Shown here piece by piece: positions 1 to 64,000 of a stretch of DNA of 64,000 bases. This DNA is from Seleniivibrio sp. (lineage in GTDB: Bacteria > Chrysiogenota > Deferribacteres > Deferribacterales > Geovibrionaceae). Position numbers and translations under genes: made by a program. Every line of letters begins with the position of its first letter. The first letter of the stretch is position 1. The DNA lies in NCBI RefSeq assembly GCF_021209385.1, contig NZ_JAJOIL010000021.1, positions 1-64,000 on the forward strand, in the 5' to 3' direction. The notes under the pieces were generated by a model. That model was not told the DNA's origin. It did not search any database and saw nothing but the letters and a program-made list of their open reading frames with translations.

Positions 1-42
1 TGTTTTTTGTTCGGCTGTAAACTGCCGCCTCGTTCTGCTCAT
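1..42 (-). mobile_element. Start of an IS3-family transposase OrfA (partial)
   Basis: An ATG at 42 with a GGAGG Shine-Dalgarno five bases upstream opens a frame running off the window. The 14 visible residues (MSRTRRQFTAEQKT) match the typical N terminus of IS3-group OrfA helix-turn-helix proteins, which begin with a basic patch followed by 'F(T/S)xEqK'. Only the first codons are present, so the family assignment rests on this signature. The element's terminal inverted repeat should lie within about 100 bases upstream (43-140), but no end could be fixed without the other end. Confidence 0.5.
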
Positions 43-616
43 CTGAACCTCCGATTTCTATTAGTATTTCATATCTATATTTACTTAGAAATACTTTTCT
101 GCTGTCTGAAATCTTGGGTCCACTATATCTTTTGTCAGTTGTTTTAGTGTATTTATTTAAAGATTTTAGTATTTCGTCAATACGATATTGGATTTTTTGG
201 ATATCAAATAAAATGTTTTCTTTACTCGCTTTATGTCCTGTAATTAGTTTTTCAAATTCAATTTCAATTCCATTCTTTTTTTCTGATAGTTCATTAAATT
301 CTGCTGAAAGTTGGTCTATTATTTTGCTTGCTCTCTTTTGAAGTGACCTAGCGGTATAGCTAGCAAAAACACCAGCGATACCAATTGTCACACCTGCAAT
401 AGCTAATACAGCACCAAAGATATTTATATAGCGGTCAATATGTTTTTCGAGATCATCAATCTTAGTTTCCAAAAGTTCCATCTTGTTGTTTGCGACAGAA
501 TTGCTTTGAGGAATGTTTTGAGTGATATTTTGATTATTAGGTTTTGTTGCCACGTTGGCTGACGAGATACCGAAGCAAACAAAAAGTATTGTGATTAAAA
601 GTATCGTTTTGTGCAT
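1..616 (-). CDS. Signal-peptide / coiled-coil membrane protein, 3' end beyond window
   Basis: Open from an ATG at 616 to the window edge, about 205 codons with no stop. Residues 1-21 look like a signal peptide (hydrophobic core ending near SSANVA). A short Asn/Gln-rich stretch, a predicted coiled coil (about 45-65), one strong membrane segment (about 66-90, rich in Ala/Gly/Ile/Val) and a long charged helical region follow. No family was recognised. Base composition is much more AT-rich than the neighbours, which suggests acquired DNA. The last 14 codons overlap, in another frame, the start of an IS3-type orfA, so the natural C terminus has probably been replaced by the element. A sequence resembling TTGATA-17-TATTTT lies just upstream (622-650), but its spacing to the ATG would make the message nearly leaderless, so it is not claimed as a promoter. 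Confidence 0.5.
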   Translation of the reverse strand, partial: MHKTILLITILFVCFGISSANVATKPNNQNITQNIPQSNSVANNKMELLETKIDDLEKHIDRYINIFGAVLAIAGVTIGIAGVFASYTARSLQKRASKIIDQLSAEFNELSEKKNGIEIEFEKLITGHKASKENILFDIQKIQYRIDEILKSLNKYTKTTDKRYSGPKISDSRKVFLSKYRYEILIEIGGSDEQNEAAVYSRTKN

Positions 617-662
617 AAAGAAAAATATCAGGAGATTAATGAATTATCAAGAGAAGTTAGAT

Positions 663-842
663 TTAGACTGCTTCGTCAACCTTCGGTTTCCTCGCAGAGA
701 CGGAATCCTGTTCGTTACTGACTATTGATCGGATCATAGCCATTACCTCATCGTGCGAAACCCTCTCGGATGTTTTTTGCGCTTCGGATTCAGCTTCAAA
801 AACCTTTTTATATAACTTTTGCCTTGCTTTCTTTTCTGTCAT
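663..842 (-). CDS. Small 59-aa protein, antitoxin-like tail, last gene of signalling operon
   Basis: The ATG at 842 follows the stop of the REC-GGDEF gene by six bases, so translation is probably coupled; no strong ribosome site is seen. The 59 residues are highly charged and helical. The segment SHDEVMAMIRSIV resembles the C-terminal 'hxEVM' helix of many RelB/ParD-like antitoxins and plasmid-stability determinants, but no toxin gene lies beside it and no DNA-binding domain is evident. The final 13 residues are encoded by a half copy of the dispersed palindromic repeat (665-703), which also supplies the stop codon. It may be a degraded antitoxin remnant or a small adaptor of the signalling operon. 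Confidence 0.4.
   Translation of the reverse strand: MTEKKARQKLYKKVFEAESEAQKTSERVSHDEVMAMIRSIVSNEQDSVSARKPKVDEAV
665..703. repeat. Dispersed palindromic repeat, half copy A
   Basis: On the minus strand this begins CCGTCTCTGCGAGGAAAC and ends in GAAGCAGTCT, matching one arm of the repeats at 48362-48474, 53889-53976 and 61692-61770. Only one arm is present. It lies inside the 3' end of the 59-aa ORF. Confidence 0.55.
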
Positions 843-848
843 AGAAAC

Positions 849-1799
849 TTATTCAGCCATTACTACTTTGTTGCGTCCGGTCTGTTTGCCTGTGTATAGG
901 GCGTCGTCGGCTTTTTTTATGCTGTGTTCGATGCCGCTTCCTTTGTCGAAACGGGACACCCCGAACGTCATGGTTACGCTGAAATGTTCACCTGCAAAGG
1001 ACATCACAGCGCTTTTGACAGCTTCACGCAGTTTTTCCGCCACTGCCACAGCTTTATCAAGATCTGTCTGAGGCAACATTATCAGAAATTCCTCACCGCC
1101 CCAGCGTGAAATGACATCCTGCTGCCGCAGGTTTGTGCGCATTATATCTGAAATGGTTTTGAGAACATAGTCGCCTGCATCGTGTCCGTAGGTGTCGTTC
1201 ACCTTCTTAAAAAAGTCTATGTCGCACATTATCAGTGAAAAATATCCGCCGTTGCGGTCGCATCGCGAAACCTCTATAAGCATCAGATTCATTATGCTTC
1301 TGCGGTTGGCAAGCCCCGTCAGCGAGTCTGTGAGCGCGAGTTTTTCTATGGTTTCGTATGCCTGCTGGAGTTCTTTGTTCTTGTCCTCAAGCATGTCTCT
1401 GGAAAGTTTCAGGTCGAGGTGCGTACGGATACGCATCAGAAGTTCCTGTTCGTGGAATGGTTTTGATATATAGTCCACGCCGCCCGCTTCAAACCCCATC
1501 ACAGCGTCTTCCGCTTCAGTCTTTGCGGTTATGAAGATTACGGGAATGTTCTCGGTGGCAGGGTCTTTTTTGAGCTGTCTGCACACCTCATATCCGTCCA
1601 TGTCCGGCATCATGACATCCAGAAGTACCATATCCGGCTTTTTCGCACTTATAAATTCAAGCGCTTCAAATCCGTTCATGGCAAACGCCAGCCCGTAGGT
1701 TGTATTCTCTCTTAAAATGTTGCCCAATACTTTCAGATTCTGCGGGTTGTCGTCCACAATCAGTACGAGCGTTTTGTTGTATTGTGTTTCAGCGCTCAT
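849..1799 (-). CDS. Response regulator with GGDEF diguanylate cyclase (PleD-like layout)
   Basis: Predicted cytoplasmic response regulator that makes cyclic di-GMP from two GTP when phosphorylated. Receiver domain at residues 8-128 with the acidic pair D16/D17, phosphoacceptor D61 (VLLDVMMPDMDG), switch T91 and K113. A coiled-coil linker (130-155) leads into a GGDEF domain (155-315) with an intact GGEEF active loop (234-238) and the RxxD inhibitory site (RQQD, 225-228) at the canonical five-residue spacing, so product inhibition is likely. It overlaps the upstream hybrid kinase gene by one base (TAATG), which points to that kinase, or the two beyond it, as the phosphodonor. Length is normal for the REC-GGDEF class. 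Confidence 0.93.
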   Translation of the reverse strand: MSAETQYNKTLVLIVDDNPQNLKVLGNILRENTTYGLAFAMNGFEALEFISAKKPDMVLLDVMMPDMDGYEVCRQLKKDPATENIPVIFITAKTEAEDAVMGFEAGGVDYISKPFHEQELLMRIRTHLDLKLSRDMLEDKNKELQQAYETIEKLALTDSLTGLANRRSIMNLMLIEVSRCDRNGGYFSLIMCDIDFFKKVNDTYGHDAGDYVLKTISDIMRTNLRQQDVISRWGGEEFLIMLPQTDLDKAVAVAEKLREAVKSAVMSFAGEHFSVTMTFGVSRFDKGSGIEHSIKKADDALYTGKQTGRNKVVMAE

Positions 1800-4700
1800 T
1801 AATTCTCTTTCGTCCTTTCGTGTATTTGCCTGAAAAGCTTTTTGATTTTGCCGATTTCCATATTATCTATACAGTATCTCAGATGTTTCGACAATTCCAT
1901 TATAGCGTCATTATGCAGTTTTTGCCCTGCCGAAAAGAGCATTTGTGATATTTTTTGTGCAAACTCAAGGTCAACAACTGCTACGTTTTTGCTGAAACTG
2001 TCAATGATCTCCTGTGTTTCCCCTTTGTGAGCAAACAGTTCCCCGACCATATCCACAGATCCCGCATCGTGTGAAGGTTTCTCTTTTACGATTTTCCCCG
2101 CCTCAATGGGCAGGTATTTTGCAGAAACCTGCATAAGATGGGTAAAATCCGCAGGCTTCATAAGAAATTCATTAAAAATTCCGTCTCTGTTTGTCTCTTC
2201 ATGCGCCGCTGTCAGGGCTATCATGGGTATTTTCTTTGTTATGGAGCTGTTTTTCAGACGTTTTGCCGTTTCAAATCCGTCCATGTCAGGCATTCTGATA
2301 TCCATAATTATCAGTGACGGGACTATCTCTTCCGCTATGAGTGTCGCCGCGTTGCCGTTCTGCGCTTCAAGAACAGTTATGCCGCATCTTTCGTACATTT
2401 CCCGCAGTATGTTTCTGCTCATCTCGTCATCGTCCACTATGAGAATCCTTGCGGGTTTAAAAGTTATGTCGGGGATGTCTTTCTGCTCAGTTAATGCGTA
2501 TTGTACCGTCGGTATGCCGGGCAGATCTACTGTGAAGCTGGAACCTTTTCCGACTTCGCTGGCAACAGATATGGTGCCGCCCATCATCTGTGCAAGTTTC
2601 AGCGATATGGAAAGCCCAAGTCCCGTACCTCCGTAACGGTTGATGTTGTGGTCGTTGCGCTGGCGGAAAGGTTCGAAAATGGTCTTGAAATCCTCCGACG
2701 GTATGCCTATGCCCGAATCGGTAACAACTATCCGCAGGTTGGTTCTGCCATCTTTAACCGGTGAACAGGTAACACTGATGTTAACAAATCCTTTTTCGGT
2801 AAACTTGACTGCGTTGCCCACAAGGTTCAGCAGCACCTGACGTATCCTCGCAGCGTCAATTATGAGGGCACTGGGAACCTTTTTGTCCACGCTGCTGGTG
2901 ATGGTCACACCTTTTGTCACCGATTTCAGGGAGAAGATGCTTACGGTATCGTTGACTATCAGCCTTATGCTCGCAGGAGAGGTGCTTATGCGCGCCGCAT
3001 GAGCCTCCAGTTTTGATATATCGAGTATGTCGTTGATAAGGTTGAGCAGCGCGCGCCCGCTGGTTTTGATGGATTTTATATACGATCTTGCTTTATCGTC
3101 CTTAACGCGGGCTTCCAGAAGTTCACTGAAACCTATAACTGCGTTCAGCGGAGTGCGTATCTCATGGCTCATGTTTGCGAGGAACTCGCTCTTTGCCATG
3201 TCGGCTTTTTCCGCTTTGTCTTTTGACAGTTTAAGCGCGTCCTCATATTTCTTTCTGTCGGTGATGTTTCTTGCGATGGCGTATATGAGCCTGTTCTCTC
3301 TGTCGGCAGTGGCGTACCACGACAGCCAGATCGGTTCATTTCCGGCGGAGACGTGTTTGCTTTCATAGTCTGAAAGATTCTCACCGTTTACCAGTCTTGA
3401 TATGAATCCTGAGGCTTTTCCGGCTTCTTCACGTGAAAAGACGTCGAGGAACTTCCGTCCGGTGATACGTTCCGCAGGGATTCCTATCAGATCTTCAAAG
3501 GCTCTGTTGACATAACGGAAGCTGCCGTTGAAATCCGCAATACAGATTATGTCCCTGCTGTGTTCAAATATCCTGTCGCGCTCTGTTTTTGTGCGTTCTG
3601 CATCGGTTATATCCACAAGCTGGGCAATGAGATAAAGCGGAACGTCGTTGTCTCCGTAAGCCAGCGCCGCGCTGACGGACACTATTATAAGCCTGCCGTC
3701 CTTGTGTAAATATTTTTTGACGACAGAGTAATGGCTTTTTTTGCCGCTTATTAGTTCGTGCATAAGAGCCATTGCGTTTTCTGTGTAGTCGGAGTGCAGA
3801 AAGTCGGTGAACAGTCTGCCGTTCATTTCGCTCTGAGTGTAGCCGAGCATTGAAGCCATTGCGCGGTTGACCTGTATCAGCTCTCCCGTAAGGGAAATTA
3901 TAGCCATGCCGTTTGCAGACGATTCAAAAGCCACGCGGAATCTGTTTTCGCTGGTGCGAAGCTGCGATGTGCGCTCCTCCACCTTTTTTTCAAGCTCCGC
4001 ATTAAGACGGCTGATCTCCTCTTCCGTCTCTTTTCTCTCTTTAAGTCTCCAGACGCTTTCCAAGAAGTGTACAAGACCTATTGCCTCATTCAGGTTATAT
4101 GGCGTCTGTTTTCCGCTGAGCGAAAGGATGAGGCTCACGCCGCCCTGTGCCATCAGCGGAACGACCATTGTGTTTATTCCGTCTGTAACTATGTATGGTT
4201 CGTTATATTTCAGAACCTCTTCAAGTCCCTCAATGTCTGAGTTTCTGACAAACACAGGCTGTTGCGCAGAATACACTGTTTTGCCTTTGCCCGTGAGAGC
4301 GACGACGAGGCGCAGTTTGCCGGCTTTTTTGTCCATAATGCTGATTGAGGCTTCTTTGCTTTCCGTCTGTTCAACCGCACTGTCCAGTGCATAGTCGAGA
4401 ATGTCCTCAAATTCCGCCTCGTACATCTGTCCGAGAACGGCAAGTGAGCGGTTGCGCTTTTCGTTTATGGCTGCGAACATTTCAGTCTGGCGCTTAGCTG
4501 TGACATCCCGTGCGAAGAGCACAAGACTGGATATTTCTTCATCCTCTATTATGGGAATGACTCCGGTCTCGTATATACCGCCGAAAAGTTTTGCCTCTGT
4601 GTGTGCCGTGCGCCTGCTGCTGACGGCTTTGTCAAATTCAGCTTTAAGGATCCCGATGTCCTGTTTGCGCAGGATATCCCAGAGACAGAACCCCGTTGTT

Positions 4701-5077
4701 TTGCTTCTGTCCTTTTCCATCTCGATGAGGAAACGGGTGTTACAGTCCAGAATATTCGCTTTTTTATCCAGCATGATGACGATATCCTGCGATGCGTCGA
4801 GTATCTTGCGCAGGGCAAGCTCTTTTTCACGCAGTTGTTTTTGGATATCAAATGTTTCTGACAGAAACATTATGTTTGTGCCTGCTAGGTGTTTTGAAAT
4901 TCCATCCGATGCGGGGACTTCATGCCCCGGACGGGCGTCTATGAGGACAAGGTCATATTGTGCGGGGTGTATCCTGCTGATATTTTTTGGCGGAAACAGG
5001 TCAAATGGTACCTGACTGCCGCCTATGAGTCCCTGCGGATCGCAGGAGACCACTGCCAGTTTGAACCTGTCGGACAT
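1799..5077 (-). CDS. Soluble hybrid sensor histidine kinase (PAS-GAF-PAS-PAS-HisKA-HATPase-REC)
   Basis: A 1092-residue cytoplasmic kinase without membrane segments. The first 80 residues look like a degenerate receiver. PAS (about 85-195), GAF-like (210-345), coiled coil (350-375), PAS (375-495) and PAS (497-607) follow, then HisKA with the phosphorylated His638 in MSHEIRTPLN, an HATPase domain with DSGIGI and GGTGLGL, and a C-terminal receiver (RILIVDDD, IIMDIRMPDMDG). The last 90 residues are helical but show no obvious HPt histidine motif. It is the only kinase here of the 'SHEIRTPLN' type. The start has AAGGAG eight bases upstream. It follows the GAF kinase by 15 bases and precedes the REC-GGDEF gene with a one-base overlap, so it probably passes phosphate to that protein. 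Confidence 0.93.
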   Translation of the reverse strand: MSDRFKLAVVSCDPQGLIGGSQVPFDLFPPKNISRIHPAQYDLVLIDARPGHEVPASDGISKHLAGTNIMFLSETFDIQKQLREKELALRKILDASQDIVIMLDKKANILDCNTRFLIEMEKDRSKTTGFCLWDILRKQDIGILKAEFDKAVSSRRTAHTEAKLFGGIYETGVIPIIEDEEISSLVLFARDVTAKRQTEMFAAINEKRNRSLAVLGQMYEAEFEDILDYALDSAVEQTESKEASISIMDKKAGKLRLVVALTGKGKTVYSAQQPVFVRNSDIEGLEEVLKYNEPYIVTDGINTMVVPLMAQGGVSLILSLSGKQTPYNLNEAIGLVHFLESVWRLKERKETEEEISRLNAELEKKVEERTSQLRTSENRFRVAFESSANGMAIISLTGELIQVNRAMASMLGYTQSEMNGRLFTDFLHSDYTENAMALMHELISGKKSHYSVVKKYLHKDGRLIIVSVSAALAYGDNDVPLYLIAQLVDITDAERTKTERDRIFEHSRDIICIADFNGSFRYVNRAFEDLIGIPAERITGRKFLDVFSREEAGKASGFISRLVNGENLSDYESKHVSAGNEPIWLSWYATADRENRLIYAIARNITDRKKYEDALKLSKDKAEKADMAKSEFLANMSHEIRTPLNAVIGFSELLEARVKDDKARSYIKSIKTSGRALLNLINDILDISKLEAHAARISTSPASIRLIVNDTVSIFSLKSVTKGVTITSSVDKKVPSALIIDAARIRQVLLNLVGNAVKFTEKGFVNISVTCSPVKDGRTNLRIVVTDSGIGIPSEDFKTIFEPFRQRNDHNINRYGGTGLGLSISLKLAQMMGGTISVASEVGKGSSFTVDLPGIPTVQYALTEQKDIPDITFKPARILIVDDDEMSRNILREMYERCGITVLEAQNGNAATLIAEEIVPSLIIMDIRMPDMDGFETAKRLKNSSITKKIPMIALTAAHEETNRDGIFNEFLMKPADFTHLMQVSAKYLPIEAGKIVKEKPSHDAGSVDMVGELFAHKGETQEIIDSFSKNVAVVDLEFAQKISQMLFSAGQKLHNDAIMELSKHLRYCIDNMEIGKIKKLFRQIHERTKEN

Positions 5078-5092
5078 ATGGTACTCCTTATT

Positions 5093-6643
5093 TCAGGAGG
5101 AGATAGGTATGTGCAGTGTGAGAACAGCGCCGTTGATGCTGTTTCCGGCTGTTATTTCCCCATGCATGTGTTCCTGAACCACCAGACGGGAGATATAAAG
5201 CCCGATTCCTGTGCCTTTATCATGCATTTTTGTGGTGAAATAGGGTTCAAACACTCTGTCGATTATGTCTTCAGGGATGCCGCCGCCGTTGTCTTCAATG
5301 TCAACTACGGCTTTTTGTTCATCGCATTTAAGAGATATTCTTATAAGTCCTTTTTCGGATCTGCCGCTTTCCAGTCTGGGGAGTATCGCGTCTTTTGAGT
5401 TTGCAAGCAGATTCATAATTATCTGTTTAAACATGCCGCTGTCTCCGCGCACCAATACACGCGGCAGATTTCCGTATTGGCTGCATTCTCCAGATATCTC
5501 GGATTCGAGGAATATGCCCAGCCTGTTATACTGCACCTCGACCAGTGAGATAACTTCCTGAATGGCTGTGGCGAGGTTAAAGCTGTCCTTTTCCGAATCA
5601 CTTCGCACCAGCGTGCTGAAATCGTCTATGGTGGAGGACATGTGCATCACCAGCTTAAGGCATTTGTTCACGCTGTCCTGAAGATATTCACCGGATATCC
5701 CCTTTTCGTCGTGTTCGTCCACCATGTCCTGAATTATCATGCCGAGGGCGTTCAGCGGTTGACGCCACTGGTGTGACACGGCTTTCATCATCTGCCCCAT
5801 TGCGGCCAGCTTGCTCTGTTCGTGGAGTATGCGTTCACTCTTTCTGCGGTTTTCGGTTTCAATGACAACCCTGTTCTCAAGGGTTTCGTTGAGTTCCTGT
5901 AACGCTTTTTTCTGCTGAACGAGCAGTTTTTCTATCTTTTTGCGCTCGCTTATCTCGTTTTCAAGAAGGTCATTGGTGGCTTTAAGCTCTTTTGTGCGGT
6001 TGTATACTTCCGCCTCCAGTTTTTCGTTGAAGTTTTTCAGCTGCTGTTCGGAACCCTCCAGCTTTTTAACACTTTCTGAAAGCATTCTGTTTGTCTCTTT
6101 GTTCCGGTTGTAAAGCTCAAAGCTCTCAAGCTGATGGGCGGTTTCATTCATAAGAATGGTGATAAGGTAAAAAACAGCGTCGGGTATCTCCTCTTTCGGG
6201 GTGTTAAGCTGCCCGATGAAAAGCCCCCTTGTGCGGGAGATGGTGGAAACAGAGTGAAGCAGAATATGGGAGTTGAGAGTTTTGCTCTTTATTATAGTGG
6301 TCTTGCCTGACTTTACAGCCATGGCGAAGGTTCCGTCGATGATCAGCTTATCAGTTTCCGCCAGCAGCAGTTCCTTGTCCTCTTCTGGAAAGAAGCGGGT
6401 TGGGGTAAAGTTGCTTGAGTGTTCGTCCACAAGGAAAAATCCGCCGTTTTTAAGTCTTACAAGAGCCAGAAGTTTGTTAAAAGCGTTTTCAAGGATAACT
6501 TCGTAATTGTCGAGCTTGTTAAGGCTGGTGTTCAGATTGCGGGCGGAGCATATTGCTTCAAGAACCTTTATTGTGGTGTTCTTTTCGTTTTGCAGGTATT
6601 CGGCTTTTGCTTCTATATATTCCATATGATCTTTTTCAGTCAT
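5093..6643 (-). CDS. Soluble GAF-type sensor histidine kinase, HQWRQPLN class
   Basis: A 516-residue cytoplasmic kinase. Residues 1-180 form a GAF-like sensor; 185-285 is a long coiled coil; the HisKA box carries His291 in VSHQWRQPLNAL; the ATPase domain ends with an N box, DNGGGIP (G1) and GTGIGLYISRLVV (G2). There is no receiver domain, so phosphotransfer must go to a separate regulator, for example the REC-GGDEF protein in the same operon. The start lies three bases after the HDOD gene's stop. This H-box variant (QWRQPLN instead of HExRTPL) recurs in three other kinases of this window. Confidence 0.92.
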   Translation of the reverse strand: MTEKDHMEYIEAKAEYLQNEKNTTIKVLEAICSARNLNTSLNKLDNYEVILENAFNKLLALVRLKNGGFFLVDEHSSNFTPTRFFPEEDKELLLAETDKLIIDGTFAMAVKSGKTTIIKSKTLNSHILLHSVSTISRTRGLFIGQLNTPKEEIPDAVFYLITILMNETAHQLESFELYNRNKETNRMLSESVKKLEGSEQQLKNFNEKLEAEVYNRTKELKATNDLLENEISERKKIEKLLVQQKKALQELNETLENRVVIETENRRKSERILHEQSKLAAMGQMMKAVSHQWRQPLNALGMIIQDMVDEHDEKGISGEYLQDSVNKCLKLVMHMSSTIDDFSTLVRSDSEKDSFNLATAIQEVISLVEVQYNRLGIFLESEISGECSQYGNLPRVLVRGDSGMFKQIIMNLLANSKDAILPRLESGRSEKGLIRISLKCDEQKAVVDIEDNGGGIPEDIIDRVFEPYFTTKMHDKGTGIGLYISRLVVQEHMHGEITAGNSINGAVLTLHIPISS

Positions 6644-6646
6644 ATG

Positions 6647-7885
6647 TCACCCGAAAAAAGCGTCTTCGATCTCGTCGATCTGACGCTCGGATTGTGTTAC
6701 AACGTTTGTTATGACAGATGTTGAAATACCGAGAGCATCCCATACGTCTTTCGGTATGGAAGGCACAATGTAGGAGCTTGTTACCGGAGAACCGAAGGCT
6801 ATCGCCATGCAGTCTGCGGCGGAGGTTATGGATGCTTCGACATGAATGTTTTTAAGGCAGTGGTGGAAACGGACGTTTTTCACCAGCTGGGCAGGAAATT
6901 TCCATTTTTCAAGAAGCGCTCCGCCAACGTCAGCGTGGTCGAATCCAAGCACCTCATATTCGATGTCTGCCAGAGGTTTATGCAGTTTGTAAGAGAGAAA
7001 AAGAGTGTATGCGGATTCTTCCGGCAGTGTGCGGAATATCACCAGTCTGCCTATGTCGTGCATAAGTCCTGATACGAAAAGGCGTTCTGTGGATACTTCG
7101 TCGATGTGGGTTCCCAGAAGTCTTGCGAAAACCCCGCATGCTATGGAGTGCCGCCAGAACTTTCTCATATTGGTGAATTCCATCGGGATGCCTTTGAAGG
7201 CTTCAATGGCGGATATGCCGACCGCGAGGGTTCCGAGTTCTTTGGTGCCTATGATGGTGATAGCACGGCGGATCGAATCTATGCGTGAGGGAAAGCTGTA
7301 AAATGCGCTGTTGACTATTTTAAGAAGTTTTGCGGAGAGGCTTGTATCTTTTTCAACCACGTCCGCCATGTGAGATGCGGAGCTGGTCGGGTTTGAAAGG
7401 ACGTCTTTTATCTTGTAGTAAACGTCGGGAAAAGATGCCAGCCCGACCTCTTTTTCCACAATGGAGTCAGCTGTGACGGCGCCTTTTACAAAATTTTTCG
7501 GCAGCATTGATTCCATGATTGACGGAGGTTTCGGCAGGGCTTCCGTTCCTTTTGCCTCCACAAGACGGCATAGGATCAGTTTGTTTATTCTGTGTATCTC
7601 GCCCATTGCCGGAACAGTTGTGTCTGCATACCTGTAAAGCTGTTCCATATAGGTATCAACCGCAGTTATGGTCTCTTCACTGAATCCTGCCTGTGCTTCC
7701 AGATTCAGCGTTTCCCTGTCAAGACCGACAACATGTGCTTCGGTGATTCCCCATGAGCGGGCTATCCGAATGTGTTTATCTTCCAGTATTGAGCCGGAAC
7801 TGAGGAGAAAACGACCGTTAGGACATATTAGATCATGTTCCAGCTTCATACCCGGCTTTAAGTCGTCAATATATATCAGTCCCAT
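6647..7885 (-). CDS. HDOD-domain signalling protein
   Basis: 412 residues. The N-terminal 60 residues (YIDDLKPGMKLEHDL) resemble the small beta domain often placed before HD or HDOD modules. An HDOD domain (about 150-345) follows, with the typical 'L..FP..Y.KI..VL' start and SAKLLKIVNSAFYSFPSRI helix-loop. One HD-like pair is kept (LMHDIGRL, with a second His in FDHADVGG), although HDOD proteins generally lack phosphodiesterase activity and act as scaffolds. It lies between two histidine kinase genes, so an adaptor role in the same signalling route is the simplest inference. The start is preceded by AAGGCAG. Confidence 0.9.
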   Translation of the reverse strand: MGLIYIDDLKPGMKLEHDLICPNGRFLLSSGSILEDKHIRIARSWGITEAHVVGLDRETLNLEAQAGFSEETITAVDTYMEQLYRYADTTVPAMGEIHRINKLILCRLVEAKGTEALPKPPSIMESMLPKNFVKGAVTADSIVEKEVGLASFPDVYYKIKDVLSNPTSSASHMADVVEKDTSLSAKLLKIVNSAFYSFPSRIDSIRRAITIIGTKELGTLAVGISAIEAFKGIPMEFTNMRKFWRHSIACGVFARLLGTHIDEVSTERLFVSGLMHDIGRLVIFRTLPEESAYTLFLSYKLHKPLADIEYEVLGFDHADVGGALLEKWKFPAQLVKNVRFHHCLKNIHVEASITSAADCMAIAFGSPVTSSYIVPSIPKDVWDALGISTSVITNVVTQSERQIDEIEDAFFG

Positions 7886-7952
7886 AATCTGCCTTTCTTA
7901 TCCGTATGTTATGAAGTTATCATAATTATTGTTATAATACAAGCAGTGGTGA

Positions 7953-10634
7953 TCATTTATTATCGTAAGTGAGTGTTATGGAGAAGAGTGCTCCGTTTTT
8001 TGTGTTTTGTGCCACAAGAAGTCCGTCCATATGGTCTTCTATGATGATTTTTGACATGTAAAGCCCTATTCCCGTTCCCTCGCCCTCTGCCTTTGTGGTG
8101 AAATACGGGTCAAATATGCGCCCGAGAGTTTCTTCAGGTATATTCCCGCCGTCATTCTCTATCTCAATTTTAAGTCTGTCCGACTTAAAGGTTAAGGTAG
8201 TGATTATATTGCCTATCTTTTCGCCTGTTTCTTTTCTGTATTCGATTATTGCGTCACGCGCATTCTGATAGATATTCAGCATAACCTGCTTAAGTTCGCT
8301 TGAGAAGATGGTCAGCTTTATGTCGTTTATAGGTTCGTAGATATCAGGAAGTTTGTTTTCAAATATCTGTTCTTTCCCGTTGTCGCGTATGATCACTTTA
8401 TAGTTTATCATCTGGCTTCTGAACTGGGTCGTTACCAGAGACATAGACTCAAGGATTACGGATGGAATGTCCACCCTCTCAGTTGAGTTTGCGGAGTGGA
8501 AGAAGTTGCGGAAATCGTCTATTGTGGCGGACATGTGGTCTATCAGCCTCATTGCGTTTGAAGAGAAGTTCATGAGATAAAGCTTATCGACTTCGCCCGT
8601 TTCGTATGCATCTTCGATGTCCTGCACATACAGGGCAAGGGCGTTCAGAGGCTGTCTCCACTGGTGCGCTATGGCGCTTATCATCTGCCCCATTGCGGCG
8701 AATTTCGCCTGTTCAAACAGCATCTGTTCGTTCTTTCTTCGTTTCTCCGTTTCAACCTGGACACGCTTTTCGAGGCTTCTGTTTATGTCCTCAAGCATCT
8801 TTTTACGGTTTATCAGTTCCTGCTCCATCTTCATGCGGTCTGTAATGTCTCTGAAAACGTAGACCGAACCGATTATTTCGCCTTTGTTGTTTGTCATGGC
8901 GGAAGATGTTATGAAAACGGTGATAACTCCGGCGTCTTTAGTTACCATATTGGCGCGGAATGTGCGGTTTGATTTCGGTGAAAGATCGGTTATCCTCTCG
9001 CTGAGAGATTTTCCGGTTTCGTAGTCATACACCTGTATGACCTCGTTTATGTTGTGTCCGAGGATGAATCTGTATTTCTGCCCGAGTATGTTTTCGGCAC
9101 TGCTGTTCACAAGGGTTATACGACCGAACTTGTCTGCTGCCACAACGCCTTCGCCGATACTTCTCAAGGTGACGTCCAGACGCTCCTTTTCACTTTCAAG
9201 CTCGTTTTGCACACGGGTTATCTCTGTTATATCGATGCAGACGCATATGAAGCCCATGATGTTTCCGTTTGAGCCGAACAGAGGATAAACGGAGCATAGA
9301 ACAGGGAAAAGCATTCCGTTCTTTTTGACCATCTCAAGCTGCTTTGTTACCATTGCGTCTGTTCTTCGGCTTTCACTGCACATATCCGCAAGCTCATTTC
9401 CCAGCGCTTTTATCAGTCCCGCCGGAGGAAGTCCGAGCATTTCCGAGAGTTTATACCCGAAAATTATCTGTGCGCCGACGTTTGCATCCATAATTATAGG
9501 TTCCGCGTCGGTGGATATGATGAGAATACCTGTTGTCGTTGTGGAATCGAAGACCGAACGAAGATATTCCTCTTTGTCTTTAAGCTCCTTTTCCCGCCTG
9601 TTGATGGTTATCATCATCTTTTCAAAGCTGTCGTAAAGTGTCCTCAGCTCTTTGAACACCCCTTTTTCAGAATCTCTGAACTGCAAAAAGGTTCCCTGCG
9701 CGATCATTTCGCTTCGCTCCGTGAGCAGACGCATGGGGACTATGACTTTTGCGCGTATGAAGAACAGAATAAACAGGGAAAATCCTATGAGAACTGCGGC
9801 GGAACCGACGTTCATCAGCAGTATCTGTGTGAAGTAGACGTATGCTGACGATGCGGTTTGTTCGTAAAGGAGGAACCAGCCGGGAGTGCGGACGGTTTTT
9901 ATGGTTCCGACACGTTCATCCTTTCCGAAGTGATAATTGAGCATAGTTGGTTCAAAACTTCCTGCAAGCGTCATCAGCGGGTGTTTTGACAGGTTGCCGG
10001 TCATATTTCTTACAGACGATGCTATCACCTGACCGTCTGCTCCGGTTATTGTTATTTGGGTGCTGTTGTCCTGTACGGATTCCGCAAGCATTTCACTTAT
10101 GAATTCCGTACTTATGTCTCCGACGACATAACCGTTGTCGAAAGCCACCATGGCTCTTACAACCATATTGTTGGACAGGGGGGATGTGACTGCACGGCTC
10201 CATTTATTGTCCACACCGGTTTTATAGGATATCTCCGGCAGTGGGATGCCGATGAAATCGCTCCGGTCATAACTTTTGTAATAAGATGAATCGAAAAGCG
10301 ATATTCTGCCTTCACGGTCAAGAATATATATAGCTTCAAATATCTTAAAGCTTTTTATGCCCGAAGAGAGCATCGTATCCAGATGCTCATCAGTCTGCCC
10401 GTATTTCCCAGCCATTTCCGCGACAGATTCAAGAAATCTGTACGGGTTGTCCAGTCTGTCGTTTATTCTGTCGCTGAGCGATGTGGCAACAATGCTGAGT
10501 CTGTTTTTGACATTTTCATCCTGAGAGGCGTATGAGCTGACAAGGAAAACGGTGACGACGGCAGCAAGCGGAAGCATGAGGAACAGTAAAAATGATACCA
10601 CAAACATCCTGCTGAGCGTCGGGTTCCGTTTCAT
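7953..10634 (-). CDS. Membrane sensor histidine kinase (dCache-HAMP-PAS-PAS-HisKA-HATPase)
   Basis: 893 residues. Membrane helix about 10-35, periplasmic double-Cache sensor about 40-270, second helix about 275-300, HAMP about 300-350, coiled coil, PAS about 365-485, PAS about 490-600, then HisKA with AIAHQWRQPLNALAL and an HATPase domain (ENDGGNIPEE, GTGIGLYMSKII). No receiver domain. The ATG overlaps the stop of the upstream periplasmic-binding lipoprotein gene by four bases (ATGA). That coupling suggests the lipoprotein presents a ligand to this kinase's periplasmic domain. It leads the minus-strand operon that ends in the REC-GGDEF gene. Confidence 0.93.
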   Translation of the reverse strand: MKRNPTLSRMFVVSFLLFLMLPLAAVVTVFLVSSYASQDENVKNRLSIVATSLSDRINDRLDNPYRFLESVAEMAGKYGQTDEHLDTMLSSGIKSFKIFEAIYILDREGRISLFDSSYYKSYDRSDFIGIPLPEISYKTGVDNKWSRAVTSPLSNNMVVRAMVAFDNGYVVGDISTEFISEMLAESVQDNSTQITITGADGQVIASSVRNMTGNLSKHPLMTLAGSFEPTMLNYHFGKDERVGTIKTVRTPGWFLLYEQTASSAYVYFTQILLMNVGSAAVLIGFSLFILFFIRAKVIVPMRLLTERSEMIAQGTFLQFRDSEKGVFKELRTLYDSFEKMMITINRREKELKDKEEYLRSVFDSTTTTGILIISTDAEPIIMDANVGAQIIFGYKLSEMLGLPPAGLIKALGNELADMCSESRRTDAMVTKQLEMVKKNGMLFPVLCSVYPLFGSNGNIMGFICVCIDITEITRVQNELESEKERLDVTLRSIGEGVVAADKFGRITLVNSSAENILGQKYRFILGHNINEVIQVYDYETGKSLSERITDLSPKSNRTFRANMVTKDAGVITVFITSSAMTNNKGEIIGSVYVFRDITDRMKMEQELINRKKMLEDINRSLEKRVQVETEKRRKNEQMLFEQAKFAAMGQMISAIAHQWRQPLNALALYVQDIEDAYETGEVDKLYLMNFSSNAMRLIDHMSATIDDFRNFFHSANSTERVDIPSVILESMSLVTTQFRSQMINYKVIIRDNGKEQIFENKLPDIYEPINDIKLTIFSSELKQVMLNIYQNARDAIIEYRKETGEKIGNIITTLTFKSDRLKIEIENDGGNIPEETLGRIFDPYFTTKAEGEGTGIGLYMSKIIIEDHMDGLLVAQNTKNGALFSITLTYDNK

Positions 10635-11734
10635 TCCGTTCCCTCCAGCTTTTCAACAATGCCGTTTTTAATTATGAATGCGCTCAGCGGAAGCTGCGCA
10701 TCTCCGAAGCTGTCAATTTTGAGACCCTTTAAAAGACTGATTTCTCCGGCATTCTGAATGATTGATTCGCAGAATTTTTTTCCGTTTTTTACATCTTTAA
10801 GCGAGTGGAACATTATCTGTCCCGTCTCATACCCGTTAACGCTCATCCACGAAGGCTCTTCCTTGAACCTTGCCATGTATCTTTTGCGGAATTCTGAGTA
10901 TTCGTTGGATTTTTTGTCAACGTAGTAGTCGAAAAGGTATACTCCTTCAACTGCTTTGCCTCCGAATCTCATGAATTCATTGCCCGCAGCCCATGCACGT
11001 ATCGCAATTTTTGAACTGTAGTCTGCTTTTTTTATCTGCCATATGATAAGCGCAGTATCCAGCGGAGAACCCACTATGTAGTACATGTCGGGCGGATTCT
11101 GCCTGTCTTTTTCAATCAGCCGATGCATACTTTCGCCGGATTCCGGATTAAATGCACGGATGTCTTTAACGTTGCATCCCTGCTCCATGAACGAAGAAGT
11201 GACACTTCGTACTATGTCGGTGGAATAAGGACTGTTTCTGTTGTCATACAATATGACGGTGTTTCTGACGTTAAGCTTGTGAACGATGTATTTTGTTATC
11301 TGCTGTGCCTGTTTTTTGCTGTTGTGGGGTATTATTCTTACGAAGTTGTCATGTTTGCCTGCCAGCTCGGAAGTGCTTACCGTCGGGCTGAGCATATACA
11401 TGCCGCGGCTTTTCAAAAGAGGTACAGTTGCCTGTGCAATGTTGCTGAGTCCCGGACCTATCACATATTTTACGCCTTTGTCGGAAAGACGCGAAAGAGC
11501 GGCGACTCCCTCAGCAGGGATCCCGGAATCGTCCTGAATATCAAGATTTATCTTGTCCTCCATTCCGGAATCTGAAAGCGCGAGCATAACTCCTTTTATG
11601 GTGTCCTGCCCCATTTCAGAATATCTGCCTGAAAGGGTATTCATAAAACCTACAGTTGTCCTGTCTGTTTCTTTGCTGCAGCCTGCCAGAAAAAGGGCAG
11701 TTGAAATAAAGGATATCAGAAAATATCTGTACAT
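10631..11734 (-). CDS. Substrate-binding lipoprotein (Peripla_BP_6 / LivJ-like), kinase-coupled
   Basis: 367 residues, starting at the ATG at 11734 (CGGCGGAGACACA ribosome site); a start nine codons upstream is open but lacks a good site. N-terminal lipoprotein signal with lipobox LAGC, then a two-lobed periplasmic ligand-binding fold as in branched-chain amino-acid or amide ABC receptors (VGFMNTLSG, YVIGPGLSNIAQA, LSPTVSTSELAG, MYYIVGSPLDTA). No permease or ATPase gene is nearby. The gene overlaps the Cache kinase gene by four bases, so it more likely serves as a sensory co-receptor than as part of a transporter. The ligand cannot be read from the sequence. Confidence 0.88.
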   Translation of the reverse strand: MYRYFLISFISTALFLAGCSKETDRTTVGFMNTLSGRYSEMGQDTIKGVMLALSDSGMEDKINLDIQDDSGIPAEGVAALSRLSDKGVKYVIGPGLSNIAQATVPLLKSRGMYMLSPTVSTSELAGKHDNFVRIIPHNSKKQAQQITKYIVHKLNVRNTVILYDNRNSPYSTDIVRSVTSSFMEQGCNVKDIRAFNPESGESMHRLIEKDRQNPPDMYYIVGSPLDTALIIWQIKKADYSSKIAIRAWAAGNEFMRFGGKAVEGVYLFDYYVDKKSNEYSEFRKRYMARFKEEPSWMSVNGYETGQIMFHSLKDVKNGKKFCESIIQNAGEISLLKGLKIDSFGDAQLPLSAFIIKNGIVEKLEGTE

Positions 11735-11796
11735 TGTGTCTCCGCCGTAATGATAGCACATGGCGGGTTTATGTACAATAAAATAAGTAGTCTTCG

Positions 11797-12045
11797 CTAC
11801 GCGTATACATCGAGATTATACCCGGGCTCTCCGAATCTTCTCTCTTTGCGCGAATTGTCCTGCTGCTGGCTTTCGACAGAATCCGTCCGTGTTACCTGAC
11901 GGTAAGTGGCGTCGTCGTTATAAGAGCGTATGCGTTCACTCTGGTGATAATCCTGATATATTTTTTCAGTATTTTTTTGTCTTTGTTCTTCCAGCATACG
12001 CGTGTATGCTTCGTTTGAGGCGGAACCGCCTATAACTCTGGACAT
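11797..12045 (-). CDS. Small hydrophilic protein of unknown function (82 aa)
   Basis: Polar, Gln/Arg/Asp-rich, probably helical in the middle (about 15-50), with no signal peptide or membrane segment. The start has AGGTG nearby. It precedes the binding-lipoprotein gene by about 60 bases on the same strand and may be the first gene of that operon. The C terminus, NLDVYA, resembles the C-terminal IDTYA of the EF-hand protein at 24985-25395. No family recognised. Confidence 0.55.
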   Translation of the reverse strand: MSRVIGGSASNEAYTRMLEEQRQKNTEKIYQDYHQSERIRSYNDDATYRQVTRTDSVESQQQDNSRKERRFGEPGYNLDVYA

Positions 12046-12237
12046 GGACGCACCTGTTGGAACATCCTTGTGTGAAATTACGCATCCGTGCTTCTATTGT
12101 ATCGTCATATTAAGACATAACTTTAGAAAAAAGAAGTGAAAATTTTAATTGTTCGGCAGAAAGTCATTTATATACTCTTATAAAGCCCCAGAGAAGAGCC
12201 GTTGATCTGAAATGACAGGAGGTCATTTTGAATGAAT

Positions 12238-14031
12238 TTAAAAGTCGTCTTTCTCGCGCTCGGCGAGCTGCCTGCGGCGGATCATCTTGTTATAAGTCGT
12301 TATAATATCTCTGCGGGTGATTATTCCCAGAAGTTTCTGATTGTCTGCAGGATCGAAAACAGGCAGGAGCTCAACGTTTTTGAACCCTATACTGTCTATT
12401 GCGTCTGCCAGAGTTGTTTCAGGGAAAACATAGGGAAGATCCTTGTCGCAGACTTCGCCTGCAACGACTATATCTTCAAGCCCTTCGTCAAAAACGAATT
12501 CGCGCAGTTCCTCGAAAAGAAGTATGCCAACAAAAGTGCCGTCCTCTTTAAGAACGGGGAAATTGTTGTGCTTTGTTTTAGATATAAAATGGACAACATC
12601 GCTGAACTTCATGGTCTCCGGTATGGTTATGGGGTCGGGACGCATGATGTTTTTGACCTTGATATCCTGAAGAACCTGAAGGAAGAACTCGCCCTTGTGT
12701 GCTGGTGAATCGCTCCTTTGAGGCACCTGATTATAGTAAAGATTTGTCTTGCGAAGCAGGAGGAACGAAAGGGTCGTTACCCACATTGAAGGAACCAGCA
12801 GGTGGTAATTCCCCGTCATCTCACTTACCATTATTATGGACGAAAGGGGGGTATTTGCAATACCGCAGAAAAATCCTGCCATGCCCACAACGGCAAAAGC
12901 TCCCGGTTCTGGCGCAATAGCCGGAAAAAACTCGTTCAGAGTGACGCCGACCATGCCGCCGACACAGGCACCGATTACCATTGACGGACCGAATGAACCG
13001 GCAGAGCCGCCGGAGCCTATGGTGAACGATGTTGCGAATATCTTTGCGAAAATGAACAGCACAAGAAAGAGCAGTCCGAGGTTATTGGACATCGCATGGT
13101 CAATCTGTGCGTAGCCGCCGGAAAGCACCTGAGGAATTGCAACTGCGATACATCCGGTGAGGAAACCGCCTATCATAGGCTTTATGTATGGTTTAACAGG
13201 TATTCTTCTGAATAAGTCGGCGGATCGTTTGTACACCTTAACAAAGAACCAGCCGAACAGAGCGCATGTGAAGCCGAGAATAGTGTAACCTATCAGTTCC
13301 GCCGGATTTCTGAACACGAAATCGTGAGCCGCAAACAGCGGTTCCCAGCCGAAAACACTGCAAAATACGGAATATGCTATGATTGAAGTTATTGCGGAGG
13401 GCAGAAGCGCTTCATATTCCATATCGGACGATGAATAAAGCACTTCGGCGGCAAAAATTGCACCTGCGAGGGGTGAACGGAAAATTGCACCCACTCCTGC
13501 ACCCATTCCTGCTGCTGTCAGTATTCTTTTTTCTCTGTCAGTAAGGCTTAAAAGATTGCTGAGGAAAGACGCGAAACCTGCGCCTATGTGGGATATGGGA
13601 CCCTCGCGACCGCCTGAACCGCCTGTGCCGATGGTTATGGCGCTTGCGAATATTTTAACAATAGGTACCTGCCAGCGGATGTTGCCCCGCTTCTGGTGTA
13701 TTGCTTCAATTGCTGTGTTTGTTCCCGCCCCCTGGGCTTCGGGTGCGAAGAGATATACTATTATTCCACTGACCAGACCGCCGAGCGCCGGAACAATGAG
13801 CAGAAGCCATCTGTTGAACTCTTTTCCTGAGTGTCCGAAAAGCGAAGGTTCGCCGGATGTTTCCCCAACGGGCCAGCCAACGGCGACATCAAGAAAATAA
13901 TACTCGCAAATCTGTATCATAAAGAAGAGAGCTATCGAGGCGAGACCAGCCACAATGCCCACAACAGAACCGAGTATGAACCATCTGCCGATTACAGGCA
14001 GTGTCAATTTTTTAAACTTAAAACGTTTCAT
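12238..14031 (-). CDS. ClC-family chloride channel/transporter with CBS pair
   Basis: About 597 residues from the ATG at 14031. A TTG at 14088, overlapping the previous stop, and an ATG at 14070 are also open; none has a clear ribosome site. Multi-spanning ClC core with the three selectivity signatures GSGGREGP (helix D/E), GSGGSAGSFGP (helix F region) and the late pore motif, followed by a cytoplasmic CBS pair (about 465-585 of the long form). The GREGP glutamate of the gate is present, which allows H+/Cl- exchange as well as channel activity. It is last in the metY-metX-methyltransferase run, probably by read-through, with no evident functional link to methionine. Confidence 0.9.
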   Translation of the reverse strand: MKRFKFKKLTLPVIGRWFILGSVVGIVAGLASIALFFMIQICEYYFLDVAVGWPVGETSGEPSLFGHSGKEFNRWLLLIVPALGGLVSGIIVYLFAPEAQGAGTNTAIEAIHQKRGNIRWQVPIVKIFASAITIGTGGSGGREGPISHIGAGFASFLSNLLSLTDREKRILTAAGMGAGVGAIFRSPLAGAIFAAEVLYSSSDMEYEALLPSAITSIIAYSVFCSVFGWEPLFAAHDFVFRNPAELIGYTILGFTCALFGWFFVKVYKRSADLFRRIPVKPYIKPMIGGFLTGCIAVAIPQVLSGGYAQIDHAMSNNLGLLFLVLFIFAKIFATSFTIGSGGSAGSFGPSMVIGACVGGMVGVTLNEFFPAIAPEPGAFAVVGMAGFFCGIANTPLSSIIMVSEMTGNYHLLVPSMWVTTLSFLLLRKTNLYYNQVPQRSDSPAHKGEFFLQVLQDIKVKNIMRPDPITIPETMKFSDVVHFISKTKHNNFPVLKEDGTFVGILLFEELREFVFDEGLEDIVVAGEVCDKDLPYVFPETTLADAIDSIGFKNVELLPVFDPADNQKLLGIITRRDIITTYNKMIRRRQLAEREKDDF

Positions 14032-14084
14032 TATATATATTTTACCAGTAGGAACCGCTACAGTAAACATCTGAGGCGGGTAAG

Positions 14085-14801
14085 TCAAGGCTTTTGGAAA
14101 ATAAATAATCCTTTTTTGTCGGTGTATGTTTTCATTCGCCCGTTTTCTGTTTCGATGTGATACCGCAGTTTGTATTCGTCGGGAAGCTCAAGGAACGCTG
14201 TTTCAATTCTGGCGAAAAGCTCTTCCGAAGGTTGAAGTCTGTTTGCCCATTCCTTGAAGTCGTGTCGTTTATGAAGAATGACTGTCTCTTTTGTCTCGAA
14301 ACACTCACATTCCGCCATGGCGATTATGTTTTCCACCGGATGGCTTTTTATATGGGTATCATCGCGCATAAGCTCTATCCGATTCAGGTATTCGTCGTCT
14401 TCGTTTACAACTGAATCAATCAATATAAACATGCCGCCCTGTTTCAGAACTCGGAATGCCTCGCCAATGAACATGCAGGGGTTTTTGAAATGATGCATTG
14501 CTATTCGGCAGCCCACCACGTCGAATGCTTCGTTTTGAAACGGCAGAAATTCCGCCGCCGACATAGCTCCTAAAGAAAGTCCGAAAGCCTCGTCGGCTTT
14601 TTTGAGCATGTTGAAGCTGATATCTGTAACTATCTTGATATTGGCGGAAAGGAAATTTGCAAAATGTCCGGCGGCACAGGCGACATCCAGTACACGACCG
14701 AATCTGATATCGGCAAGCTTTTCCGCGAGGTATTCCAGATCGGAACCCGTGCGGTGATCGCTGCTGTTCAGATAGTTTGCCGCACTGGAGTCAAAACCCA
14801 T
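14085..14801 (-). CDS. Class I SAM-dependent methyltransferase next to metX
   Basis: 238 residues with a Rossmann SAM-binding fold: motif I VLDVACAAGHFANFL, an acidic strand end (VTDISFNML), a 'SAAEFLPFQNEAFDVV' motif II/III region and a GGMFILIDSV post-motif as in UbiE/BioC-like (Methyltransf_11) enzymes. The substrate is unknown. It starts one base after the metX stop, inside the SAM-riboswitch-controlled transcription unit. Proteobacterial metX is often followed by the methyltransferase-like MetW. This protein is not an obvious MetW by motif but occupies the same slot. Confidence 0.85.
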   Translation of the reverse strand: MGFDSSAANYLNSSDHRTGSDLEYLAEKLADIRFGRVLDVACAAGHFANFLSANIKIVTDISFNMLKKADEAFGLSLGAMSAAEFLPFQNEAFDVVGCRIAMHHFKNPCMFIGEAFRVLKQGGMFILIDSVVNEDDEYLNRIELMRDDTHIKSHPVENIIAMAECECFETKETVILHKRHDFKEWANRLQPSEELFARIETAFLELPDEYKLRYHIETENGRMKTYTDKKGLFIFQKP

Positions 14802-14802
14802 T

Positions 14803-15918
14803 TCAGACCCTTTTCAGGAAATCGTTTATCAGCTGTGTCTGAACCTCGAATTCAAGTAGGAACGCGTCGTGACCGTAGTCGGATGTGATGTTCTCCCAGC
14901 TTGTGTCCTTGCCTTGTCCTTTCAGTATGCCCACAATCTCTTCGGTCTGATACGAAGGGAACAGAAAGTCTGATGTGAAAGTCATGAAGAGTGATTTCGC
15001 CTTGATAAGTGAAAGCGCCTCCTCAAGATTGCCCCTGCCGTATGACAGGTCGAAGATGTCCATTGTCTTCAGCACATAAAGATATGTGTTCGCGTCGAAC
15101 GTTTCCGTGAACTTATATCCGTTGTATCTGAGGTAGTTCTCCACCTCAAACATACCTTTGAAGTCGTAAATACCCTCAAAGTTGGCATAACGTCTGCCGA
15201 ACTTATTGTGGAACGCAGGGTCGGAGAGATAAGTTATATGTCCCGCCATGCGTGCGATGGCAAGACCATCGACCGGTATCTCGCTGTCGTAATAATCGCC
15301 GCCGTTCCAGCGGGGATCTTTCATTATGGCGAACTTTGCAATGGCGTTGAATGCGATAGACATTGGGATAATATATGCACCTGTGGCTATCGGGATGATG
15401 CTTTTTACGCTGTCCGGATATGTTGCGCCCCATTCAAGAGCCTGCATGCCGCCCATTGAACCTCCGGCAACGCAGAAGAGCTGTTTTATGCCGAGATGGT
15501 CAATTAGTTTCTTTTGCAGATGCACCATGTCGCGGATGGTGACAACAGGGAACCGCAGTCCGTATCGTTTGCCTGTGGACGGATCCACGGAAGAGGGACC
15601 TGTGGTGCCGAAGCAGGAACCGAGAAAGTTTGTGCAGATAACGAAATATTTATCAGTATCAAACGCTTTGCCCGGTCCTATCATTGAATCCCACCAACCG
15701 GGTCTCTGCTCGTCAGCGCGGTTGTATCCTGCGGCGTGTGCGGAGCCTGTGAGGGCGTGGCACACGAGAATAGCGTTATCCTTCGCCTCATTCAGCTTGC
15801 CGTAAGTTTCGTAGGCAACAGTTACGGATGAGATTACCCTGCCGCTCTCGAAAAAGAATTCGTCTTTAAATGTAAAATATTTGGTCTTAACGACCCCAAC
15901 AGAACCTGTTTCTGTCAT
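14803..15918 (-). CDS. metX: Homoserine O-acetyltransferase
   Basis: 371 residues, usual length for MetX, an alpha/beta hydrolase that transfers acetyl from acetyl-CoA to homoserine in methionine synthesis. Nucleophile serine in AGGSMGGMQALEWG; GRxF-like oxyanion segment (NFLGSCFGTTGPSS) typical of MetX; the late aspartate (FTSDFLFP) and histidine (DYGHDAFLLE) complete the triad. The ATG overlaps the metY stop by four bases. The related succinyltransferase activity cannot be excluded from sequence alone, but the pairing with MetY favours acetylation. Confidence 0.94.
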   Translation of the reverse strand: MTETGSVGVVKTKYFTFKDEFFFESGRVISSVTVAYETYGKLNEAKDNAILVCHALTGSAHAAGYNRADEQRPGWWDSMIGPGKAFDTDKYFVICTNFLGSCFGTTGPSSVDPSTGKRYGLRFPVVTIRDMVHLQKKLIDHLGIKQLFCVAGGSMGGMQALEWGATYPDSVKSIIPIATGAYIIPMSIAFNAIAKFAIMKDPRWNGGDYYDSEIPVDGLAIARMAGHITYLSDPAFHNKFGRRYANFEGIYDFKGMFEVENYLRYNGYKFTETFDANTYLYVLKTMDIFDLSYGRGNLEEALSLIKAKSLFMTFTSDFLFPSYQTEEIVGILKGQGKDTSWENITSDYGHDAFLLEFEVQTQLINDFLKRV

Positions 15919-17195
15919 TTAACCGCCTTCATAGCCTGTTCAAAGTCTTCGATAATATCGTCAATGTTTTCAATTCCCACTGCAACGCGGATAAGTTCGT
16001 CCGGTATTCCCGCTTTCACCCTCTGCTCTGTGGAAAGCTGACGGTGCGTTGTGCTTGCAGGATGTGTAACGATGGTTCTTGCGTCGCCGAGGTTTGTTGC
16101 GTGGATTGCTATCTTCACGTTTTCAATGAAGTTTCTGCCAGCTTCCAGTCCGCCTTTCAGTCCGAATGACATCATTGCGCCGGAACCTTTCGGCATATAT
16201 TTTTTTACAGCCTGATAGTTTCTGTTATCCGCAAGGTCGGGGTAGTTCACCCATGCAACCTTATCGTTGCTGAGAAGCCAGCCTGCAAGCCTTTTTGCGT
16301 TTTCGCAGTGGCGCGGCATGCGCAGGTGCAGGGTTTCAAGTCCGTTCATTATCATAAATGCGTTCATGGGGGAGAGACATCCGCCAACGTCGCGAAGTAC
16401 CTGTGCGCGCATTTTTACGGCGAGTGCCATATTGCCGAATTTTTCGGCGTATACTGTGCCGTGGTAGCTGGGATCTGGTTCTGTGAAAGCGGGGAATCTG
16501 CCGCTGGCGAACCAGTCGAAGTTTCCGCCGTCAACAGCTATACCGCCCATGGCAGCGCCATGCCCGCCTATGAACTTTGTCATGGAGTGCAGAACGATAT
16601 TTGCGCCGTGTTCAAGCGGTCTGAAAAGATAAGGCGTGGTGTATGTGTTGTCCACGATGAGCGGAACTCTGTGTTTCTGTGCAACTTCGGCTATTTTTTC
16701 TATGTCGGGAATATCGCTTCCTGGGTTGCTGACGGATTCGATGTAGATACCTTTTGTTTTTGCATCCACAGCCGCATCGAAAGCGTTTACATCGTCCTGA
16801 TCCACCATGCGTATTTCGATTCCGAGTTTACGGAAAGTCTGGGTGAACAGGTTGTATGTTCCGCCGTAGAGCTTTGCGGAGGCAACTATATTGTCGCCAT
16901 GCTCGGCAAGTGCTGTTATGACCATGTATGTTGCGAACTGTCCGGCTGAAGCAGCAACTGCGGCTGAACCGCCTTCAAGCATAGCTATACGGTTTTCAAG
17001 AATTTCCACCGTGGGGTTTGAAAGACGTGTGTAGATGTGCCCGCCGACGTTCAGGTCGAAAAGGTCTGCCGCGTGCTGTGCGTCTTTGAATTCGTATGCG
17101 TTTGAATAGTAAATCGGAACCTGTGTGGCACCTGTTTTTTCGTCGGGTCTGTAACCCCCGTGGATTGCGATTGTCTCAAATCTCTGCTTGCTCAT
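15915..17195 (-). CDS. metY: O-acetylhomoserine sulfhydrylase (aminocarboxypropyltransferase)
   Basis: 426 residues from the ATG at 17195, chosen because GGAGG sits seven bases upstream; an in-frame start 22 codons earlier falls in the leader terminator. PLP-dependent Cys/Met metabolism enzyme that makes homocysteine from O-acetylhomoserine and sulfide. Signatures: ETIAIHGG N terminus, YTRLSNPTVEILE, SAGQFATYM cofactor-phosphate region, the PLP lysine in LHSMTKFIGGHG, and the ASTTHRQLS C-terminal motif of the MetY clade. The leader holds a SAM-I riboswitch and a terminator, so methionine/SAM represses the operon. Confidence 0.95.
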   Translation of the reverse strand: MSKQRFETIAIHGGYRPDEKTGATQVPIYYSNAYEFKDAQHAADLFDLNVGGHIYTRLSNPTVEILENRIAMLEGGSAAVAASAGQFATYMVITALAEHGDNIVASAKLYGGTYNLFTQTFRKLGIEIRMVDQDDVNAFDAAVDAKTKGIYIESVSNPGSDIPDIEKIAEVAQKHRVPLIVDNTYTTPYLFRPLEHGANIVLHSMTKFIGGHGAAMGGIAVDGGNFDWFASGRFPAFTEPDPSYHGTVYAEKFGNMALAVKMRAQVLRDVGGCLSPMNAFMIMNGLETLHLRMPRHCENAKRLAGWLLSNDKVAWVNYPDLADNRNYQAVKKYMPKGSGAMMSFGLKGGLEAGRNFIENVKIAIHATNLGDARTIVTHPASTTHRQLSTEQRVKAGIPDELIRVAVGIENIDDIIEDFEQAMKAVK

Positions 17196-17211
17196 GTTTC
17201 CTCCGGATATC

Positions 17212-17246
17212 AAAAAAGCCTCTGTTCCCGTATGGGAAAGAGGCTT
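17212..17246 (-). terminator. Intrinsic terminator of the SAM riboswitch
   Basis: On the minus strand GCCTCTTTCCC and GGGAACAGAGGC form a stem followed by six T, between the aptamer and the metY ribosome site. This is the expression platform expected of a transcription-terminating SAM-I switch. Confidence 0.88.
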
Positions 17247-17271
17247 ATGCTTGTTATACATATATGCTTAT

Positions 17272-17371
17272 CTTTCCTTCATCGGCAGGAATTAGCACCA
17301 GACATCGGCTTATTATGCCGACCGGCTGCTGTAGCTTCACAGGGCCCTTTCCCTCCGCTACTCTGGATAAG
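17272..17371 (-). promoter_or_regulatory. SAM-I (S-box) riboswitch aptamer upstream of metY
   Basis: The minus strand carries the conserved S-box elements in order: CTTATCCAGAGTAGCGGAGG (P1/P2 start), GGCCCTGTGAAGCTACAGCA (P2/P3 junction) and GGTGCTAATTCCTGC (P4/J4-1 side). Binding of S-adenosylmethionine would favour the downstream terminator and shut off metY-metX and the genes after them. Confidence 0.92.
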
Positions 17372-17380
17372 TTTTGTTAG

Positions 17381-17407
17381 GTTATACGCAAAAAAAGCGT
17401 TTGTCAA
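17381..17407 (-). promoter_or_regulatory. Probable promoter of the metYX operon
   Basis: TTGACA (17407-17402) and TATAAC (17386-17381) on the minus strand, with a short 15-base spacer (16 if TTTGAC is read). Transcription would start just before the riboswitch. The -35 overlaps the stop of the O-antigen ligase gene. Confidence 0.5.
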
Positions 17408-18534
17408 AGGTTTTTATAATGTCTGGCGGGAGCCGTGAGGGCGGCAAGCAGGAGTGTGGTGAGCATCACCACTTCGGAATCACCGAAGTTGTTTTCAGTG
17501 AGTCCTTCCAGAAGGAAGGCAATGAAGATAAATATAGCTGCTTTGGCAGGAGGATATTCTTTAGAGCGCAGATACATATATCTGAAAAGGCTGATTATGA
17601 AGCCGAACAGAAGAGCGAGACCCACCAGACCGTTTGAAAAAGCATAATGAAGATATGAATTGTGAGCGTGTGCGGTACTTAAAACGGGTACTTTGATATT
17701 TTCTTTGGCATATGCGGTGAAGTTGCCTTTGCCGAAACCGAATACTGGGCGTTCGGATATACCTTTAAGAGCGGTTTCCCAAAGGACGATACGGGTTCCC
17801 ACAGAGGACGAAGTTCCTACCGGACCTCCTCTGTCAGTAAAAAGTTTGTCCTGCAGCGGCTGGCTGAAATATATAACGCCAGCTACAATAAACACTAGTG
17901 CCGAAACCGCAGCAACCGCTTTCATTTTGTATTGGTAGATGCATATTATTGCCGTTGTTACTATGGCGGAAAGCATGGGTCCGCGGCTTCCCGATAGAAA
18001 AAGTGCATATGCCGCCAGCACAGTTGCTGAAATGGTAAGAAGATACAGTTTTTTCGGCTGATGCCTGACGAATATAAGAAGTCCCAGACCGCATATGAAA
18101 ACAACTGCCGCCGCGTTTCCGTACGTGAGGGCGTGGGTGTAATAGCCGATTGCGCGTTCAATACCCGTTACATATATGTCGTAAATTCCTGAAATGGCGT
18201 TGAGTATGCTGCCGAAGAAAAATGCATACAGCACTCTGTTCAGGTTGTTTCCGTCGAGCAGAATGAGGATGGTGAAGAGATAGAGATAAGTCCATGTCGA
18301 AGCGACTTCGCCGACAGATCTTTTCGGGTCGATACCTGCAAAAGCTGCGGTCAGTTCTGCAACTACCATTAGCATGAAGAATTTCGCATGCAGAGTTGTC
18401 AGCTGAGAGAAATCTCTTGTTTTATACAGCTTTACTGCCGAGAATATGATAAGAAGCCCCAGAAATAGCTGGGCTATGGATATGGAAACATTAACAGAGA
18501 ATGCGCCAAGTTGTATCAATATTGTTTCAAACAA
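17404..18534 (-). CDS. O-antigen ligase / Wzy-type polymerase family membrane protein
   Basis: 376 residues with about ten membrane helices. A large periplasmic loop carries the Wzy_C-type signature with conserved His in TAHAHNSYLHYAFSNGLVG, preceded by GTRIVLWETALKGI and FGFGKGNF. Family members attach O-antigen to lipid A-core or polymerise glycans at the outer face of the inner membrane; ligase and polymerase cannot be told apart from sequence. It is the last gene of the fmt-DUF116-htpX-rsmB run (ten-base gap) with no other glycan genes nearby. Confidence 0.85.
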   Translation of the reverse strand: MFETILIQLGAFSVNVSISIAQLFLGLLIIFSAVKLYKTRDFSQLTTLHAKFFMLMVVAELTAAFAGIDPKRSVGEVASTWTYLYLFTILILLDGNNLNRVLYAFFFGSILNAISGIYDIYVTGIERAIGYYTHALTYGNAAAVVFICGLGLLIFVRHQPKKLYLLTISATVLAAYALFLSGSRGPMLSAIVTTAIICIYQYKMKAVAAVSALVFIVAGVIYFSQPLQDKLFTDRGGPVGTSSSVGTRIVLWETALKGISERPVFGFGKGNFTAYAKENIKVPVLSTAHAHNSYLHYAFSNGLVGLALLFGFIISLFRYMYLRSKEYPPAKAAIFIFIAFLLEGLTENNFGDSEVVMLTTLLLAALTAPARHYKNL

Positions 18535-18544
18535 GCAAAAGACC

Positions 18545-19675
18545 TCATTTCTTTTTCATAACAGCGGCAAAAAATCCGTCCGCATCGCTCTTGTAGGGCA
18601 GAGAAACAAAATAGCTTCCGTCCATAAATTTTTCGTCGCACACGGGAGCCTCAACAGAAAATTCAGGATGCTCTTTCAGAAACTGTCCAACAATCGCTGT
18701 TGTCTCTTCCTGTTCAAGCGAGCAAACCGAATAGATGATTCTACTCCCTTTTCCGGTGAATTTCACAGCTTTTTCAAGCATTTCTTTTTGTCGGCGCGCG
18801 CAGTCGTCGATATCTTTCTGGGTTCTGAGCCAGCGGACTTCGGGATGGCGCTTTATAGTACCGAGTGCCGTGCAGGGAGCATCCAGCAGAACGAGGTCAA
18901 ATTCAGCTTCCGTATCTAGTTCAAGGATGTCTGCGCAGATGCAGTCAACGTTCTTATATTCTGCCATGGCGGATTTTAGCTGTTCGTATCTTTTTCTGTT
19001 CTTTTCAACTGCGAAAACACGGGCATCGGGATAGGTGTGGGAAAGTACGAAGGTTTTACCGCCCGGAGCCGCACAGCAGTCCAGAACGGAAAGAGGTTCG
19101 CTTTCGCCCGCCAGTCTGGCAACGCTGAAAGAGGCGAGGTCCATGATGTGTCCATCCGCCTCGCCTTCAGCTTTTTCTATTGTCATGGAAGTGGGATCAA
19201 CGCTGTAAAATGACGGCTTTGTGTTCAGATCCGCCAGAAATGCATCGAGTTCCGCCCCCAGACGTTTTTCCCATTTTTTTACGAACCAGTCAGGAAAATC
19301 CTGACGGATGGAGTAATCTTTCATGAGAGTTCCCTTTTGCCTTGCCAGATTGCGAAGCACTGCGTTAACAAAGCTCCGCTTCTGTTTCGGCACCATGGAA
19401 ACGCTCTCGTTCACGGCGGCATATTCGGGTATGTCATCCATAAACATTATCTGGCACGCACCCAGTGCCAGTGCAGCCCGTACGTCCGCTTCCGGCGGGC
19501 GGGAATAGAGTTTTCCCAATGCCCTTTCTATGAAACCAAGATGGCGGAACGTCTCGAAATATATCTTACGGTACAGTCTTTTTTCGGATGAATCCTGAAA
19601 ATAATCCTCTTTCAGATTGCCCTGATAGTAGGATCTCAGTATGTCGAAAAGCCTGTAACGGAACCTGTCCGCCAT
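18545..19675 (-). CDS. rsmB: 16S rRNA m5C methyltransferase, RsmB-like
   Basis: 376 residues, shorter than the roughly 430 of enterobacterial RsmB. An N-terminal NusB-like helical domain (about 1-130) joins a SAM methyltransferase core: motif I VLDCCAAPGGKTFVL, catalytic cysteine motifs DAPCTALG and YSVCSLEQEE (the two-cysteine RNA m5C mechanism). Predicted to methylate a cytosine of 16S rRNA (C967 in E. coli). The start overlaps the htpX stop by one base (TAATG), and fmt lies two genes upstream, as in many genomes where fmt and rsmB are neighbours. Confidence 0.9.
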   Translation of the reverse strand: MADRFRYRLFDILRSYYQGNLKEDYFQDSSEKRLYRKIYFETFRHLGFIERALGKLYSRPPEADVRAALALGACQIMFMDDIPEYAAVNESVSMVPKQKRSFVNAVLRNLARQKGTLMKDYSIRQDFPDWFVKKWEKRLGAELDAFLADLNTKPSFYSVDPTSMTIEKAEGEADGHIMDLASFSVARLAGESEPLSVLDCCAAPGGKTFVLSHTYPDARVFAVEKNRKRYEQLKSAMAEYKNVDCICADILELDTEAEFDLVLLDAPCTALGTIKRHPEVRWLRTQKDIDDCARRQKEMLEKAVKFTGKGSRIIYSVCSLEQEETTAIVGQFLKEHPEFSVEAPVCDEKFMDGSYFVSLPYKSDADGFFAAVMKKK

Positions 19676-20541
19676 TAACGCATTCCTCTTGCCTGCTCGC
19701 GGAGCCTTTTTATGCGCTCTTCAACGGGCGGGTGTGTGGAGAAAAGGTTGAGCATGCCGCTCGCGGAGAAGGGGTTCATGATCATCATATGAGCTGTGGC
19801 GGGTTTTGCTTCTTCCATAGGGTGATAAGCAACGCCCTTTGATATCTTGTCGAGAGCAGATGCCAGAGAAAGGGGTCTGCCGCAGAGACGCGCGCCCTCT
19901 TCGTCGGCTCTGTATTCCCTTGAGCGGGATATTGCCATCTGAATAAGTGTTGCCGCCAGAGGTGCAAGAATAGATACTACTATCATGCCCACCATGCCCA
20001 GCGGGTTGCTGTTGTTCTCGTCGTCGCTGCTGTGTCCGCCGCCGAAAATGGCAGCCCAGCGAGCCATGTCCGCGAGCATCATGATAGCTCCCGCCATGGT
20101 TGCCGCAACTGTTCCTATAAGAATATCGCGTCCGTTTATGTGTGCCAGCTCGTGGGCGAGAACGCCCTCAAGCTCGTCTTCCGAAAGTATTCCCATAATG
20201 GCGGTTGTGACAGCCACTACCGCGTGCTGGGGGTTTCTGCCTGTTGCGAATGCGTTGGGTGTTGCGCTCTGCATAACGCATACTTTGGGCATGGGTATAT
20301 GGGCTCTTGTGGCGAGGTTGCGCACAAGGCGGTGAAGTGCGGGATATTCCGCCTCCGTAACTTCTTTCGCTCCGTACATTTTAAGTACGATGGAACTGCT
20401 GAACCAGTATGAGAAGATGTTCATAGCGAATGCGATACCGAATGCGATATACATTCCGTTTCTGCCTCCGATAAGTCCTCCCACAAACACGAAGAAGACC
20501 ATCAGCACAGTCATGAGCAGAACAGTCTTAAGGGTGTTCAT
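19675..20541 (-). CDS. htpX: Membrane zinc metalloprotease HtpX
   Basis: 288 residues. Two N-terminal helices (about 5-50), the zinc site HELAH in [15 protein letters not shown] with a third ligand in [11 protein letters not shown], two further hydrophobic helices between them ([32 protein letters not shown]), and the usual C-terminal 'THPP..ERI..L'. Acts in inner-membrane protein quality control. Overlaps the DUF116 gene by four bases and rsmB by one. Confidence 0.95.
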
Positions 20542-21299
20542 ATTGCCTCCTTGATACTATATATGTTTTTTATTTCATCCTCTATCATGCGGGTATCTAT
20601 CCTTGTGCTCATGCACTCGCCGTTTGGTCTCTGGTTGCAGAAACCAAGCACCGGAAGCGGATATGTGTCCTGTATTCCGCTTAAAAGATCCCGTTCGCAC
20701 GCCACGGCAAGAATGAGGTCGGGGCGTGTTTCCTTAACTATTTTCCTTGCCACGGTGCCGCCCGTAGCTATGTTTATAGATATATTATGCCTGTCGGCTA
20801 TCTTGACAAGTTCTTTTACATCACATCTTCCACAGCCTGTGCATCTGGATATGTCCTTTGTCAGTTTGAGTTCACATCCGTCAAGCTGTATGCAGTGGGG
20901 CAGAAGTATGAGCAGCTTCTCTATCTTCCGCCGTTTAATTATTCCGCGCACCATGTCGTTGTTTATGTTTACAAATGCGCGAACCAGCATGTCCCTGTCG
21001 ATGTTTGCGTGTTTTGCCACGCGAAGCATAAAGGGCAGTGTGAGCCTTGTTGCAACCCTCCGCAGTCCTTTCACCATGTTCAGGTCTCTGCCTGTCAGCG
21101 CCGTATATGCAAATATAAGGGTGAAAATGGTCACAGAGGACGCGAATACAACGAACAGAGCCGTTATGATGTCTGCGGCGAGCTTTGAAATGGTAGCCGC
21201 GCCAAGCATCATCAGAAACCAGACCACAAGTCCGGCTCCGAATATTACACATCCGCAAAGAAAGAACAGAGCCATGAATATCGCTCTGTCTTTTGACAT
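20538..21299 (-). CDS. DUF116 family membrane protein
   Basis: 253 residues from the ATG at 21299, four bases after the fmt stop; a longer start at 21338 would overlap fmt. Two N-terminal membrane helices (about 5-60), then a cytoplasmic domain with the Cys-rich DUF116 signature: [24 protein letters not shown] and a late [10 protein letters not shown]. The cysteine spacing suggests a metal or Fe-S site, but no activity is established. Its position between fmt and htpX-rsmB is a known neighbourhood for this family. Confidence 0.85.
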
Positions 21300-21303
21300 A
21301 CGT

Positions 21304-22230
21304 TTATTCAAACTTTTCTCCGCCCGCAAGCTTTGCACCTGCCAGAAAACTCACGGCAGGCATCCTTTTTTTGCCCTCGGGCTGAAGCTCTGTTACCATC
21401 AGCGCGTCTTTTGCGCATTTGACGCAGAAGCTTTTCTTGTTGACATCGAATATTGTCCCGGGTTCAATACCGTTTTCTATAGTGACAATTTCGGCGGCAA
21501 AAAGTTTGAACATTTTACCGTCAAGAAACGTATATGCGGCAGGCCATGGCACAAAGCCGCGTATCATACATTCTATCTCTTTTGCTGTCTTTTCCGCCCA
21601 TTTGATATGCCCGTCCTCTTTTTTCATCATTGGGGCATATGTCATGTCCGCATCGTTCTGCTTTACAGGTGTGATGCCGTCAAATTCTTTAAGAGTTTTT
21701 ATAAGCAGTTTTGCGCCTGTTTCAGAAAGCTCTTCGGCTATCATCACGGCGTCCTTTTTTCCGATGGGGGTCTTTTCCACAAGCAGTATGTCGCCTGTGT
21801 CAAGCCCTGCATCCATAAGCATTGTTGCGACGCCCGTTTCATCTTCGCCGTTTATTACAGCCCAGTTAACCGGAGCCGCTCCTCTGTATTTGGGGAGCAG
21901 AGAAAAATGCACGTTAACAGGTGCTTTTTTAGGCACCTCAAGAACCGCCTGAGGCAGTATCTTGCCGTATGCGGCGACAACTATGAAATCAGGTGCTATG
22001 CTTTTCAGCTTTTCAAGCACCTCTTCGTTATTTTTAAGGCTTTTCGGCTGGATAACCTCAATGCCCTGAGTGTCAGCATATTCTTTAACAGGGGGCGACT
22101 GCATCTGGTTTCCTCTGCCTTTGGGTTTGTCGGTCTGAGTTATTACCAGAGATACCTCTATATCATTTTCAACAAGTGCTTTAAGTGTCGGTACAGCCAT
22201 TTCGGGCGTACCCATGAATACGGTTCGCAT
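21304..22230 (-). CDS. fmt: Methionyl-tRNA formyltransferase
   Basis: 308 residues from the ATG at 22230 (GGAG six bases upstream); a start nine codons earlier has no ribosome site. Transfers formyl from 10-formyl-tetrahydrofolate to initiator Met-tRNA. N-terminal catalytic domain with MGTPEMAVPTL, VAAYGKILPQ, the HFSLLPKYRGAAPVNWA signature containing the catalytic Asn/His/Asp set, then the OB-like C-terminal tRNA domain. Head of the fmt-DUF116-htpX-rsmB run; no def gene is adjacent. Confidence 0.95.
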   Translation of the reverse strand: MRTVFMGTPEMAVPTLKALVENDIEVSLVITQTDKPKGRGNQMQSPPVKEYADTQGIEVIQPKSLKNNEEVLEKLKSIAPDFIVVAAYGKILPQAVLEVPKKAPVNVHFSLLPKYRGAAPVNWAVINGEDETGVATMLMDAGLDTGDILLVEKTPIGKKDAVMIAEELSETGAKLLIKTLKEFDGITPVKQNDADMTYAPMMKKEDGHIKWAEKTAKEIECMIRGFVPWPAAYTFLDGKMFKLFAAEIVTIENGIEPGTIFDVNKKSFCVKCAKDALMVTELQPEGKKRMPAVSFLAGAKLAGGEKFE

Positions 22231-22281
22231 AATTACTCCGTTTGACTTAGTCAGCATAGTTTATATTATAGCGGGATAAAA

Positions 22282-23187
22282 TCAAGGCGTTTGAACAGAT
22301 TTAAGAGTTTCTTCGTAAACGGACAGATTCTTTCCGCCGATGGACACCGCTTTCTCTGCGGCATAGACAGCCAGTTTTTTCAGTCCTGTTTCGTTGAGAA
22401 TGTGGGCAAGATTATTCCAGCCGTCACCGTCGTCAGGATATTTTTCGGTAATGGTGCGGAAAACGTCTATTGCCTCAGTTTTTTTGTCTGCGGAGTAAAG
22501 CACGCTCCCGTATGCGAACATCAGCGGCTTGCTGTCGAAAATTTCGGATGCCTCTTTAAGTGTCTTTATGGCACCTTCCGCATCGGTAAGCGAATAAGCA
22601 AAAGCCGCATCAGCAAGTTTTACCGGGTCTGCATCGTTCAGTATTTCGCCGGGGCGCAGAAGTATGAATCCCCAGTAGTCGCCCCTTGCCCATACCCTGT
22701 CGAACGTTGCAGTTTTGAATTTTTCATTGGGGGTAACGCCGGAATGGAGAATAAGATATCCGTCGCCGATACCTGTGACGACGGCGTAATGCCACACCGG
22801 ATAAAAATCGAGTCCAAGGTTCATGAACACGAGAACCGGTTTACCCTCGCGCAGTGAAGCGTAAAGGTCTGACGGCGAAGTGACGGGATACGGTATCCGT
22901 CCGCTTCTGCGTGCGCCTGTGAGCATATCCTCTTTGAAGGAACCTTTTTTGGAAGGGGTGAAAACTTTTTTAGCAAGTTCGTCCGGATCAGCTTTTATGC
23001 CGCTCTGCTCAAGCATCATGGCAAGTGAGGCAGGACCGCAGTAGTAGTCTTTCTGGGCGTAAAAAGGGACGGACAGCGCAACGTCCTTCTGTTCGGAAAT
23101 CACGCTGTCCCATCTTGATGAAACCTTTGCCGCACACCCTGTCATGAGAATAAGCAGACAAAGCGGCAGTAAAAGCTGTTTTATCAT
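22282..23187 (-). CDS. PA2778-family cysteine peptidase lipoprotein with TPR tail
   Basis: 301 residues. Lipoprotein signal with lipobox MTGC. A C39-like papain fold follows: catalytic Cys in QKDYYCGPASLAMML, catalytic His in WHYAVVTGIGDGYLILHSG. The C-terminal third has TPR-like helices (about 195-290). This layout matches the PA2778 family, usually encoded next to PA2779-family proteins, as here (four-base overlap). C39 domains cleave after double-glycine leaders. The partner's APAGG segment could be such a site, but that is inference. Confidence 0.82.
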   Translation of the reverse strand: MIKQLLLPLCLLILMTGCAAKVSSRWDSVISEQKDVALSVPFYAQKDYYCGPASLAMMLEQSGIKADPDELAKKVFTPSKKGSFKEDMLTGARRSGRIPYPVTSPSDLYASLREGKPVLVFMNLGLDFYPVWHYAVVTGIGDGYLILHSGVTPNEKFKTATFDRVWARGDYWGFILLRPGEILNDADPVKLADAAFAYSLTDAEGAIKTLKEASEIFDSKPLMFAYGSVLYSADKKTEAIDVFRTITEKYPDDGDGWNNLAHILNETGLKKLAVYAAEKAVSIGGKNLSVYEETLKSVQTP

Positions 23188-23597
23188 CTTACTGATTTTG
23201 TAAAGCTGAATACTTTTGTGAAACCGAGTATATCGGTTATCAGCAGAACGATGAACACGAACAGCGCCGCGCCGACAACAACTCCGAGTCCGCTGCCGCC
23301 CGCAGGTGCTTTTTCCATGTTATCCGCGAAGGCTATCGCTTCGCTGTCGGAAAGGGACTGCGCTCTTTTTATGGCTTCGTCCGGTGAAATTCCCATGGAT
23401 GTCAGTGTGTTTTGTACGTCTTCACGGGCGAGGAAAGCGTTTATCTGGGTCTTCGCTTTTTCCGCTTTTGCGGTGTCGATGACCGTCTGCGCGCCTATCA
23501 TTGCCGCCTGTGCGTTGTGAACCGGACCTGCGAGGAACATAAGGCTGAATATCAGCAGAAGCCCGATAGTTCTGCTCTGTCTCCTTAACATATTCAT
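23184..23597 (-). CDS. PA2779-family protein, copy 1
   Basis: 137 residues from the ATG at 23597 (AAGGAGAG six bases upstream). N-terminal signal peptide or membrane helix (about 10-30, cut near AQA), then the family core REDVQNTLTSMGISPDEAIKR, SLSDSEAIAFADN and APAGG, and a C-terminal membrane helix (about 100-125). It overlaps the PA2778-type peptidase by four bases. Function unknown; probably a small envelope protein handled by that peptidase. Confidence 0.8.
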   Translation of the reverse strand: MNMLRRQSRTIGLLLIFSLMFLAGPVHNAQAAMIGAQTVIDTAKAEKAKTQINAFLAREDVQNTLTSMGISPDEAIKRAQSLSDSEAIAFADNMEKAPAGGSGLGVVVGAALFVFIVLLITDILGFTKVFSFTKSVR

Positions 23598-23695
23598 AGG
23601 TCTCTCCTTCAATTGATTACTATATTATATGTTCCGGAATTGTTTTTTCCAGAGAGACTATTATAGGAGTTATATAAAACAATTAAAGTGAATAT

Positions 23696-24082
23696 TCACG
23701 ACAGTATGGCTTTCGTCAGATTCAGAATTGCCGCAATTATCAGAACCAGCAGTCCTGCGATGATGGTTATAATACCGTCGCCGCCCGCCGGTGCGCTGTC
23801 GATATGCTGTGCCGCAGCAATTGCTTCGCTGTCTGACAGAGCTTTAATCCTGTCGGATGCTTCCGCCGGATCTATACCCATCTTAACGAGCGCGTTCTTC
23901 ACATCCTCTCTCGCCATGAAGGTGTCAACTTTCTGTCTTGCCTGTTGAGCAGCTGTGTCTGTGTTTGAAGTTTCGTAGCCTATCATTGCTGCGTGGGCGA
24001 TGTGTGTCGGACCGGACATGAACATTATAAAAAGAATCAGAACAAGGCTTGTGTACTGTCTGAAATATCCGGCAGATATCAT
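23696..24082 (-). CDS. PA2779-family protein, copy 2
   Basis: 128 residues from the ATG at 24082 (AAGGAGAG upstream). Same architecture as the next gene: signal peptide (about 10-32), REDVKNALVKMGIDPAEASDR, ALSDSEAIAAAQH, APAGG and a C-terminal membrane helix (about 100-125). The two copies share order and spacing of all motifs but differ in detail, so the duplication is old. They are separated by 98 bases, and each keeps its own strong ribosome site. Confidence 0.8.
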   Translation of the reverse strand: MISAGYFRQYTSLVLILFIMFMSGPTHIAHAAMIGYETSNTDTAAQQARQKVDTFMAREDVKNALVKMGIDPAEASDRIKALSDSEAIAAAQHIDSAPAGGDGIITIIAGLLVLIIAAILNLTKAILS

Positions 24083-24337
24083 ATTACTCTCCTTTAACTG
24101 CACGCTTTTGTACGATATTACTACACCAGATAATTATGTTAGTTTCATGTTTCAATTGCGTATAAATGCTGGATTTTTTACCATCACATGTTAATTATTG
24201 GGTAATATCCTGTCAATAAACGCAAAAATAACAGCGATCTGTTTAAGAATATGTTTAAATGAGTGTTTAGTTAAAACTTATGAAGATTTAGTTTCATGCG
24301 ATTAGAAGGTCAGAAAAGATTATCAGGAGGCAAACTC

Positions 24338-24697
24338 ATGATAGTTACACCTGCAAACTCACCCGAATATTACAATTCGACAAATAGACTGGACACTTCT
24401 AACCTGCAGAGCAGAAATCAGACAGCGGCGCAGGGACAGACCGCATCTTCTCAGGGTACTCAAACATCGGCTGCCTCACAGACGCCGACATATAAAACTT
24501 CTGCGAGTACCGATACGATGGGTAAATTCAATGCTTACGACAGCAACGGCGACGGCGTTATGAGCGTGTCTGAGTTTTCGGCATATAAAGATCAGAATAA
24601 CGTCTCTGCATATTCATCCGTTCCGGGATATTATGCTGCTCCTGCTGTTCCCGCCGGATACGCGCCATACGGATATTATTACAATGGCTACGCTTAG
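24338..24697 (+). CDS. EF-hand protein with Tyr/Pro/Ala-rich tail
   Basis: 119 residues from the ATG at 24338 (AGGAGG upstream). No signal peptide. A Gln/Ser/Thr-rich, probably disordered region (about 20-65) is followed by one canonical EF-hand loop, DSNGDGVMSVSE, with all calcium-coordinating positions filled, then a C-terminal tail of Tyr, Pro, Ala and Gly ending in YNGYA. Divergent from the PA2779 copy 2 gene. Function unknown; a calcium-binding surface or exported protein is possible. Confidence 0.72.
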   Translation: MIVTPANSPEYYNSTNRLDTSNLQSRNQTAAQGQTASSQGTQTSAASQTPTYKTSASTDTMGKFNAYDSNGDGVMSVSEFSAYKDQNNVSAYSSVPGYYAAPAVPAGYAPYGYYYNGYA

Positions 24698-24984
24698 ATG
24701 ACTTTGAAATAAAGATAATATCTCATGGCTGAACTGTGGAGATGACTGCCCAGCATGCTTCTATTACAGGTATAGTTGTGTGGAAAATGTGTTTTATTGG
24801 GGTGTCATATGCGGTTTTTTGTGTGCTAAATATGGAGACATCTCCATTATTCTCTATACCTCAACAATTTGCGAGCGTATTGCGCACACATTTTGCATAT
24901 AATATCTGTTTTTAATGAATTTATATTTTTCCTCCTGCCGGCGATATAAGAGACATCGAACATCTATCCACCAGGGAGGAAGTT
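24698..24984 (+). other. AT-rich leader between the two EF-hand genes
   Basis: No ORF of note. It holds the palindrome ATGGAGACATCTCCAT near 24833-24848 and a TATAAT box near 24898 without a convincing -35 partner, so the second EF-hand gene may have its own promoter. Confidence 0.35.
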
Positions 24985-25395
24985 ATGAGTATCTCTACGA
25001 ACTATTCAGTATCCTACACAGATCTGACCGCGAACAACATGAGCATAAAGGGTCAGGATCAGTCAGCCAAAAAGCAGAGCGACGACACATCGGTCAAAAA
25101 ATCGGACATGGACAAGGTGTCCATATCGACCTCTGCAACATCATCTTATAAGATAGGCAGCACCGCCGTAAGCAAATCCGAGTTTGACAAGTATGATGCA
25201 AACGGTGACGGGCAGATAAGTCAGGACGAGCTTGCCGCATACGAGGCGGACAAGCAGTCTGAAACAGAAGAAGCCGAAGATACAGACGAAGCGTCTTCAG
25301 TATCTGCGTCTGTTCTCAATCAGCTCAAAATGTCAGGAACAAGCACCGAAGAGGCACTCCTCTCTGGTCTCACATCCATAGATACCTACGCATAA
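24985..25395 (+). CDS. EF-hand protein, hydrophilic, IDTYA tail
   Basis: 136 residues with GGGAGGAAG just before the ATG. Ser/Thr/Lys-rich start, one EF-hand with the loop DANGDGQISQDE, an acidic stretch (about 92-108, mostly Glu/Asp) and a helical C terminus ending SIDTYA. No signal peptide. It has the same single EF-hand plan as the gene 290 bases upstream; the remainder is unrelated. A strong terminator follows at once. Confidence 0.72.
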   Translation: MSISTNYSVSYTDLTANNMSIKGQDQSAKKQSDDTSVKKSDMDKVSISTSATSSYKIGSTAVSKSEFDKYDANGDGQISQDELAAYEADKQSETEEAEDTDEASSVSASVLNQLKMSGTSTEEALLSGLTSIDTYA

Positions 25396-25404
25396 TATAT
25401 CAGA

Positions 25405-25430
25405 CCGGCGGGCTGTCCCCGCCGGCTTTT
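25405..25430 (+). terminator. Intrinsic terminator after EF-hand gene
   Basis: CCGGCGGG / CCCGCCGG stem with a five-base loop followed by CTTTTG. Confidence 0.85.
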
Positions 25431-25528
25431 GTTCACATTCTGTCCGAAAATATTCTGAAATCATGGCAAATTGCAATATTTATGTTATGATTAAAATATA
25501 ATCAATTGCTATCCGTGAGGGGTATGTA

Positions 25529-28075
25529 ATGGACAGGTTAAGGTCCCTGAGCGGCTTTATTCCAACGGCTGTTTTTATTTTTACCGTAGCGCTCTCAATA
25601 ATTCTCTACGAATCTGCCGCAGACTCCCTTAAGAATAATATCAATAACACTTTTGACATGTATGTAAGCGAAATGAGCAGTGCAATATCCGTGCGCATGG
25701 GGACATACGAACAGGTTTTGCGCGGCGGAGAAGGGCTTTTTAAGGCAAACGGCGATAAGGTTTCAAGGCAGATGTGGATGAGCTATGTAATGTCGCTGGA
25801 GCTGGACAGGCTTTACCCCGGTATTCAGGCGATGGGTTTTGCCAAAGTTGTGCGCAAGGAGGAACTGGCGGAGCATATAAAAGAAGGGAAAGCATCCGGT
25901 ATTCCCGATTACAGCGTGCATCCGGTTTCAGATAAAGAAGAATATATAGTCGTGATGATGATGTATCCGGAGAATATCCCCAACATGCGGGTAATGGGTT
26001 ATGACCTTGCCAGCGAACCTGTGCGTGCGGCGATGCTGAAACGTGCTAAAGAGGTTGGCAAGACCGCTGTTTCAGGCAAAATTATCCTGAAACAGGAGAC
26101 AGTCACGGAGAAAGCGCCTGCAGGCATACTTATGGCGATGCCTATTTTCAGAAACGGCAGACTTTACGGTTATATATCGGCGCCGTTCCGGGTGAACGAT
26201 TTGATGAAAGGGATCTTCGGAAGCTATGCCAAAGGGGTTTCGCTTCAGATATATGACAGTGCCATTGACGACAAGAACCTGATGTTTGAAACCAAAACGT
26301 TCGGATTGCCAAGGCTGTCTGAAACAGTGCCTCTAAAAATGTACGGCAGAACATGGTATCTGAAATTTCAGGCAGGGGATTCATTTTTTGAAAAATTCGA
26401 TATGAACAAGCCCATTCTTATCCTTATCGGCGGTGTTGTGACGGGAATGCTCCTTTCTCTGCTGCTATACATACTGCTTAAGACCAGAAGCAAAGCGTTT
26501 GAGATGGCGGAGCAGATGGCACAGAAATTCTATGAGAGTGAGGAACGCTACAGACGAACTTTTGAACAGGCGGCGGTGGGGATCGTCATGACGACCCTTG
26601 ACGGCAGATTTATCAAGGCAAACTCCTGTTTCAGCAGGATTTCAGGTTACAGCAGAGACGAACTGCGGAAAAGAACGATGCTGGATATAACCTACCCTGA
26701 CGATGCGGTAAACAGTGAAGGATGTGTTTCTGGACTTGTTAACGGCAGCATAGATACTTACGTCACAGAAAGACGCATTGTCCGCAAAGATACGGATGTG
26801 ATATGGGTTGAGATAACCGCTTCCATCCTCACGGACAAGAGCAATACGCCGATGTTTATCATAATGATAGTTGAGGATATCACCCGCAGGAAAAGTGCGG
26901 AAGCGGAACTGCTTGCGCTGAACCTGCGCCAGTCTGCAATACTTGAAAATTCTCTTGTTGCGATAATACAGGTCAAAAACAGACAGTTTGAGTGGGTGAA
27001 CAACGCCTTTCTGGAAATGTTCGGTTACAGGGCTGACGAGATAATCGGAAAATCTACAATGGTGATACATCCCGACGAAAACCATTTTACCGATTTCGGC
27101 AAATTCCTAGATTCTGAAGAGGTTTTAAGAAAGAGCGGCTATGCCAAGGCGAGAACACAGTTCAGAAAGAGGGACGGAAGTCTCGCATGGGTGGAGGTTT
27201 CAGGAAAACTTATTGAGGAAAAGGATGCCGAACCCTATTCCCTGTGGGTTATGACAGATGTGACCGAAGGTAAGCTTGCCGAGGATAAACTTCTGAATAT
27301 GAATACCGACCTTGAGTCCAAAGTTTTGCTTGAAACGAAAAAGCGGATGGAGCAGGAGCGGCTTTTCATGCAGCAGGGCAGGCTTGCCGCCATGGGTGAG
27401 ATGATAGGTGCCATAGCACACCAGTGGCGACAGCCGCTTAATGTCATGTCGCTGATGGTACAGAATATACAGGAAGAATATGATTTCGATACGCTGAACA
27501 GTGAGGTTATGGACGAATTCGTCGAGATGTGCATGAAGCAGATACTTTTTATGTCCAGTACAATTGACGATTTCCGTAATTTCTTCCGCACGGACAAGGA
27601 GAGAGCGGAGTTTTCAGCAGCCTCACAGATAGATATCGTCATAGGACTTGTCAGACAGCAGCTTTTTGCACACAACATAGGCATTTCCGTTGAAAAAGAG
27701 TGCGATGCCAGAATATTCGGCGTGGCAAACGAGTTCTCTCAGGTTATGCTGAACCTGATAACAAACAGCAAGGATGCATTTTTGTATTCAGGTGTCGGCA
27801 GTCCTTTCATCAATATAAAAGTGACCTGTACAGACTGCATCCTCCGTGTGTATGTGTCCGACAATGCTGGCGGCATACCGGAAGATATCGCAGATAAAGT
27901 GTTCGATCCGTATTTCACTACAAAGGGACCAGAACAGGGAACGGGCATAGGGCTTTATATGAGCAAGCTGATAGTAAAAGAACACTTTAAAGGGAAGCTG
28001 ACCTTCAATAACGTAAACGACGGCGTGGAGTTTATTATAGAGATTCCGGCTCTATCCTGCGGAGCCTGCAGATAA
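25529..28075 (+). CDS. Membrane sensor histidine kinase (CHASE-PAS-PAS-HisKA-HATPase)
   Basis: 848 residues. Membrane helix about 8-27, extracytoplasmic CHASE domain about 70-200 (NMRVMGYDLASEPVRAAML is characteristic), second helix about 293-315, two PAS domains (about 335-455 and 465-580), HisKA with AIAHQWRQPLNVMSL (His about 633), and an HATPase with DNAGGIPED and GTGIGLYMSKL. No receiver and no regulator gene beside it, so it is an orphan kinase. A GGGG stretch eight bases before the ATG serves as ribosome site. Confidence 0.93.
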   Translation: MDRLRSLSGFIPTAVFIFTVALSIILYESAADSLKNNINNTFDMYVSEMSSAISVRMGTYEQVLRGGEGLFKANGDKVSRQMWMSYVMSLELDRLYPGIQAMGFAKVVRKEELAEHIKEGKASGIPDYSVHPVSDKEEYIVVMMMYPENIPNMRVMGYDLASEPVRAAMLKRAKEVGKTAVSGKIILKQETVTEKAPAGILMAMPIFRNGRLYGYISAPFRVNDLMKGIFGSYAKGVSLQIYDSAIDDKNLMFETKTFGLPRLSETVPLKMYGRTWYLKFQAGDSFFEKFDMNKPILILIGGVVTGMLLSLLLYILLKTRSKAFEMAEQMAQKFYESEERYRRTFEQAAVGIVMTTLDGRFIKANSCFSRISGYSRDELRKRTMLDITYPDDAVNSEGCVSGLVNGSIDTYVTERRIVRKDTDVIWVEITASILTDKSNTPMFIIMIVEDITRRKSAEAELLALNLRQSAILENSLVAIIQVKNRQFEWVNNAFLEMFGYRADEIIGKSTMVIHPDENHFTDFGKFLDSEEVLRKSGYAKARTQFRKRDGSLAWVEVSGKLIEEKDAEPYSLWVMTDVTEGKLAEDKLLNMNTDLESKVLLETKKRMEQERLFMQQGRLAAMGEMIGAIAHQWRQPLNVMSLMVQNIQEEYDFDTLNSEVMDEFVEMCMKQILFMSSTIDDFRNFFRTDKERAEFSAASQIDIVIGLVRQQLFAHNIGISVEKECDARIFGVANEFSQVMLNLITNSKDAFLYSGVGSPFINIKVTCTDCILRVYVSDNAGGIPEDIADKVFDPYFTTKGPEQGTGIGLYMSKLIVKEHFKGKLTFNNVNDGVEFIIEIPALSCGACR

Positions 28076-28101
28076 AAAAAAGGCGGACATTTCTGCCCGC
28101 C
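28072..28101 (-). terminator. Terminator of the aldo/keto reductase gene
   Basis: Minus-strand stem GGCGGGCA / TGTCCGCC with a GAAA tetraloop followed by seven T. It separates the convergent kinase and reductase genes. Confidence 0.88.
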
Positions 28102-28106
28102 GTGTG

Positions 28107-29087
28107 TCAGCCGTTGAGTCCTTTCATGCCCTCTTCGGGATAGCGTGCGCCTTTCACCCTTTCAGGTGAGACGATGCGTTCTATCTCGGCAGTGTTTTCT
28201 GCCGAAAGCCTTATGTTACATGCTTCAAGGTTGTCGTTCAGGTATTTTATACGTTTTGTACCGGGTATCGGCACAATGTCTCTGCCTTTAGACAAAACCC
28301 ATGCCAGAGCAAGCTGTGCGTTTGTGCATCCGATTTTTTTCGATACTTCCGAAAGCTCATCCACCATCTTTGCGTTTTCTTTCAGGTTGTCCCCGCTGAA
28401 TCTGGGGCTTAATCTGCGGAAATCCTTTTCATCAAGGTTCTCGGATGCAGACAACGCACCTGTGAGAAATCCGCGTCCGAGGGGGCTGTATGCCACCAGA
28501 CCGATGCCCAGCTCGCGGCATGCCGGCAGTATCTGTGCCTCTATGTCGCGTGTCCAGAGAGAGTATTCTGTCTGTAAGGCAGTTATTGTGTGGACTTTCG
28601 ATGCGCGGCGTAGTGTTTCGGCACTGCATTCGGAAAGCCCGAGATGTCTGACCTTGCCCTCTTTAACAAGCTCCGCCATTGCTCCTACGGTCTCTTCAAT
28701 GGCAACGTTAGGGTCTTTTCTGTGCTGATAGTAAAGGTCTATCGTGTCGATGCCGAGACGTCTAAGGCTTGCCTCGCATGCGGATCGGACATATTCCGGC
28801 GTCCCGCAGATTGTGCGTTCGTATTTGCCCTTTTCCCGGACGATTCCGAATTTAGTGGCTATAACGACGCTGTCTCTGCGCCCTTTAACGGCTCTGCCCA
28901 CAAGTTCTTCGTTATGTCCGATGCCGTACATGTCCGCCGTGTCCAGCATTGTTATGCCGCTGTCAAGCGCCGCATGAATGACCTTTATAGATTCATCATC
29001 ATCAGTCTGTCCATAGAATTCGCTCATGCCCATGCACCCGAGCCCCATAGCTGAAACTGTCAGTTTGCCAAGCTGTCTATTTTCCAT
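28107..29087 (-). CDS. Aldo/keto reductase
   Basis: 326 residues from the ATG at 29087 (GGAGG six bases upstream). NADPH-dependent TIM-barrel oxidoreductase of the AKR12/13-like group: the catalytic tetrad is visible as Asp/Tyr in [11 protein letters not shown], Lys in ATKFG and His in YYQHRKDP. The signature [12 protein letters not shown] and C-terminal [13 protein letters not shown] cofactor loop are present. It is divergent from a TetR gene 120 bases away, so that regulator probably controls it. Substrate unknown. Confidence 0.92.
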
Positions 29088-29206
29088 ATCGTCCTCCATA
29101 AAAGTAAACTATACGGTGTAGTTTATATCTGTTGCGGGAAAAGTCAATACAATTTATTGTAATTATGTAAGCCGATGAGTATAATCGGCACCGGAAGGAG
29201 CGAAAA

Positions 29207-29796
29207 TTGGAAGAGAGTTTCAGCCAAAAGAAGCGATCGGCAGTGGTTCACGCCGCTTCAAAACTGTTTCTGGACAACGGATACGGAAATGTCAGTATGG
29301 ATGCGATAGCCTCTATGGCGGGAGTGTCGAAGCGTACTGTCTATAATCATTTTCCGTCTAAAGAACAGCTTTTTTCGGAGATAGTGAAGGATATCTGGGC
29401 TGAATTCGGGGTGCCGGAGATGGTCTACCGCGAAGGTGCAGACATAAAACGCGACCTTGCGGACTATGCGGCAAAGAGTCTGCAAATGCTCAGGAGCGAG
29501 CGCTTCACAAAACTGCTTCGCCTTGTAATGGGTGAATCCGGTCTTTTCCGGAGCTTAAGACAGTTTATTCGGAAAACGGAATCCGTTCACTGCTCAATTC
29601 GGTGGGTGACTATCTTCAATCCACAGGTAAACCTATCGGAGATATCCCTCTTGCCGCTCAGCAGTATCTTGGCATGGTTAAGGAGGCGCTCTTCTGGCCT
29701 GTTCTTCTGGGTATACTGCCAATGCCGTCGCCGGAACGCGACAGATATGTTATTGAGGACTGCACTGAGAAATTTGCGCGTCTTTACGATCTTTGA
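29207..29796 (+). pseudogene. TetR/AcrR-family regulator, apparent frameshift
   Basis: Starts at TTG 29207 (AAGGAG upstream). The N-terminal HTH domain is intact: AASKLFLDNGYGNVSMDAIASMAGVSKRTVYNHF. After LVMGESGLF the protein continues in the +1 frame as PELKTVYSENGIRSLLNSVG and on to a normal TetR_C end (CTEKFARLYDL, stop 29796). The break is at a run of four T (29544-29547); five T would restore one frame of about 196 codons. Either a single-base deletion has inactivated the regulator or the base is a sequencing error. Divergent from the aldo/keto reductase gene. Its 3' end overlaps the convergent PAP2 gene by 47 bases. Confidence 0.82.
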
Positions 29797-30376
29797 ACAT
29801 CCTGCCGTATACAAAAACGCTGACCCCTATTCCCAGTATCATACCCGCCAGAGTGTCGCTCAGAAAATGATTCAGAGTTGAAAGCCTTGTCACCGCCATA
29901 AGTATTATGAAAGCCGCCGCAGGAATAGTAAGTTTGCGCCAGTGGAGCGCCAGCATGGAACCAAGCGCCGCGGCAACCGTTGTATGTCCTGACGGAAAGG
30001 ATGTTTTGTAGTATTTCGTGTGGAAAAACTCAAATCCGTATGTGTCGAAATCGTACAGCATCACAGGTCTGTTCCGCCCGAAAAAGAACTTCGTAATGTT
30101 TGATGCAAGTCCTGCTATAACCACCGTCAGGAAGACTGACAGCGCTATCTTTGCCAGCAGAGGATTGCGTTTGCGGAAAATCAGCCATACCGCAAGAGAC
30201 AGCGGGATATAAATATCCGATTTGCCAAGCTCGGTTATCTCCGTGCTGAATCTGAAAAATGCTTTGTTCTCGTGGGATTTGAAGAACTCCGCTACTGGTA
30301 TGTCCAGAAAAATAAGGGACAGAACACAGGCAAGTAACAGAAATATAAACAGTTTAAAAGAATTTGTTTTCGGCAT
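29750..30376 (-). CDS. PAP2-family membrane phosphatase
   Basis: 208 residues, about five membrane helices. All three parts of the phosphatidic-acid-phosphatase motif are present: KFFFGRNRP (KxxxxxxRP), PSGHTT, and TRLSTLNHFLSD (RxxxxxHxxxD). Likely removes phosphate from a lipid phosphate or pyrophosphate (phosphatidate, undecaprenyl-PP) at the membrane face. The ATG overlaps the upstream kinase stop by one base (TGATG), so it is the last gene of the CheY-CheC-kinase operon. Confidence 0.88.
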   Translation of the reverse strand: MPKTNSFKLFIFLLLACVLSLIFLDIPVAEFFKSHENKAFFRFSTEITELGKSDIYIPLSLAVWLIFRKRNPLLAKIALSVFLTVVIAGLASNITKFFFGRNRPVMLYDFDTYGFEFFHTKYYKTSFPSGHTTVAAALGSMLALHWRKLTIPAAAFIILMAVTRLSTLNHFLSDTLAGMILGIGVSVFVYGRMFKDRKDAQISQCSPQ

Positions 30377-32733
30377 CAGTTTTTCTTCGGCTGTATCTTC
30401 GGAAGTGTTATTGTCATGCAGGCGCCGCCGTTAACATTGTGGGCGGTGATATCTCCGTCCATTTTTTTAATGATCAGCTTAACCATATACATACCGATTC
30501 CGGTTCCTTTTTCCCCTTTTGTGGTGAAATAAGGGTCGAAGATATGTCCTATTACGTTTTTCGGTATGCCGCCGCCGTTATCGGTTATTTTTACTATCAC
30601 CTGTTCGCTGTTGCCTGAAATATCTATGTTCACGCGACCATTGAAATCGCTGTCTTCATTGCATCTCTGCTGTATGGCGTCTTTCGAGTTGGAAAGTATG
30701 TTCATGATACAGTGGCGGAATTCGTTTGCCACTCCGTATACTGCCTCTCTTGGGGAGAGGTTGTTCGTAACGTCTATCTGTGTGCCGCGCACGCCGAACA
30801 GAGGGGAGAGAAGGCGCACCGTGTTGCTCAGAGTACCTATAAGATCGAAAGGCCGCGGCGTTTTGTCATGGCTGAAAAAGTTTCTGAAATCATCTATGGT
30901 TTCCGCCATGAACTTAATCTGCTCTATGCAGGTGTCGGTCAGTTTGTTTATTTCATGAAGGTCAGCACGTCCGCTTTCAACAGATTCCCTGATGTTTTCC
31001 AGCACAAGGTTAAGGACGTTCAGCGGCTGTTTCCACTGGTGACCGATAACGCCTATCATTTCACCCATTGCAGCCATTCTTGACTGTTGAATAAGAAGCT
31101 GTTCCTGATCTTTCTGTTCGGAGAGGATGGAGATGCGGTCTGTTATGTCTGTGAAAGCGTAAACTCTGTAGGATGTTTTATCATCAACGGGATAGATCGT
31201 GACGTTCATATACGCATATCTGCTTTCGCCGTCCCTGTTTTTAAACATTACCTCGGAGATGCAGCCGGACGATGTGCGGACGTATTTTTCATAGTCGCTT
31301 TTGTGGGATATTATATTGAAGTAATCAAGTTTTCTGCCCAGTATCTCCTGTTCAGCGTAACCTGTCATATCTGCAAATTCCTTGTTAACGCGGATGATGT
31401 TGTTTTCTCCGTCCAGAATCACAAATCCTATATCGGCTATGTCGAACAGAGATGCGAGGAGTCTTTCCTTGTCCTTTACCTGTTTTTCAAGTTCGCGGAT
31501 ATCCGTGAGATCCTGCATGGTGACCAGAAGGCGTTTGCCCTCTTTGTCGTTGCCGAATACCTTTCCATATATTCCCACCGGTTTTTTCCGCCCGTTTATG
31601 CTCACAATCTCAGAGAAGACGGAGAAGCTGCCGGCGTCCATTTCCATGGTTCTTTTGCAGAGCTGTTTTATGCCCTCCGCGTGTGAACCGTGGAAGAATT
31701 TGTGGATATCGTCAACAGTTTCCGGTTTAAAATCCGGATCACCCAGTATGGTTTTCATCCCCTGGCTTACCTTTATGCTGCCGTCGGAACAGAAATATTC
31801 AAAACTTCCTGATCTGGCAACTTCCTGAGCAAGCTGAAGCTGATCGCGGCTTCTGCTCAGTTCAAAGTTCAGTTTTTTAAGCTCAAGGTTCTTTTCGTCA
31901 TATTTTCGGCTCAGTTCGTTGTTTATATCCTGAAGCAGCCGTTCCTTGTTCTTTATGCGGGTGATGTCCGTCATGGAAACTATTATGTAGTTTTCGCGTT
32001 CAGGCATCTTTCTGGCGCTGAAAATGAAAGTTCTCTCTTTGCCGCTGCGGTCGAACACGGTTATTCTGTTTGTTATATCCGTTGCAAGGCTTGTACGGAT
32101 AAATCTGTAGAAGCTTGTTTCCTTGGTTGTAAGATAGCTGTCGTGGGTTATGAAGCTCATGAGGTCTGCGGAACCCGAATTTATCCTGTCCACTATGTCG
32201 TAGCCGAAAAGTTCAAGAAAGCTGTAGTTCCAGTTGATTATCCGTTTTTCGTCCATAACGAATATTATGTTTGTCTGGAAGTCCATGGTATTCTGCAGCA
32301 GGACGTGCTGCTCGGCAAGTTTTGCCGCGCTTATCTCAAGGTTTGCTCTGGTTTCAAACAGCGACGTCTGGTCGTAGACCATGCAGAGAACCTGCTTTTT
32401 CTCCTTGTCATAGGATGTTATGACGGCATCCTGCAGCATATAGGGGAACAGACTTCCGGTGAGTTTTCTGTTGGGTACTTTTATGATATATTTTTCTGCT
32501 TCAGCGTTAACGAAAGCGGGAGTGTTAAGAGTGAAAACCTGACGCATTTTGCGTTTCAGCATGTTTGCATTAACGTCGGGAAAGTTTTCCGTTATGGTTT
32601 TTCCCTCAACGTCCGTTTTTTTTATACCGGTCTGAATTTCAAGCCAATGATTAAAATAGCAAACGGTCAGATTTTCATCCAGAACCATTGCGCCGTTCAG
32701 GATGTGATCGAGATAGCTGAGGGATGTCATCAA
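30376..32733 (-). CDS. Soluble multi-PAS sensor histidine kinase
   Basis: 785 residues with no membrane segments. About four PAS-type modules (starting near residues 10, 140, 305 and 425) joined by coiled coils (about 265-300 and 540-560), HisKA with VIGHQWKQPLNVLNLVLEN, and an HATPase with DNGGGIP and GTGIGMYMVKL. The H-box has Lys in place of the Arg seen in the sister kinases. It lies two bases after a CheC gene, with a stand-alone CheY-like gene upstream, which offers an obvious phosphotransfer partner. Confidence 0.92.
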   Translation of the reverse strand: MMTSLSYLDHILNGAMVLDENLTVCYFNHWLEIQTGIKKTDVEGKTITENFPDVNANMLKRKMRQVFTLNTPAFVNAEAEKYIIKVPNRKLTGSLFPYMLQDAVITSYDKEKKQVLCMVYDQTSLFETRANLEISAAKLAEQHVLLQNTMDFQTNIIFVMDEKRIINWNYSFLELFGYDIVDRINSGSADLMSFITHDSYLTTKETSFYRFIRTSLATDITNRITVFDRSGKERTFIFSARKMPERENYIIVSMTDITRIKNKERLLQDINNELSRKYDEKNLELKKLNFELSRSRDQLQLAQEVARSGSFEYFCSDGSIKVSQGMKTILGDPDFKPETVDDIHKFFHGSHAEGIKQLCKRTMEMDAGSFSVFSEIVSINGRKKPVGIYGKVFGNDKEGKRLLVTMQDLTDIRELEKQVKDKERLLASLFDIADIGFVILDGENNIIRVNKEFADMTGYAEQEILGRKLDYFNIISHKSDYEKYVRTSSGCISEVMFKNRDGESRYAYMNVTIYPVDDKTSYRVYAFTDITDRISILSEQKDQEQLLIQQSRMAAMGEMIGVIGHQWKQPLNVLNLVLENIRESVESGRADLHEINKLTDTCIEQIKFMAETIDDFRNFFSHDKTPRPFDLIGTLSNTVRLLSPLFGVRGTQIDVTNNLSPREAVYGVANEFRHCIMNILSNSKDAIQQRCNEDSDFNGRVNIDISGNSEQVIVKITDNGGGIPKNVIGHIFDPYFTTKGEKGTGIGMYMVKLIIKKMDGDITAHNVNGGACMTITLPKIQPKKN

Positions 32734-32735
32734 AA

Positions 32736-33359
32736 TTATCCGGAGTAGCTCTCTATAAAGTAGTCGAGCGCCTGTTTAAATTTACCGAAAGAGTCCTCTT
32801 TCAGCAGTATATACATGTTTCCTTTGATCTCTGTGGAGTCCACGTCAATGATTATCTTAATAACGATAACCTGTGTGAATTCCTGATTCCGGTTCATATC
32901 CGCCAGTTTTGTATGGTCGAAAATGTGGATTTCCGGCGGCTGGAAATATATTTCAGTGTTTGTCAGATCCGCTATCCTGCCAAGGAGAGCAGAGGACACG
33001 ATGTTCGTAATCTCAAGGGTACAGCTTTTTACATCGTCGGGGTCGTCGGGGTTAAGGCTTTCGTCCATCTTAGCATAGCACTCTGTGAGCGCCTTTGCGG
33101 ATCTTGTGCTCATAAGCATCACGGATTCGCCTTCAAGATAGTTCAGAAACACCTGCGATACTATAAAATAGCCTTTTCCTTTGTCGATAGCGTTACACGC
33201 GACGTTAGAGAATTCGTCGATGCTGACTATTTCCATTTCAGGAACGTACATTGTCGAGTGCATTCCTATGGAATCGGATATAAGGGATGTCGCCATTCCG
33301 TATGCTATGTTGAAAAGCTCTATCATCGCTTCCGTTTGAATTTCAGTCAGGTGGCTCAT
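32736..33359 (-). CDS. cheC: CheC-type CheY-P phosphatase
   Basis: 207 residues, pseudo-symmetrical CheC fold. Two catalytic 'xxxE..N' motifs: EAMIELFNIAYG (the first position is Glu rather than the usual Asp/Ser) and SCTLEITNIVSSALLG (canonical). Two active sites distinguish CheC from CheX or FliY. Such proteins dephosphorylate CheY-P. It follows a single-domain CheY-like gene by 21 bases and precedes a PAS kinase by two, suggesting a dedicated circuit outside the main chemotaxis operon. Confidence 0.85.
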   Translation of the reverse strand: MSHLTEIQTEAMIELFNIAYGMATSLISDSIGMHSTMYVPEMEIVSIDEFSNVACNAIDKGKGYFIVSQVFLNYLEGESVMLMSTRSAKALTECYAKMDESLNPDDPDDVKSCTLEITNIVSSALLGRIADLTNTEIYFQPPEIHIFDHTKLADMNRNQEFTQVIVIKIIIDVDSTEIKGNMYILLKEDSFGKFKQALDYFIESYSG

Positions 33360-33380
33360 TTTATATGACCTCAGTCTGTG

Positions 33381-33740
33381 TCAGCACATAACGTTTGTCA
33401 GTGCCTGAGCAATCTTTTCGGCGTTTATCGGTTTGTTCACCATGTAGTTCGCACCGAGGGCAATAACGTTTTCACGGGTTTTAAGCTGTATGTCGGCTGA
33501 AACTACGATAATTATCGATTTTTTATCAAATGTGCGTATCTCTTCAAGTATCTCTTCGCCCCGCACCTCCGGCATTGTCAGGTCGAGAAATACAAGATCG
33601 GGTTTGTGCTGTTTAAAAAGAGGTACAGCCTGTTTTCCGTCGCCGGTGTCGATTATTTCCCAGCCTTCAAGCTGTTCGTTGAGCAGTTTTATAAGCGCTC
33701 TGCGGGCAAAGCCTGAATCGTCCACAACAAGTATTTTCAC
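33381..33740 (-). CDS. Single-domain CheY-like response regulator
   Basis: 119 residues from a GTG at 33740, chosen because the receiver domain begins right there (VKILVVDDSGFARRAL) and GGAG lies eight bases upstream; the 53 upstream codons are AT-rich leader. Phosphoacceptor Asp in LVFLDLTMPEVRGEE, Ser/Thr switch in IIIVVSADIQ and Lys in VNKPINAEK. No output domain, so it acts by protein contact or phosphorelay. The adjacent CheC gene should remove its phosphate. Confidence 0.9.
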   Translation of the reverse strand: MKILVVDDSGFARRALIKLLNEQLEGWEIIDTGDGKQAVPLFKQHKPDLVFLDLTMPEVRGEEILEEIRTFDKKSIIIVVSADIQLKTRENVIALGANYMVNKPINAEKIAQALTNVMC

Positions 33741-34113
33741 GTTAAAACTCCGAAAATAAAGATGGTTCAATATACCAAAAAAAGTTTCATATGTCATTTG
33801 AATAAAGTGTCTTTTTAACATAGAAACCCATATTATGGAGGTCTTTTTACCATAATTGTTAATTAAGTGTAACATTAACAAAGATAACTCATTGATCATC
33901 AGATAAAAATTTTCTCAGGAAGTTAGTTGTTTTCTTGCTTTTATGATGAAAACAAAAACACCGGGTACAGCTTTTCAGTATGTGTCCGGTTAAACCGGCA
34001 ATGATGAAGCGGAGGCAATGGGATTTCGCTTGATAAAGTGAAGTGATGTTTCTATGATATAACTTTAAGTGGTGGTTTTGCCCGCCATTTTATTTGTTTT
34101 CGGGAGTTTTAGC
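33741..34113. other. AT-rich divergent intergenic region
   Basis: Between the CheY-like gene (minus) and the DUF454 gene (plus). No convincing gene. It contains the near-perfect palindrome CCGGTTAAACCGG near 33989-34001 and several T-rich tracts. Promoters for both sides presumably lie here, but none stands out. Confidence 0.4.
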
Positions 34114-34512
34114 TTGAAAAAAGGTTTTATGGTCTTTTTCGGCTCGGTTTTCACAGTATTGGGTCTTGTCGGGGTATTCGTTCCTGTTCTGCCCACCACT
34201 CCTTTCCTCCTTCTCGCTTCATTCTGCTATGTCAGAAGCTCTGAAAAATTGAACAACTGGCTTATAAATCATAGAATATTCGGTGCATATATCGGTTCGT
34301 ATATGAAATATCGTGCTGTGCGTAAAGATATGAAGATACGCGCCGTGTTTTTTCTCTGGGGTTCGCTGATCCTTTCAGCACTTCTTGTAAGGAACGTGCA
34401 TGTGGCGGCTATTCTGCTTATTGTAGGGATAGGTGTCACGGCGTATATCGTTTCGCTTAAGACCATGACTGCAGAGATGGAAGAACGGGTGTCTGCAACC
34501 GAGGCGGAATGA
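34114..34512 (+). CDS. DUF454 (YbaN-like) inner-membrane protein
   Basis: 132 residues from a TTG at 34114 (GGGAG seven bases upstream); an ATG five codons on is the alternative. Helices about 5-30 and 80-120 flank the family signature FVPVLPTTPFLLLASFCYVRSS and LINHRIFGAYI. Function unknown in the family. Its last codons overlap the leader of tag, so the two are probably co-transcribed. Confidence 0.85.
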   Translation: MKKGFMVFFGSVFTVLGLVGVFVPVLPTTPFLLLASFCYVRSSEKLNNWLINHRIFGAYIGSYMKYRAVRKDMKIRAVFFLWGSLILSALLVRNVHVAAILLIVGIGVTAYIVSLKTMTAEMEERVSATEAE

Positions 34513-34526
34513 AAAAGGAGAACATT

Positions 34527-35096
34527 ATGGCTGACAAGATTCGCTGCGGCTGGTGCAAAGGAAAGGATTTTTACGAAAAGTACCACGACGAGGAATGGGG
34601 CGTACCTGTTCGCGACGACAGGACGCATTTCGAATTTCTGATACTGGAAGGTGCGCAGGCGGGGCTTAGCTGGGAGACCATTCTCAAAAAACGCGACGGA
34701 TACCGCAAAGCATATAAAAACTTTGACCCGAAGGCAGTCGCCGCAATGACCGATGAGGAGCTTGAGGCTCTTCTGCTGAATCCGGATATCGTCCGCAACA
34801 GGCTTAAAGTTTTTGCCGCGCGGAAAAATGCACTGGCATTTCTAAAAATACAGGATGAATTCGGCAGTTTCGATGCATACGTCTGGAGATTTGTAGGCGG
34901 AAAACCGAAACAGAACAGATGGAAAAAACTTTCCGAAATTCCTGCTTCCACACCCGAATCCGACGCTCTTGCAAAAGATCTGAAAAAACGCGGAATGACC
35001 TTTGTCGGAACAACCATCATCTATGCGCATATGCAGGCGACAGGCCTTGTCAACGACCATGTGGAGGACTGTTTCAGATACAGGGAACTGTCCTGA
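34527..35096 (+). CDS. tag: DNA-3-methyladenine glycosylase I
   Basis: 189 residues from the ATG at 34527 (AAAAAGGAG upstream). Base-excision repair enzyme that removes 3-methyladenine. Diagnostic segments: RCGWC at the N terminus, YHDEEWGVP with the catalytic Glu and a zinc histidine, LEGAQAGLSWETIL with the base-pocket residues, and the C-terminal zinc ligands in GLVNDHVEDCF. Length and motif order match Tag. Confidence 0.95.
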   Translation: MADKIRCGWCKGKDFYEKYHDEEWGVPVRDDRTHFEFLILEGAQAGLSWETILKKRDGYRKAYKNFDPKAVAAMTDEELEALLLNPDIVRNRLKVFAARKNALAFLKIQDEFGSFDAYVWRFVGGKPKQNRWKKLSEIPASTPESDALAKDLKKRGMTFVGTTIIYAHMQATGLVNDHVEDCFRYRELS

Positions 35097-35128
35097 TTTT
35101 TAAACATATGATTATTAACTATGTCCGT

Positions 35129-35157
35129 TTGACATCCAAAATATGCTATGTTATTAT
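35129..35157 (+). promoter_or_regulatory. Sigma-70-type promoter of the chemoreceptor gene
   Basis: TTGACA (35129-35134), 17-base spacer, TATTAT (35152-35157), about 140 bases before the chemoreceptor start. Confidence 0.65.
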
Positions 35158-35303
35158 AACCCGTTGTTATGTATGATATTTATCAAAATATTGTAATAAA
35201 TGGTTATTTGTTAAATTATTTTTTTACTAACAGAATGCTTTTTTTAAATGCGGAATGACTTATAAGCATACGGCATCTTTTGCCGCGCGCACCGGAGAGG
35301 TTT

Positions 35304-37214
35304 ATGAGCTTGAAATTTAAGATTATTGTCACGGCGCTGGCTGTTTTTCTTGCCATCGTGACGACCCTTGTTGTCCGTTCCTATTTTTATACCCAGACAA
35401 TTGCCACCCATATGATTGAAAATCAGCAGGTGGACGTCAGCAGAGAGATAGCCTCTCTCATTGATCTCTGGGCTGATGCAAAGAAGAATGCGATTTCGGC
35501 GGAAACGAGAAGGCTTGAATCCAAAGGAGCCGCTTTCAACGACGATCCGGAGGCAAATACCGTTGATTACGCACTGGTTGCGGATGCGAATGCATTTGAC
35601 CTTGTTTACTTCGGCGGGGACATTGACGGTAAATTCTGGCCGTCGAAACCGGTTCAGCTTCCGGATGACTACGACCCCAGAGGCAGACCATGGTATCAAC
35701 TTGCCAGAGACAACAGAGGTGTTCAGTTTACCGAACCATATATCGACATGATAACAGGCGGGCTTGTTGTTTCAATCGTTCAGCAGGTCAATGCTGACGG
35801 CGGATTTTCCGGCGTCCTCGGTTCCGATATCCCTCTTAAATCAATAATAGAGAAAGTTATGAATATCGGCGCGGGAACGGCGGGCAGACCTTTTGTTACG
35901 GATAACAACGGAAAGATACTCATCCACGACAACAGTGAATTGGTTCTTAAAAAGAACATTACGGACATTGACCCCTCGCTTTCAGGCGTTATGTCTGAGA
36001 TATCCTCCAAGGACAACGGCGTAATAGAATGTACAGTTGATGGAAAGGATATGCTTCTTGCGTTTACAAAGATACCTTCTCTCAAGTGGGTATCCTATAT
36101 GATAGTTGACAAGGACACCGTTTTTGCACCTGTCAGGAAGCAGGCATACAGTCTGATATTCATATCGCTGATTCCTGTTATAATCGGCATCGTACTGTTT
36201 TACCTGCTGGTCAACAGACAGCTCAAACCCATAGACAATCTTATTGACAGACTCAGGCACATCGCTGAGGGCGAGGCGGATCTTACAAAAACACTGGATC
36301 AGTCCCGAAACGACGAGCTTGGCGAGGTTGCGAAACTTTTCAATAAATTCATCGGACGCATGAAAAACATAGTGGAGTCCGTGGCACAGCTTGCCAACGA
36401 CATGACCGGAAATATATCTGAACTGTCCACCACTGTTGGCAAGATTTCCGGCGGCATGCACAGCCAGACAGACGAAACCAACAGTCTTGCGACTGCGGTT
36501 GAGGAGATGAACCAGACCATCGGACAGATAGCCGAAAGTGCGAACGAAACTTCCGTTCAGGCAAATGCCACCATCACAAGCGCACAGGGCAGTAAAACCT
36601 CCGTTATGGATACCGTCAACAAGATGCAGCAGATAGCGGAGAACGTCAGAGAGTCTTCGGAAGTCATTTCCAGACTGGGCGCATCATCCGCGCAGATAGG
36701 CGACATCATCAACGTTATCAACGATATCGCAGACCAGACCAACCTTCTGGCGCTCAATGCGGCGATAGAAGCGGCAAGAGCAGGAGAGGCGGGACGCGGT
36801 TTTGCGGTTGTAGCCGACGAAGTGCGCAAGCTTGCCGAGCGCACACAGTCCGCCACAAAAGAGATATCGGATATGATAACCATGCTCCAGAACGAATCCA
36901 AAAGCGCGGTTATTAAGGTTGAAAGCGGCGTGGGACAGGTTGAGGAAGGAACGAAATCCGCCGATTCCGCCGGTAAATCAATCGTGCTTATCATGGAGCA
37001 GACGTCTGTCACCACCGATATGATAAACCAGATAGCTTCTGCGGCGGAAGAACAGGCTGCCACCACAACGGAGATAGCCAGAAACGTTGAGAAGATAAAC
37101 CGCATTGCCGAAGAGAACAGCACTGAACTTGCCGAGGTGTCCGACTTCGCAAGACAGATACACAACAGTGCGGAAGAGCTTTTAAGTACGATAAATCAGT
37201 TTAAGATAAGATAA
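35304..37214 (+). CDS. Methyl-accepting chemotaxis protein (dCache-HAMP-MCP)
   Basis: 636 residues from the ATG at 35304 (CCGGAGAGG upstream); an ATG eight codons earlier is less likely. Membrane helix about 5-25, periplasmic double-Cache ligand domain to about 265 ([14 protein letters not shown] and [15 protein letters not shown] are the dCache_1 core), second helix about 270-290, HAMP, then a long signalling coiled coil with the conserved hairpin region ([32 protein letters not shown]). Inner-membrane chemoreceptor; ligand unknown, though this Cache type often binds amino acids or small carboxylates. Confidence 0.95.
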
Positions 37215-37225
37215 TTTCAAGAGAA

Positions 37226-37265
37226 GAAAAAATACCCGTCGGTAAAAACCGGCGGGTATTTTTGT
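37226..37265. terminator. Bidirectional terminator
   Basis: Stem AATACCCGTCGG / CCGGCGGGTATT (one wobble pair), loop TAAAAA, with T tracts on both strands. It separates the convergent chemoreceptor and encapsulin genes. Confidence 0.9.
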
Positions 37266-37266
37266 A

Positions 37267-38061
37267 TTATTTCACGGTGAATCTTACGAAACCTTCGGGG
37301 TTGATTACCCTGAAAGTGAAAGATTCGGTCACGAACAGGTTTATGTTCTCCGAGTCGTGGCTTGTGTAGCCTATCGCAAAATCCTGTCCGACAGTAAGCT
37401 CTGCATCGCCTCCGCGTGCGGAAACAAGCATTGCTCCGTCAACAGAGTTTGAATAGATTATTGAACCGCCTATCTGCGCTTTGACCGTGTCGCCCAGTGT
37501 TCCTCCGGGAACCACGTGTGCGAGGAACTTCCAGAGATCCTGATTAACAACGAGGTTCGCGCCGCCTGTGACGCCCTCTTTGCGCATCATGGCAACAGCT
37601 TCTGTGACTGCGTCGGTAACGCTGTCTTTATCAAGGGACATTGCGATCTTCGGAACTTCAAGGTGGTTAAGTCCTGCTATTCCGCCCTCTTTGAATCCGT
37701 TGTAAACAGCTGTCTCTTCAAAGGCTGCCGTCTGTTTTGCGGCCTCTGTCAGGGGGTCGAGATTTATATCTTTCGCGCCTCTTTCAATGTTGTCCAGTTC
37801 CCAGAGTCCAAGGGAAAAGGGAGTTCTTATTTCGATGAGGGGAAGGATGGTGCTGATACCGTATTTAACGGCTCCTTTCTGAGCTTTGGGCAGGAACAGT
37901 CTTCCGAGGCTTACAGCCGAAAAATCCAACCCTTTGGGTCCGTCAACATCTACAAATTTTCTTGAAGACAGGTTTGCCATAAGGGTGTCTTTCGCCTGTC
38001 TGTTTATCTCTTTCCATGCTTCTTCGCTTATAGGAGCGAATTCCTTTCTTAAGAAATTCAT
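37267..38061 (-). CDS. Encapsulin shell protein (family 1)
   Basis: 264 residues, the usual size for HK97-fold family 1 encapsulins that self-assemble into protein nanocompartments. Family segments: MNFLRKEFAPISEEAWKEI at the N terminus, where cargo peptide binds in known structures, RKFVDVDGPKGLDFSAVSLG, IRTPFSLGLWELDNIERG and the C-terminal DFAIGYTSHDSENINLFVTE. It follows the ferritin-like cargo gene by ten bases. Expression is probably iron-regulated through the Fur-like box at 38441-38455. Confidence 0.95.
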   Translation of the reverse strand: MNFLRKEFAPISEEAWKEINRQAKDTLMANLSSRKFVDVDGPKGLDFSAVSLGRLFLPKAQKGAVKYGISTILPLIEIRTPFSLGLWELDNIERGAKDINLDPLTEAAKQTAAFEETAVYNGFKEGGIAGLNHLEVPKIAMSLDKDSVTDAVTEAVAMMRKEGVTGGANLVVNQDLWKFLAHVVPGGTLGDTVKAQIGGSIIYSNSVDGAMLVSARGGDAELTVGQDFAIGYTSHDSENINLFVTESFTFRVINPEGFVRFTVK

Positions 38062-38071
38062 AAGTCTCTCC

Positions 38072-38425
38072 TTATTTCTTCAGGCTTCCGATGCCCAGCC
38101 CCCCGTCTTTGGGGTCTGTTTCCGCCGAGCCTGATAAAAATTCTTCTTCAACCTCTGCATAACCCTGCTGATAAAAGCCTTCCTCGTCCGGTGCCAAAGC
38201 TTTGAGCAGCCTCAGAAATTCACCTGCGTGTACCTTTTCCTCATCCGCAATGTCCAAGAGTACCTGCTGAGCCAGCTTATTGTCTGTGGATTCCGCAAGC
38301 TGCTCATAAAGCTGGATAGCCTCATACTCTGCGGCAACCATGAACCTTATCGCCCTGATAAGTTCTTTGTCTGTCAGTTTTCTGTCGTTTTGCAGTCCGC
38401 TGAACGAATTCCCGAAATCAGGCAT
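38072..38425 (-). CDS. Encapsulated ferritin-like protein (encapsulin cargo)
   Basis: 117 residues. Half-ferritin helical domain with iron ligands in AAEYEAIQLYEQLAE and DIADEEKVHAGEFL (Glu, ExxH), followed by a flexible acidic linker and a C-terminal encapsulation peptide DGGLGIGSLKK, close to the known 'LxVGSLxx' targeting tag. Dimers of such proteins form the ferroxidase centre and load iron into the shell. AGGAGG precedes the ATG, and the Fur-like palindrome lies immediately upstream, so this is the promoter-proximal gene of a cargo-shell operon. Confidence 0.93.
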   Translation of the reverse strand: MPDFGNSFSGLQNDRKLTDKELIRAIRFMVAAEYEAIQLYEQLAESTDNKLAQQVLLDIADEEKVHAGEFLRLLKALAPDEEGFYQQGYAEVEEEFLSGSAETDPKDGGLGIGSLKK

Positions 38426-38440
38426 ATCTACCTCCTGTAA

Positions 38441-38455
38441 TGATTATCATAATCA
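38441..38455. promoter_or_regulatory. Fur-like box upstream of the encapsulin operon
   Basis: TGATTATCATAATCA is a perfect 7-1-7 palindrome matching the Fur consensus TGATAATnATTATCA except for one symmetrical pair. It ends five bases from the ribosome site of the cargo gene. Confidence 0.72.
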
Positions 38456-38512
38456 TAGTATAGGTCATGGTTATTTGGAAAAAAAGGGAAACATAGCGGA
38501 ATATGGATATTA

Positions 38513-39295
38513 TCAGATAATTTTTATCAAAGCGAAGGAGAGTGCCAGAAGATCGGCGCATCCGCCCATGGTGAGGTTCATTCTTTTATAGTATTCGTTA
38601 CGGGAATCGAGCCATTCTGCGGTGCTCTGTTTGTTTTCTATGAGTGTCCGGAGTGTTTTTCCGTCACGCTTTACAGTTTCCAGTCCGCTCTGCCCGCACC
38701 TGTGCAGACTTGTTGAATCTTCCGCGCGCTCCATTATGCAGGCGAGTGCGTAATGAGGGTTGACGGAGAGAGCCGGTATGCCCGCTTCAAACACCGATGG
38801 AAGACCGTTCAGGCTCTCTTTTATTATACCTCCGGTTCCGTACATTCTGCGCGCTTCGGATCCGTTTGAATCAGGCAGATATCCTTTGAAGAATTCAGCC
38901 GAAAGCTCCTTTAAGCCTGTGCGCAAGTCTTCGTACATGATATGGGCAAGAAGAGCGAGTCCGCTCAGGAAAATGTAGCCCTTGTGGGTGTTGCTTCCGC
39001 ATGCATCGAACATCCTCTTCTCGGCGGCAAGACCGACAGTGCGCAGTTGTGTAACCTGTCCGCCCGATAGGCAGCAGTCACCCAGTTCCTGATAGTACAC
39101 AGGCAGAAGATTCACGGACGTCTGCATGATTTCAAAGCTCAGATCAGGGTGTGAACCGCTGTCTGCTCTGTCAACAAGCCCGGGCTTCGGCGTCAGCAGA
39201 AGCTCCTGCATGGCGCCTTCAGTCAGCGCCTGCGCAAAACCTGTGAAATCCTTTAAGAAGACGTTCCGTTTCTGCGAAAATGTCGCAATAGTCAT
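38513..39295 (-). CDS. citG: Triphosphoribosyl-dephospho-CoA synthase
   Basis: 260 residues. Makes the precursor of the citrate lyase prosthetic group from ATP and dephospho-CoA. The CitG/MdcB signature LLTPKPGLVDRADSGSHPDL is clear, with the later 'TGGIIKESLNGLPS' and 'HRCGQSGLETVK' blocks. It overlaps the end of citX by 77 bases in another frame, so the CitX C terminus and CitG N terminus are encoded twice; in some bacteria the two are fused. Last gene of the operon. Confidence 0.9.
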   Translation of the reverse strand: MTIATFSQKRNVFLKDFTGFAQALTEGAMQELLLTPKPGLVDRADSGSHPDLSFEIMQTSVNLLPVYYQELGDCCLSGGQVTQLRTVGLAAEKRMFDACGSNTHKGYIFLSGLALLAHIMYEDLRTGLKELSAEFFKGYLPDSNGSEARRMYGTGGIIKESLNGLPSVFEAGIPALSVNPHYALACIMERAEDSTSLHRCGQSGLETVKRDGKTLRTLIENKQSTAEWLDSRNEYYKRMNLTMGGCADLLALSFALIKII

Positions 39296-39740
39296 GTCTC
39301 TGCGTCCTTATGCAATCGGCTGCAGGTTCTCCGCACAGAAGGCACTTTCTGGGTGCAAGACCCATAGACCTTCTGTCTGCGGACGAACCGCCTTTGCCGT
39401 AAATATCTATGTCCAGCAGTCTGTTCCATTCGTGTTTCGATTCGATGGAAACCGCCGCCGTTTTTGCATCCTGCATGTTCATCTGCGAGCGCATGAAAAC
39501 TATATAGCCTGCCGCGTCGCCGTATGAACCGATTGTCAGCGCCTCTGCGTCGTCCACCATTGCTTTTTCTGCGTGTGCTATCAGCTCGCGCAGTGCAGGC
39601 GAATCTTTCATTGCGCCGGGGGCATTGCCCGCGATGGTGACTATGCATCCGCTCTTACAGGTGTGGGACAGGTGCATGAGATTGTCCCATCTCTGCTGGC
39701 GTGCTTTCAGTATGCTATTCTTTAACTCTGCGTACTGCAT
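39219..39740 (-). CDS. citX: Apo-citrate lyase phosphoribosyl-dephospho-CoA transferase
   Basis: 173 residues. Attaches the prosthetic group to CitD. CitX features: an N-terminal RQQRWDNLMHL helix, 'EWNRLLDIDIYGKGG' and the late RRSMGLAPRKCLLCGEPA cysteine block. The ATG lies inside the end of citF (26-base overlap) and the tail overlaps citG, giving a tightly nested citF-citX-citG end of the operon. Confidence 0.9.
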   Translation of the reverse strand: MQYAELKNSILKARQQRWDNLMHLSHTCKSGCIVTIAGNAPGAMKDSPALRELIAHAEKAMVDDAEALTIGSYGDAAGYIVFMRSQMNMQDAKTAAVSIESKHEWNRLLDIDIYGKGGSSADRRSMGLAPRKCLLCGEPAADCIRTQRHDYCDIFAETERLLKGFHRFCAGAD

Positions 39741-41253
39741 CTATTATGCTTCCGTCCCTGTATTCGATAAGCGCCGCTACTTCGTCTGTGAACTGCACGG
39801 GTCTGGGGATACCGGTTATGTCGGTTATCTCCTTTTTGATGTCGTGTATGTTCTTGACGGGGAGCTTCGCTTTCAGAAGTTCTTTTTTAAGTTCGGGGTG
39901 CTTGTCGTTAACGGCAATACCGCGCTCTGTGACTATTATGTCAATGTTTTCCCCGGGGGTGGTTACAGTTATCACGTCGTCCATGATTATGGGCAGTCTG
40001 CCGCGTATGGAGGGCGCAACTATGATGGAGAGTTTCGCTCCTGCCGCCGTGTCTGTGTGTCCGCCTGTGTTGTGGAGCAGGTAGCCGTTGGATTCGGTGT
40101 TCACGTTGACGTTGAAGTTAACGTCTATTTCGGTTGCGCCGAGGATGACAACGTCAAGCATATTGACGATTGAGCCCATGTTGAAAGGGTTAGCATAGAG
40201 GTCGGCGCTTATCTCCTGATGGTTGAAGTTTTCGCCGATGGACTGAACAGCGTTCAGGTCGAAGCACTGAACGTCCATAAGTGTGTGGAACAGCCCCTCT
40301 TTAAGCATTTCAACAAAATATCCGGTGATGCCGCCGGAACCGAACGATCCTTTGATTTGTTTTTCAAGCATCTTGCGTCTGACGTTCTCTGCCACTGCCA
40401 GCGACGTTCCGCCTGCGCCTGTCTGGAATGAAAAGCCGTCTTTAAGAAGTCCGGAGGCGTCTATAACATCCGCCGTGTTCTTCGCTATCATAAGCCCTAT
40501 GGGGTCTTTTGTTACCTTTGTAGTGGTGGAGACAATCTTTGCGGGGTCACCGAGGGATTCTACCGCAACGACAAAGTCCACACATGTCTGGGATATCGCT
40601 ATGGGGCTTACGGGGTGCTGAACGAGGTTGTCGGTAACGGCTATCACCTTGTCGGCATAGCGCGCGTCCACATGGGAATAGCCAAGGCTTCCGCATGCTG
40701 ATTTTCCGTAATATCCGTTCATGTTGCCGTATTCGTCGCAGCAGGGTGCTGCTATGAACGCCACGTCCACTTTGACCTCGCCTGTCATCATTGAGCGGGC
40801 GCGTCCACCGTGGCTTCTTACGATGATGGGGATGTCCAGTTCGCCTTTGGTGGCAAGCTCGCCTATGAGACCGTTTACACCACATTCGAGGCTGGTTATG
40901 ATGCCTTTGCGGATATAGGGAATCAGCTCCGCGTGTACGGGGTGGATAGAGCTTGATGCTATGGTGATGTTCCCTATGCCCAGTTCGTCCAGCTCCTTTA
41001 CGATGGCGTTCAGAAGGAAGTCACCGTTGCGCAGGTGGTGGTGGGTGGATATCGTCATGCCGTCTTTCAGACCTGAGGCGATTATAGCCTCGCGCAGTGA
41101 GCTTATGAGTTTTTTGTCGCCCGGGCGGAAAGCCTTAACAGGGCGCGCATACTCCCTCTCGACGGGTATTATGGTGTTCGGTGACTTATAGGGGATGCGT
41201 TTTTTACCGTTGTATACTTCGGGGATGAAACGTCCCAGACTATTTTGTACCAT
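39715..41253 (-). CDS. citF: Citrate lyase alpha subunit
   Basis: 512 residues, normal length. Acetyl-ACP:citrate ACP-transferase subunit of the lyase. Conserved blocks include FRPGDKKLISSLREAI, STHHHLRNGDFLLN, VRSHGGRARSMMTGE and FSFQTGAGGTSLAV. It overlaps citE by 14 bases at its start and citX by 26 at its end. Confidence 0.96.
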   Translation of the reverse strand: MVQNSLGRFIPEVYNGKKRIPYKSPNTIIPVEREYARPVKAFRPGDKKLISSLREAIIASGLKDGMTISTHHHLRNGDFLLNAIVKELDELGIGNITIASSSIHPVHAELIPYIRKGIITSLECGVNGLIGELATKGELDIPIIVRSHGGRARSMMTGEVKVDVAFIAAPCCDEYGNMNGYYGKSACGSLGYSHVDARYADKVIAVTDNLVQHPVSPIAISQTCVDFVVAVESLGDPAKIVSTTTKVTKDPIGLMIAKNTADVIDASGLLKDGFSFQTGAGGTSLAVAENVRRKMLEKQIKGSFGSGGITGYFVEMLKEGLFHTLMDVQCFDLNAVQSIGENFNHQEISADLYANPFNMGSIVNMLDVVILGATEIDVNFNVNVNTESNGYLLHNTGGHTDTAAGAKLSIIVAPSIRGRLPIIMDDVITVTTPGENIDIIVTERGIAVNDKHPELKKELLKAKLPVKNIHDIKKEITDITGIPRPVQFTDEVAALIEYRDGSIIDAVRRVKE

Positions 41254-42163
41254 GTATCACCTCGTCGCTTATCTCTATGTCCACCAGCCCAAGTGATGAT
41301 GCGGTGCGTATCACCCTTGCGGCACGTTTTACAATGGGCGCGTCTATCATTTTGCCGCGGAGAGAGATAACGCCCGTACCCATTTCCCGTGCAAGTTTTA
41401 TAGCTTCGATTATCTCCAGCGCGTAGTTTATCTCGTCTTTGCTGGGTGCGAATACCTTATGTACTATGTCTATCTGTCTGGGGTTGATGAGGGATTTGCC
41501 TGTGAAGCCGAGACCCTTTATAAGTCTGACCTCCCTTGTAAAGCTCTCCTCATCGGAAACGTCGGCAAATATGGTGTCTATAGCCTGTATTCCGGCAGCT
41601 TTCGCCGCCCATACGACGCGGTTGCGTGCCTGAAACAGTTCTTCTCCGGTTTTTGTACGTTCGATGCCCATGCTTGTGGTGTAGTCCTCCGCACCGAATG
41701 CCAGAGCGATTACCCTTGAGGAGCATCTTGCGGTTTTGATACAGTTGATGACGCCGAGAGCGCTTTCGATGGATGGGATTATTTTGAATCTGCCTATCTC
41801 AAGTCCCAGATTCTCCTCACATTCCGTAAGGAAGGTGTCGAGCCTTTCCACAACTTCGGGTGTGTCAGCTTTCGGCAGACGTACGCCGTCGGGTAGTGCG
41901 GGAAGCACCGAGAGCAGGTCGTCGTACCCCCATTCGGTGTCCAGAGCGTTCATACGGAAGAACACCTCTTTGTTGCGGTTTTTGTATGACTGGATGAACG
42001 ATGTCACCAGCAGTCTCGCCGCGTCCTTTTCGTTCATGGGAACCGCGTCCTCAAGGTCGATGAAAACAGCGTCGCAGTTGAATATAGGTATGTTCTGGAG
42101 CATGGAGGGCATGTTGCCCGGTACATACAGCAGAGACCTTCTTATTGATAATGTTTCTTCCAT
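41240..42163 (-). CDS. citE: Citrate lyase beta subunit
   Basis: 307 residues, HpcH/HpaI-like TIM barrel that cleaves citryl-ACP to oxaloacetate and acetyl-ACP. Signatures: RRSLLYVPGNMPSMLQN, VFIDLEDAVPMNEKDAAR with the Mg2+/acidic residues, VFFRMNALDTEWGYDD and LAFGAEDYTTSMGI. It starts one base after the PPC-domain gene. Confidence 0.96.
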   Translation of the reverse strand: MEETLSIRRSLLYVPGNMPSMLQNIPIFNCDAVFIDLEDAVPMNEKDAARLLVTSFIQSYKNRNKEVFFRMNALDTEWGYDDLLSVLPALPDGVRLPKADTPEVVERLDTFLTECEENLGLEIGRFKIIPSIESALGVINCIKTARCSSRVIALAFGAEDYTTSMGIERTKTGEELFQARNRVVWAAKAAGIQAIDTIFADVSDEESFTREVRLIKGLGFTGKSLINPRQIDIVHKVFAPSKDEINYALEIIEAIKLAREMGTGVISLRGKMIDAPIVKRAARVIRTASSLGLVDIEISDEVIHGTK

Positions 42164-42164
42164 G

Positions 42165-42632
42165 TCATTCCTCTATGAAGATGGTGGGTGTTCCCGCAGA
42201 TTTTGAAACGTGGCGCTCAATGCCCATTGCGGAAAGTTCGGTTATCATTATCTCGCATGAAGCGAACACCTTTGCGTTGAAAAGGTGACCGCCGAGAACC
42301 TCGCCGGACGAGCGGGACATCTGTATGTGAAGGTGGCAGTCGGGTTCGCCGTTTTCATCGGGGAAGATGTTTCCGTTCAGCCCCAGAAGCTCCATGGGAT
42401 ACTCTATTTCGTGGATGGTCATGCGGGGTTTTGTGATGGGCAGTTTTGCGCCGGTTTTTATGCCGCGGAACTTGACGTCCGTAACGGAACCTACGGCGGA
42501 AACTATTACGCAGTGCTGTATATCCAGTTCTTTGACAGCTTCCGTGAGTTTTTCCACAATGGATTCGCCGGGCAGGATTTTCACCATGAAACTGCGGTCG
42601 GTCTTTGCCTCTTTATACCACAATCCCTGCAT
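42165..42632 (-). CDS. PPC/DUF296-domain protein inside the citrate lyase operon
   Basis: 155 residues. The PPC (DUF296) fold is visible: MVKILPGESIVEKLTEAV, VSAVGSVTDVKFRG, LLGLNGNIFPDENGEPDCHLHIQMS and EVLGGHLFNAKVFASCEIM. The HLHI and GGHL histidines are the usual metal ligands of bacterial PPC proteins. The family is annotated as DNA-binding from plant AT-hook proteins, but the bacterial role is unknown. It is wedged between citD and citE with one-base gaps on both sides, so it is made with the lyase. It may be a regulator or an assembly/metabolite-binding partner. Confidence 0.85.
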   Translation of the reverse strand: MQGLWYKEAKTDRSFMVKILPGESIVEKLTEAVKELDIQHCVIVSAVGSVTDVKFRGIKTGAKLPITKPRMTIHEIEYPMELLGLNGNIFPDENGEPDCHLHIQMSRSSGEVLGGHLFNAKVFASCEIMITELSAMGIERHVSKSAGTPTIFIEE

Positions 42633-42633
42633 G

Positions 42634-42897
42634 TCAAGCCTCCTGTGAGCGCAGAACAGCCGCCTGCACCCTTGCGTCGATGGCGTAATCCAGTGCGCCT
42701 CTGTCTTTTATGCGTATGGTTCCCTGTGTAACCTCCATACGGTCAAGCACCTCTTCCACCTTTGCGCGGATAAGATGTCCGTACTGTTTTGCAACTGTTG
42801 AGTCTATGACGATTTCCAGACCGTCCGAAGGCTCCGTGAACACCATCAGGTCGCTGGACTGCATTGTCCCCGCCTGCGCCTTTTTAATTATTTTCAT
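42634..42897 (-). CDS. citD: Citrate lyase acyl-carrier (gamma) subunit
   Basis: 87 residues from the ATG at 42897 (AGGTG upstream), matching the usual size. The serine that carries the 2'-(5''-phosphoribosyl)-3'-dephospho-CoA arm is in AGTMQSSDLMV. The rest keeps the family pattern (IVIDSTVAKQYGHLIRAKV, RGALDYAIDARVQAAVLR). Confidence 0.93.
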   Translation of the reverse strand: MKIIKKAQAGTMQSSDLMVFTEPSDGLEIVIDSTVAKQYGHLIRAKVEEVLDRMEVTQGTIRIKDRGALDYAIDARVQAAVLRSQEA

Positions 42898-42904
42898 AAA
42901 GCAC

Positions 42905-43915
42905 CTATGAGTTGAGAACAGGGGTCGCGTTTTTGCTTGCAAGCACGCCCGTGTTCTCTGTCAGATATTTATATGTAGCTTCGGGAACCATTTCCCGCAA
43001 TTTTTCAGTCTCTCCGCCGAGAAGCATTTCCCGCACCGACGATGCGCTTATTATGCGTCCGCCTGCCGTTTTGCGCTCAATTTCTACAAATTCGATGCCG
43101 TATCCGGGCAGAGTTTGTTTCATCGCTTCGTTGTATATAGCTGTGAGTCTGCACACGGGTTCCTGTCCGGCGAAACGTTTTTTGATGCCGAACGCAGGGG
43201 CGATCTGCCCGCAGAATATTGACAGGTCAAGTTTAAGCTGCTGCTGGGTAACCTTTTCGGAATCTTTAAGGAAGTAGGACGGAAATGTTATGCGGCTGAC
43301 TGCGTAAGGTCCTGTCGAAAGTATGTGAACGTTTCCGAGGTCTTGTGTTCCTTTTTTAACGAGTTCAAGGCGCACCCTGAACGGAATGAGGGATGAGTCC
43401 TCTTCCACAACGAAGACATAAACGTTTTCCGATCGTGCGGCGGCAGTTTCTATAAGATAACGGTGTCCGAAGGTGAACGGGTTGCAGTTCATCACAATTC
43501 CGCTGTTTTCCCCTGTTCGGACGATGCTTTTCCATTTGTTCAGATAATCCTGAATACAGTATCCGTATTCCAGTACGGCGACGTCGTCGGTTTTCGCCAG
43601 AGGTCTGAAGTTCAGATATTGGAAACTTTGCGAATACTCAGGCTTTGTGAATACAAAGGTGTGTTCATACCCCGCCTGAAATGCGTCTTTTACCAGAGCG
43701 CTGATCATCTCGGCAAAAATTCCGGTGTCTCTGTGTTCTGAAACCACAGCGACCATTTTCAGGACGTTTTTGTGCCTCGCCCCCACGGCGATAAGCTTTC
43801 CTGCCTCAAAGTATCCCAGAAATATGTCGAAATTAGGGTCAAATTCAAGACCTGAATCAATCAGCAGTTCTCTGGCTTCTCTTATCCGGCTGTCTGTCAG
43901 CAGATAACCAATCAT
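42905..43915 (-). CDS. citC: [Citrate (pro-3S)-lyase] ligase
   Basis: 336 residues. Re-acetylates the CitD prosthetic group with ATP and acetate to keep the lyase active. N-terminal GNAT-like domain (about 1-110), then the nucleotidyl-transferase domain with MNCNPFTFGHRYLIETAA and the late SASSVREMLLGG (ISGTxVR-like). First gene of the operon citC-citD-PPC-citE-citF-citX-citG. No citrate transporter or oxaloacetate decarboxylase gene is nearby. Confidence 0.94.
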   Translation of the reverse strand: MIGYLLTDSRIREARELLIDSGLEFDPNFDIFLGYFEAGKLIAVGARHKNVLKMVAVVSEHRDTGIFAEMISALVKDAFQAGYEHTFVFTKPEYSQSFQYLNFRPLAKTDDVAVLEYGYCIQDYLNKWKSIVRTGENSGIVMNCNPFTFGHRYLIETAAARSENVYVFVVEEDSSLIPFRVRLELVKKGTQDLGNVHILSTGPYAVSRITFPSYFLKDSEKVTQQQLKLDLSIFCGQIAPAFGIKKRFAGQEPVCRLTAIYNEAMKQTLPGYGIEFVEIERKTAGGRIISASSVREMLLGGETEKLREMVPEATYKYLTENTGVLASKNATPVLNS

Positions 43916-43970
43916 TTATCACCAGATTATTGCGGAAGACACGGAATCCCGTGCCTGCCTATGCGTATTT

Positions 43971-44000
43971 CATAAAATCCGTGTTCTTTCGGATTTTATG
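43971..44000. repeat. Inverted repeat upstream of citC
   Basis: CATAAAATCCG and CGGATTTTATG flank an eight-base loop, a perfect 11-bp stem. It lies 55 bases before the citC start. It could be an operator or a leader hairpin; no T tract follows on the minus strand. Confidence 0.6.
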
Positions 44001-44021
44001 CCCTCCAATATATGCACAGTC

Positions 44022-44044
44022 GAAACAAATGCTAGCATTGTTTG
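44022..44044. promoter_or_regulatory. Palindrome in the citC upstream region, possible operator
   Basis: AAACAAATGCTAGCATTGTTT, symmetrical about GCTAGC apart from one extra A. About 110 bases before citC and 150 before the divergent thioredoxin-like gene. A regulator binding site is a guess from symmetry and position. Confidence 0.4.
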
Positions 44045-44190
44045 ATTGTTGCTTCAACCGATAATGTGGCACTTTACAGCTTTTTTATGTTATTATGAAC
44101 TTTTCATGGAATAAAGAGGTCGTTTTTTACAGACCGCAGGGTTGCGGATACATTTGTATTAAACCCTCTAATCAATTTATTCGGAGAGTT

Positions 44191-44592
44191 ATGATGAACA
44201 AAAAGATGATTCCGGTGTTTATTGTGTTCATAGTCGCCATGGTTCTTGTCAGCACATGGCCCTATGTAGTTGAATCCAGAATGCCAGTGAACCGCTTTAT
44301 CTCCCAGCAGAAAAAATCCGGTATGATACCTGTCGTGCAGTTTGTAACGGACGATGCACAGGCTAAATCCGCACAGGAGGCCGCAGATATATTCAACCGG
44401 AAAGCCCCCACAAAGGTTGTGCTTAAGGCTTTTGATCTCAATGAGAACATGAAATCCGCAGAAGGATACAACATGGGAGCATCCGCCGGATATGTTATCG
44501 TGGATGCCGACGGCAATGTCGGTGCGCAGAACTATGGAATTATCACAGCCGACGCACTTACAGAGATAATTGCAGGAGTTCATACACACTGA
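44191..44592 (+). CDS. Membrane-anchored thioredoxin-fold protein without CxxC
   Basis: 133 residues from the ATG at 44191 (CGGAGAG upstream). N-terminal uncleaved anchor or signal (about 5-25), then a domain of thioredoxin-like pattern: IPVVQFVTDDAQAKSAQEAADIFNR, VVLKAFDLNENM, GYVIVDADGNV and a final helix. The position of the CxxC is occupied by 'TDDAQA', so no redox chemistry is expected. No close family recognised. Divergent from citC and ended by a strong terminator. Confidence 0.65.
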   Translation: MMNKKMIPVFIVFIVAMVLVSTWPYVVESRMPVNRFISQQKKSGMIPVVQFVTDDAQAKSAQEAADIFNRKAPTKVVLKAFDLNENMKSAEGYNMGASAGYVIVDADGNVGAQNYGIITADALTEIIAGVHTH

Positions 44593-44603
44593 TTGTAATA
44601 AAG

Positions 44604-44647
44604 CGGACAGAGATTTTTTCATCTCTGTCCGTACTTGTTATTTTTTC
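44604..44647 (+). terminator. Intrinsic terminator of the thioredoxin-like gene
   Basis: CGGACAGAGAT / ATCTCTGTCCG, six-base loop, followed by a T-rich tract. Confidence 0.85.
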
Positions 44648-44773
44648 GTGATTACATATTTAATTTTTCTATTTCGTTTACAGTACGTTCTAAACGTAAT
44701 CGTTGTTTTCCCGTTTTTTGATAAAAAATACCTCTTGACCCTTTAGTTATTGTAAATTAAAAAAATATCAGAG

Positions 44774-44805
44774 AGCGTTATATATGCAACAATATAACGC
44801 TTTTC
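44774..44805 (+). terminator. Stem-loop with short T tail
   Basis: AGCGTTATAT / ATATAACGCT with an eight-base loop, followed by TTTTC. It is not linked to a gene immediately upstream. Confidence 0.45.
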
Positions 44806-44861
44806 AGACAGCTAGACATAAAAAACCAAAGATCAGGGACCTCTTGGTTATCGTTGGATGC

Positions 44862-44914
44862 GGGAGTTTACTATGCAGTGTATGGGGTACATCTGCATGG
44901 CGAACTCCCTTTTT
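44862..44914 (+). ncRNA. Nested hairpin RNA with terminator tail upstream of HD-GYP gene
   Basis: Three coaxial paired segments: GGGAGTT/AACTCCC (44862-44868 with 44903-44909), ATGCAG/CTGCAT (44873-44878 with 44893-44898) and TGTA/TACA closing a TGGG-type loop; two four-base internal loops (TACT, GGCG) face each other. Five T follow. It may be the end of a small RNA or an attenuator in the HD-GYP leader. It does not match the c-di-GMP riboswitch consensus that I know. Confidence 0.5.
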
Positions 44915-44992
44915 CCGTTCATTATGTTTATTTATTATGTTTCTGAAAATATTATGCTAAAATATGTGAAGTTTGAATAGATGCAGGTTTAT

Positions 44993-47341
44993 ATGAAAAA
45001 ATATACCTTCACATTCAGTATCCTCTCTCTTTTCGCCGGACTTACCCTGATTCTTTCGCTGTTTCTTATGGGCAACTTTTTTCTCAGAGGGATGAAGCAG
45101 GCGTATGAGATAACCGAAGACAAGATCAACGAGTCAAACAGAAACATCACTCTGGCGATGGCGGAAAGTTTGCAGTCAGTTTCCACCGACCTTTCAATAT
45201 TGCTGACAGTCGGCTCGGAAAAAACTTTTACAGAGAACAGGGATATTCTGCTTAAAATTCTATGGGAACAGATGAGGGACGGCAGCCATATATCAAGTAT
45301 CTTTATCGCGGATGATGAAGGCAGTTTTTTGCAGGCAAGACGCTCCCCGAAGCTCGCCGTGCGCGTAATTGACCGCACCGGAGAAAAGCCTCAGGATGTC
45401 TATTATTATAAAGACTCCGGATATGCTACCGTTTCGGAAGAGGCGGTTGCGGCAGAATATGACCCAAGAACGAGGCAGTGGTACGAAGCTGCCGGAAAAA
45501 CAATAAGCTGGTCAGACCCGTATGTCTTCGCTTCCACAAGTAAACTGGGGATAACTCTTTCTGTCGCCTCATACAGTGAAAACGGGAAAAAGACAAGGGT
45601 TGCGGCGGCAGATTTTTCTCTGGGTTCTCTTTCTTCACTGCTTAAAGAGAAAGCAGACAGTATCAACGGAGATATTGTTCTTTTCTCAAAAGATGCGGAT
45701 GTCATAGCAGCCTCTTTTGATATTGCCGGAATGAACGACAGAAAAGAGGTAATCAAGCTTAACAGCCTGAACAATCCGGTGTATTCCGCTGCATTTGACT
45801 CAATTGCTGACGGCATACTCACAGGAAGCGAAAAAGGCGGCGGTCAGACCTATGAATATTTTGTGGAAAAACTTCCGTCGTATATCGGGAAAGAGTGGTA
45901 TATCGCATCTTTTGTTAAAAGGAGTGTTATTCTTGACGAGATAAAGGCAACGATGTTTACGACTCTGCTGATTTCAATTCTTATCATCGGGATAACATAT
46001 TTCCCCGTTCTTTATATACTTAAAAAGCTGTTCATTAACCCGATACACAGGTTAAAGCTTATGACAGATGCTGTTGCGGATAACAAGTATGACAGTGTTA
46101 AGCATATTACAACCGTTGTCAGCGAATTTTACAGCCTTTCAGATTCTATGGTAAATATGTCGGTTTCTATAAAAAGGCATGAACAGGCGGAAAGAGATCT
46201 TATCGACTCGTTCATAAAGATAATGGCAGGAGCTATCGATGCCAAATCCAGATATACCGGCGGACACTGTGAGAGAGTGCCGCAACTTGCCGTTATGATC
46301 GCTGAGACCATTAATGAAAAAGGAGGCGATCTTGCCGAGACACTTAATCTGCGCACGGAATCGGACTGGCGCGAATTTAAGATAGCTTCGTGGCTGCACG
46401 ATTGCGGAAAGGTGACAACTCCGGAATATGTCGTTGATAAAGCGACGAAACTGGAAACAATTTATAACAGAATACACGAGATACGCACCCGTTTTGAGGT
46501 GTTATACAGAGATGACATAATAGAATATTACGAAAAGCTGACAGAGTATCCTGAAAAAAGGCAGGAGCTTGAAGCTGAACTTACGGAGCGGCGGAAACAG
46601 CTTTACGATGATTTTGATTTTATAGCAAAATGCAATATAGGCGGGGAGTTTATGAGCGATGACGATATCCTCAAGCTTAACGCAATTGCACAGAGAACAT
46701 GGACGAGATATTTTTGCGATAGAAAAGGACTCAGCATTGCAGAGGAGCTGAGACTGAAAGATATCGAACAGGTTCCCGTTCCGGCAGAAGAGAAATTGCT
46801 GAGTGACAGAAAAGACCATCTGATACCAAGAGAAGGCACCATTGACAAAGATGAATACGAGAGTTTCGGGTTCAATGTGACAGTTCCCGAATATGCATAC
46901 AACATAGGAGAGCTTTATAACCTGTCCGTAAGGCGGGGAACTCTTACAGAAGAGGAACGCTACAAGATAAACGAACATATTATAATGACCATAAAGATGC
47001 TGACCGGAATAAAATTGCCGAGTGAGCTTGAACGTGTACCGGAATATGCAGGCGGGCATCACGAAACGATGATTGGAAACGGTTATCCGAGAGGGCTTAA
47101 ATCGGATGAGATTCCGATTCCTGCGAAAATAATTGCAGTTGCGGATATTTTTGAAGCTCTGACAGCTTCCGACAGACCGTACAAAAAAGCGAAAACACTT
47201 TCAGAGTCGCTGAAGATAATGGAATTTATGAAAAAAGACGGACATATTGACAAAGATGTGTACGAAATCTTCATCAGAGAAAAAGTATACATGCGGTATG
47301 CGGAGAAGTTCCTGAGCAAAAGCCAGATTGACGAAACCTGA
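44993..47341 (+). CDS. Membrane HD-GYP protein (dCache-HAMP-HD-GYP) with large insertion
   Basis: About 782 residues. Helix about 8-30, periplasmic double-Cache sensor (YDPRTRQWYEAAGKTI, SKLGITLSVASY), second helix about 320-345, HAMP, then an HD-GYP phosphodiesterase domain expected to hydrolyse cyclic di-GMP. Catalytic residues: RYTGGHCERV, WLHDCGKVTTPEYVVDKATK, INEHI, AGGHHETMIGNGYPRGL (GYP loop) and VADIFEALTASDRPYK. About 155 residues are inserted between the HD box and the INEHI helix, where canonical domains have almost none. An ATG at 44981 is an alternative start. Confidence 0.9.
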   Translation: MKKYTFTFSILSLFAGLTLILSLFLMGNFFLRGMKQAYEITEDKINESNRNITLAMAESLQSVSTDLSILLTVGSEKTFTENRDILLKILWEQMRDGSHISSIFIADDEGSFLQARRSPKLAVRVIDRTGEKPQDVYYYKDSGYATVSEEAVAAEYDPRTRQWYEAAGKTISWSDPYVFASTSKLGITLSVASYSENGKKTRVAAADFSLGSLSSLLKEKADSINGDIVLFSKDADVIAASFDIAGMNDRKEVIKLNSLNNPVYSAAFDSIADGILTGSEKGGGQTYEYFVEKLPSYIGKEWYIASFVKRSVILDEIKATMFTTLLISILIIGITYFPVLYILKKLFINPIHRLKLMTDAVADNKYDSVKHITTVVSEFYSLSDSMVNMSVSIKRHEQAERDLIDSFIKIMAGAIDAKSRYTGGHCERVPQLAVMIAETINEKGGDLAETLNLRTESDWREFKIASWLHDCGKVTTPEYVVDKATKLETIYNRIHEIRTRFEVLYRDDIIEYYEKLTEYPEKRQELEAELTERRKQLYDDFDFIAKCNIGGEFMSDDDILKLNAIAQRTWTRYFCDRKGLSIAEELRLKDIEQVPVPAEEKLLSDRKDHLIPREGTIDKDEYESFGFNVTVPEYAYNIGELYNLSVRRGTLTEEERYKINEHIIMTIKMLTGIKLPSELERVPEYAGGHHETMIGNGYPRGLKSDEIPIPAKIIAVADIFEALTASDRPYKKAKTLSESLKIMEFMKKDGHIDKDVYEIFIREKVYMRYAEKFLSKSQIDET

Positions 47342-47382
47342 GAGCGGGGTTAATATGGCGGAGCGATCAATGAAGGTAGTTT

Positions 47383-47815
47383 ATGATAAGAAAAAAAAGT
47401 TTTTGCTCTGATGCTGCTTCCCGCTCTGTCATTTGCAGCGACACCTGTCGGTCTCTGGAAAACGATTGATGACAAAACAGGCAAAGAGAAGTCCCTTGTA
47501 AGAATAACTGAAAACGGAGGGGTTCTCAGCGGCAGCATAGAGAAACTGCTCGACCCCAATGTTAAGAAAGACGCCCTCTGCGGGGCTTGCAGCGATGACA
47601 GAAAAGGCAAACCCATTGCCGGACTGAATATAATACGCGGACTTAAACAAAGCGGCGGTGAAAGCGACGTCTGGGAAGGTGGAAATATACTGGACCCTAA
47701 AAACGGGAAAGTGTACAAGGCGCGCATAAAAGTGATCGAGGGTGGTAAAAAACTGGAACTGAGGGGATATCTCGGACCTTTTTACCGTACTCAGGTATGG
47801 CAGAAGGCCGACTGA
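47383..47815 (+). CDS. DUF2147 periplasmic protein, apparent frameshift in signal peptide
   Basis: The DUF2147 core is intact: TPVGLWKTIDDKTGKEKSLV, GSIEKLLDP, DALCGACSDDRKGKPIAGL, and YLGPFYRTQVWQK. The longest uninterrupted frame starts at 47411 with a truncated hydrophobic stretch. An ATG at 47383 with AAGGTAG upstream would encode a proper signal peptide (MIRKK, then FALMLLPALSFA), but it is one base out of frame. The fault is in a run of eight A (47391-47398); seven A restores one frame. Sequencing error, phase variation or slippage are all possible. Role unknown; family members are exported. Confidence 0.78.
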
Positions 47816-47824
47816 GGTAGTGTT

Positions 47825-48322
47825 ATGCAGTTTTCCGTGGGAGTTGAATATGCTTTGCACTGTCTCTGCTTCATAGGGCGCGAAAGACCCGTCGGTGTGA
47901 AAGAACTTGCCGCATATCAGGGTGTCTCCGAAACTTATCTTTCAAAAATGCTGACAAAATTGCGTAAATCAGGCATTGTGCGGTCAATTCCCGGGGTTAA
48001 CGGCGGCTATGAGCTTACCCGCGCTCCTGAAGAGATAACATTCTGGGATGTTGTTCAGGCTATTGAGGGGGAAACACCTCTGTTTCAGTGCTGTGAGATA
48101 CGCCAGCACAGTGCTATAGTCGATAAGAACAATCTGCCCGATGCCTATTGCAAGAAGCCGTGCATCATAAAGACTGTTATGCTGGAGGCGGAAGACAAGA
48201 TGCGTGACTATCTGCGCTCAAAAACAATAGGATGGCTGAATGATGAACGGCATAAAAAGCTTGATCCTAAACAGATAAAAGATACAGAAGAATGGTTCAG
48301 AAACAGGAAGACCTCCCGTTGA
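47825..48322 (+). CDS. Rrf2-family transcriptional regulator
   Basis: 165 residues. Winged helix with MQFSVGVEYALHCLCFIG, YLSKMLTKLRKSGIVRSIPG and NGGYELTRAPEEIT, the Rrf2 DNA-binding pattern. Cysteines in FQCCEIR, AYCKKPC could bind an Fe-S cluster as in IscR/NsrR, although the spacing is not identical. It starts ten bases after the DUF2147 gene. Its stop codon lies in the loop of a perfect 10-bp hairpin (48309-48332). Confidence 0.88.
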   Translation: MQFSVGVEYALHCLCFIGRERPVGVKELAAYQGVSETYLSKMLTKLRKSGIVRSIPGVNGGYELTRAPEEITFWDVVQAIEGETPLFQCCEIRQHSAIVDKNNLPDAYCKKPCIIKTVMLEAEDKMRDYLRSKTIGWLNDERHKKLDPKQIKDTEEWFRNRKTSR

Positions 48323-48332
48323 CGGGAGGTCT
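48309..48332 (+). terminator. Perfect hairpin enclosing the rrf2-type stop codon
   Basis: AGACCTCCCG / CGGGAGGTCT, ten perfect pairs around TTGA, whose TGA is the stop codon of the upstream gene. No T tract follows, so it may act as an mRNA 3' stabiliser or weak terminator. Confidence 0.55.
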
Positions 48333-48361
48333 CAGGACTTAGGACAAAAGTATATAAATAC

Positions 48362-48474
48362 GAGATCGCGTCGTCATTTCATTCCTCGCGAAGACGAAAC
48401 CCGTCTCTGCAGGGAGTTTGCGACACTAGCCGCAGGCTGAACGAGCGGCTTGCCGTGAGCAAAAGCAGTCTCAT
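48362..48474. repeat. Dispersed palindromic repeat, copy B
   Basis: GAGATCGCGTCGTC and CCTCGCGAAGACGAAACCCG on one side, GTCTCTGCAGGGA to GCAGTCTCATT on the other: two imperfectly complementary arms around a spacer, as in copies C and D. It fills most of the gap between the Rrf2 gene and the flavin-barrel gene (48323-48527). Confidence 0.6.
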
Positions 48475-48527
48475 TGTTTTAATAGTTTGGCAACAACCTG
48501 ACCTCTAACTGCCGCAAGGTACCTTTT

Positions 48528-48899
48528 TTATACAGTCTGCTTGACCAGTTCAGGTGTTATCTCCAGCACCTTACGCTGAAACGGGTATTTTGCCTGCATC
48601 ATTTCATATTCGGCACCTTCCGACACGAGCTTTGCCGTACCCTCAATCCTGAATCCGGTTCCCATGCCGAAAAGCCCCTGGATGTTTTTGCTTCCGAGCG
48701 TCACTTTCACCCTGCTGTTCACTGCAAGGTCGCCCTCCGTGCTTGTCATCCCCGCCGCGGGAATAAGAAGTCTGCCGTCGTCTGTCAGCACAACGTATGA
48801 GTTCCACGTGTTTACAACGTTTGCCTCGCCTCTGCCCCATGTGACTATGGAGACTACTCCTTCGTTACTTAAAACCTCTTTAAATGTTTCGCTTATCAT
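48528..48899 (-). CDS. Pyridoxamine 5'-phosphate oxidase-like flavin-barrel protein
   Basis: 123 residues, a split-barrel fold of the PNPOx-like superfamily: VSIVTWGRGEANVVNTWNSY, GRLLIPAAGMTSTEGDLAVN, KVTLGSK and a GTGFRIEGTAKLV strand pair. Such short members often bind FMN, F420 or haem, and the ligand cannot be told from sequence. Single gene, convergent with the Rrf2 gene across repeat copy B. Confidence 0.8.
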   Translation of the reverse strand: MISETFKEVLSNEGVVSIVTWGRGEANVVNTWNSYVVLTDDGRLLIPAAGMTSTEGDLAVNSRVKVTLGSKNIQGLFGMGTGFRIEGTAKLVSEGAEYEMMQAKYPFQRKVLEITPELVKQTV

Positions 48900-48984
48900 T
48901 ATTTCACCTATTAAGATATTGCAGATAGATATTATCTGCGTTTAAAGATAATAAAATACACATGAGCTGTCAACAGTAAAAAAA

Positions 48985-49419
48985 TCAGCAGTTAAGTCTG
49001 AGAAGCGGGTCGGATTTTTTAGCCATTTTTATGTTGAATCTGTCGGTATTTATCGTGAATCGTTCGTGTGTTCCTTTGCCTATCAGCTCTTTTTCGTCCC
49101 ATGCTTCCACTTCCCACAATGTCTTCTGTCCGTCCACTCCGGTGCATACGGCTTTTGCGCGCACCTTCATGCCGACAGGGGTTGCCGCGCAGTGGGTGAC
49201 GTTGACATTTATGCCTACGCTCTGTTCGCCTTCGTCAAGATGCGGAGCCAGCGCCTCCATGCAAGCCCATTCCAGAAAGCCAACCATATAGCCGGTCGCA
49301 AAAACCTTCGGCATGGTCGAGAAAAGTTTCGATTCGGGATAAAGATTCGGCACGGTCTTATTTTCATTCACAGTTAATTCAATTTCTGCGGTTGTTCCGA
49401 CTTTGATAGTGTCTTTCAT
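48985..49419 (-). CDS. Hotdog-fold thioesterase (FlK-like)
   Basis: 144 residues from the ATG at 49419 (CGGAGG upstream); a start 19 codons earlier lacks a site. Hotdog fold with ATGYMVGFLEWACMEAL helix, GINVNVTHCAATPVGMKVRA and WDEKELIGKGTHERFTINTDRF, as in the FlK/fluoroacetyl-CoA-thioesterase-like family of acyl-CoA thioesterases. Catalytic Thr/Glu/His candidates are present in the helix and the HxAxTP stretch. Its 250-base leader contains the strong Fur box at 49667-49685, though at a large distance. Confidence 0.8.
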   Translation of the reverse strand: MKDTIKVGTTAEIELTVNENKTVPNLYPESKLFSTMPKVFATGYMVGFLEWACMEALAPHLDEGEQSVGINVNVTHCAATPVGMKVRAKAVCTGVDGQKTLWEVEAWDEKELIGKGTHERFTINTDRFNIKMAKKSDPLLRLNC

Positions 49420-49710
49420 GGTTAACCTCCGTATGGCTGGTTTAACTAATATCGGAGTGAACGGATGCTGCTGCAAGTTTTAAGAAAAGGTTTGAGATAT
49501 ATTTAGAAAATCATATAATTACATTGTGGTCGGGGTACGGGCTTAAGGCATTCTGCGATGGTCTGAAATCGGAGATTTCGTCCAGTTAGCGTTGGGTTGA
49601 CAATCGTGGAAAATAGTGCCGAAAGCCCGCTCGGGCACCCCGTTAAAATGCCAAACGGGCAATATTGATAATGAATATCATTATCCGGCTGTGATTTCAA
49701 GCGGAAAAAT
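49420..49710 (-). other. Structured stretch below a strong Fur box, candidate small RNA
   Basis: No convincing protein: a 65-codon minus-strand frame at 49503-49700 has no ribosome site and no recognisable features. On the minus strand the region carries a GTGCC..GGCAC-type hairpin near 49617-49638 and GAAATC/GATTTC near 49565-49579. A Fur-regulated transcript starting near 49660 could be a small RNA or a long leader of the thioesterase gene. Confidence 0.4.
49667..49685. promoter_or_regulatory. Strong Fur box
   Basis: GATAATGAATATCATTATC matches 17 of 19 positions of the classical Fur consensus GATAATGATAATCATTATC and is a near-perfect palindrome. It lies just past the end of the FeoA-like gene and 248 bases before the thioesterase start. 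Confidence 0.82.
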
Positions 49711-50397
49711 CTATTCGGCGTTTATTTTTTCAGCAGTGCTTTCCGATATAAACACCCGAAGCCCCTGTGCCGTGCATATGACCATGTCGGGATAGTCGTC
49801 CAGATGGACGGATTTACCCGTTTCGATACCCTCAAGGGTCAGCGGCGTGCCTTGCTGTATTCCGTTTACGGACATTACCTGTGCGTAGGTTTCCTGACTC
49901 AAAAGTTCATCGACTATGAAATCCCTGCTTTTCGATGCGAAGGAAAACTGTTTTCCGTCGCCCAGAATACATGCCGCGTGTGCTTCCGAAAGACGGCATC
50001 TGGTCTTGTGTCCCACTAGCGTGATATACTCCATATGTGGGAGTTTTCTCATCACCTGTATAGTGTCCCCGCCTTTTATGCCTAGTCTTGCCATATCTTT
50101 TGCCGCTGTTTTCGGTACAACAACTGTGAAATCTGTACCTGTTTCATGTTCATATATACTGCGCTTTTCGCCGGAAGGCGATTTATAGAAAAGGTGTCTC
50201 GCCAGCGAACCGCTCAATGCCTTCGTAACTTCTTTCACGGATATTTTCAGCGTTGCCAGTTCTATGTCACCTCTGCCTACCTTTGAAACTATGGTTCCGG
50301 CGAATATGCCGTATGCGCCCAGCCTGCGGGCTAGTTCAGCGTCTTTCACGGATATCACTTTATAAAAGCCTCCGCTTTTTGCATCGGACAGTTTCAT
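49711..50397 (-). CDS. FeoA-like repeat protein at the end of the metal cluster
   Basis: 228 residues. The N-terminal 75 residues have the SH3-like FeoA pattern (GGFYKVISV, ARRLGAYGIFAGTIVSKVGRG). Weaker repeats of the 'LGIKGGDTIQVM' and 'GIQQGTPLTL' type follow near residues 110-125 and 175-190, suggesting two or three FeoA-like modules. FeoA normally assists the ferrous iron transporter FeoB, which is absent here. The ATG overlaps the stop of the first P-type ATPase gene by four bases, so the two are co-translated and the metal is probably iron. Last gene of the cluster. Confidence 0.7.
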   Translation of the reverse strand: MKLSDAKSGGFYKVISVKDAELARRLGAYGIFAGTIVSKVGRGDIELATLKISVKEVTKALSGSLARHLFYKSPSGEKRSIYEHETGTDFTVVVPKTAAKDMARLGIKGGDTIQVMRKLPHMEYITLVGHKTRCRLSEAHAACILGDGKQFSFASKSRDFIVDELLSQETYAQVMSVNGIQQGTPLTLEGIETGKSVHLDDYPDMVICTAQGLRVFISESTAEKINAE

Positions 50398-52496
50398 TTC
50401 GTTCTCCCGCTCTGAGAAAGGCTCAGAGCATAAAGCAGTGTTCCAAGAGTGGTTCCGTTGTGCATAACGGCAGATTGCAGAGGGCTGATGCGCCCCATGA
50501 CGGACAAAAGCACCGTAATTGTGTTGATGCCGATGTTTGCAACGGATACCCTTTTTATGACCTTCATGGTGCGTTCCGCTGTGATGCGCGCTGTGAGTAT
50601 GCCGCGCAGGTCGTTGCGCAGAAGGATAACGTCGGATGTTTCCCGCGCAAGGTCTGCTCCTTCGGGCATGCTGATGCCGACGTGAGCGGAGAGCAGAGCC
50701 GGAGCGTCGTTCACCCCGTCGCCTACGAAGGCTATTCTTCTCCCTTCCGCTTTGAACTTGTTCACGACGTCCAGTTTGTCTTCAGGCTTCATCTCAAAAT
50801 ATACTTCTTTGATGCCAAGTTCTTTGGCTATGTGATTCGCCGTGTCCCTGTGGTCGCCGGTAAGCATCACAACTCGGTCGATGCCGCGCTTTTTCAGATC
50901 TTTTATGACCTGCGAGGATTCGTTTCTCGGCACGTCTTTAAGGGCTATTATGCCAGACAGTACACCGTCGCATGCCACATACAGGATGCTTTTGCCTGTT
51001 TTTCGCAGTTTATCTGCAGTGTCGTCCGCCATTGAGCAGTCGATGTGTTCATCCTCGTGGATGAAGTGTCTGCTTCCCGCCAGAACGTGTTTTTTGCCGA
51101 CGTACGCCGAAACGCCGTGGGCTATGATGAAGTCCACCTCCCCTGTTTCCTCAAGGGGGATATTCCTTTTTTCCGCTTCTTTAACAACTGCCGCCGCTAT
51201 GGGGTGGCTGTAATGTTCTTCGGCACTGGCGGCGGTTCTCAGAATTTCCCGCTCGTCCATATCCGAAAAACTTAAGATATCCGACACCTCAAGGGTGCCT
51301 TTCGTCAGCGTCCCCGTCTTGTCGAATATTATAGTGTCGATCTTCGCCATGTTTTCAAGTGACTGCGCGCCCTTTATAAAGATGCCTTCGGATGCTGCGC
51401 AGTACATGCTGGATTTGATGGCTGTGGGTGTCACAAGTTTCAGAGCGCACGAATAATCCACGGAAAGCACCGATGATGCCCTGCGGAAATCGCGCGTCAG
51501 TAAAAGTGTGCCAAGCCCTATGCCGAAGGTTACGGGAACCATCCTGTCGGCAATTTTGAATGCCTGAACTTCCGTGTTTGAACGGTTTTTCAGTGAGTTG
51601 TTGATGAATTTTGCGATTCTGGCGGTTGTGGTTTCCGCACCCACCTTCCGCGCTTCGATGATGAGCTTTCCTTCCGCAACGACAGTTCCTGCGTATACTT
51701 CACTGTCGTATCCGGCGGTAACGGGGAGACTTTCCCCTGTGACAGACGCCTGATTGATAAGCCCTTCGCCGCTTTTTACTATACCGTCGACGGGTATCAT
51801 CTCCCCTGCGCCTATGATGACGTGGCTGCCCACAAGCACTTCACCGATTGGTACTTTTTTCTCGGTTTGTCCGTCAAGAATCCAGACGTATTCCACGTCG
51901 GGCTTTATGAGGCTTTTCAGCATCCTGTCTGATTTGTACTGGGTGGACGCTTCAAGATAGTGTCCGAGGTTCAGCAGAAACGTGATGGAACCCGCTGTAA
52001 AATAGTCTTTGCGCATAAGGAGCATGGATACCACTGCCGCATCCAGAACTTCAACTTTCAGACCATCGTTTACAAGTGTGTCTATCCCTTTCAGAAGAAC
52101 GGGAGCCGCGCCTGCGAATGTCAGCGGCGTACGGAACCACTGGGGCAGAACCAGCTTTGAAAGCCACATTGAACCGGCCCAGTAAACGTTTATGAGGTCG
52201 GGCGAATCCACAAGTTCCTCTTCTGCCTGAAAAACGGCATGGGAGAAGGTCTGCAGTGTGGAAAGGAGGGGTTCGGTCATCTCTCTGCCCTTTTCGTGTT
52301 CAACCACAAGGGTATTTGCGCGCTGATTGACGCGAACGGAGGTCACTCCGTTGATGCACTCCAGAGTGGATTCCAGCAGTGTACAGTCAAGGGCGGGGTT
52401 GCCTAGCACCCCCGCCTTAAGACGAATCCTGCTGTCAGTTTTGTGAGCGATGCTCACGCTTTCAAATCCCGTAGGATAATGTTTTTTCTTCGTCAT
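50394..52496 (-). CDS. P1B-type metal ATPase lacking CPC, FezB/P1B-6-like
   Basis: 700 residues. The N-terminal HMA-like domain (about 1-85) lacks the CxxC pair. Then membrane helices, actuator with SVTGESLPV, a membrane segment SVDYSCALKLVTPTA where copper and zinc pumps have CPC/CPH, phosphorylation site FDKTGTLTKG, the nucleotide-binding SHPIAAAV pair and GDGVNDAPAL hinge, and two final helices. The SCA-type motif is, to my knowledge, that of P1B-6 ATPases such as the ferrosome protein FezB. Substrate Fe2+ is inferred from that and the FeoA-like neighbour. It overlaps the genes on both sides by four bases. Confidence 0.85.
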   Translation of the reverse strand: MTKKKHYPTGFESVSIAHKTDSRIRLKAGVLGNPALDCTLLESTLECINGVTSVRVNQRANTLVVEHEKGREMTEPLLSTLQTFSHAVFQAEEELVDSPDLINVYWAGSMWLSKLVLPQWFRTPLTFAGAAPVLLKGIDTLVNDGLKVEVLDAAVVSMLLMRKDYFTAGSITFLLNLGHYLEASTQYKSDRMLKSLIKPDVEYVWILDGQTEKKVPIGEVLVGSHVIIGAGEMIPVDGIVKSGEGLINQASVTGESLPVTAGYDSEVYAGTVVAEGKLIIEARKVGAETTTARIAKFINNSLKNRSNTEVQAFKIADRMVPVTFGIGLGTLLLTRDFRRASSVLSVDYSCALKLVTPTAIKSSMYCAASEGIFIKGAQSLENMAKIDTIIFDKTGTLTKGTLEVSDILSFSDMDEREILRTAASAEEHYSHPIAAAVVKEAEKRNIPLEETGEVDFIIAHGVSAYVGKKHVLAGSRHFIHEDEHIDCSMADDTADKLRKTGKSILYVACDGVLSGIIALKDVPRNESSQVIKDLKKRGIDRVVMLTGDHRDTANHIAKELGIKEVYFEMKPEDKLDVVNKFKAEGRRIAFVGDGVNDAPALLSAHVGISMPEGADLARETSDVILLRNDLRGILTARITAERTMKVIKRVSVANIGINTITVLLSVMGRISPLQSAVMHNGTTLGTLLYALSLSQSGRTK

Positions 52497-52690
52497 GACC
52501 TGTTTTTGTATAAAAATGTGTGGTAAACCGACAAGCCCACCAGAGCCACCCCTGCGATGGAGTGGATGTTTCTTGAGGTTTTACCCTTGTTGAATCCTGA
52601 AACCACCAGAACTCCAAGTGCCGCCGTCATGGCGTATTTGGTGTATCTGCGTTTCTTCTGCATGGGGCTTAATTTTTTTTCTTCGGGCAT
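52493..52690 (-). CDS. Small two-helix membrane protein (65 aa) of the metal cluster
   Basis: A Lys/Arg-rich start (MPEEKKLSPMQKKRRYTKY) is followed by two hydrophobic helices (about 20-34 and 44-60) joined by a basic loop NKGKTSRNIH. Two histidines, in NIHSIAG and SVYHTFLY, lie on the second helix 13 residues apart, a spacing seen in membrane haem- or metal-binding helices. No family assigned with confidence. It overlaps the ATPase start by four bases, so it may be a subunit. Confidence 0.65.
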   Translation of the reverse strand: MPEEKKLSPMQKKRRYTKYAMTAALGVLVVSGFNKGKTSRNIHSIAGVALVGLSVYHTFLYKNRS

Positions 52691-52691
52691 G

Positions 52692-53012
52692 TTATTCTCC
52701 GCCCATCTCCGCCTGAACGTCTCTTATCTGTTCTTTCAGTTCTTCAACGCCGCCCTGAAGACCGCCCCATACCTTAACAACGCCTTTTACGATGGCTTTT
52801 TTAACTGCGGGGTTGGTGAGGACGAGTGCTATGCCTGCGCCGATAACAAAGCCTTTAACATATGACGGCTCGCGGAAGTTGAACCATTCTTTAAGATGGC
52901 TTGCTGCTGTGTGCTGCTGGGGATAGTATGCCTGCTGTTGTGCATACTGGGGTGCGTAGTAATGCTGTTGTTGCTGTCCTTGTCCCGCTTCGGGTGCTTT
53001 TTGCTGTTCCAT
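52692..53012 (-). CDS. Gln/Tyr-rich membrane protein of the metal cluster
   Basis: 106 residues. The first 40 are low-complexity Gln, Tyr, Ala and Pro (repeated YAPQYAQQQAYYPQQ pattern). A hydrophobic segment with GxxxG-like spacing follows (YVKGFVIGAGIALVLTNPAV), then a basic/amphipathic KKAIVKGVVKVWGGLQGG and an acidic helix. The segment KGFVIGAGIALVLTNPAVKK is closely echoed in the 169-aa protein upstream (KGLVMGAGLAMLLSSESVR), so the two belong to one family. Likely a membrane-shaping or scaffolding component of the cluster's compartment. Confidence 0.72.
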   Translation of the reverse strand: MEQQKAPEAGQGQQQQHYYAPQYAQQQAYYPQQHTAASHLKEWFNFREPSYVKGFVIGAGIALVLTNPAVKKAIVKGVVKVWGGLQGGVEELKEQIRDVQAEMGGE

Positions 53013-53014
53013 GA

Positions 53015-53341
53015 TTAGCTCTCCTTAACTGTTTCTGTATTTGTCGGTTTAACTGATGAATCCCAAAGATATTTCGCGCCTGCTGACGCCGCTGTGAAGG
53101 CTATCAGGGACATAAAGACCCCGAAACCGAACATGCTTGCCGCGGCAACGCCCGCTGCTGTGGCGATACCAGTCCCTGCCGCTTCCTTTACAACGTTCTC
53201 TGCTGCCTGTTCTTTTGTTATCTTTCCGGCTTTGTAGTCTTTCGTCTGTTTTGCGGCAGACACCGCGCCCCCGATGACCGCGCCTGCCAGAGCGCCCGAT
53301 ACCGTCGCCCTGCCGATTGATGACCCTATATGCTTGCTCAT
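53015..53341 (-). CDS. Glycine-zipper membrane protein of the metal cluster
   Basis: 108 residues with two hydrophobic Gly/Ala-rich hairpins: GALAGAVIGGAVSAA (about 16-30) and GTGIATAAGVAAASMFGFGVF (about 56-85), separated by a charged helix (KQTKDYKAGKITKEQA). Small residues at every fourth place suggest tight helix packing in the membrane, as in magnetosome and other organelle-associated small proteins. No named family. It overlaps the neighbour upstream by four bases. Confidence 0.7.
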   Translation of the reverse strand: MSKHIGSSIGRATVSGALAGAVIGGAVSAAKQTKDYKAGKITKEQAAENVVKEAAGTGIATAAGVAAASMFGFGVFMSLIAFTAASAGAKYLWDSSVKPTNTETVKES

Positions 53342-53847
53342 ATCTGTTCCTCCGAATCCTCTGTGAACATACCTACTGTTTTTCCGAGAATGTCGCTCAG
53401 TGCGGAACGCACCGATTCACTGCTTAAAAGCATTGCCAGTCCGGCTCCCATGACCAGCCCCTTGATGAAGTCGCTGCCTGTGGCGTTCACCATCCTGCTG
53501 ACCTCCGAAAGCTGAGGGTTGCCCTCTATCATCTGCCCGAACATACCCATAATTCCGCTCATGGGGTCTTCCTGCCGGTGGTGTCCGCAATGCTCCTCGT
53601 GTGGAGGCATGGGCGGAGCGGGCTGAAAACCGTATTGCGGCGGATATGGCGGCATATACGGGGGGAACGGCGGATAGGGAGCATATCCCTGCATGGGCGG
53701 ATAGCCGGGGGGCGGATACATGTAAGGGTTATAGTAGCCTCCCATATACGGGTTGCCCATGAACGGCTGCTGTCCCGTTTCCGGGTTCTGCATCTGCTCG
53801 CTGAACCCCTGCTGTTCGGGTGTTTCGTTTGTTTCTTTGTTTTCCAC
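53338..53847 (-). CDS. Pro/Tyr/Gly-rich protein with membrane segment
   Basis: 169 residues. About 25-90 is Pro, Tyr, Met and Gly low complexity (PPPGYPPMQGYAPYPPFPPY). A His-rich patch HEEHCGHHRQE follows, which could bind metal, then an amphipathic helix and a hydrophobic stretch KGLVMGAGLAMLLSSESVR similar to the 106-aa protein. The acidic C terminus has DILGKTVGMFTEDSEEQ. Low-complexity surface domains of this type may scaffold or concentrate iron, but that is speculation. AGGAGGG precedes the ATG. Confidence 0.72.
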   Translation of the reverse strand: MENKETNETPEQQGFSEQMQNPETGQQPFMGNPYMGGYYNPYMYPPPGYPPMQGYAPYPPFPPYMPPYPPQYGFQPAPPMPPHEEHCGHHRQEDPMSGIMGMFGQMIEGNPQLSEVSRMVNATGSDFIKGLVMGAGLAMLLSSESVRSALSDILGKTVGMFTEDSEEQI

Positions 53848-53888
53848 AAAACCCTCCTTTTATATTTTTTTGATTCTGATTAGTGTGG

Positions 53889-53976
53889 TGAGACTGCCGC
53901 GTCAGCCTGAAAGCTTCCTCGCAGAGACGGATAAATTACTGTCTTCGCGAGGAGCGTAAGCAACGAAGCGATCTCA
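53889..53976. repeat. Dispersed palindromic repeat, copy C
   Basis: The clearest copy: TGAGACTGCCGCGTCAG to CCTCGCAGAGACGG, an 11-base spacer, then GTCTTCGCGAGGAGCG to GAAGCGATCTCA. The arms are imperfectly complementary. It directly abuts the stop codon of the HMA-like gene (53977-53979). Confidence 0.7.
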
Positions 53977-54288
53977 TTAACTTATAAAATCTTCGTACTT
54001 TTTAAGCACCGCGAGGCTTTCGCTGTCGGATGCACCGAAAAGCACAGCCATGTCCACCGGATGTATCACCGCAGGGTCATACCGCAGAACCACCGAACGC
54101 GCGAGCATGTTCACCCGCTTGTCCAGCACGCCCGGAATGGATGCGCTTATCTCCTCCAGTCTCTTGCTCACAGGGTCTTTCATAATCGCGGGGTCGACCT
54201 TGAGCCTGATGCGCCCTTCAACGTGATGCACCACAGAGACATATTTTTTTACTGCAAGAAGTTCCTCAATCATTTGTTTCTCCGTCAT
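53977..54288 (-). CDS. HMA-like domain protein without CxxC (FezC-like candidate)
   Basis: 103 residues. Ferredoxin-like HMA pattern: VSVVHHVEGRIRLKVDPAI, SASIPGVLDKRVNMLARSVVLRYDP. The CxxC metal-binding loop is replaced by HHVEGR. The same 'GR(I/V)RLK' type strand begins both ATPases of the cluster, so it is a stand-alone relative of their N-terminal domains. It overlaps the second ATPase gene by 23 bases. A heavy-metal-associated partner of this kind is, as I recall, a regular member of ferrosome clusters. Confidence 0.72.
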   Translation of the reverse strand: MTEKQMIEELLAVKKYVSVVHHVEGRIRLKVDPAIMKDPVSKRLEEISASIPGVLDKRVNMLARSVVLRYDPAVIHPVDMAVLFGASDSESLAVLKKYEDFIS

Positions 54289-56413
54289 AGTTCATAAGTC
54301 GGGACGAGTTCGCCATTATACCGCCGGTGTGGGCTATGTGCAGAAGCCCTGCCATAACGGGGTTCAGGATGCCCACAGCGCCAAGAACCGCTCCTGCGAT
54401 ATTGGTTGAAGTAGCTATTGAAAAATTCTGATGTATTATCGTTTTTGTTTTCTTGCTGAGCTGACGGAGGAAGATTATCTTGTTCAGATCGTCGTCCACC
54501 AGCGCTATGTCTGCCGCTTCAACGGCAACGTCGGAACCTGCCGCACCCATGGCTATGCCAAGGTCGGACTGCGCCAGAGCAAGAACGTCGTTGATGCCGT
54601 CGCCTATCATCGCAACCTTATGGTCTTTCTGTATAGTTCTGATTATGTCCGCTTTGTCCTGCGGCAGAACGGAATAGTGACATTCGTCAAAACCAAGACG
54701 CAGAGCTAAAGGTTCTGCCGACTGCTTTTCGTCGCCAGTCACCATTATGAGATTTTTTACGCCGTCTTTGCGCAGTACCTCTATCATCTCGGCAACACCC
54801 TCTTTGTCCTGCGTGCGGATGGAGATGATGCCAAGAAGTCTGCTGTCTTCTGCGACGTAGAGAACGCTTTTGCCCTCTTCCGCCCATTTTTCGGCACGTT
54901 TTTTCACTGTGCCTGTTTTTATGCTGAACCTGTCCATGAGCTTTCTGTTGCCGACACATACTGTGCCTTCGGCGGTGTCAGCCGCAACGCCCATGCCTAG
55001 GATGGTTTCGCATACCGCGTGGTCGGGCTTTTCCAGACAGAGCTGTTCAGCTTTTTTGCGTATCGCCGCCGCCATGGGGTGACGGTTGTGCAGTTCTGCG
55101 GCGTATGCTCTCATGAGAAGATCCTGCTCCGACCAGCCTTTCAGAGGATGGATATCTATTACCTCAGGCATGTCGGTGGTTATTGTCCCTGTTTTGTCGA
55201 AACAGAATGATTCCTGTTCACCCGCATCCTCAAGGTACCGCCCACCTTTGATGAGAACACCCTTCGATGCCGCGTTGCCTATGGATGCGCTCACCGCAGA
55301 TGATGCCGCCAGTGCGGTAGCACAGGGACAGGTCATAACGAGCATGACAGAAAGTGTTCTGGAAAGACTGCGGGTCAGCAGGAAGGTTCCTGCCGTCATC
55401 ATGAATCCCAGCCCCACCAGCTTTTTAGCGAGTTTATCCGCCTCAAGCTCAATAGGTGCTTTGTTTTCCAGAGATGTTTCCACCGCCTGCAAAATGCGCG
55501 CAAGATATGTGCTGTCGCCCACTCTGTCCGCGCGGATGTATATCAGTCCGTCCTGAACGTAGGTTCCGGCATAGACGGATTCTGATTTGACCTTGTGAAT
55601 GAGTTCCTGACGACCGTTTATGGGGGCTTCGTTCACCATCGCCTCGCCGCGGATTATCTCGCCGTCGACGGATATCTTTTCACCTGTGCGCACTATCACT
55701 GTCGCGCCCTGTTCCACTTTTTCAACTGGGATCTCAAGTTCCCGTCCGTTGATGAGTACGAACGCAGTTTTTGCGGTGACGTCCAGAATGTTTTTGATTG
55801 ATGCGCGGGATTTTTCTGTGATGTGTTCCTGCATGAGTTCCGCGCCGCTGTTCACCCAGAGAATTTCAAGGGCGGTCATGGTTTCGCCTGTGAGAAGCGC
55901 TGCGCCCACGCCGGCTCCGAGAAACGCGTCCAGTCCGATTTTTTTATCTTTCAGTGTTTTCGATACGGCGGTGTAAACAAGGGGTGCCGCGAAGAATGCC
56001 GTAAAGAACCACATGGGGCTGAAAACAGCCTGTGAAAGAACTTTACCGAAAAGTTTTTTTGATATGAAAGACGCGCCTGTCATAACAGTAAGCGCGGCGA
56101 ACTCTGTTTTTTTGTTGAGAAGAGCCAGTCCGTCCTTCGCATCGGAACAGGCACAGTCTGCCTTTACGGATTCGGCGGGAGCCAGTTTAACCTGTTTTAT
56201 GACCGAAACTGCGTTGACGATGTCCGAAACGGAGAGGATGGAACCGTCGTAGGCAACGATAAGGCTTGCGCATTTTCTGTTGCAACGCACTGATGATATA
56301 CCCTGTTTTGATGAAAGGACGCTGATTATGGATGAGCAAAGATTTTGCTCTTGTCTGAGAATGGGATATTTAAGCCTTACCCTGTTGGGGGCGGAATGAG
56401 CTATCTTTAACAC
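54266..56413 (-). CDS. P1B-type metal ATPase with CPC motif
   Basis: 715 residues, first gene of the cluster. Degenerate HMA-like N terminus (APNRVRLKYPILRQEQ), a hydrophobic linker (about 110-190), actuator with the TGES-like loop changed to PINGRQELI, the metal-site helix VMTCPCATALAAS, phosphorylation site FDKTGTITTD, RHPMAAAI and GDGINDVLALAQSD. The missing TGES glutamate (NGRQ) is notable because that residue drives dephosphorylation, so the pump may be slow or regulatory. The CPC motif by itself would suggest Cu+, but the context suggests iron handling. A weak Fur-like site lies 117 bases upstream. Confidence 0.85.
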   Translation of the reverse strand: MLKIAHSAPNRVRLKYPILRQEQNLCSSIISVLSSKQGISSVRCNRKCASLIVAYDGSILSVSDIVNAVSVIKQVKLAPAESVKADCACSDAKDGLALLNKKTEFAALTVMTGASFISKKLFGKVLSQAVFSPMWFFTAFFAAPLVYTAVSKTLKDKKIGLDAFLGAGVGAALLTGETMTALEILWVNSGAELMQEHITEKSRASIKNILDVTAKTAFVLINGRELEIPVEKVEQGATVIVRTGEKISVDGEIIRGEAMVNEAPINGRQELIHKVKSESVYAGTYVQDGLIYIRADRVGDSTYLARILQAVETSLENKAPIELEADKLAKKLVGLGFMMTAGTFLLTRSLSRTLSVMLVMTCPCATALAASSAVSASIGNAASKGVLIKGGRYLEDAGEQESFCFDKTGTITTDMPEVIDIHPLKGWSEQDLLMRAYAAELHNRHPMAAAIRKKAEQLCLEKPDHAVCETILGMGVAADTAEGTVCVGNRKLMDRFSIKTGTVKKRAEKWAEEGKSVLYVAEDSRLLGIISIRTQDKEGVAEMIEVLRKDGVKNLIMVTGDEKQSAEPLALRLGFDECHYSVLPQDKADIIRTIQKDHKVAMIGDGINDVLALAQSDLGIAMGAAGSDVAVEAADIALVDDDLNKIIFLRQLSKKTKTIIHQNFSIATSTNIAGAVLGAVGILNPVMAGLLHIAHTGGIMANSSRLMNYDGETND

Positions 56414-56529
56414 ACTAACCGTCCTGTGCGCCCTATGCCCGAAAGGGAGCAGATTTGTTAATGTGTCAACCCGAACGCTTATCCAATGTTAAGCACCGCA
56501 CACACCAAAAGTCAACTTTTTTTCAAATA

Positions 56530-56544
56530 TGAAATTGAATATCA
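56530..56544. promoter_or_regulatory. Weak Fur-like box upstream of the metal cluster
   Basis: On the minus strand TGATATTCAATTTCA agrees with TGATAATnATTATCA at 11 of 14 informative positions. It lies just after the AGCS terminator and 117 bases before the first ATPase gene. Confidence 0.4.
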
Positions 56545-56560
56545 GTAATGATTTAGAACG

Positions 56561-56589
56561 AAAAAAGGCGGTCAGAAAGGCTGACCGCC
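56561..56589 (-). terminator. Terminator of the AGCS symporter gene
   Basis: GGCGGTCAG / CTGACCGCC with a five-base loop followed by six T on the minus strand. Confidence 0.88.
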
Positions 56590-56604
56590 ATATTTATCAG
56601 TAAA

Positions 56605-57945
56605 TTATTTTTTTAAATTGGCAAAATAGTCTTTCGTTTCCGCAAAGACAACGGATGAGAGACCCAGAAGACCAATAAGGTTGGGCAGAGCCATAAGCCC
56701 GTTGAAAATGTCCGAAAGCAGCCAGACGATGTTCAGTTTTGCCATAGCGCCGATGCCTATGAAGAGGATGAAAACTATTCTGTAGGGTGTGATGGATTTC
56801 ACGCCGAACAGGTATTCCATAGACTTCTCACCGTAATAGCACCAGCCAAGTATGGTAGAATATGCAAACAGCGCAAGGCTTATGGCAACAACTATGGGTC
56901 CAGCGGAAAATCCGAGTGAGAAAGCGTGGTTTGTAAGATCAGCTCCGTTTTTGCCTATGTCCCACGCGCCTGTGCAGATAAGCACAAGACCTGTCATTGT
57001 GCAGACGATAAGCGTGTCGATAAACGTCTGGGTCATGGAAACCAGCGCCTGTGAAACAGGATGCTTTGTCTGAGCAGCTGCCGCCGCTATGGGCGCACTG
57101 CCGAGACCTGATTCGTTGGAGAAAACACCTCTGGCAACACCCATGCGGATTGCCATCATAACGCTTGCACCCGCGAAGCCGCCAGATGCCGCGGTGGGGG
57201 TGAACGCCTCTGCAAAGATAAGCGCGAACGCCGCAGGAATTTTATCTGCGAACATCACAAGGATGATCAGTGCGCTTATTATATAGAAAATTATCATGAT
57301 AGGTACGAGAACGCTCGTTACTCTTCCGATGGATTTGATTCCGCCCAGAACAACCAGAGCGGTGAACACCATCAGCACGAGACCTGTTGCATAGGTCGGT
57401 ACGTTGAATGTGGAGCGCAGAGCGTCCGCAACGGAGTTAGCCTGAACCATGTTGCCTATCCCGAAAGATGCCACAACAGCAAACACCGCGAACAGTGCGC
57501 CCATCCATTGCCATCCGAGACCGTTTGAAATGTAATACATCGGACCGCCGCTCATGTTGCCGTTTTCGTCAACTTCGCGGTATTTAACAGCAAGAACAGC
57601 TTCCGCATATTTGGTCGCCATGCCCACAAGACCTGTCACCCACATCCAGAACATTGCACCGGGTCCGCCCAGAGCGATAGCCGTAGCAACCCCCGCTATG
57701 TTTCCTGTTCCCACTGTGGCGGACATTGCCGTCATCAGTGCCTGAAAGTGTGTGATGTCGCCGGGTTCGTCGTCGTACTCTTTGCGTTTAACAAGTGCAA
57801 GCCAAAGTGCGTAAAAAAGTTTAGTAAACTGAAGAAAACGAAGATTTAATGTGAGGTAGATGCCTGTTCCAACCAGAAGCACAAGGAGCGGTACGCCCCA
57901 GATAAAGCCTCCGATGGTATTTAATATGTTTTCAAACTGTTCCAA
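56605..57945 (-). CDS. Alanine/glycine:cation symporter (AGCS family)
   Basis: 446 residues from a TTG at 57945, chosen because AGGAGG lies six bases upstream and the protein then starts at the usual family position. About eleven membrane helices. AGCS signatures: [47 protein letters not shown] and [25 protein letters not shown]. Imports alanine, glycine or related amino acids with Na+ or H+. Single-gene unit with its own terminator. Confidence 0.94.
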
Positions 57946-58073
57946 ATAAAACCTCCTTCTTTTGACTGTGTTAAACTTAACATTAATCATAGAAAATCTC
58001 AATACATTAAGAACGTGGATTCATCTGACAGATAGGTGAAGTTTGTGATTTGGAGAAATTTAATTAAGTTTAG

Positions 58074-58877
58074 TTATTCTGAACAGTTCGATTCGTATGC
58101 AATCATAGCTTTTTTGCGTTCCACGCCCCAGCGGTAGCCAGTTACGGCTCCGGTCTCACGCAGAACTCTGTGACAGGGGATGAGATATCCGATGTTGTTG
58201 CGTCCCAAAGCTGTGCCGACGGCGCGGGAAGCTTTCGGCATGTTTATCATGCGGGCAATGTCGCTGTAGCTGGCGAATACGCCTGTCGGAAGGTTAAGCA
58301 CTGCAGTCCATACTTTTATCTGAAAATTTGTGCCTTTCATGAATATTTTAATGCCGTCAGTATCGTTTGAGAAAATTTTTTGGACGGTACCCTGTACTGC
58401 GTTATCATTTCTCACCAAATTCGCGTTAACCCATTCGGATTTAAGCTGTTCGAGGGCATCATCGGCGAACGAGAGCCCGCATACGCCTCTTTCTGTCAGC
58501 GCAGTGAGACATGTCCCGAACGGTGTCGGTTGAAAACCGTATGTTATGGTCAGTCCCGCGCCCATGGATTTATATTCGCCGGGGGTAACCGCGTCAATGC
58601 TCACGAACAGGTCGTGCAGGCGTGACGGACTGCTCAAGCCTACGTCAAACGCGGCATCAAGAACCGGGCGGGATTCGTCCAGAAGTTTCTTTGCCGCCTG
58701 AATTGTCAGGCACTGCATGAACCTCTTGGGGCTTATCCCCGCCCAGTCCGTGAAAAGTCTCTGAAAGTGGTACTGGCTGAGGTTGAGGTGTGCCGCCACC
58801 TCGTCCAGTGTCGGCTGGCTTTCTGTGTGTGCCTCAATATACCTTATTGCCTTTTCGATACGTTCGTAGTTTTCCAT
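58074..58877 (-). CDS. Ada-like AraC regulator fused to O6-methylguanine-DNA methyltransferase
   Basis: 267 residues. N-terminal AraC-type double helix-turn-helix (about 1-95: EAHTESQPTLDEVAAHLNLS, DVGLSSPSRLHDLFV), then a methyltransferase domain with the acceptor cysteine in LIPCHRVLRETGAVTGYRWG. It lacks the zinc Cys4 domain that senses phosphotriesters in E. coli Ada. Expected to repair O6-methylguanine and perhaps regulate transcription. A 19-base motif upstream (58906-58924) is shared with the CCG-protein gene. Confidence 0.92.
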   Translation of the reverse strand: MENYERIEKAIRYIEAHTESQPTLDEVAAHLNLSQYHFQRLFTDWAGISPKRFMQCLTIQAAKKLLDESRPVLDAAFDVGLSSPSRLHDLFVSIDAVTPGEYKSMGAGLTITYGFQPTPFGTCLTALTERGVCGLSFADDALEQLKSEWVNANLVRNDNAVQGTVQKIFSNDTDGIKIFMKGTNFQIKVWTAVLNLPTGVFASYSDIARMINMPKASRAVGTALGRNNIGYLIPCHRVLRETGAVTGYRWGVERKKAMIAYESNCSE

Positions 58878-58905
58878 GGCTCTAAACTATATCATTGCCG
58901 CAAAG

Positions 58906-58924
58906 GTTGCCACCCGATTCTTGC
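58906..58924. promoter_or_regulatory. Shared 19-bp motif upstream of the Ada-like gene
   Basis: Minus strand GCAAGAATCGGGTGGCAAC. It matches 18 of 19 bases at 61631-61649 (GCAAGAATCGGGTGGAAAC), also upstream of a minus-strand gene. Length and lack of symmetry fit an AraC-type half-site or operator. Confidence 0.55.
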
Positions 58925-58925
58925 T

Positions 58926-60092
58926 CTATTGCACTTTTGCGAAAAGTTCCAGTATCCTGCCTGTCGAAAGTTCGCCTTCGGTCTCTGATGCCTTTTTGCA
59001 TATCCTTATCAGTGCCGATGCCTGCTGACCGGAGAGGGTTATGCCTTCATTAGCGAGTATCTCTGCCAGAGCGGAACGCCCCGACTGGCTTGTGAATCCC
59101 ATTCTGTCGTTTTCTGTTCTGCCGATTGCGCTGAAATCCATAGGGCGGTATGCGCCCTTTGTCATATGTTTTGTCTTTGCCGCGCCGTCCTGATGGATAC
59201 CGCTTCTGTGCATGACCACCTCTTCCCCGAAAAGCGGCGCCTTCTGGTGTATGGGTGTTTCAGAAAGCTCTGCTATGCGTTTCGCCGTCTGTACGAACAG
59301 TTTAATGTTAAGCCCTGTGTCCACACCGCAGTTGTTCAGTACCGCCGCTATCTCGAACAGGTTCGCGTTGCCCGCACGTTCGCCGATGCCGTTCAGGCAT
59401 GTTTCAATCTGAACGGCTCCTGCGAAATACGATTCCACAGAAGTTGCGGTTGCCATGCCGAGATCGTTGTGACAGTGGACGGAAGCCACGATGTGTTCAG
59501 GCAGAGCAGAAACCACCTTTTCCACCATATCAGTAAACAGATACGGGCGGTATCTTTCAACTGTGTTGGGCATGTTTATTATGTCCGCGCCCGCATCGGT
59601 ACATGCGAGAAATGTTTCTGTGACAAAATCGAGATTTTCCATGCAGTCACCGAAATGTTCAGCGGTGAACTGCACCTCTCCTCTGTTCTTTATGAGTGAT
59701 CGGGCGTATGCAACGGATTCCGCTGCGAGCTGCTTCACTTTTTGCGGGTGTATCTTAAGAACATGTTCCATGGTGAACGGACTGAGCGCCAGAACTATAT
59801 GTATGCGCGGTGTCGCCGCATGAGCTATGCTCTCGTATGTGGTCTTTATGTCCTTTTCCACAGCCCTTGTGAGCGCACCCACTGTGATGTTTCCGTCCGC
59901 CACCTCGGCTATTGTCCTGCATGTTTCAAAGTCCATTGCCGATGCCGAGGGGAAGCCAGCCTCTATCTTTTCAACACCTAGCCCGCACAATAGCCCGAAC
60001 ACTTCCAGTTTTTCTTCCAGATTCCAAGGTTTCGCGAGTGATTGATTGCCGTCTCTGAGTGTCGTGTCGTGAAAGACAGGTGCTTTTTTCAT
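58926..60092 (-). CDS. Isopropylmalate/homocitrate synthase-like DRE-TIM metallolyase
   Basis: 388 residues. Claisen-condensing TIM barrel: FHDTTLRDGNQSL with the catalytic Arg and metal Asp, ASVHCHNDLGMATATSVES with metal histidines, LNGIGERAGNANL, and HRSGIHQDGAAK as in 2-isopropylmalate synthases. The C-terminal leucine-sensing domain of full-length LeuA is missing, so it resembles short LeuA or NifV-type enzymes. Substrate (2-oxoisovalerate, 2-oxoglutarate or other) cannot be settled here. No other leucine or lysine genes adjoin it. Confidence 0.82.
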   Translation of the reverse strand: MKKAPVFHDTTLRDGNQSLAKPWNLEEKLEVFGLLCGLGVEKIEAGFPSASAMDFETCRTIAEVADGNITVGALTRAVEKDIKTTYESIAHAATPRIHIVLALSPFTMEHVLKIHPQKVKQLAAESVAYARSLIKNRGEVQFTAEHFGDCMENLDFVTETFLACTDAGADIINMPNTVERYRPYLFTDMVEKVVSALPEHIVASVHCHNDLGMATATSVESYFAGAVQIETCLNGIGERAGNANLFEIAAVLNNCGVDTGLNIKLFVQTAKRIAELSETPIHQKAPLFGEEVVMHRSGIHQDGAAKTKHMTKGAYRPMDFSAIGRTENDRMGFTSQSGRSALAEILANEGITLSGQQASALIRICKKASETEGELSTGRILELFAKVQ

Positions 60093-60151
60093 GTCATTCC
60101 TCCTGTGGGAAAGATTATAAACCTTGCAGCAGCTGAAAATCTAACGATAAT

Positions 60152-60949
60152 ATGACTATGAATATCGTAAAACAGACAAATTTTAAACCTGTCGAAACCG
60201 GTTATGTAATCGACGGCTCAAGACCTGTAATGACCTTTGTTGCAGAGATACACGGTCAGATATGTCCTGATTTCCATGAGCATCCCAGAGGACAGCTTAT
60301 GTATGCCAGTGCCGGAGTGAAGAAAGTTATAACTGAGAAAGGTATGTGGGTGGTTCCACCTCTGCAGGCGGTTTGGATTCCGGGCGGTGTTTCCCACAGA
60401 GCTGAATTTTCAGGCAGAACACTGGTGAAAAATCTTTTCTTCGACCCGTCGTGCGCCCACAGGCTGCCTGACAGATGTTTTGTTATGTCTGTAAGCCCGT
60501 TTCTACGGGAGCTGATAGCGAAATTCTGTAATACTTCAGATAGTGATAAGCTGGCTAATTTATCTGCTGTTTTAGTTGATGAGATAGCGGAAGCGAAGGA
60601 GGAGCCTTTCTGTCTGCCTGCTGCTTCCAGTCATCTTCTGGTTCGTATAATGCAGTATCTTGACGAGAATCCGTCATGCCGGAAAACCCTTGATGAATGG
60701 GCTGTCGAAGCGAACACGAGTCCGCGCAATTTCGCCAGAATGTTTCTGAAAGAGACGGGTATGACTTTCGGAGCGTGGCGGAAGCGGCTTAAGGTGATCA
60801 AGGCGGTGCAGATGATGGACAGCGGCATGTCTGTTACCGAGACGGCTTACGATCTCGGTTATCAGAGTATCAGTGCGTTCATAGAATCATTCCGCAAGGA
60901 GACGGGCAGTCCGCCCGCCAGATATTTAAAGTCTAGTGATTCTCAATAA
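60152..60949 (+). CDS. AraC-family regulator with cupin sensor (NimR-like)
   Basis: 265 residues. N-terminal cupin (about 25-110: HEHPRGQLMYASAGVKKV, PPLQAVWIPGGVSHRAEF), C-terminal double helix-turn-helix (about 170-260: TLDEWAVEANTSPRNFARMFLKETG, SVTETAYDLGYQSISAFIESFRKETGSPPARY). The RGQLMYA and VPPxQAVWIPxG segments mark the NimR/YdeC group. Divergent from the synthase gene and convergent with the CCG gene (17-base overlap). A second ATG two codons on is possible. Confidence 0.9.
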   Translation: MTMNIVKQTNFKPVETGYVIDGSRPVMTFVAEIHGQICPDFHEHPRGQLMYASAGVKKVITEKGMWVVPPLQAVWIPGGVSHRAEFSGRTLVKNLFFDPSCAHRLPDRCFVMSVSPFLRELIAKFCNTSDSDKLANLSAVLVDEIAEAKEEPFCLPAASSHLLVRIMQYLDENPSCRKTLDEWAVEANTSPRNFARMFLKETGMTFGAWRKRLKVIKAVQMMDSGMSVTETAYDLGYQSISAFIESFRKETGSPPARYLKSSDSQ

Positions 60950-61586
60950 AAGCGTCAACCTGAGCATGCCATGCGTCGGGGTCGCACTCACCAGCCGGCG
61001 TGTCGGTGCCGAACAGCAGGTCGGGCAGATAACGCGGAGTTTTCCCGCCGTTCTTCATAGCCTTAACGCAGGATACGCAATACACTGCAACGTCCTCTGC
61101 GGGCATCTCGTTCCCGCGTTCACGCATCTTTTCAATGACCTGTTCTTTTGGCAATACACCGTAAAAGCTGTCGCCGCAGCATTTACCTTCGGTTCCCGTG
61201 CGCGCCGGTTCGACGATTTTTATATTCATCTTTTCCATTATAGAGCGCACGGATTCGTGCATCTGGGGATAGAGTCTTGTGGGGCAGGCGTCAAGCACAG
61301 TCATGGTTATCCCGCCGTAGTTCGGGAAGCTGAAATCCGGGTCGCGGTCGATAAGTTCCCAAAGTGATATCGCACTGACGTCATAGTACAGAGTGTCGTA
61401 ACGGCGTATGCATCCCGAACAGACGCAGACCAGCTTTGTTTCCTCTGTGACATTAGGGTCATGGTGACAGCAGGTCTCATGCACCTCGCCTATGTTGTAT
61501 CTGTGTCTCAGGTATGCGGAAATTTTGTCTGCAAGGTCAATGTTATGGATGAAAAGCGCACAGCCGGGCGCGAAAACTGTTTTCAT
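60933..61586 (-). CDS. CCG-domain (HdrB-like) cysteine-rich protein
   Basis: 217 residues with two copies of the CCG-type cysteine pattern: HETCCHHDP with CVCSGCIRR, and EGKCCGDSFYG with YCVSCVKAM. Such domains bind non-cubane Fe-S clusters in heterodisulfide reductase B and lactate utilisation proteins. It starts with a VFAPGCALF motif typical of the family. No electron-transfer partner is adjacent. The upstream 19-bp motif (61631-61649) shared with the Ada-like gene suggests common control, possibly by a neighbouring AraC-type regulator. Confidence 0.82.
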   Translation of the reverse strand: MKTVFAPGCALFIHNIDLADKISAYLRHRYNIGEVHETCCHHDPNVTEETKLVCVCSGCIRRYDTLYYDVSAISLWELIDRDPDFSFPNYGGITMTVLDACPTRLYPQMHESVRSIMEKMNIKIVEPARTGTEGKCCGDSFYGVLPKEQVIEKMRERGNEMPAEDVAVYCVSCVKAMKNGGKTPRYLPDLLFGTDTPAGECDPDAWHAQVDAFIENH

Positions 61587-61630
61587 ATTATTCTCCTGAT
61601 GAGGATACAGATTACAGCTAAATAAGAGAT

Positions 61631-61649
61631 GTTTCCACCCGATTCTTGC
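61631..61649. promoter_or_regulatory. Shared 19-bp motif upstream of the CCG-domain gene
   Basis: Minus strand GCAAGAATCGGGTGGAAAC, 18 of 19 identical to 58906-58924, 44 bases before the start codon. See that entry. Confidence 0.55.
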
Positions 61650-61691
61650 GGAAAAAAATCCGCTCTTCGGAACGATTAAAAAAAGAAGGAT

Positions 61692-61770
61692 TCAGATCGC
61701 CGCGTCGCTGACGCTCCTCGCGAAGACGAAAACTGTCTCTGCAATGGTTTTAGCCCGAAGCAGTCTTATT
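61692..61770. repeat. Dispersed palindromic repeat, copy D
   Basis: AGATCGCCGCGTCGCTGACG, CTCCTCGCGAAGACG, a short spacer and CTGTCTCTGCAATGG to GCAGTCTTATT. Same two-arm order as copies B and C. It lies between the CCG-domain gene and the cytochrome gene. Confidence 0.65.
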
Positions 61771-61771
61771 G

Positions 61772-61806
61772 CGGAAATAAGAAAGGGCGGAGAATTTCCG
61801 CCCTTC
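61772..61806 (-). terminator. Terminator after the cytochrome gene
   Basis: AAGGGCGG / CCGCCCTT with a seven-base loop, followed by a modest T-rich tail on the minus strand. Confidence 0.6.
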
Positions 61807-61829
61807 AGAATGTGACATGTATAAGGAGG

Positions 61830-62167
61830 TTATTTCAGGTTCATTTTATAATTATGGCACTGATTGCAGAATATAACCGAAGGCTCATGTGTTTTGTGAC
61901 ACTCTGTGCAGTCTATTTCGCCTAAGTGCGAATCGTGAGGGTTGATAGCAGTTTTTCGGTAACCTTTGCCATATCTTCCTGAGTGCCGTGGCACTCCACG
62001 CAGGCTTCAACATCTGCGGGTGAATCCGGTGTTTCAGTTTTGTGGCAGTCAACACAGGCAATGCTGTTCTCTTTGTGTTTGCCCTTAAGCTCCTGTGCGA
62101 CGGCACCTGAAACAACAACGGCGATGAATGCCAGAACTGTAAGTATTATTATAGCTTTAAGTTTCAT
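61830..62167 (-). pseudogene. Tetrahaem cytochrome c, apparent frameshift
   Basis: Starts at the ATG at 62167 (GAGG upstream). Signal peptide (about 1-23, cut near GAVAQ), then haem sites CVDCH and CVECH in the first frame. After KVTEK the frame is lost; one base over, the protein continues AINPHDSHLGEIDCTECHKT and CNQCHNYKMNLK, giving haem sites CTECH and CNQCH and a stop at 61830. A run of five T on the plus strand (61952-61956) would need six. The restored protein has 112 residues and four haems, as expected for the electron-donor subunit of a split flavocytochrome c. It is probably functional if the missing base is a sequence error. Confidence 0.85.
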
Positions 62168-62215
62168 AATATCCTCATCGGTGAAAAAGGGGGAGGCTTT
62201 GCTCCCCCGCAAAAA

Positions 62216-63700
62216 TTAAGCTTTTTCTTTTGCTGCTCTTTGTGCCGCAAGTCTGCCGAATGTGAGACAGTCTGCAACTGCGTTACCGCCGAGTCTGTTT
62301 GTTCCGTGGATACCGCCTGTAACTTCGCCTGCGGCATACATACGTTTGATGATGTTTCCGTGAACGTCAACCACCTGACCTTCGGTGTTTATGCGCAGAC
62401 CGCCCATAGTGTGGTGAATTGCGGGCTGAACGGGGATCGCATAAAAAGGTGCTGTGAGTATCGGTTTTGTGAGGTCGCGTCTGTTAAATTGCGGGTCTTT
62501 TCCTGCTTTAACATACCCGTTGTACTCACTGATAACTTCAACAAGAGCGGCTGGGTCGAGCTTGACCTTCTGCGCGAGTTCCTGAAGCGTATTCGCTTCA
62601 AACGCAAGACCGAGTTTGATATAGTCAGCCACTTTGCCTTCATATGTTTCCTGGCTGCCGATAAGTATCGCATACTTTTGCGGCTGCTGGAGGATGGCTG
62701 CGGAGACCACGTCCCTTCTGTCAAGATCCATTACGAATCTTTTGCACTGGTTATTTATCAGTATGAATCCTGTTCCCCGCAGCCCCTCGGTGATGAGGAT
62801 ATTACCCTTTCCGCTTTCAGTGCGCGAGAGGGTGGGGTGAATCTGGATATAGTTGATTCCGGCTGTGTCTGCGCCTTTGTCCATGGCGGCTACCATTGCC
62901 TCTCCTGTGGAAGCGTCTGTGAAGTTGGTTGTTGCATAGCCTTTCAGTGAAGGGTCATACCTTTCAACCATCTCCGCACTGCCTCCGAATCCCCCTGTGG
63001 CGACGATAACAGCACGTTTTACGCGGACATATTTTTTCTTGCCGTTCTGATCGACATAAAGCCCCTGCATCTCTTTTATGCCGTCTTTGTCCTCAACAAT
63101 GACGAAGTCCAGCACGTTAGTTTTTTTGCGAAGCGGTATTTTGAGTTCTTTTGTCTGGTTGTAAAGCAGTTTGACAAGCCCGCCGCCGTATTCGTTTGAA
63201 ACTGCGTGGGCTCTCTTTTTAACTGCGCCGCCCATAAAGATGACTTTCGGGAAGGGTGCGCCGATGGATTTAAGCCATTCGACAGAGTTTGTAACCTCGT
63301 CGGTAAGTTTTTTCACCATCGCGGGGTCGTTTTTGAAGTCGCCGCCTTTCATAGTATCCTGATAGTGCAGTTCATGGCTGTCGTCCATGATGCCGAATTT
63401 ATCGCGCTGGACCGTTGTTTCAGCGGCGTTCAGCCATGCTGTTGAAAGAACGGAGTTTCCGCCCACCAGTGCGCGTTTTTCAAAGATAACGGGATCTGCT
63501 CCGTTCAGTTTGGAATGACATGCGGCTGTCAGACCTGCGAAGCCTGAGCCTATGATAACCGTGTCAAGTGTTTCGTCCCATTTTATCTTGTCCGCGTTAC
63601 AGAAAACCTGTGCGGATGCATTGGGAGCCGAGAATATTCCGGCAGTAACAACAGATGCCACTGCGCCTTTGATAAAGTCACGTCTTTTAATATCACTCAT
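62216..63700 (-). CDS. Periplasmic flavoprotein subunit of a flavocytochrome c (fumarate reductase family)
   Basis: 494 residues. Tat signal RRDFIKGAVAS, then an FAD-binding domain (VIIGSGFAGLTAACHSKLNG; VIVATGGFGGSAEMVERYDP) and fumarate-reductase-like active-site blocks (QIHPTLSRTESG, GLRGTGFILINNQ, HHTMGGLRINTEGQVV, GEVTGGIHGTNRLGGNAV). Family members reduce fumarate, urocanate, methacrylate or other enoates with electrons from c-type cytochromes. The tetrahaem subunit is encoded 48 bases downstream. Substrate not determined by sequence. Confidence 0.92.
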   Translation of the reverse strand: MSDIKRRDFIKGAVASVVTAGIFSAPNASAQVFCNADKIKWDETLDTVIIGSGFAGLTAACHSKLNGADPVIFEKRALVGGNSVLSTAWLNAAETTVQRDKFGIMDDSHELHYQDTMKGGDFKNDPAMVKKLTDEVTNSVEWLKSIGAPFPKVIFMGGAVKKRAHAVSNEYGGGLVKLLYNQTKELKIPLRKKTNVLDFVIVEDKDGIKEMQGLYVDQNGKKKYVRVKRAVIVATGGFGGSAEMVERYDPSLKGYATTNFTDASTGEAMVAAMDKGADTAGINYIQIHPTLSRTESGKGNILITEGLRGTGFILINNQCKRFVMDLDRRDVVSAAILQQPQKYAILIGSQETYEGKVADYIKLGLAFEANTLQELAQKVKLDPAALVEVISEYNGYVKAGKDPQFNRRDLTKPILTAPFYAIPVQPAIHHTMGGLRINTEGQVVDVHGNIIKRMYAAGEVTGGIHGTNRLGGNAVADCLTFGRLAAQRAAKEKA

Positions 63701-63828
63701 CTTCGTCCTCCATAGTAGCAGTTAAGACTTTGTGACATTAAAATGACTTAAAAATTACATTAGTTCAATAATACCAAAATACTGTTGATTTTGTCATTTC
63801 CGGTGATTTTGCTCATTTTGCTCACGGG

Positions 63829-64000
63829 TCAGTTTTTGTAGAATATACGTTCGGGTCTGCCCACCGTTCCGTAATCTATGTCCGCATACAGAAAACCGGA
63901 GGACAAAAGATATTCCAGATAGCGCCTTGCCGTATTGCGGCTTGCTCCTATTGCTTTACCGACCTCTTCTGCCGAAAATCCTTTTCCGTCGGTGTTTTCA
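63829..64000 (-). CDS. C terminus of a CitB/DcuR-type response regulator (partial)
   Basis: 56 residues run in from the window edge and stop at 63829. The segment FSAEEVGKAIGASRNTARRY followed by LEYLLSSGFLYADIDYGTVG and RPERIFYK is the C-terminal helix-turn-helix of the CitB/DpiA/DcuR group, which respond to C4- and C6-carboxylates via a membrane kinase. It lies 128 bases upstream of the flavocytochrome genes on the same strand, so it probably controls them. Confidence 0.72.
   Translation of the reverse strand, partial: ENTDGKGFSAEEVGKAIGASRNTARRYLEYLLSSGFLYADIDYGTVGRPERIFYKN

Follow-up and report, generated by a model that had tools for sequence, protein, structure and literature searches.

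We interpret the eight-gene locus at positions 49711-56413 on the minus strand of a Seleniivibrio contig as an expanded ferrosome (fez) operon, which, taken whole, is the best explanation for the data and to which we assign a probability of roughly 85%. The window, i.e. the whole stretch of DNA analysed, comprises 64,000 nucleotides and belongs to a 2.9-Mb genome (G000). A ferrosome locus had been proposed in the initial annotation of this DNA, and the computed gene content, homologies, conserved gene order and motif losses support this proposal. The interpretation is favoured because the locus encodes an ATPase falling into a FezB-like clade together with the fez ATPase of Desulfurispirillum indicum, a protein with FezC homology and the invariant histidines of this family, and a FezA-like protein of a family adjoining FezB. 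It is further favoured because P1B-6 ATPases have been listed as an Fe(II) class, the homology of another small protein to MamC withstands controls, the gene order recurs in a second phylum and a Fur-like site is found at a conserved place.

The nearest database records for the locus originate from Seleniivibrio woodruffii and Deferribacteraceae, with 97% identity across a fragment containing TM4. The cluster is flanked by genes encoding an AgcS-type amino-acid carrier (56605-58002) and a FlK-like thioesterase (48985-49476), and in between it encodes, in this order, an ATPase with a CPC motif, an HMA-like protein, a Pro/Tyr-rich protein, a MamC-like protein, a FezA-like protein, a FezC-like protein, a FezB-like ATPase with a DYSCAL motif and a FeoA-repeat protein. 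The eight minus-strand reading frames are present as initially described; the tight overlap claimed for all of them does not hold at one gap of 129 nt, the successive junctions measuring -23, +129, -4, +2, +1, -4 and -4 nt. The interval had been drawn up to position 56544, of which the genes account for the part up to 56413, and 56414-56544 represents the upstream region with a Fur-like palindrome. The single loose junction, between the HMA-like and the Pro/Tyr-rich gene, contains a palindromic REP-like element (53850-53976) with a folding energy of -38.6 kcal/mol (z -3.16, better than 200 of 200 shuffles), which has a similar stretch in another locus (L038) and a partial copy at positions 61694-61727 of the window. 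This element is probably an insertion and not a functional part of the cluster.

The FezB-like, P1B-6-type ATPase of 700 aa (50394-52496, minus strand) was assigned by its tree clade, its motifs and its orthologues. It retains TGES, DKTGT, HP, TGD and GDGVND, and its TM4 reads VDYSCALKL. Within a maximum-likelihood tree of 66 rows, which is unrooted and thereby shows separation but not descent, it falls into a FezB-like clade of 32 rows with a support of 100/100. This clade includes members from Chrysiogenia, Helicobacter, Gammaproteobacteria-like genomes, Sutterellaceae, Spirochaetota and Bacillota as well as the fez ATPase of D. indicum (G042), the latter anchoring the assignment in place of the experimentally tested FezB of other species. 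Clustering with Cu/Zn/Co pumps had been named beforehand as the result speaking against a ferrosome; the tree places all 27 CPC/CPH P1B ATPase rows, including the four other P1B ATPases of the same genome, outside the FezB-like clade, and we rejected a Cu/Zn/Co efflux operon since the FezB-like ATPases group apart from such pumps. Among solved structures, CopA-type pumps come closest to the DYSCAL ATPase. A published listing gives Fe(II) as the ion transported by P1B-6 ATPases (PMC7558416). Two loci (L235, L236) carry a tandem pair of FezB-like ATPase genes, ahead of which an HMA domain joined to a transmembrane segment with His is encoded.

The gene overlapping the FezB-like gene encodes a FezC-like protein of 65 aa (52493-52690, minus strand), recognised by its family profile, its invariant histidines and a weak DUF4405 similarity. 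The family profile, which was built without the D. indicum protein, matches the D. indicum protein overlapping the end of FezB with E=4.8e-26. D. indicum FezC was published as a ferrosome cytochrome with heme b spectra and a DUF4405-like domain (PMC11334425), the matched protein being equated with the accession of that study by genome and position. His43 and His57 (numbering of the window protein) are the sole invariant residues across 23 FezC-like sequences, 14 of which weakly match DUF4405 (best E=0.0014). Judged from these features, the protein is probably a heme-binding cytochrome. A 124-aa protein encoded beside MamC in one magnetosome cluster with MamX and MamZ over their cutoffs (L175, 5412-6417), i.e. 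in one of 13 magnetosome-type loci, shows a weak match to the FezC profile (E=0.002) and the same H-x13-H spacing.

The FezA-like GxxxG protein of 106 aa (52692-53012, minus strand) has a Gln/Tyr-rich N-terminus and was identified by profile homologues adjoining FezB, i.e. by homology and place next to FezB and not by sequence identity with FezA of C. difficile. Its homologues are present at all tallied loci of Geovibrionaceae, other Deferribacterales, Chrysiogenia, Helicobacter and Spirochaetota, at 17 of 23 loci of Desulfobacterota, 12 of 13 of Pseudomonadota and 10 of 17 of Bacillota/Actinomycetota. As a rule the FezA-like gene lies immediately 5' of FezB, as it does in D. indicum, and in the window it lies upstream of FezC-FezB. 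The Pro/Tyr-rich protein of 169 aa (53338-53847, minus strand) matches the profile of the FezA-like family and is its paralogue; the related KGxVxGAGxA segments pointed out earlier are KGLVMGAGLAM at its C-terminus and KGFVIGAGIAL in the Gln/Tyr-rich protein. Clusters of the Desulfobacca acetoxidans type carry the Pro/Tyr-rich gene at the same place.

The complete set of eight genes occurs in the window and in the eight further Geovibrionaceae genomes that bear fez genes, and mechanical gene calls in the relatives reveal the same eight-gene order in five Desulfobacterota genomes (G627, G669, G668, G620 and G470, the last of which we take to be Desulfarculus baarsii). Because of this recurrence in the family and the identical order in the five Desulfobacterota genomes, the cluster is conserved far beyond chance. 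The description as an expanded variant is borne out by two extra parts that recur, the CPC ATPase and the FeoA-repeat protein. G620 carries, besides its eight-gene cluster, a separate simple FezA-FezB-HMA cluster (L200, L241).

The other P1B-type ATPase, the second of the cluster (54266-56413, minus strand), has 715 aa with a GTG start codon and was characterised by Pfam/NCBIfam matches, motifs and tree clade. It has an HMA_2-like N-terminus, CPC in TM4, DKTGT, HP, TGD and GDGIND, and its TGES loop reads NGRQ; both the CPC/DYSCAL pair of ATPases and an altered TGES loop had been noticed in the initial annotation, and the change is one of TGE to NGR. All 11 homologues, from two phyla, lack the TGE glutamate, which is replaced by Arg, Val or Gln (NGRQ, NGRS, NGVS, TGQL, TGRV, TGRA, NGRA), and, where sequenced in full, they retain the phosphorylation motifs and the nucleotide motifs. 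These CPC enzymes form a clade of their own supported by 100/100, in which UBA5754 represents the second phylum. In P-type ATPases, E2P is dephosphorylated through the action of the TGE glutamate. The second ATPase lacks the actuator glutamate expected of a normally cycling P1B pump; since the residue dephosphorylating E2P is missing, these enzymes are predicted to phosphorylate yet to turn over poorly, and the window protein probably can still be phosphorylated without having the glutamate for dephosphorylation. That two phyla retain such a P-type ATPase next to FezB points to a use other than ordinary pumping.

The HMA-like protein of 103 aa (53977-54288, minus strand) matches PF19991 (HMA_2-like) with E=2.3e-6 and 28.1 bits, just below the Pfam cutoff of 30, and has homologues in nearly all fez loci. 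As described before, it contains no CxxC; there is no cysteine at all. At the other end of the cluster, the product of 49711-50397 (minus strand) contains FeoA domains (PF04023, E=4.6e-11, two stretches), and homologues follow FezB in Geovibrionaceae and Desulfobacterota. The FeoA assignment made earlier therefore stands and the proposed fusion does not, the gene encoding a stand-alone protein of 228 aa. The fez clusters of Helicobacter and Chrysiogenia (L058-L069, L154-L156) have a further gene after the HMA-like gene, mostly of about 200 aa.

Efflux operons commonly contain two P1B ATPases and HMA-like proteins, and the organelle proposed for this organism is predicted from genes, so that the cluster might also be read as a cell-membrane efflux or detoxification operon for ferrous iron or another metal, with two P1B pumps and small metal-handling proteins and no organelle. 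We regard this as unlikely, since the FezB-like ATPase is separate from the canonical pumps, its constant FezA-like, FezC-like and MamC-like partners are not known from efflux operons and the second ATPase lacks the TGE glutamate.

Among the small proteins, for which Gly-zipper segments had correctly been reported, the FezC-like protein and a MamC (Mms13) homologue of 108 aa (53015-53341, minus strand) had gone unrecognised. The latter matches the NCBI MamC model NF038051 with E=4.9e-16, and its 58.8 bits fall short of the 100 bits set as the curated cutoff for the magnetosome MamC equivalog; 27 of 28 aligned sequences match this model at E<0.01. A magnetosome-only profile, built from the 13 Pseudomonadota MamC proteins exceeding the cutoff, gives 60.9 bits for the window protein, and when searched against 17,256 ORFs of fez loci it yields 27 hits (E up to 0.24, some loci having been entered twice), all of which are MamC-like genes of fez clusters, with no off-target match among these ORFs. 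In the reverse direction, the profile of the fez MamC-like proteins matches magnetosome MamC proteins at E of about 1e-24 to 1e-13, including the MamC of a cluster in which MamX and MamZ exceed their cutoffs. The homology spans about 80 residues with the same loop pattern.

A glycine-zipper membrane protein unrelated to MamC, encoded in an ordinary fez cluster, could in principle produce such a similarity by its Ala/Gly-rich transmembrane composition. The protein has 21% Ala and 12% Gly, the HMMER bias terms of the Geovibrionaceae matches amount to 11-18 bits, and the AlphaFold model of three helices is of low confidence, its mean pLDDT of 69.9 being insufficient for a search by fold; no solved structure matched the protein. 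All scores quoted are bias-corrected, and against the 60.9 bits of the protein, none of 20,000 shuffles of its composition exceeds 14.7 bits. These shuffles and the absence of off-target hits led us to reject a composition artefact, which the reverse match of magnetosome MamC (~1e-20) and the loop pattern common to both proteins render very improbable. By homology in both profile directions and beyond composition, the 108-aa protein is a member of the MamC family.

It is conserved at this place in several phyla. In 51 Deferribacterota genomes there are 9 MamC hits, all below the cutoff and each about 1 kb or less from FezB. In 398 Pseudomonadota genomes, 13 hits exceed the cutoff and 2 fall below it; both of the latter lie between the Pro/Tyr-rich gene and FezA-FezB, and none of the 13 genomes with a MamC over the cutoff has a FezB match. 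The phylum of UBA5754, which includes D. acetoxidans, provides 10 hits in 247 genomes, none over the cutoff and all beside fez-type genes, two of them on short contigs showing part of the cluster. By the fez profile, all 11 Helicobacter fez clusters contain a MamC-like gene, 4 of which are also found by the magnetosome profile. One of the 10 hits in the phylum of UBA5754, that of G667, is accompanied by FezA-like and FezC-like genes, with no DYSCA ATPase shown. Positions 3138-10157 of L197 display MamC-like, FezA-like and FezC-like genes and no DYSCA ATPase, and a further P1B ATPase (CPCGIGL) is encoded between the HMA-like and the Pro/Tyr-rich gene.

Fez and magnetosome MamC copies form separate groups supported by 99/99, in a tree that shows this separation and not the direction of any transfer. 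Despite the MamC homologue, we rejected as hardly credible that the locus is what remains of a magnetosome cluster, or is related to one, and produces a magnetic mineral, given the 58.8 bits against the cutoff of 100, the separate groups and a scan of the eight genes and both flanking genes that yielded no further mam gene. MamD, searched without a positive control, gave no match in the whole genome. Glu66 and Asp70 of MamC have been linked to magnetite (PMC6584501). The apparent counterparts in the window protein, in an alignment made without the reference sequence, are Gln and Asn, which fits a putative filling other than magnetite. We found no literature tying MamC to ferrosomes in a search that did not cover the founding ferrosome papers, so that prior notice of the homologue or of the eight-gene form is possible.

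Upstream of the first gene, a Fur-like palindrome (TGATATTCAATTTCA on the minus strand; 56530-56544) agrees with the consensus in 11 of 14 positions and is a candidate site for the repression by Fur expected of ferrosome clusters. Sites of this quality number 10 in the window compared to 4.7 expected from simple shuffles, meaning that the palindrome by itself lacks significance; at the same aligned place, a Fur-like palindrome with 11-13 of 14 positions occurs in each of the four remaining Seleniivibrio genomes. A stronger palindrome (13/14) is located at 49666-49680, 3' of the FeoA gene and before the FlK-like thioesterase, and further ones (12/14) are found at 38441 and 38515.

For the ferrosome operon, we infer from the sequences iron as the substrate, the formation of an organelle and roles for the added parts, resulting in a model according to which the cluster would make an iron compartment. 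FezB would pump Fe(II) into vesicles, which the GxxxG proteins, i.e. the FezA-like protein and its Pro/Tyr-rich paralogue, may help to form or coat. The FezC-like protein could pass electrons via its two histidines, thereby adjusting the redox state of iron across the vesicle membrane, and the MamC-family protein may reside in this membrane and, like MamC in magnetosomes, organise or limit the enclosed mineral. Fe(II) might be presented or sensed from the cytoplasmic side by the HMA-like protein and the FeoA-repeat protein. The loss of the TGE motif would make the CPC ATPase a slow or arrested partner serving as scaffold or gate and not as a normal pump.

Going further, the MamC family could be a general part of lipid-bounded iron organelles, ferrosomes and magnetosomes having shared or exchanged parts for mineral control, and there could be a ferrosome subtype in which a poorly dephosphorylating P-type ATPase acts as structural or gating partner of FezB; we see the odds for this combined proposal as even. 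Ferrosomes, which are membrane-bound iron stores, have only lately been described, and for most proteins involved no role has been assigned. The occurrence of MamC homologues in fez clusters from several phyla would provide a molecular link between two lipid-bounded bacterial iron organelles and an entry into the control of the ferrosome mineral.

Comparison with known systems places the locus as follows. The second ATPase shares CPC, DKTGT, HP, TGD and GDGxND with the P1B heavy-metal pumps CopA and ZntA; in contrast to these, it has no TGE glutamate, a loss common to the 11 homologues, and belongs to the separate clade. FeoA has the PF04023 domain in common with the window protein, which differs as a repeat protein of 228 aa that closes a fez operon and has no FeoB partner. 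The MamC-like protein resembles the alphaproteobacterial magnetosome MamC (Mms13) in being a small membrane protein, in the homologous ~80 residues and in the loop pattern, whereas it scores under the cutoff, falls into a separate clade, is surrounded by fez and not mam genes and has Gln/Asn at the apparent counterparts of Glu66/Asp70. The ferrosome clusters of Desulfovibrio magneticus, Rhodopseudomonas palustris (six genes, RPA2333-2338), C. difficile (fezA-fezB) and D. indicum have their FezB-like, upstream FezA-like, FezC-like and HMA-like components represented in the window, which carries a MamC homologue that published clusters may share, and which adds to them the CPC ATPase devoid of the TGE glutamate and the FeoA-repeat protein.
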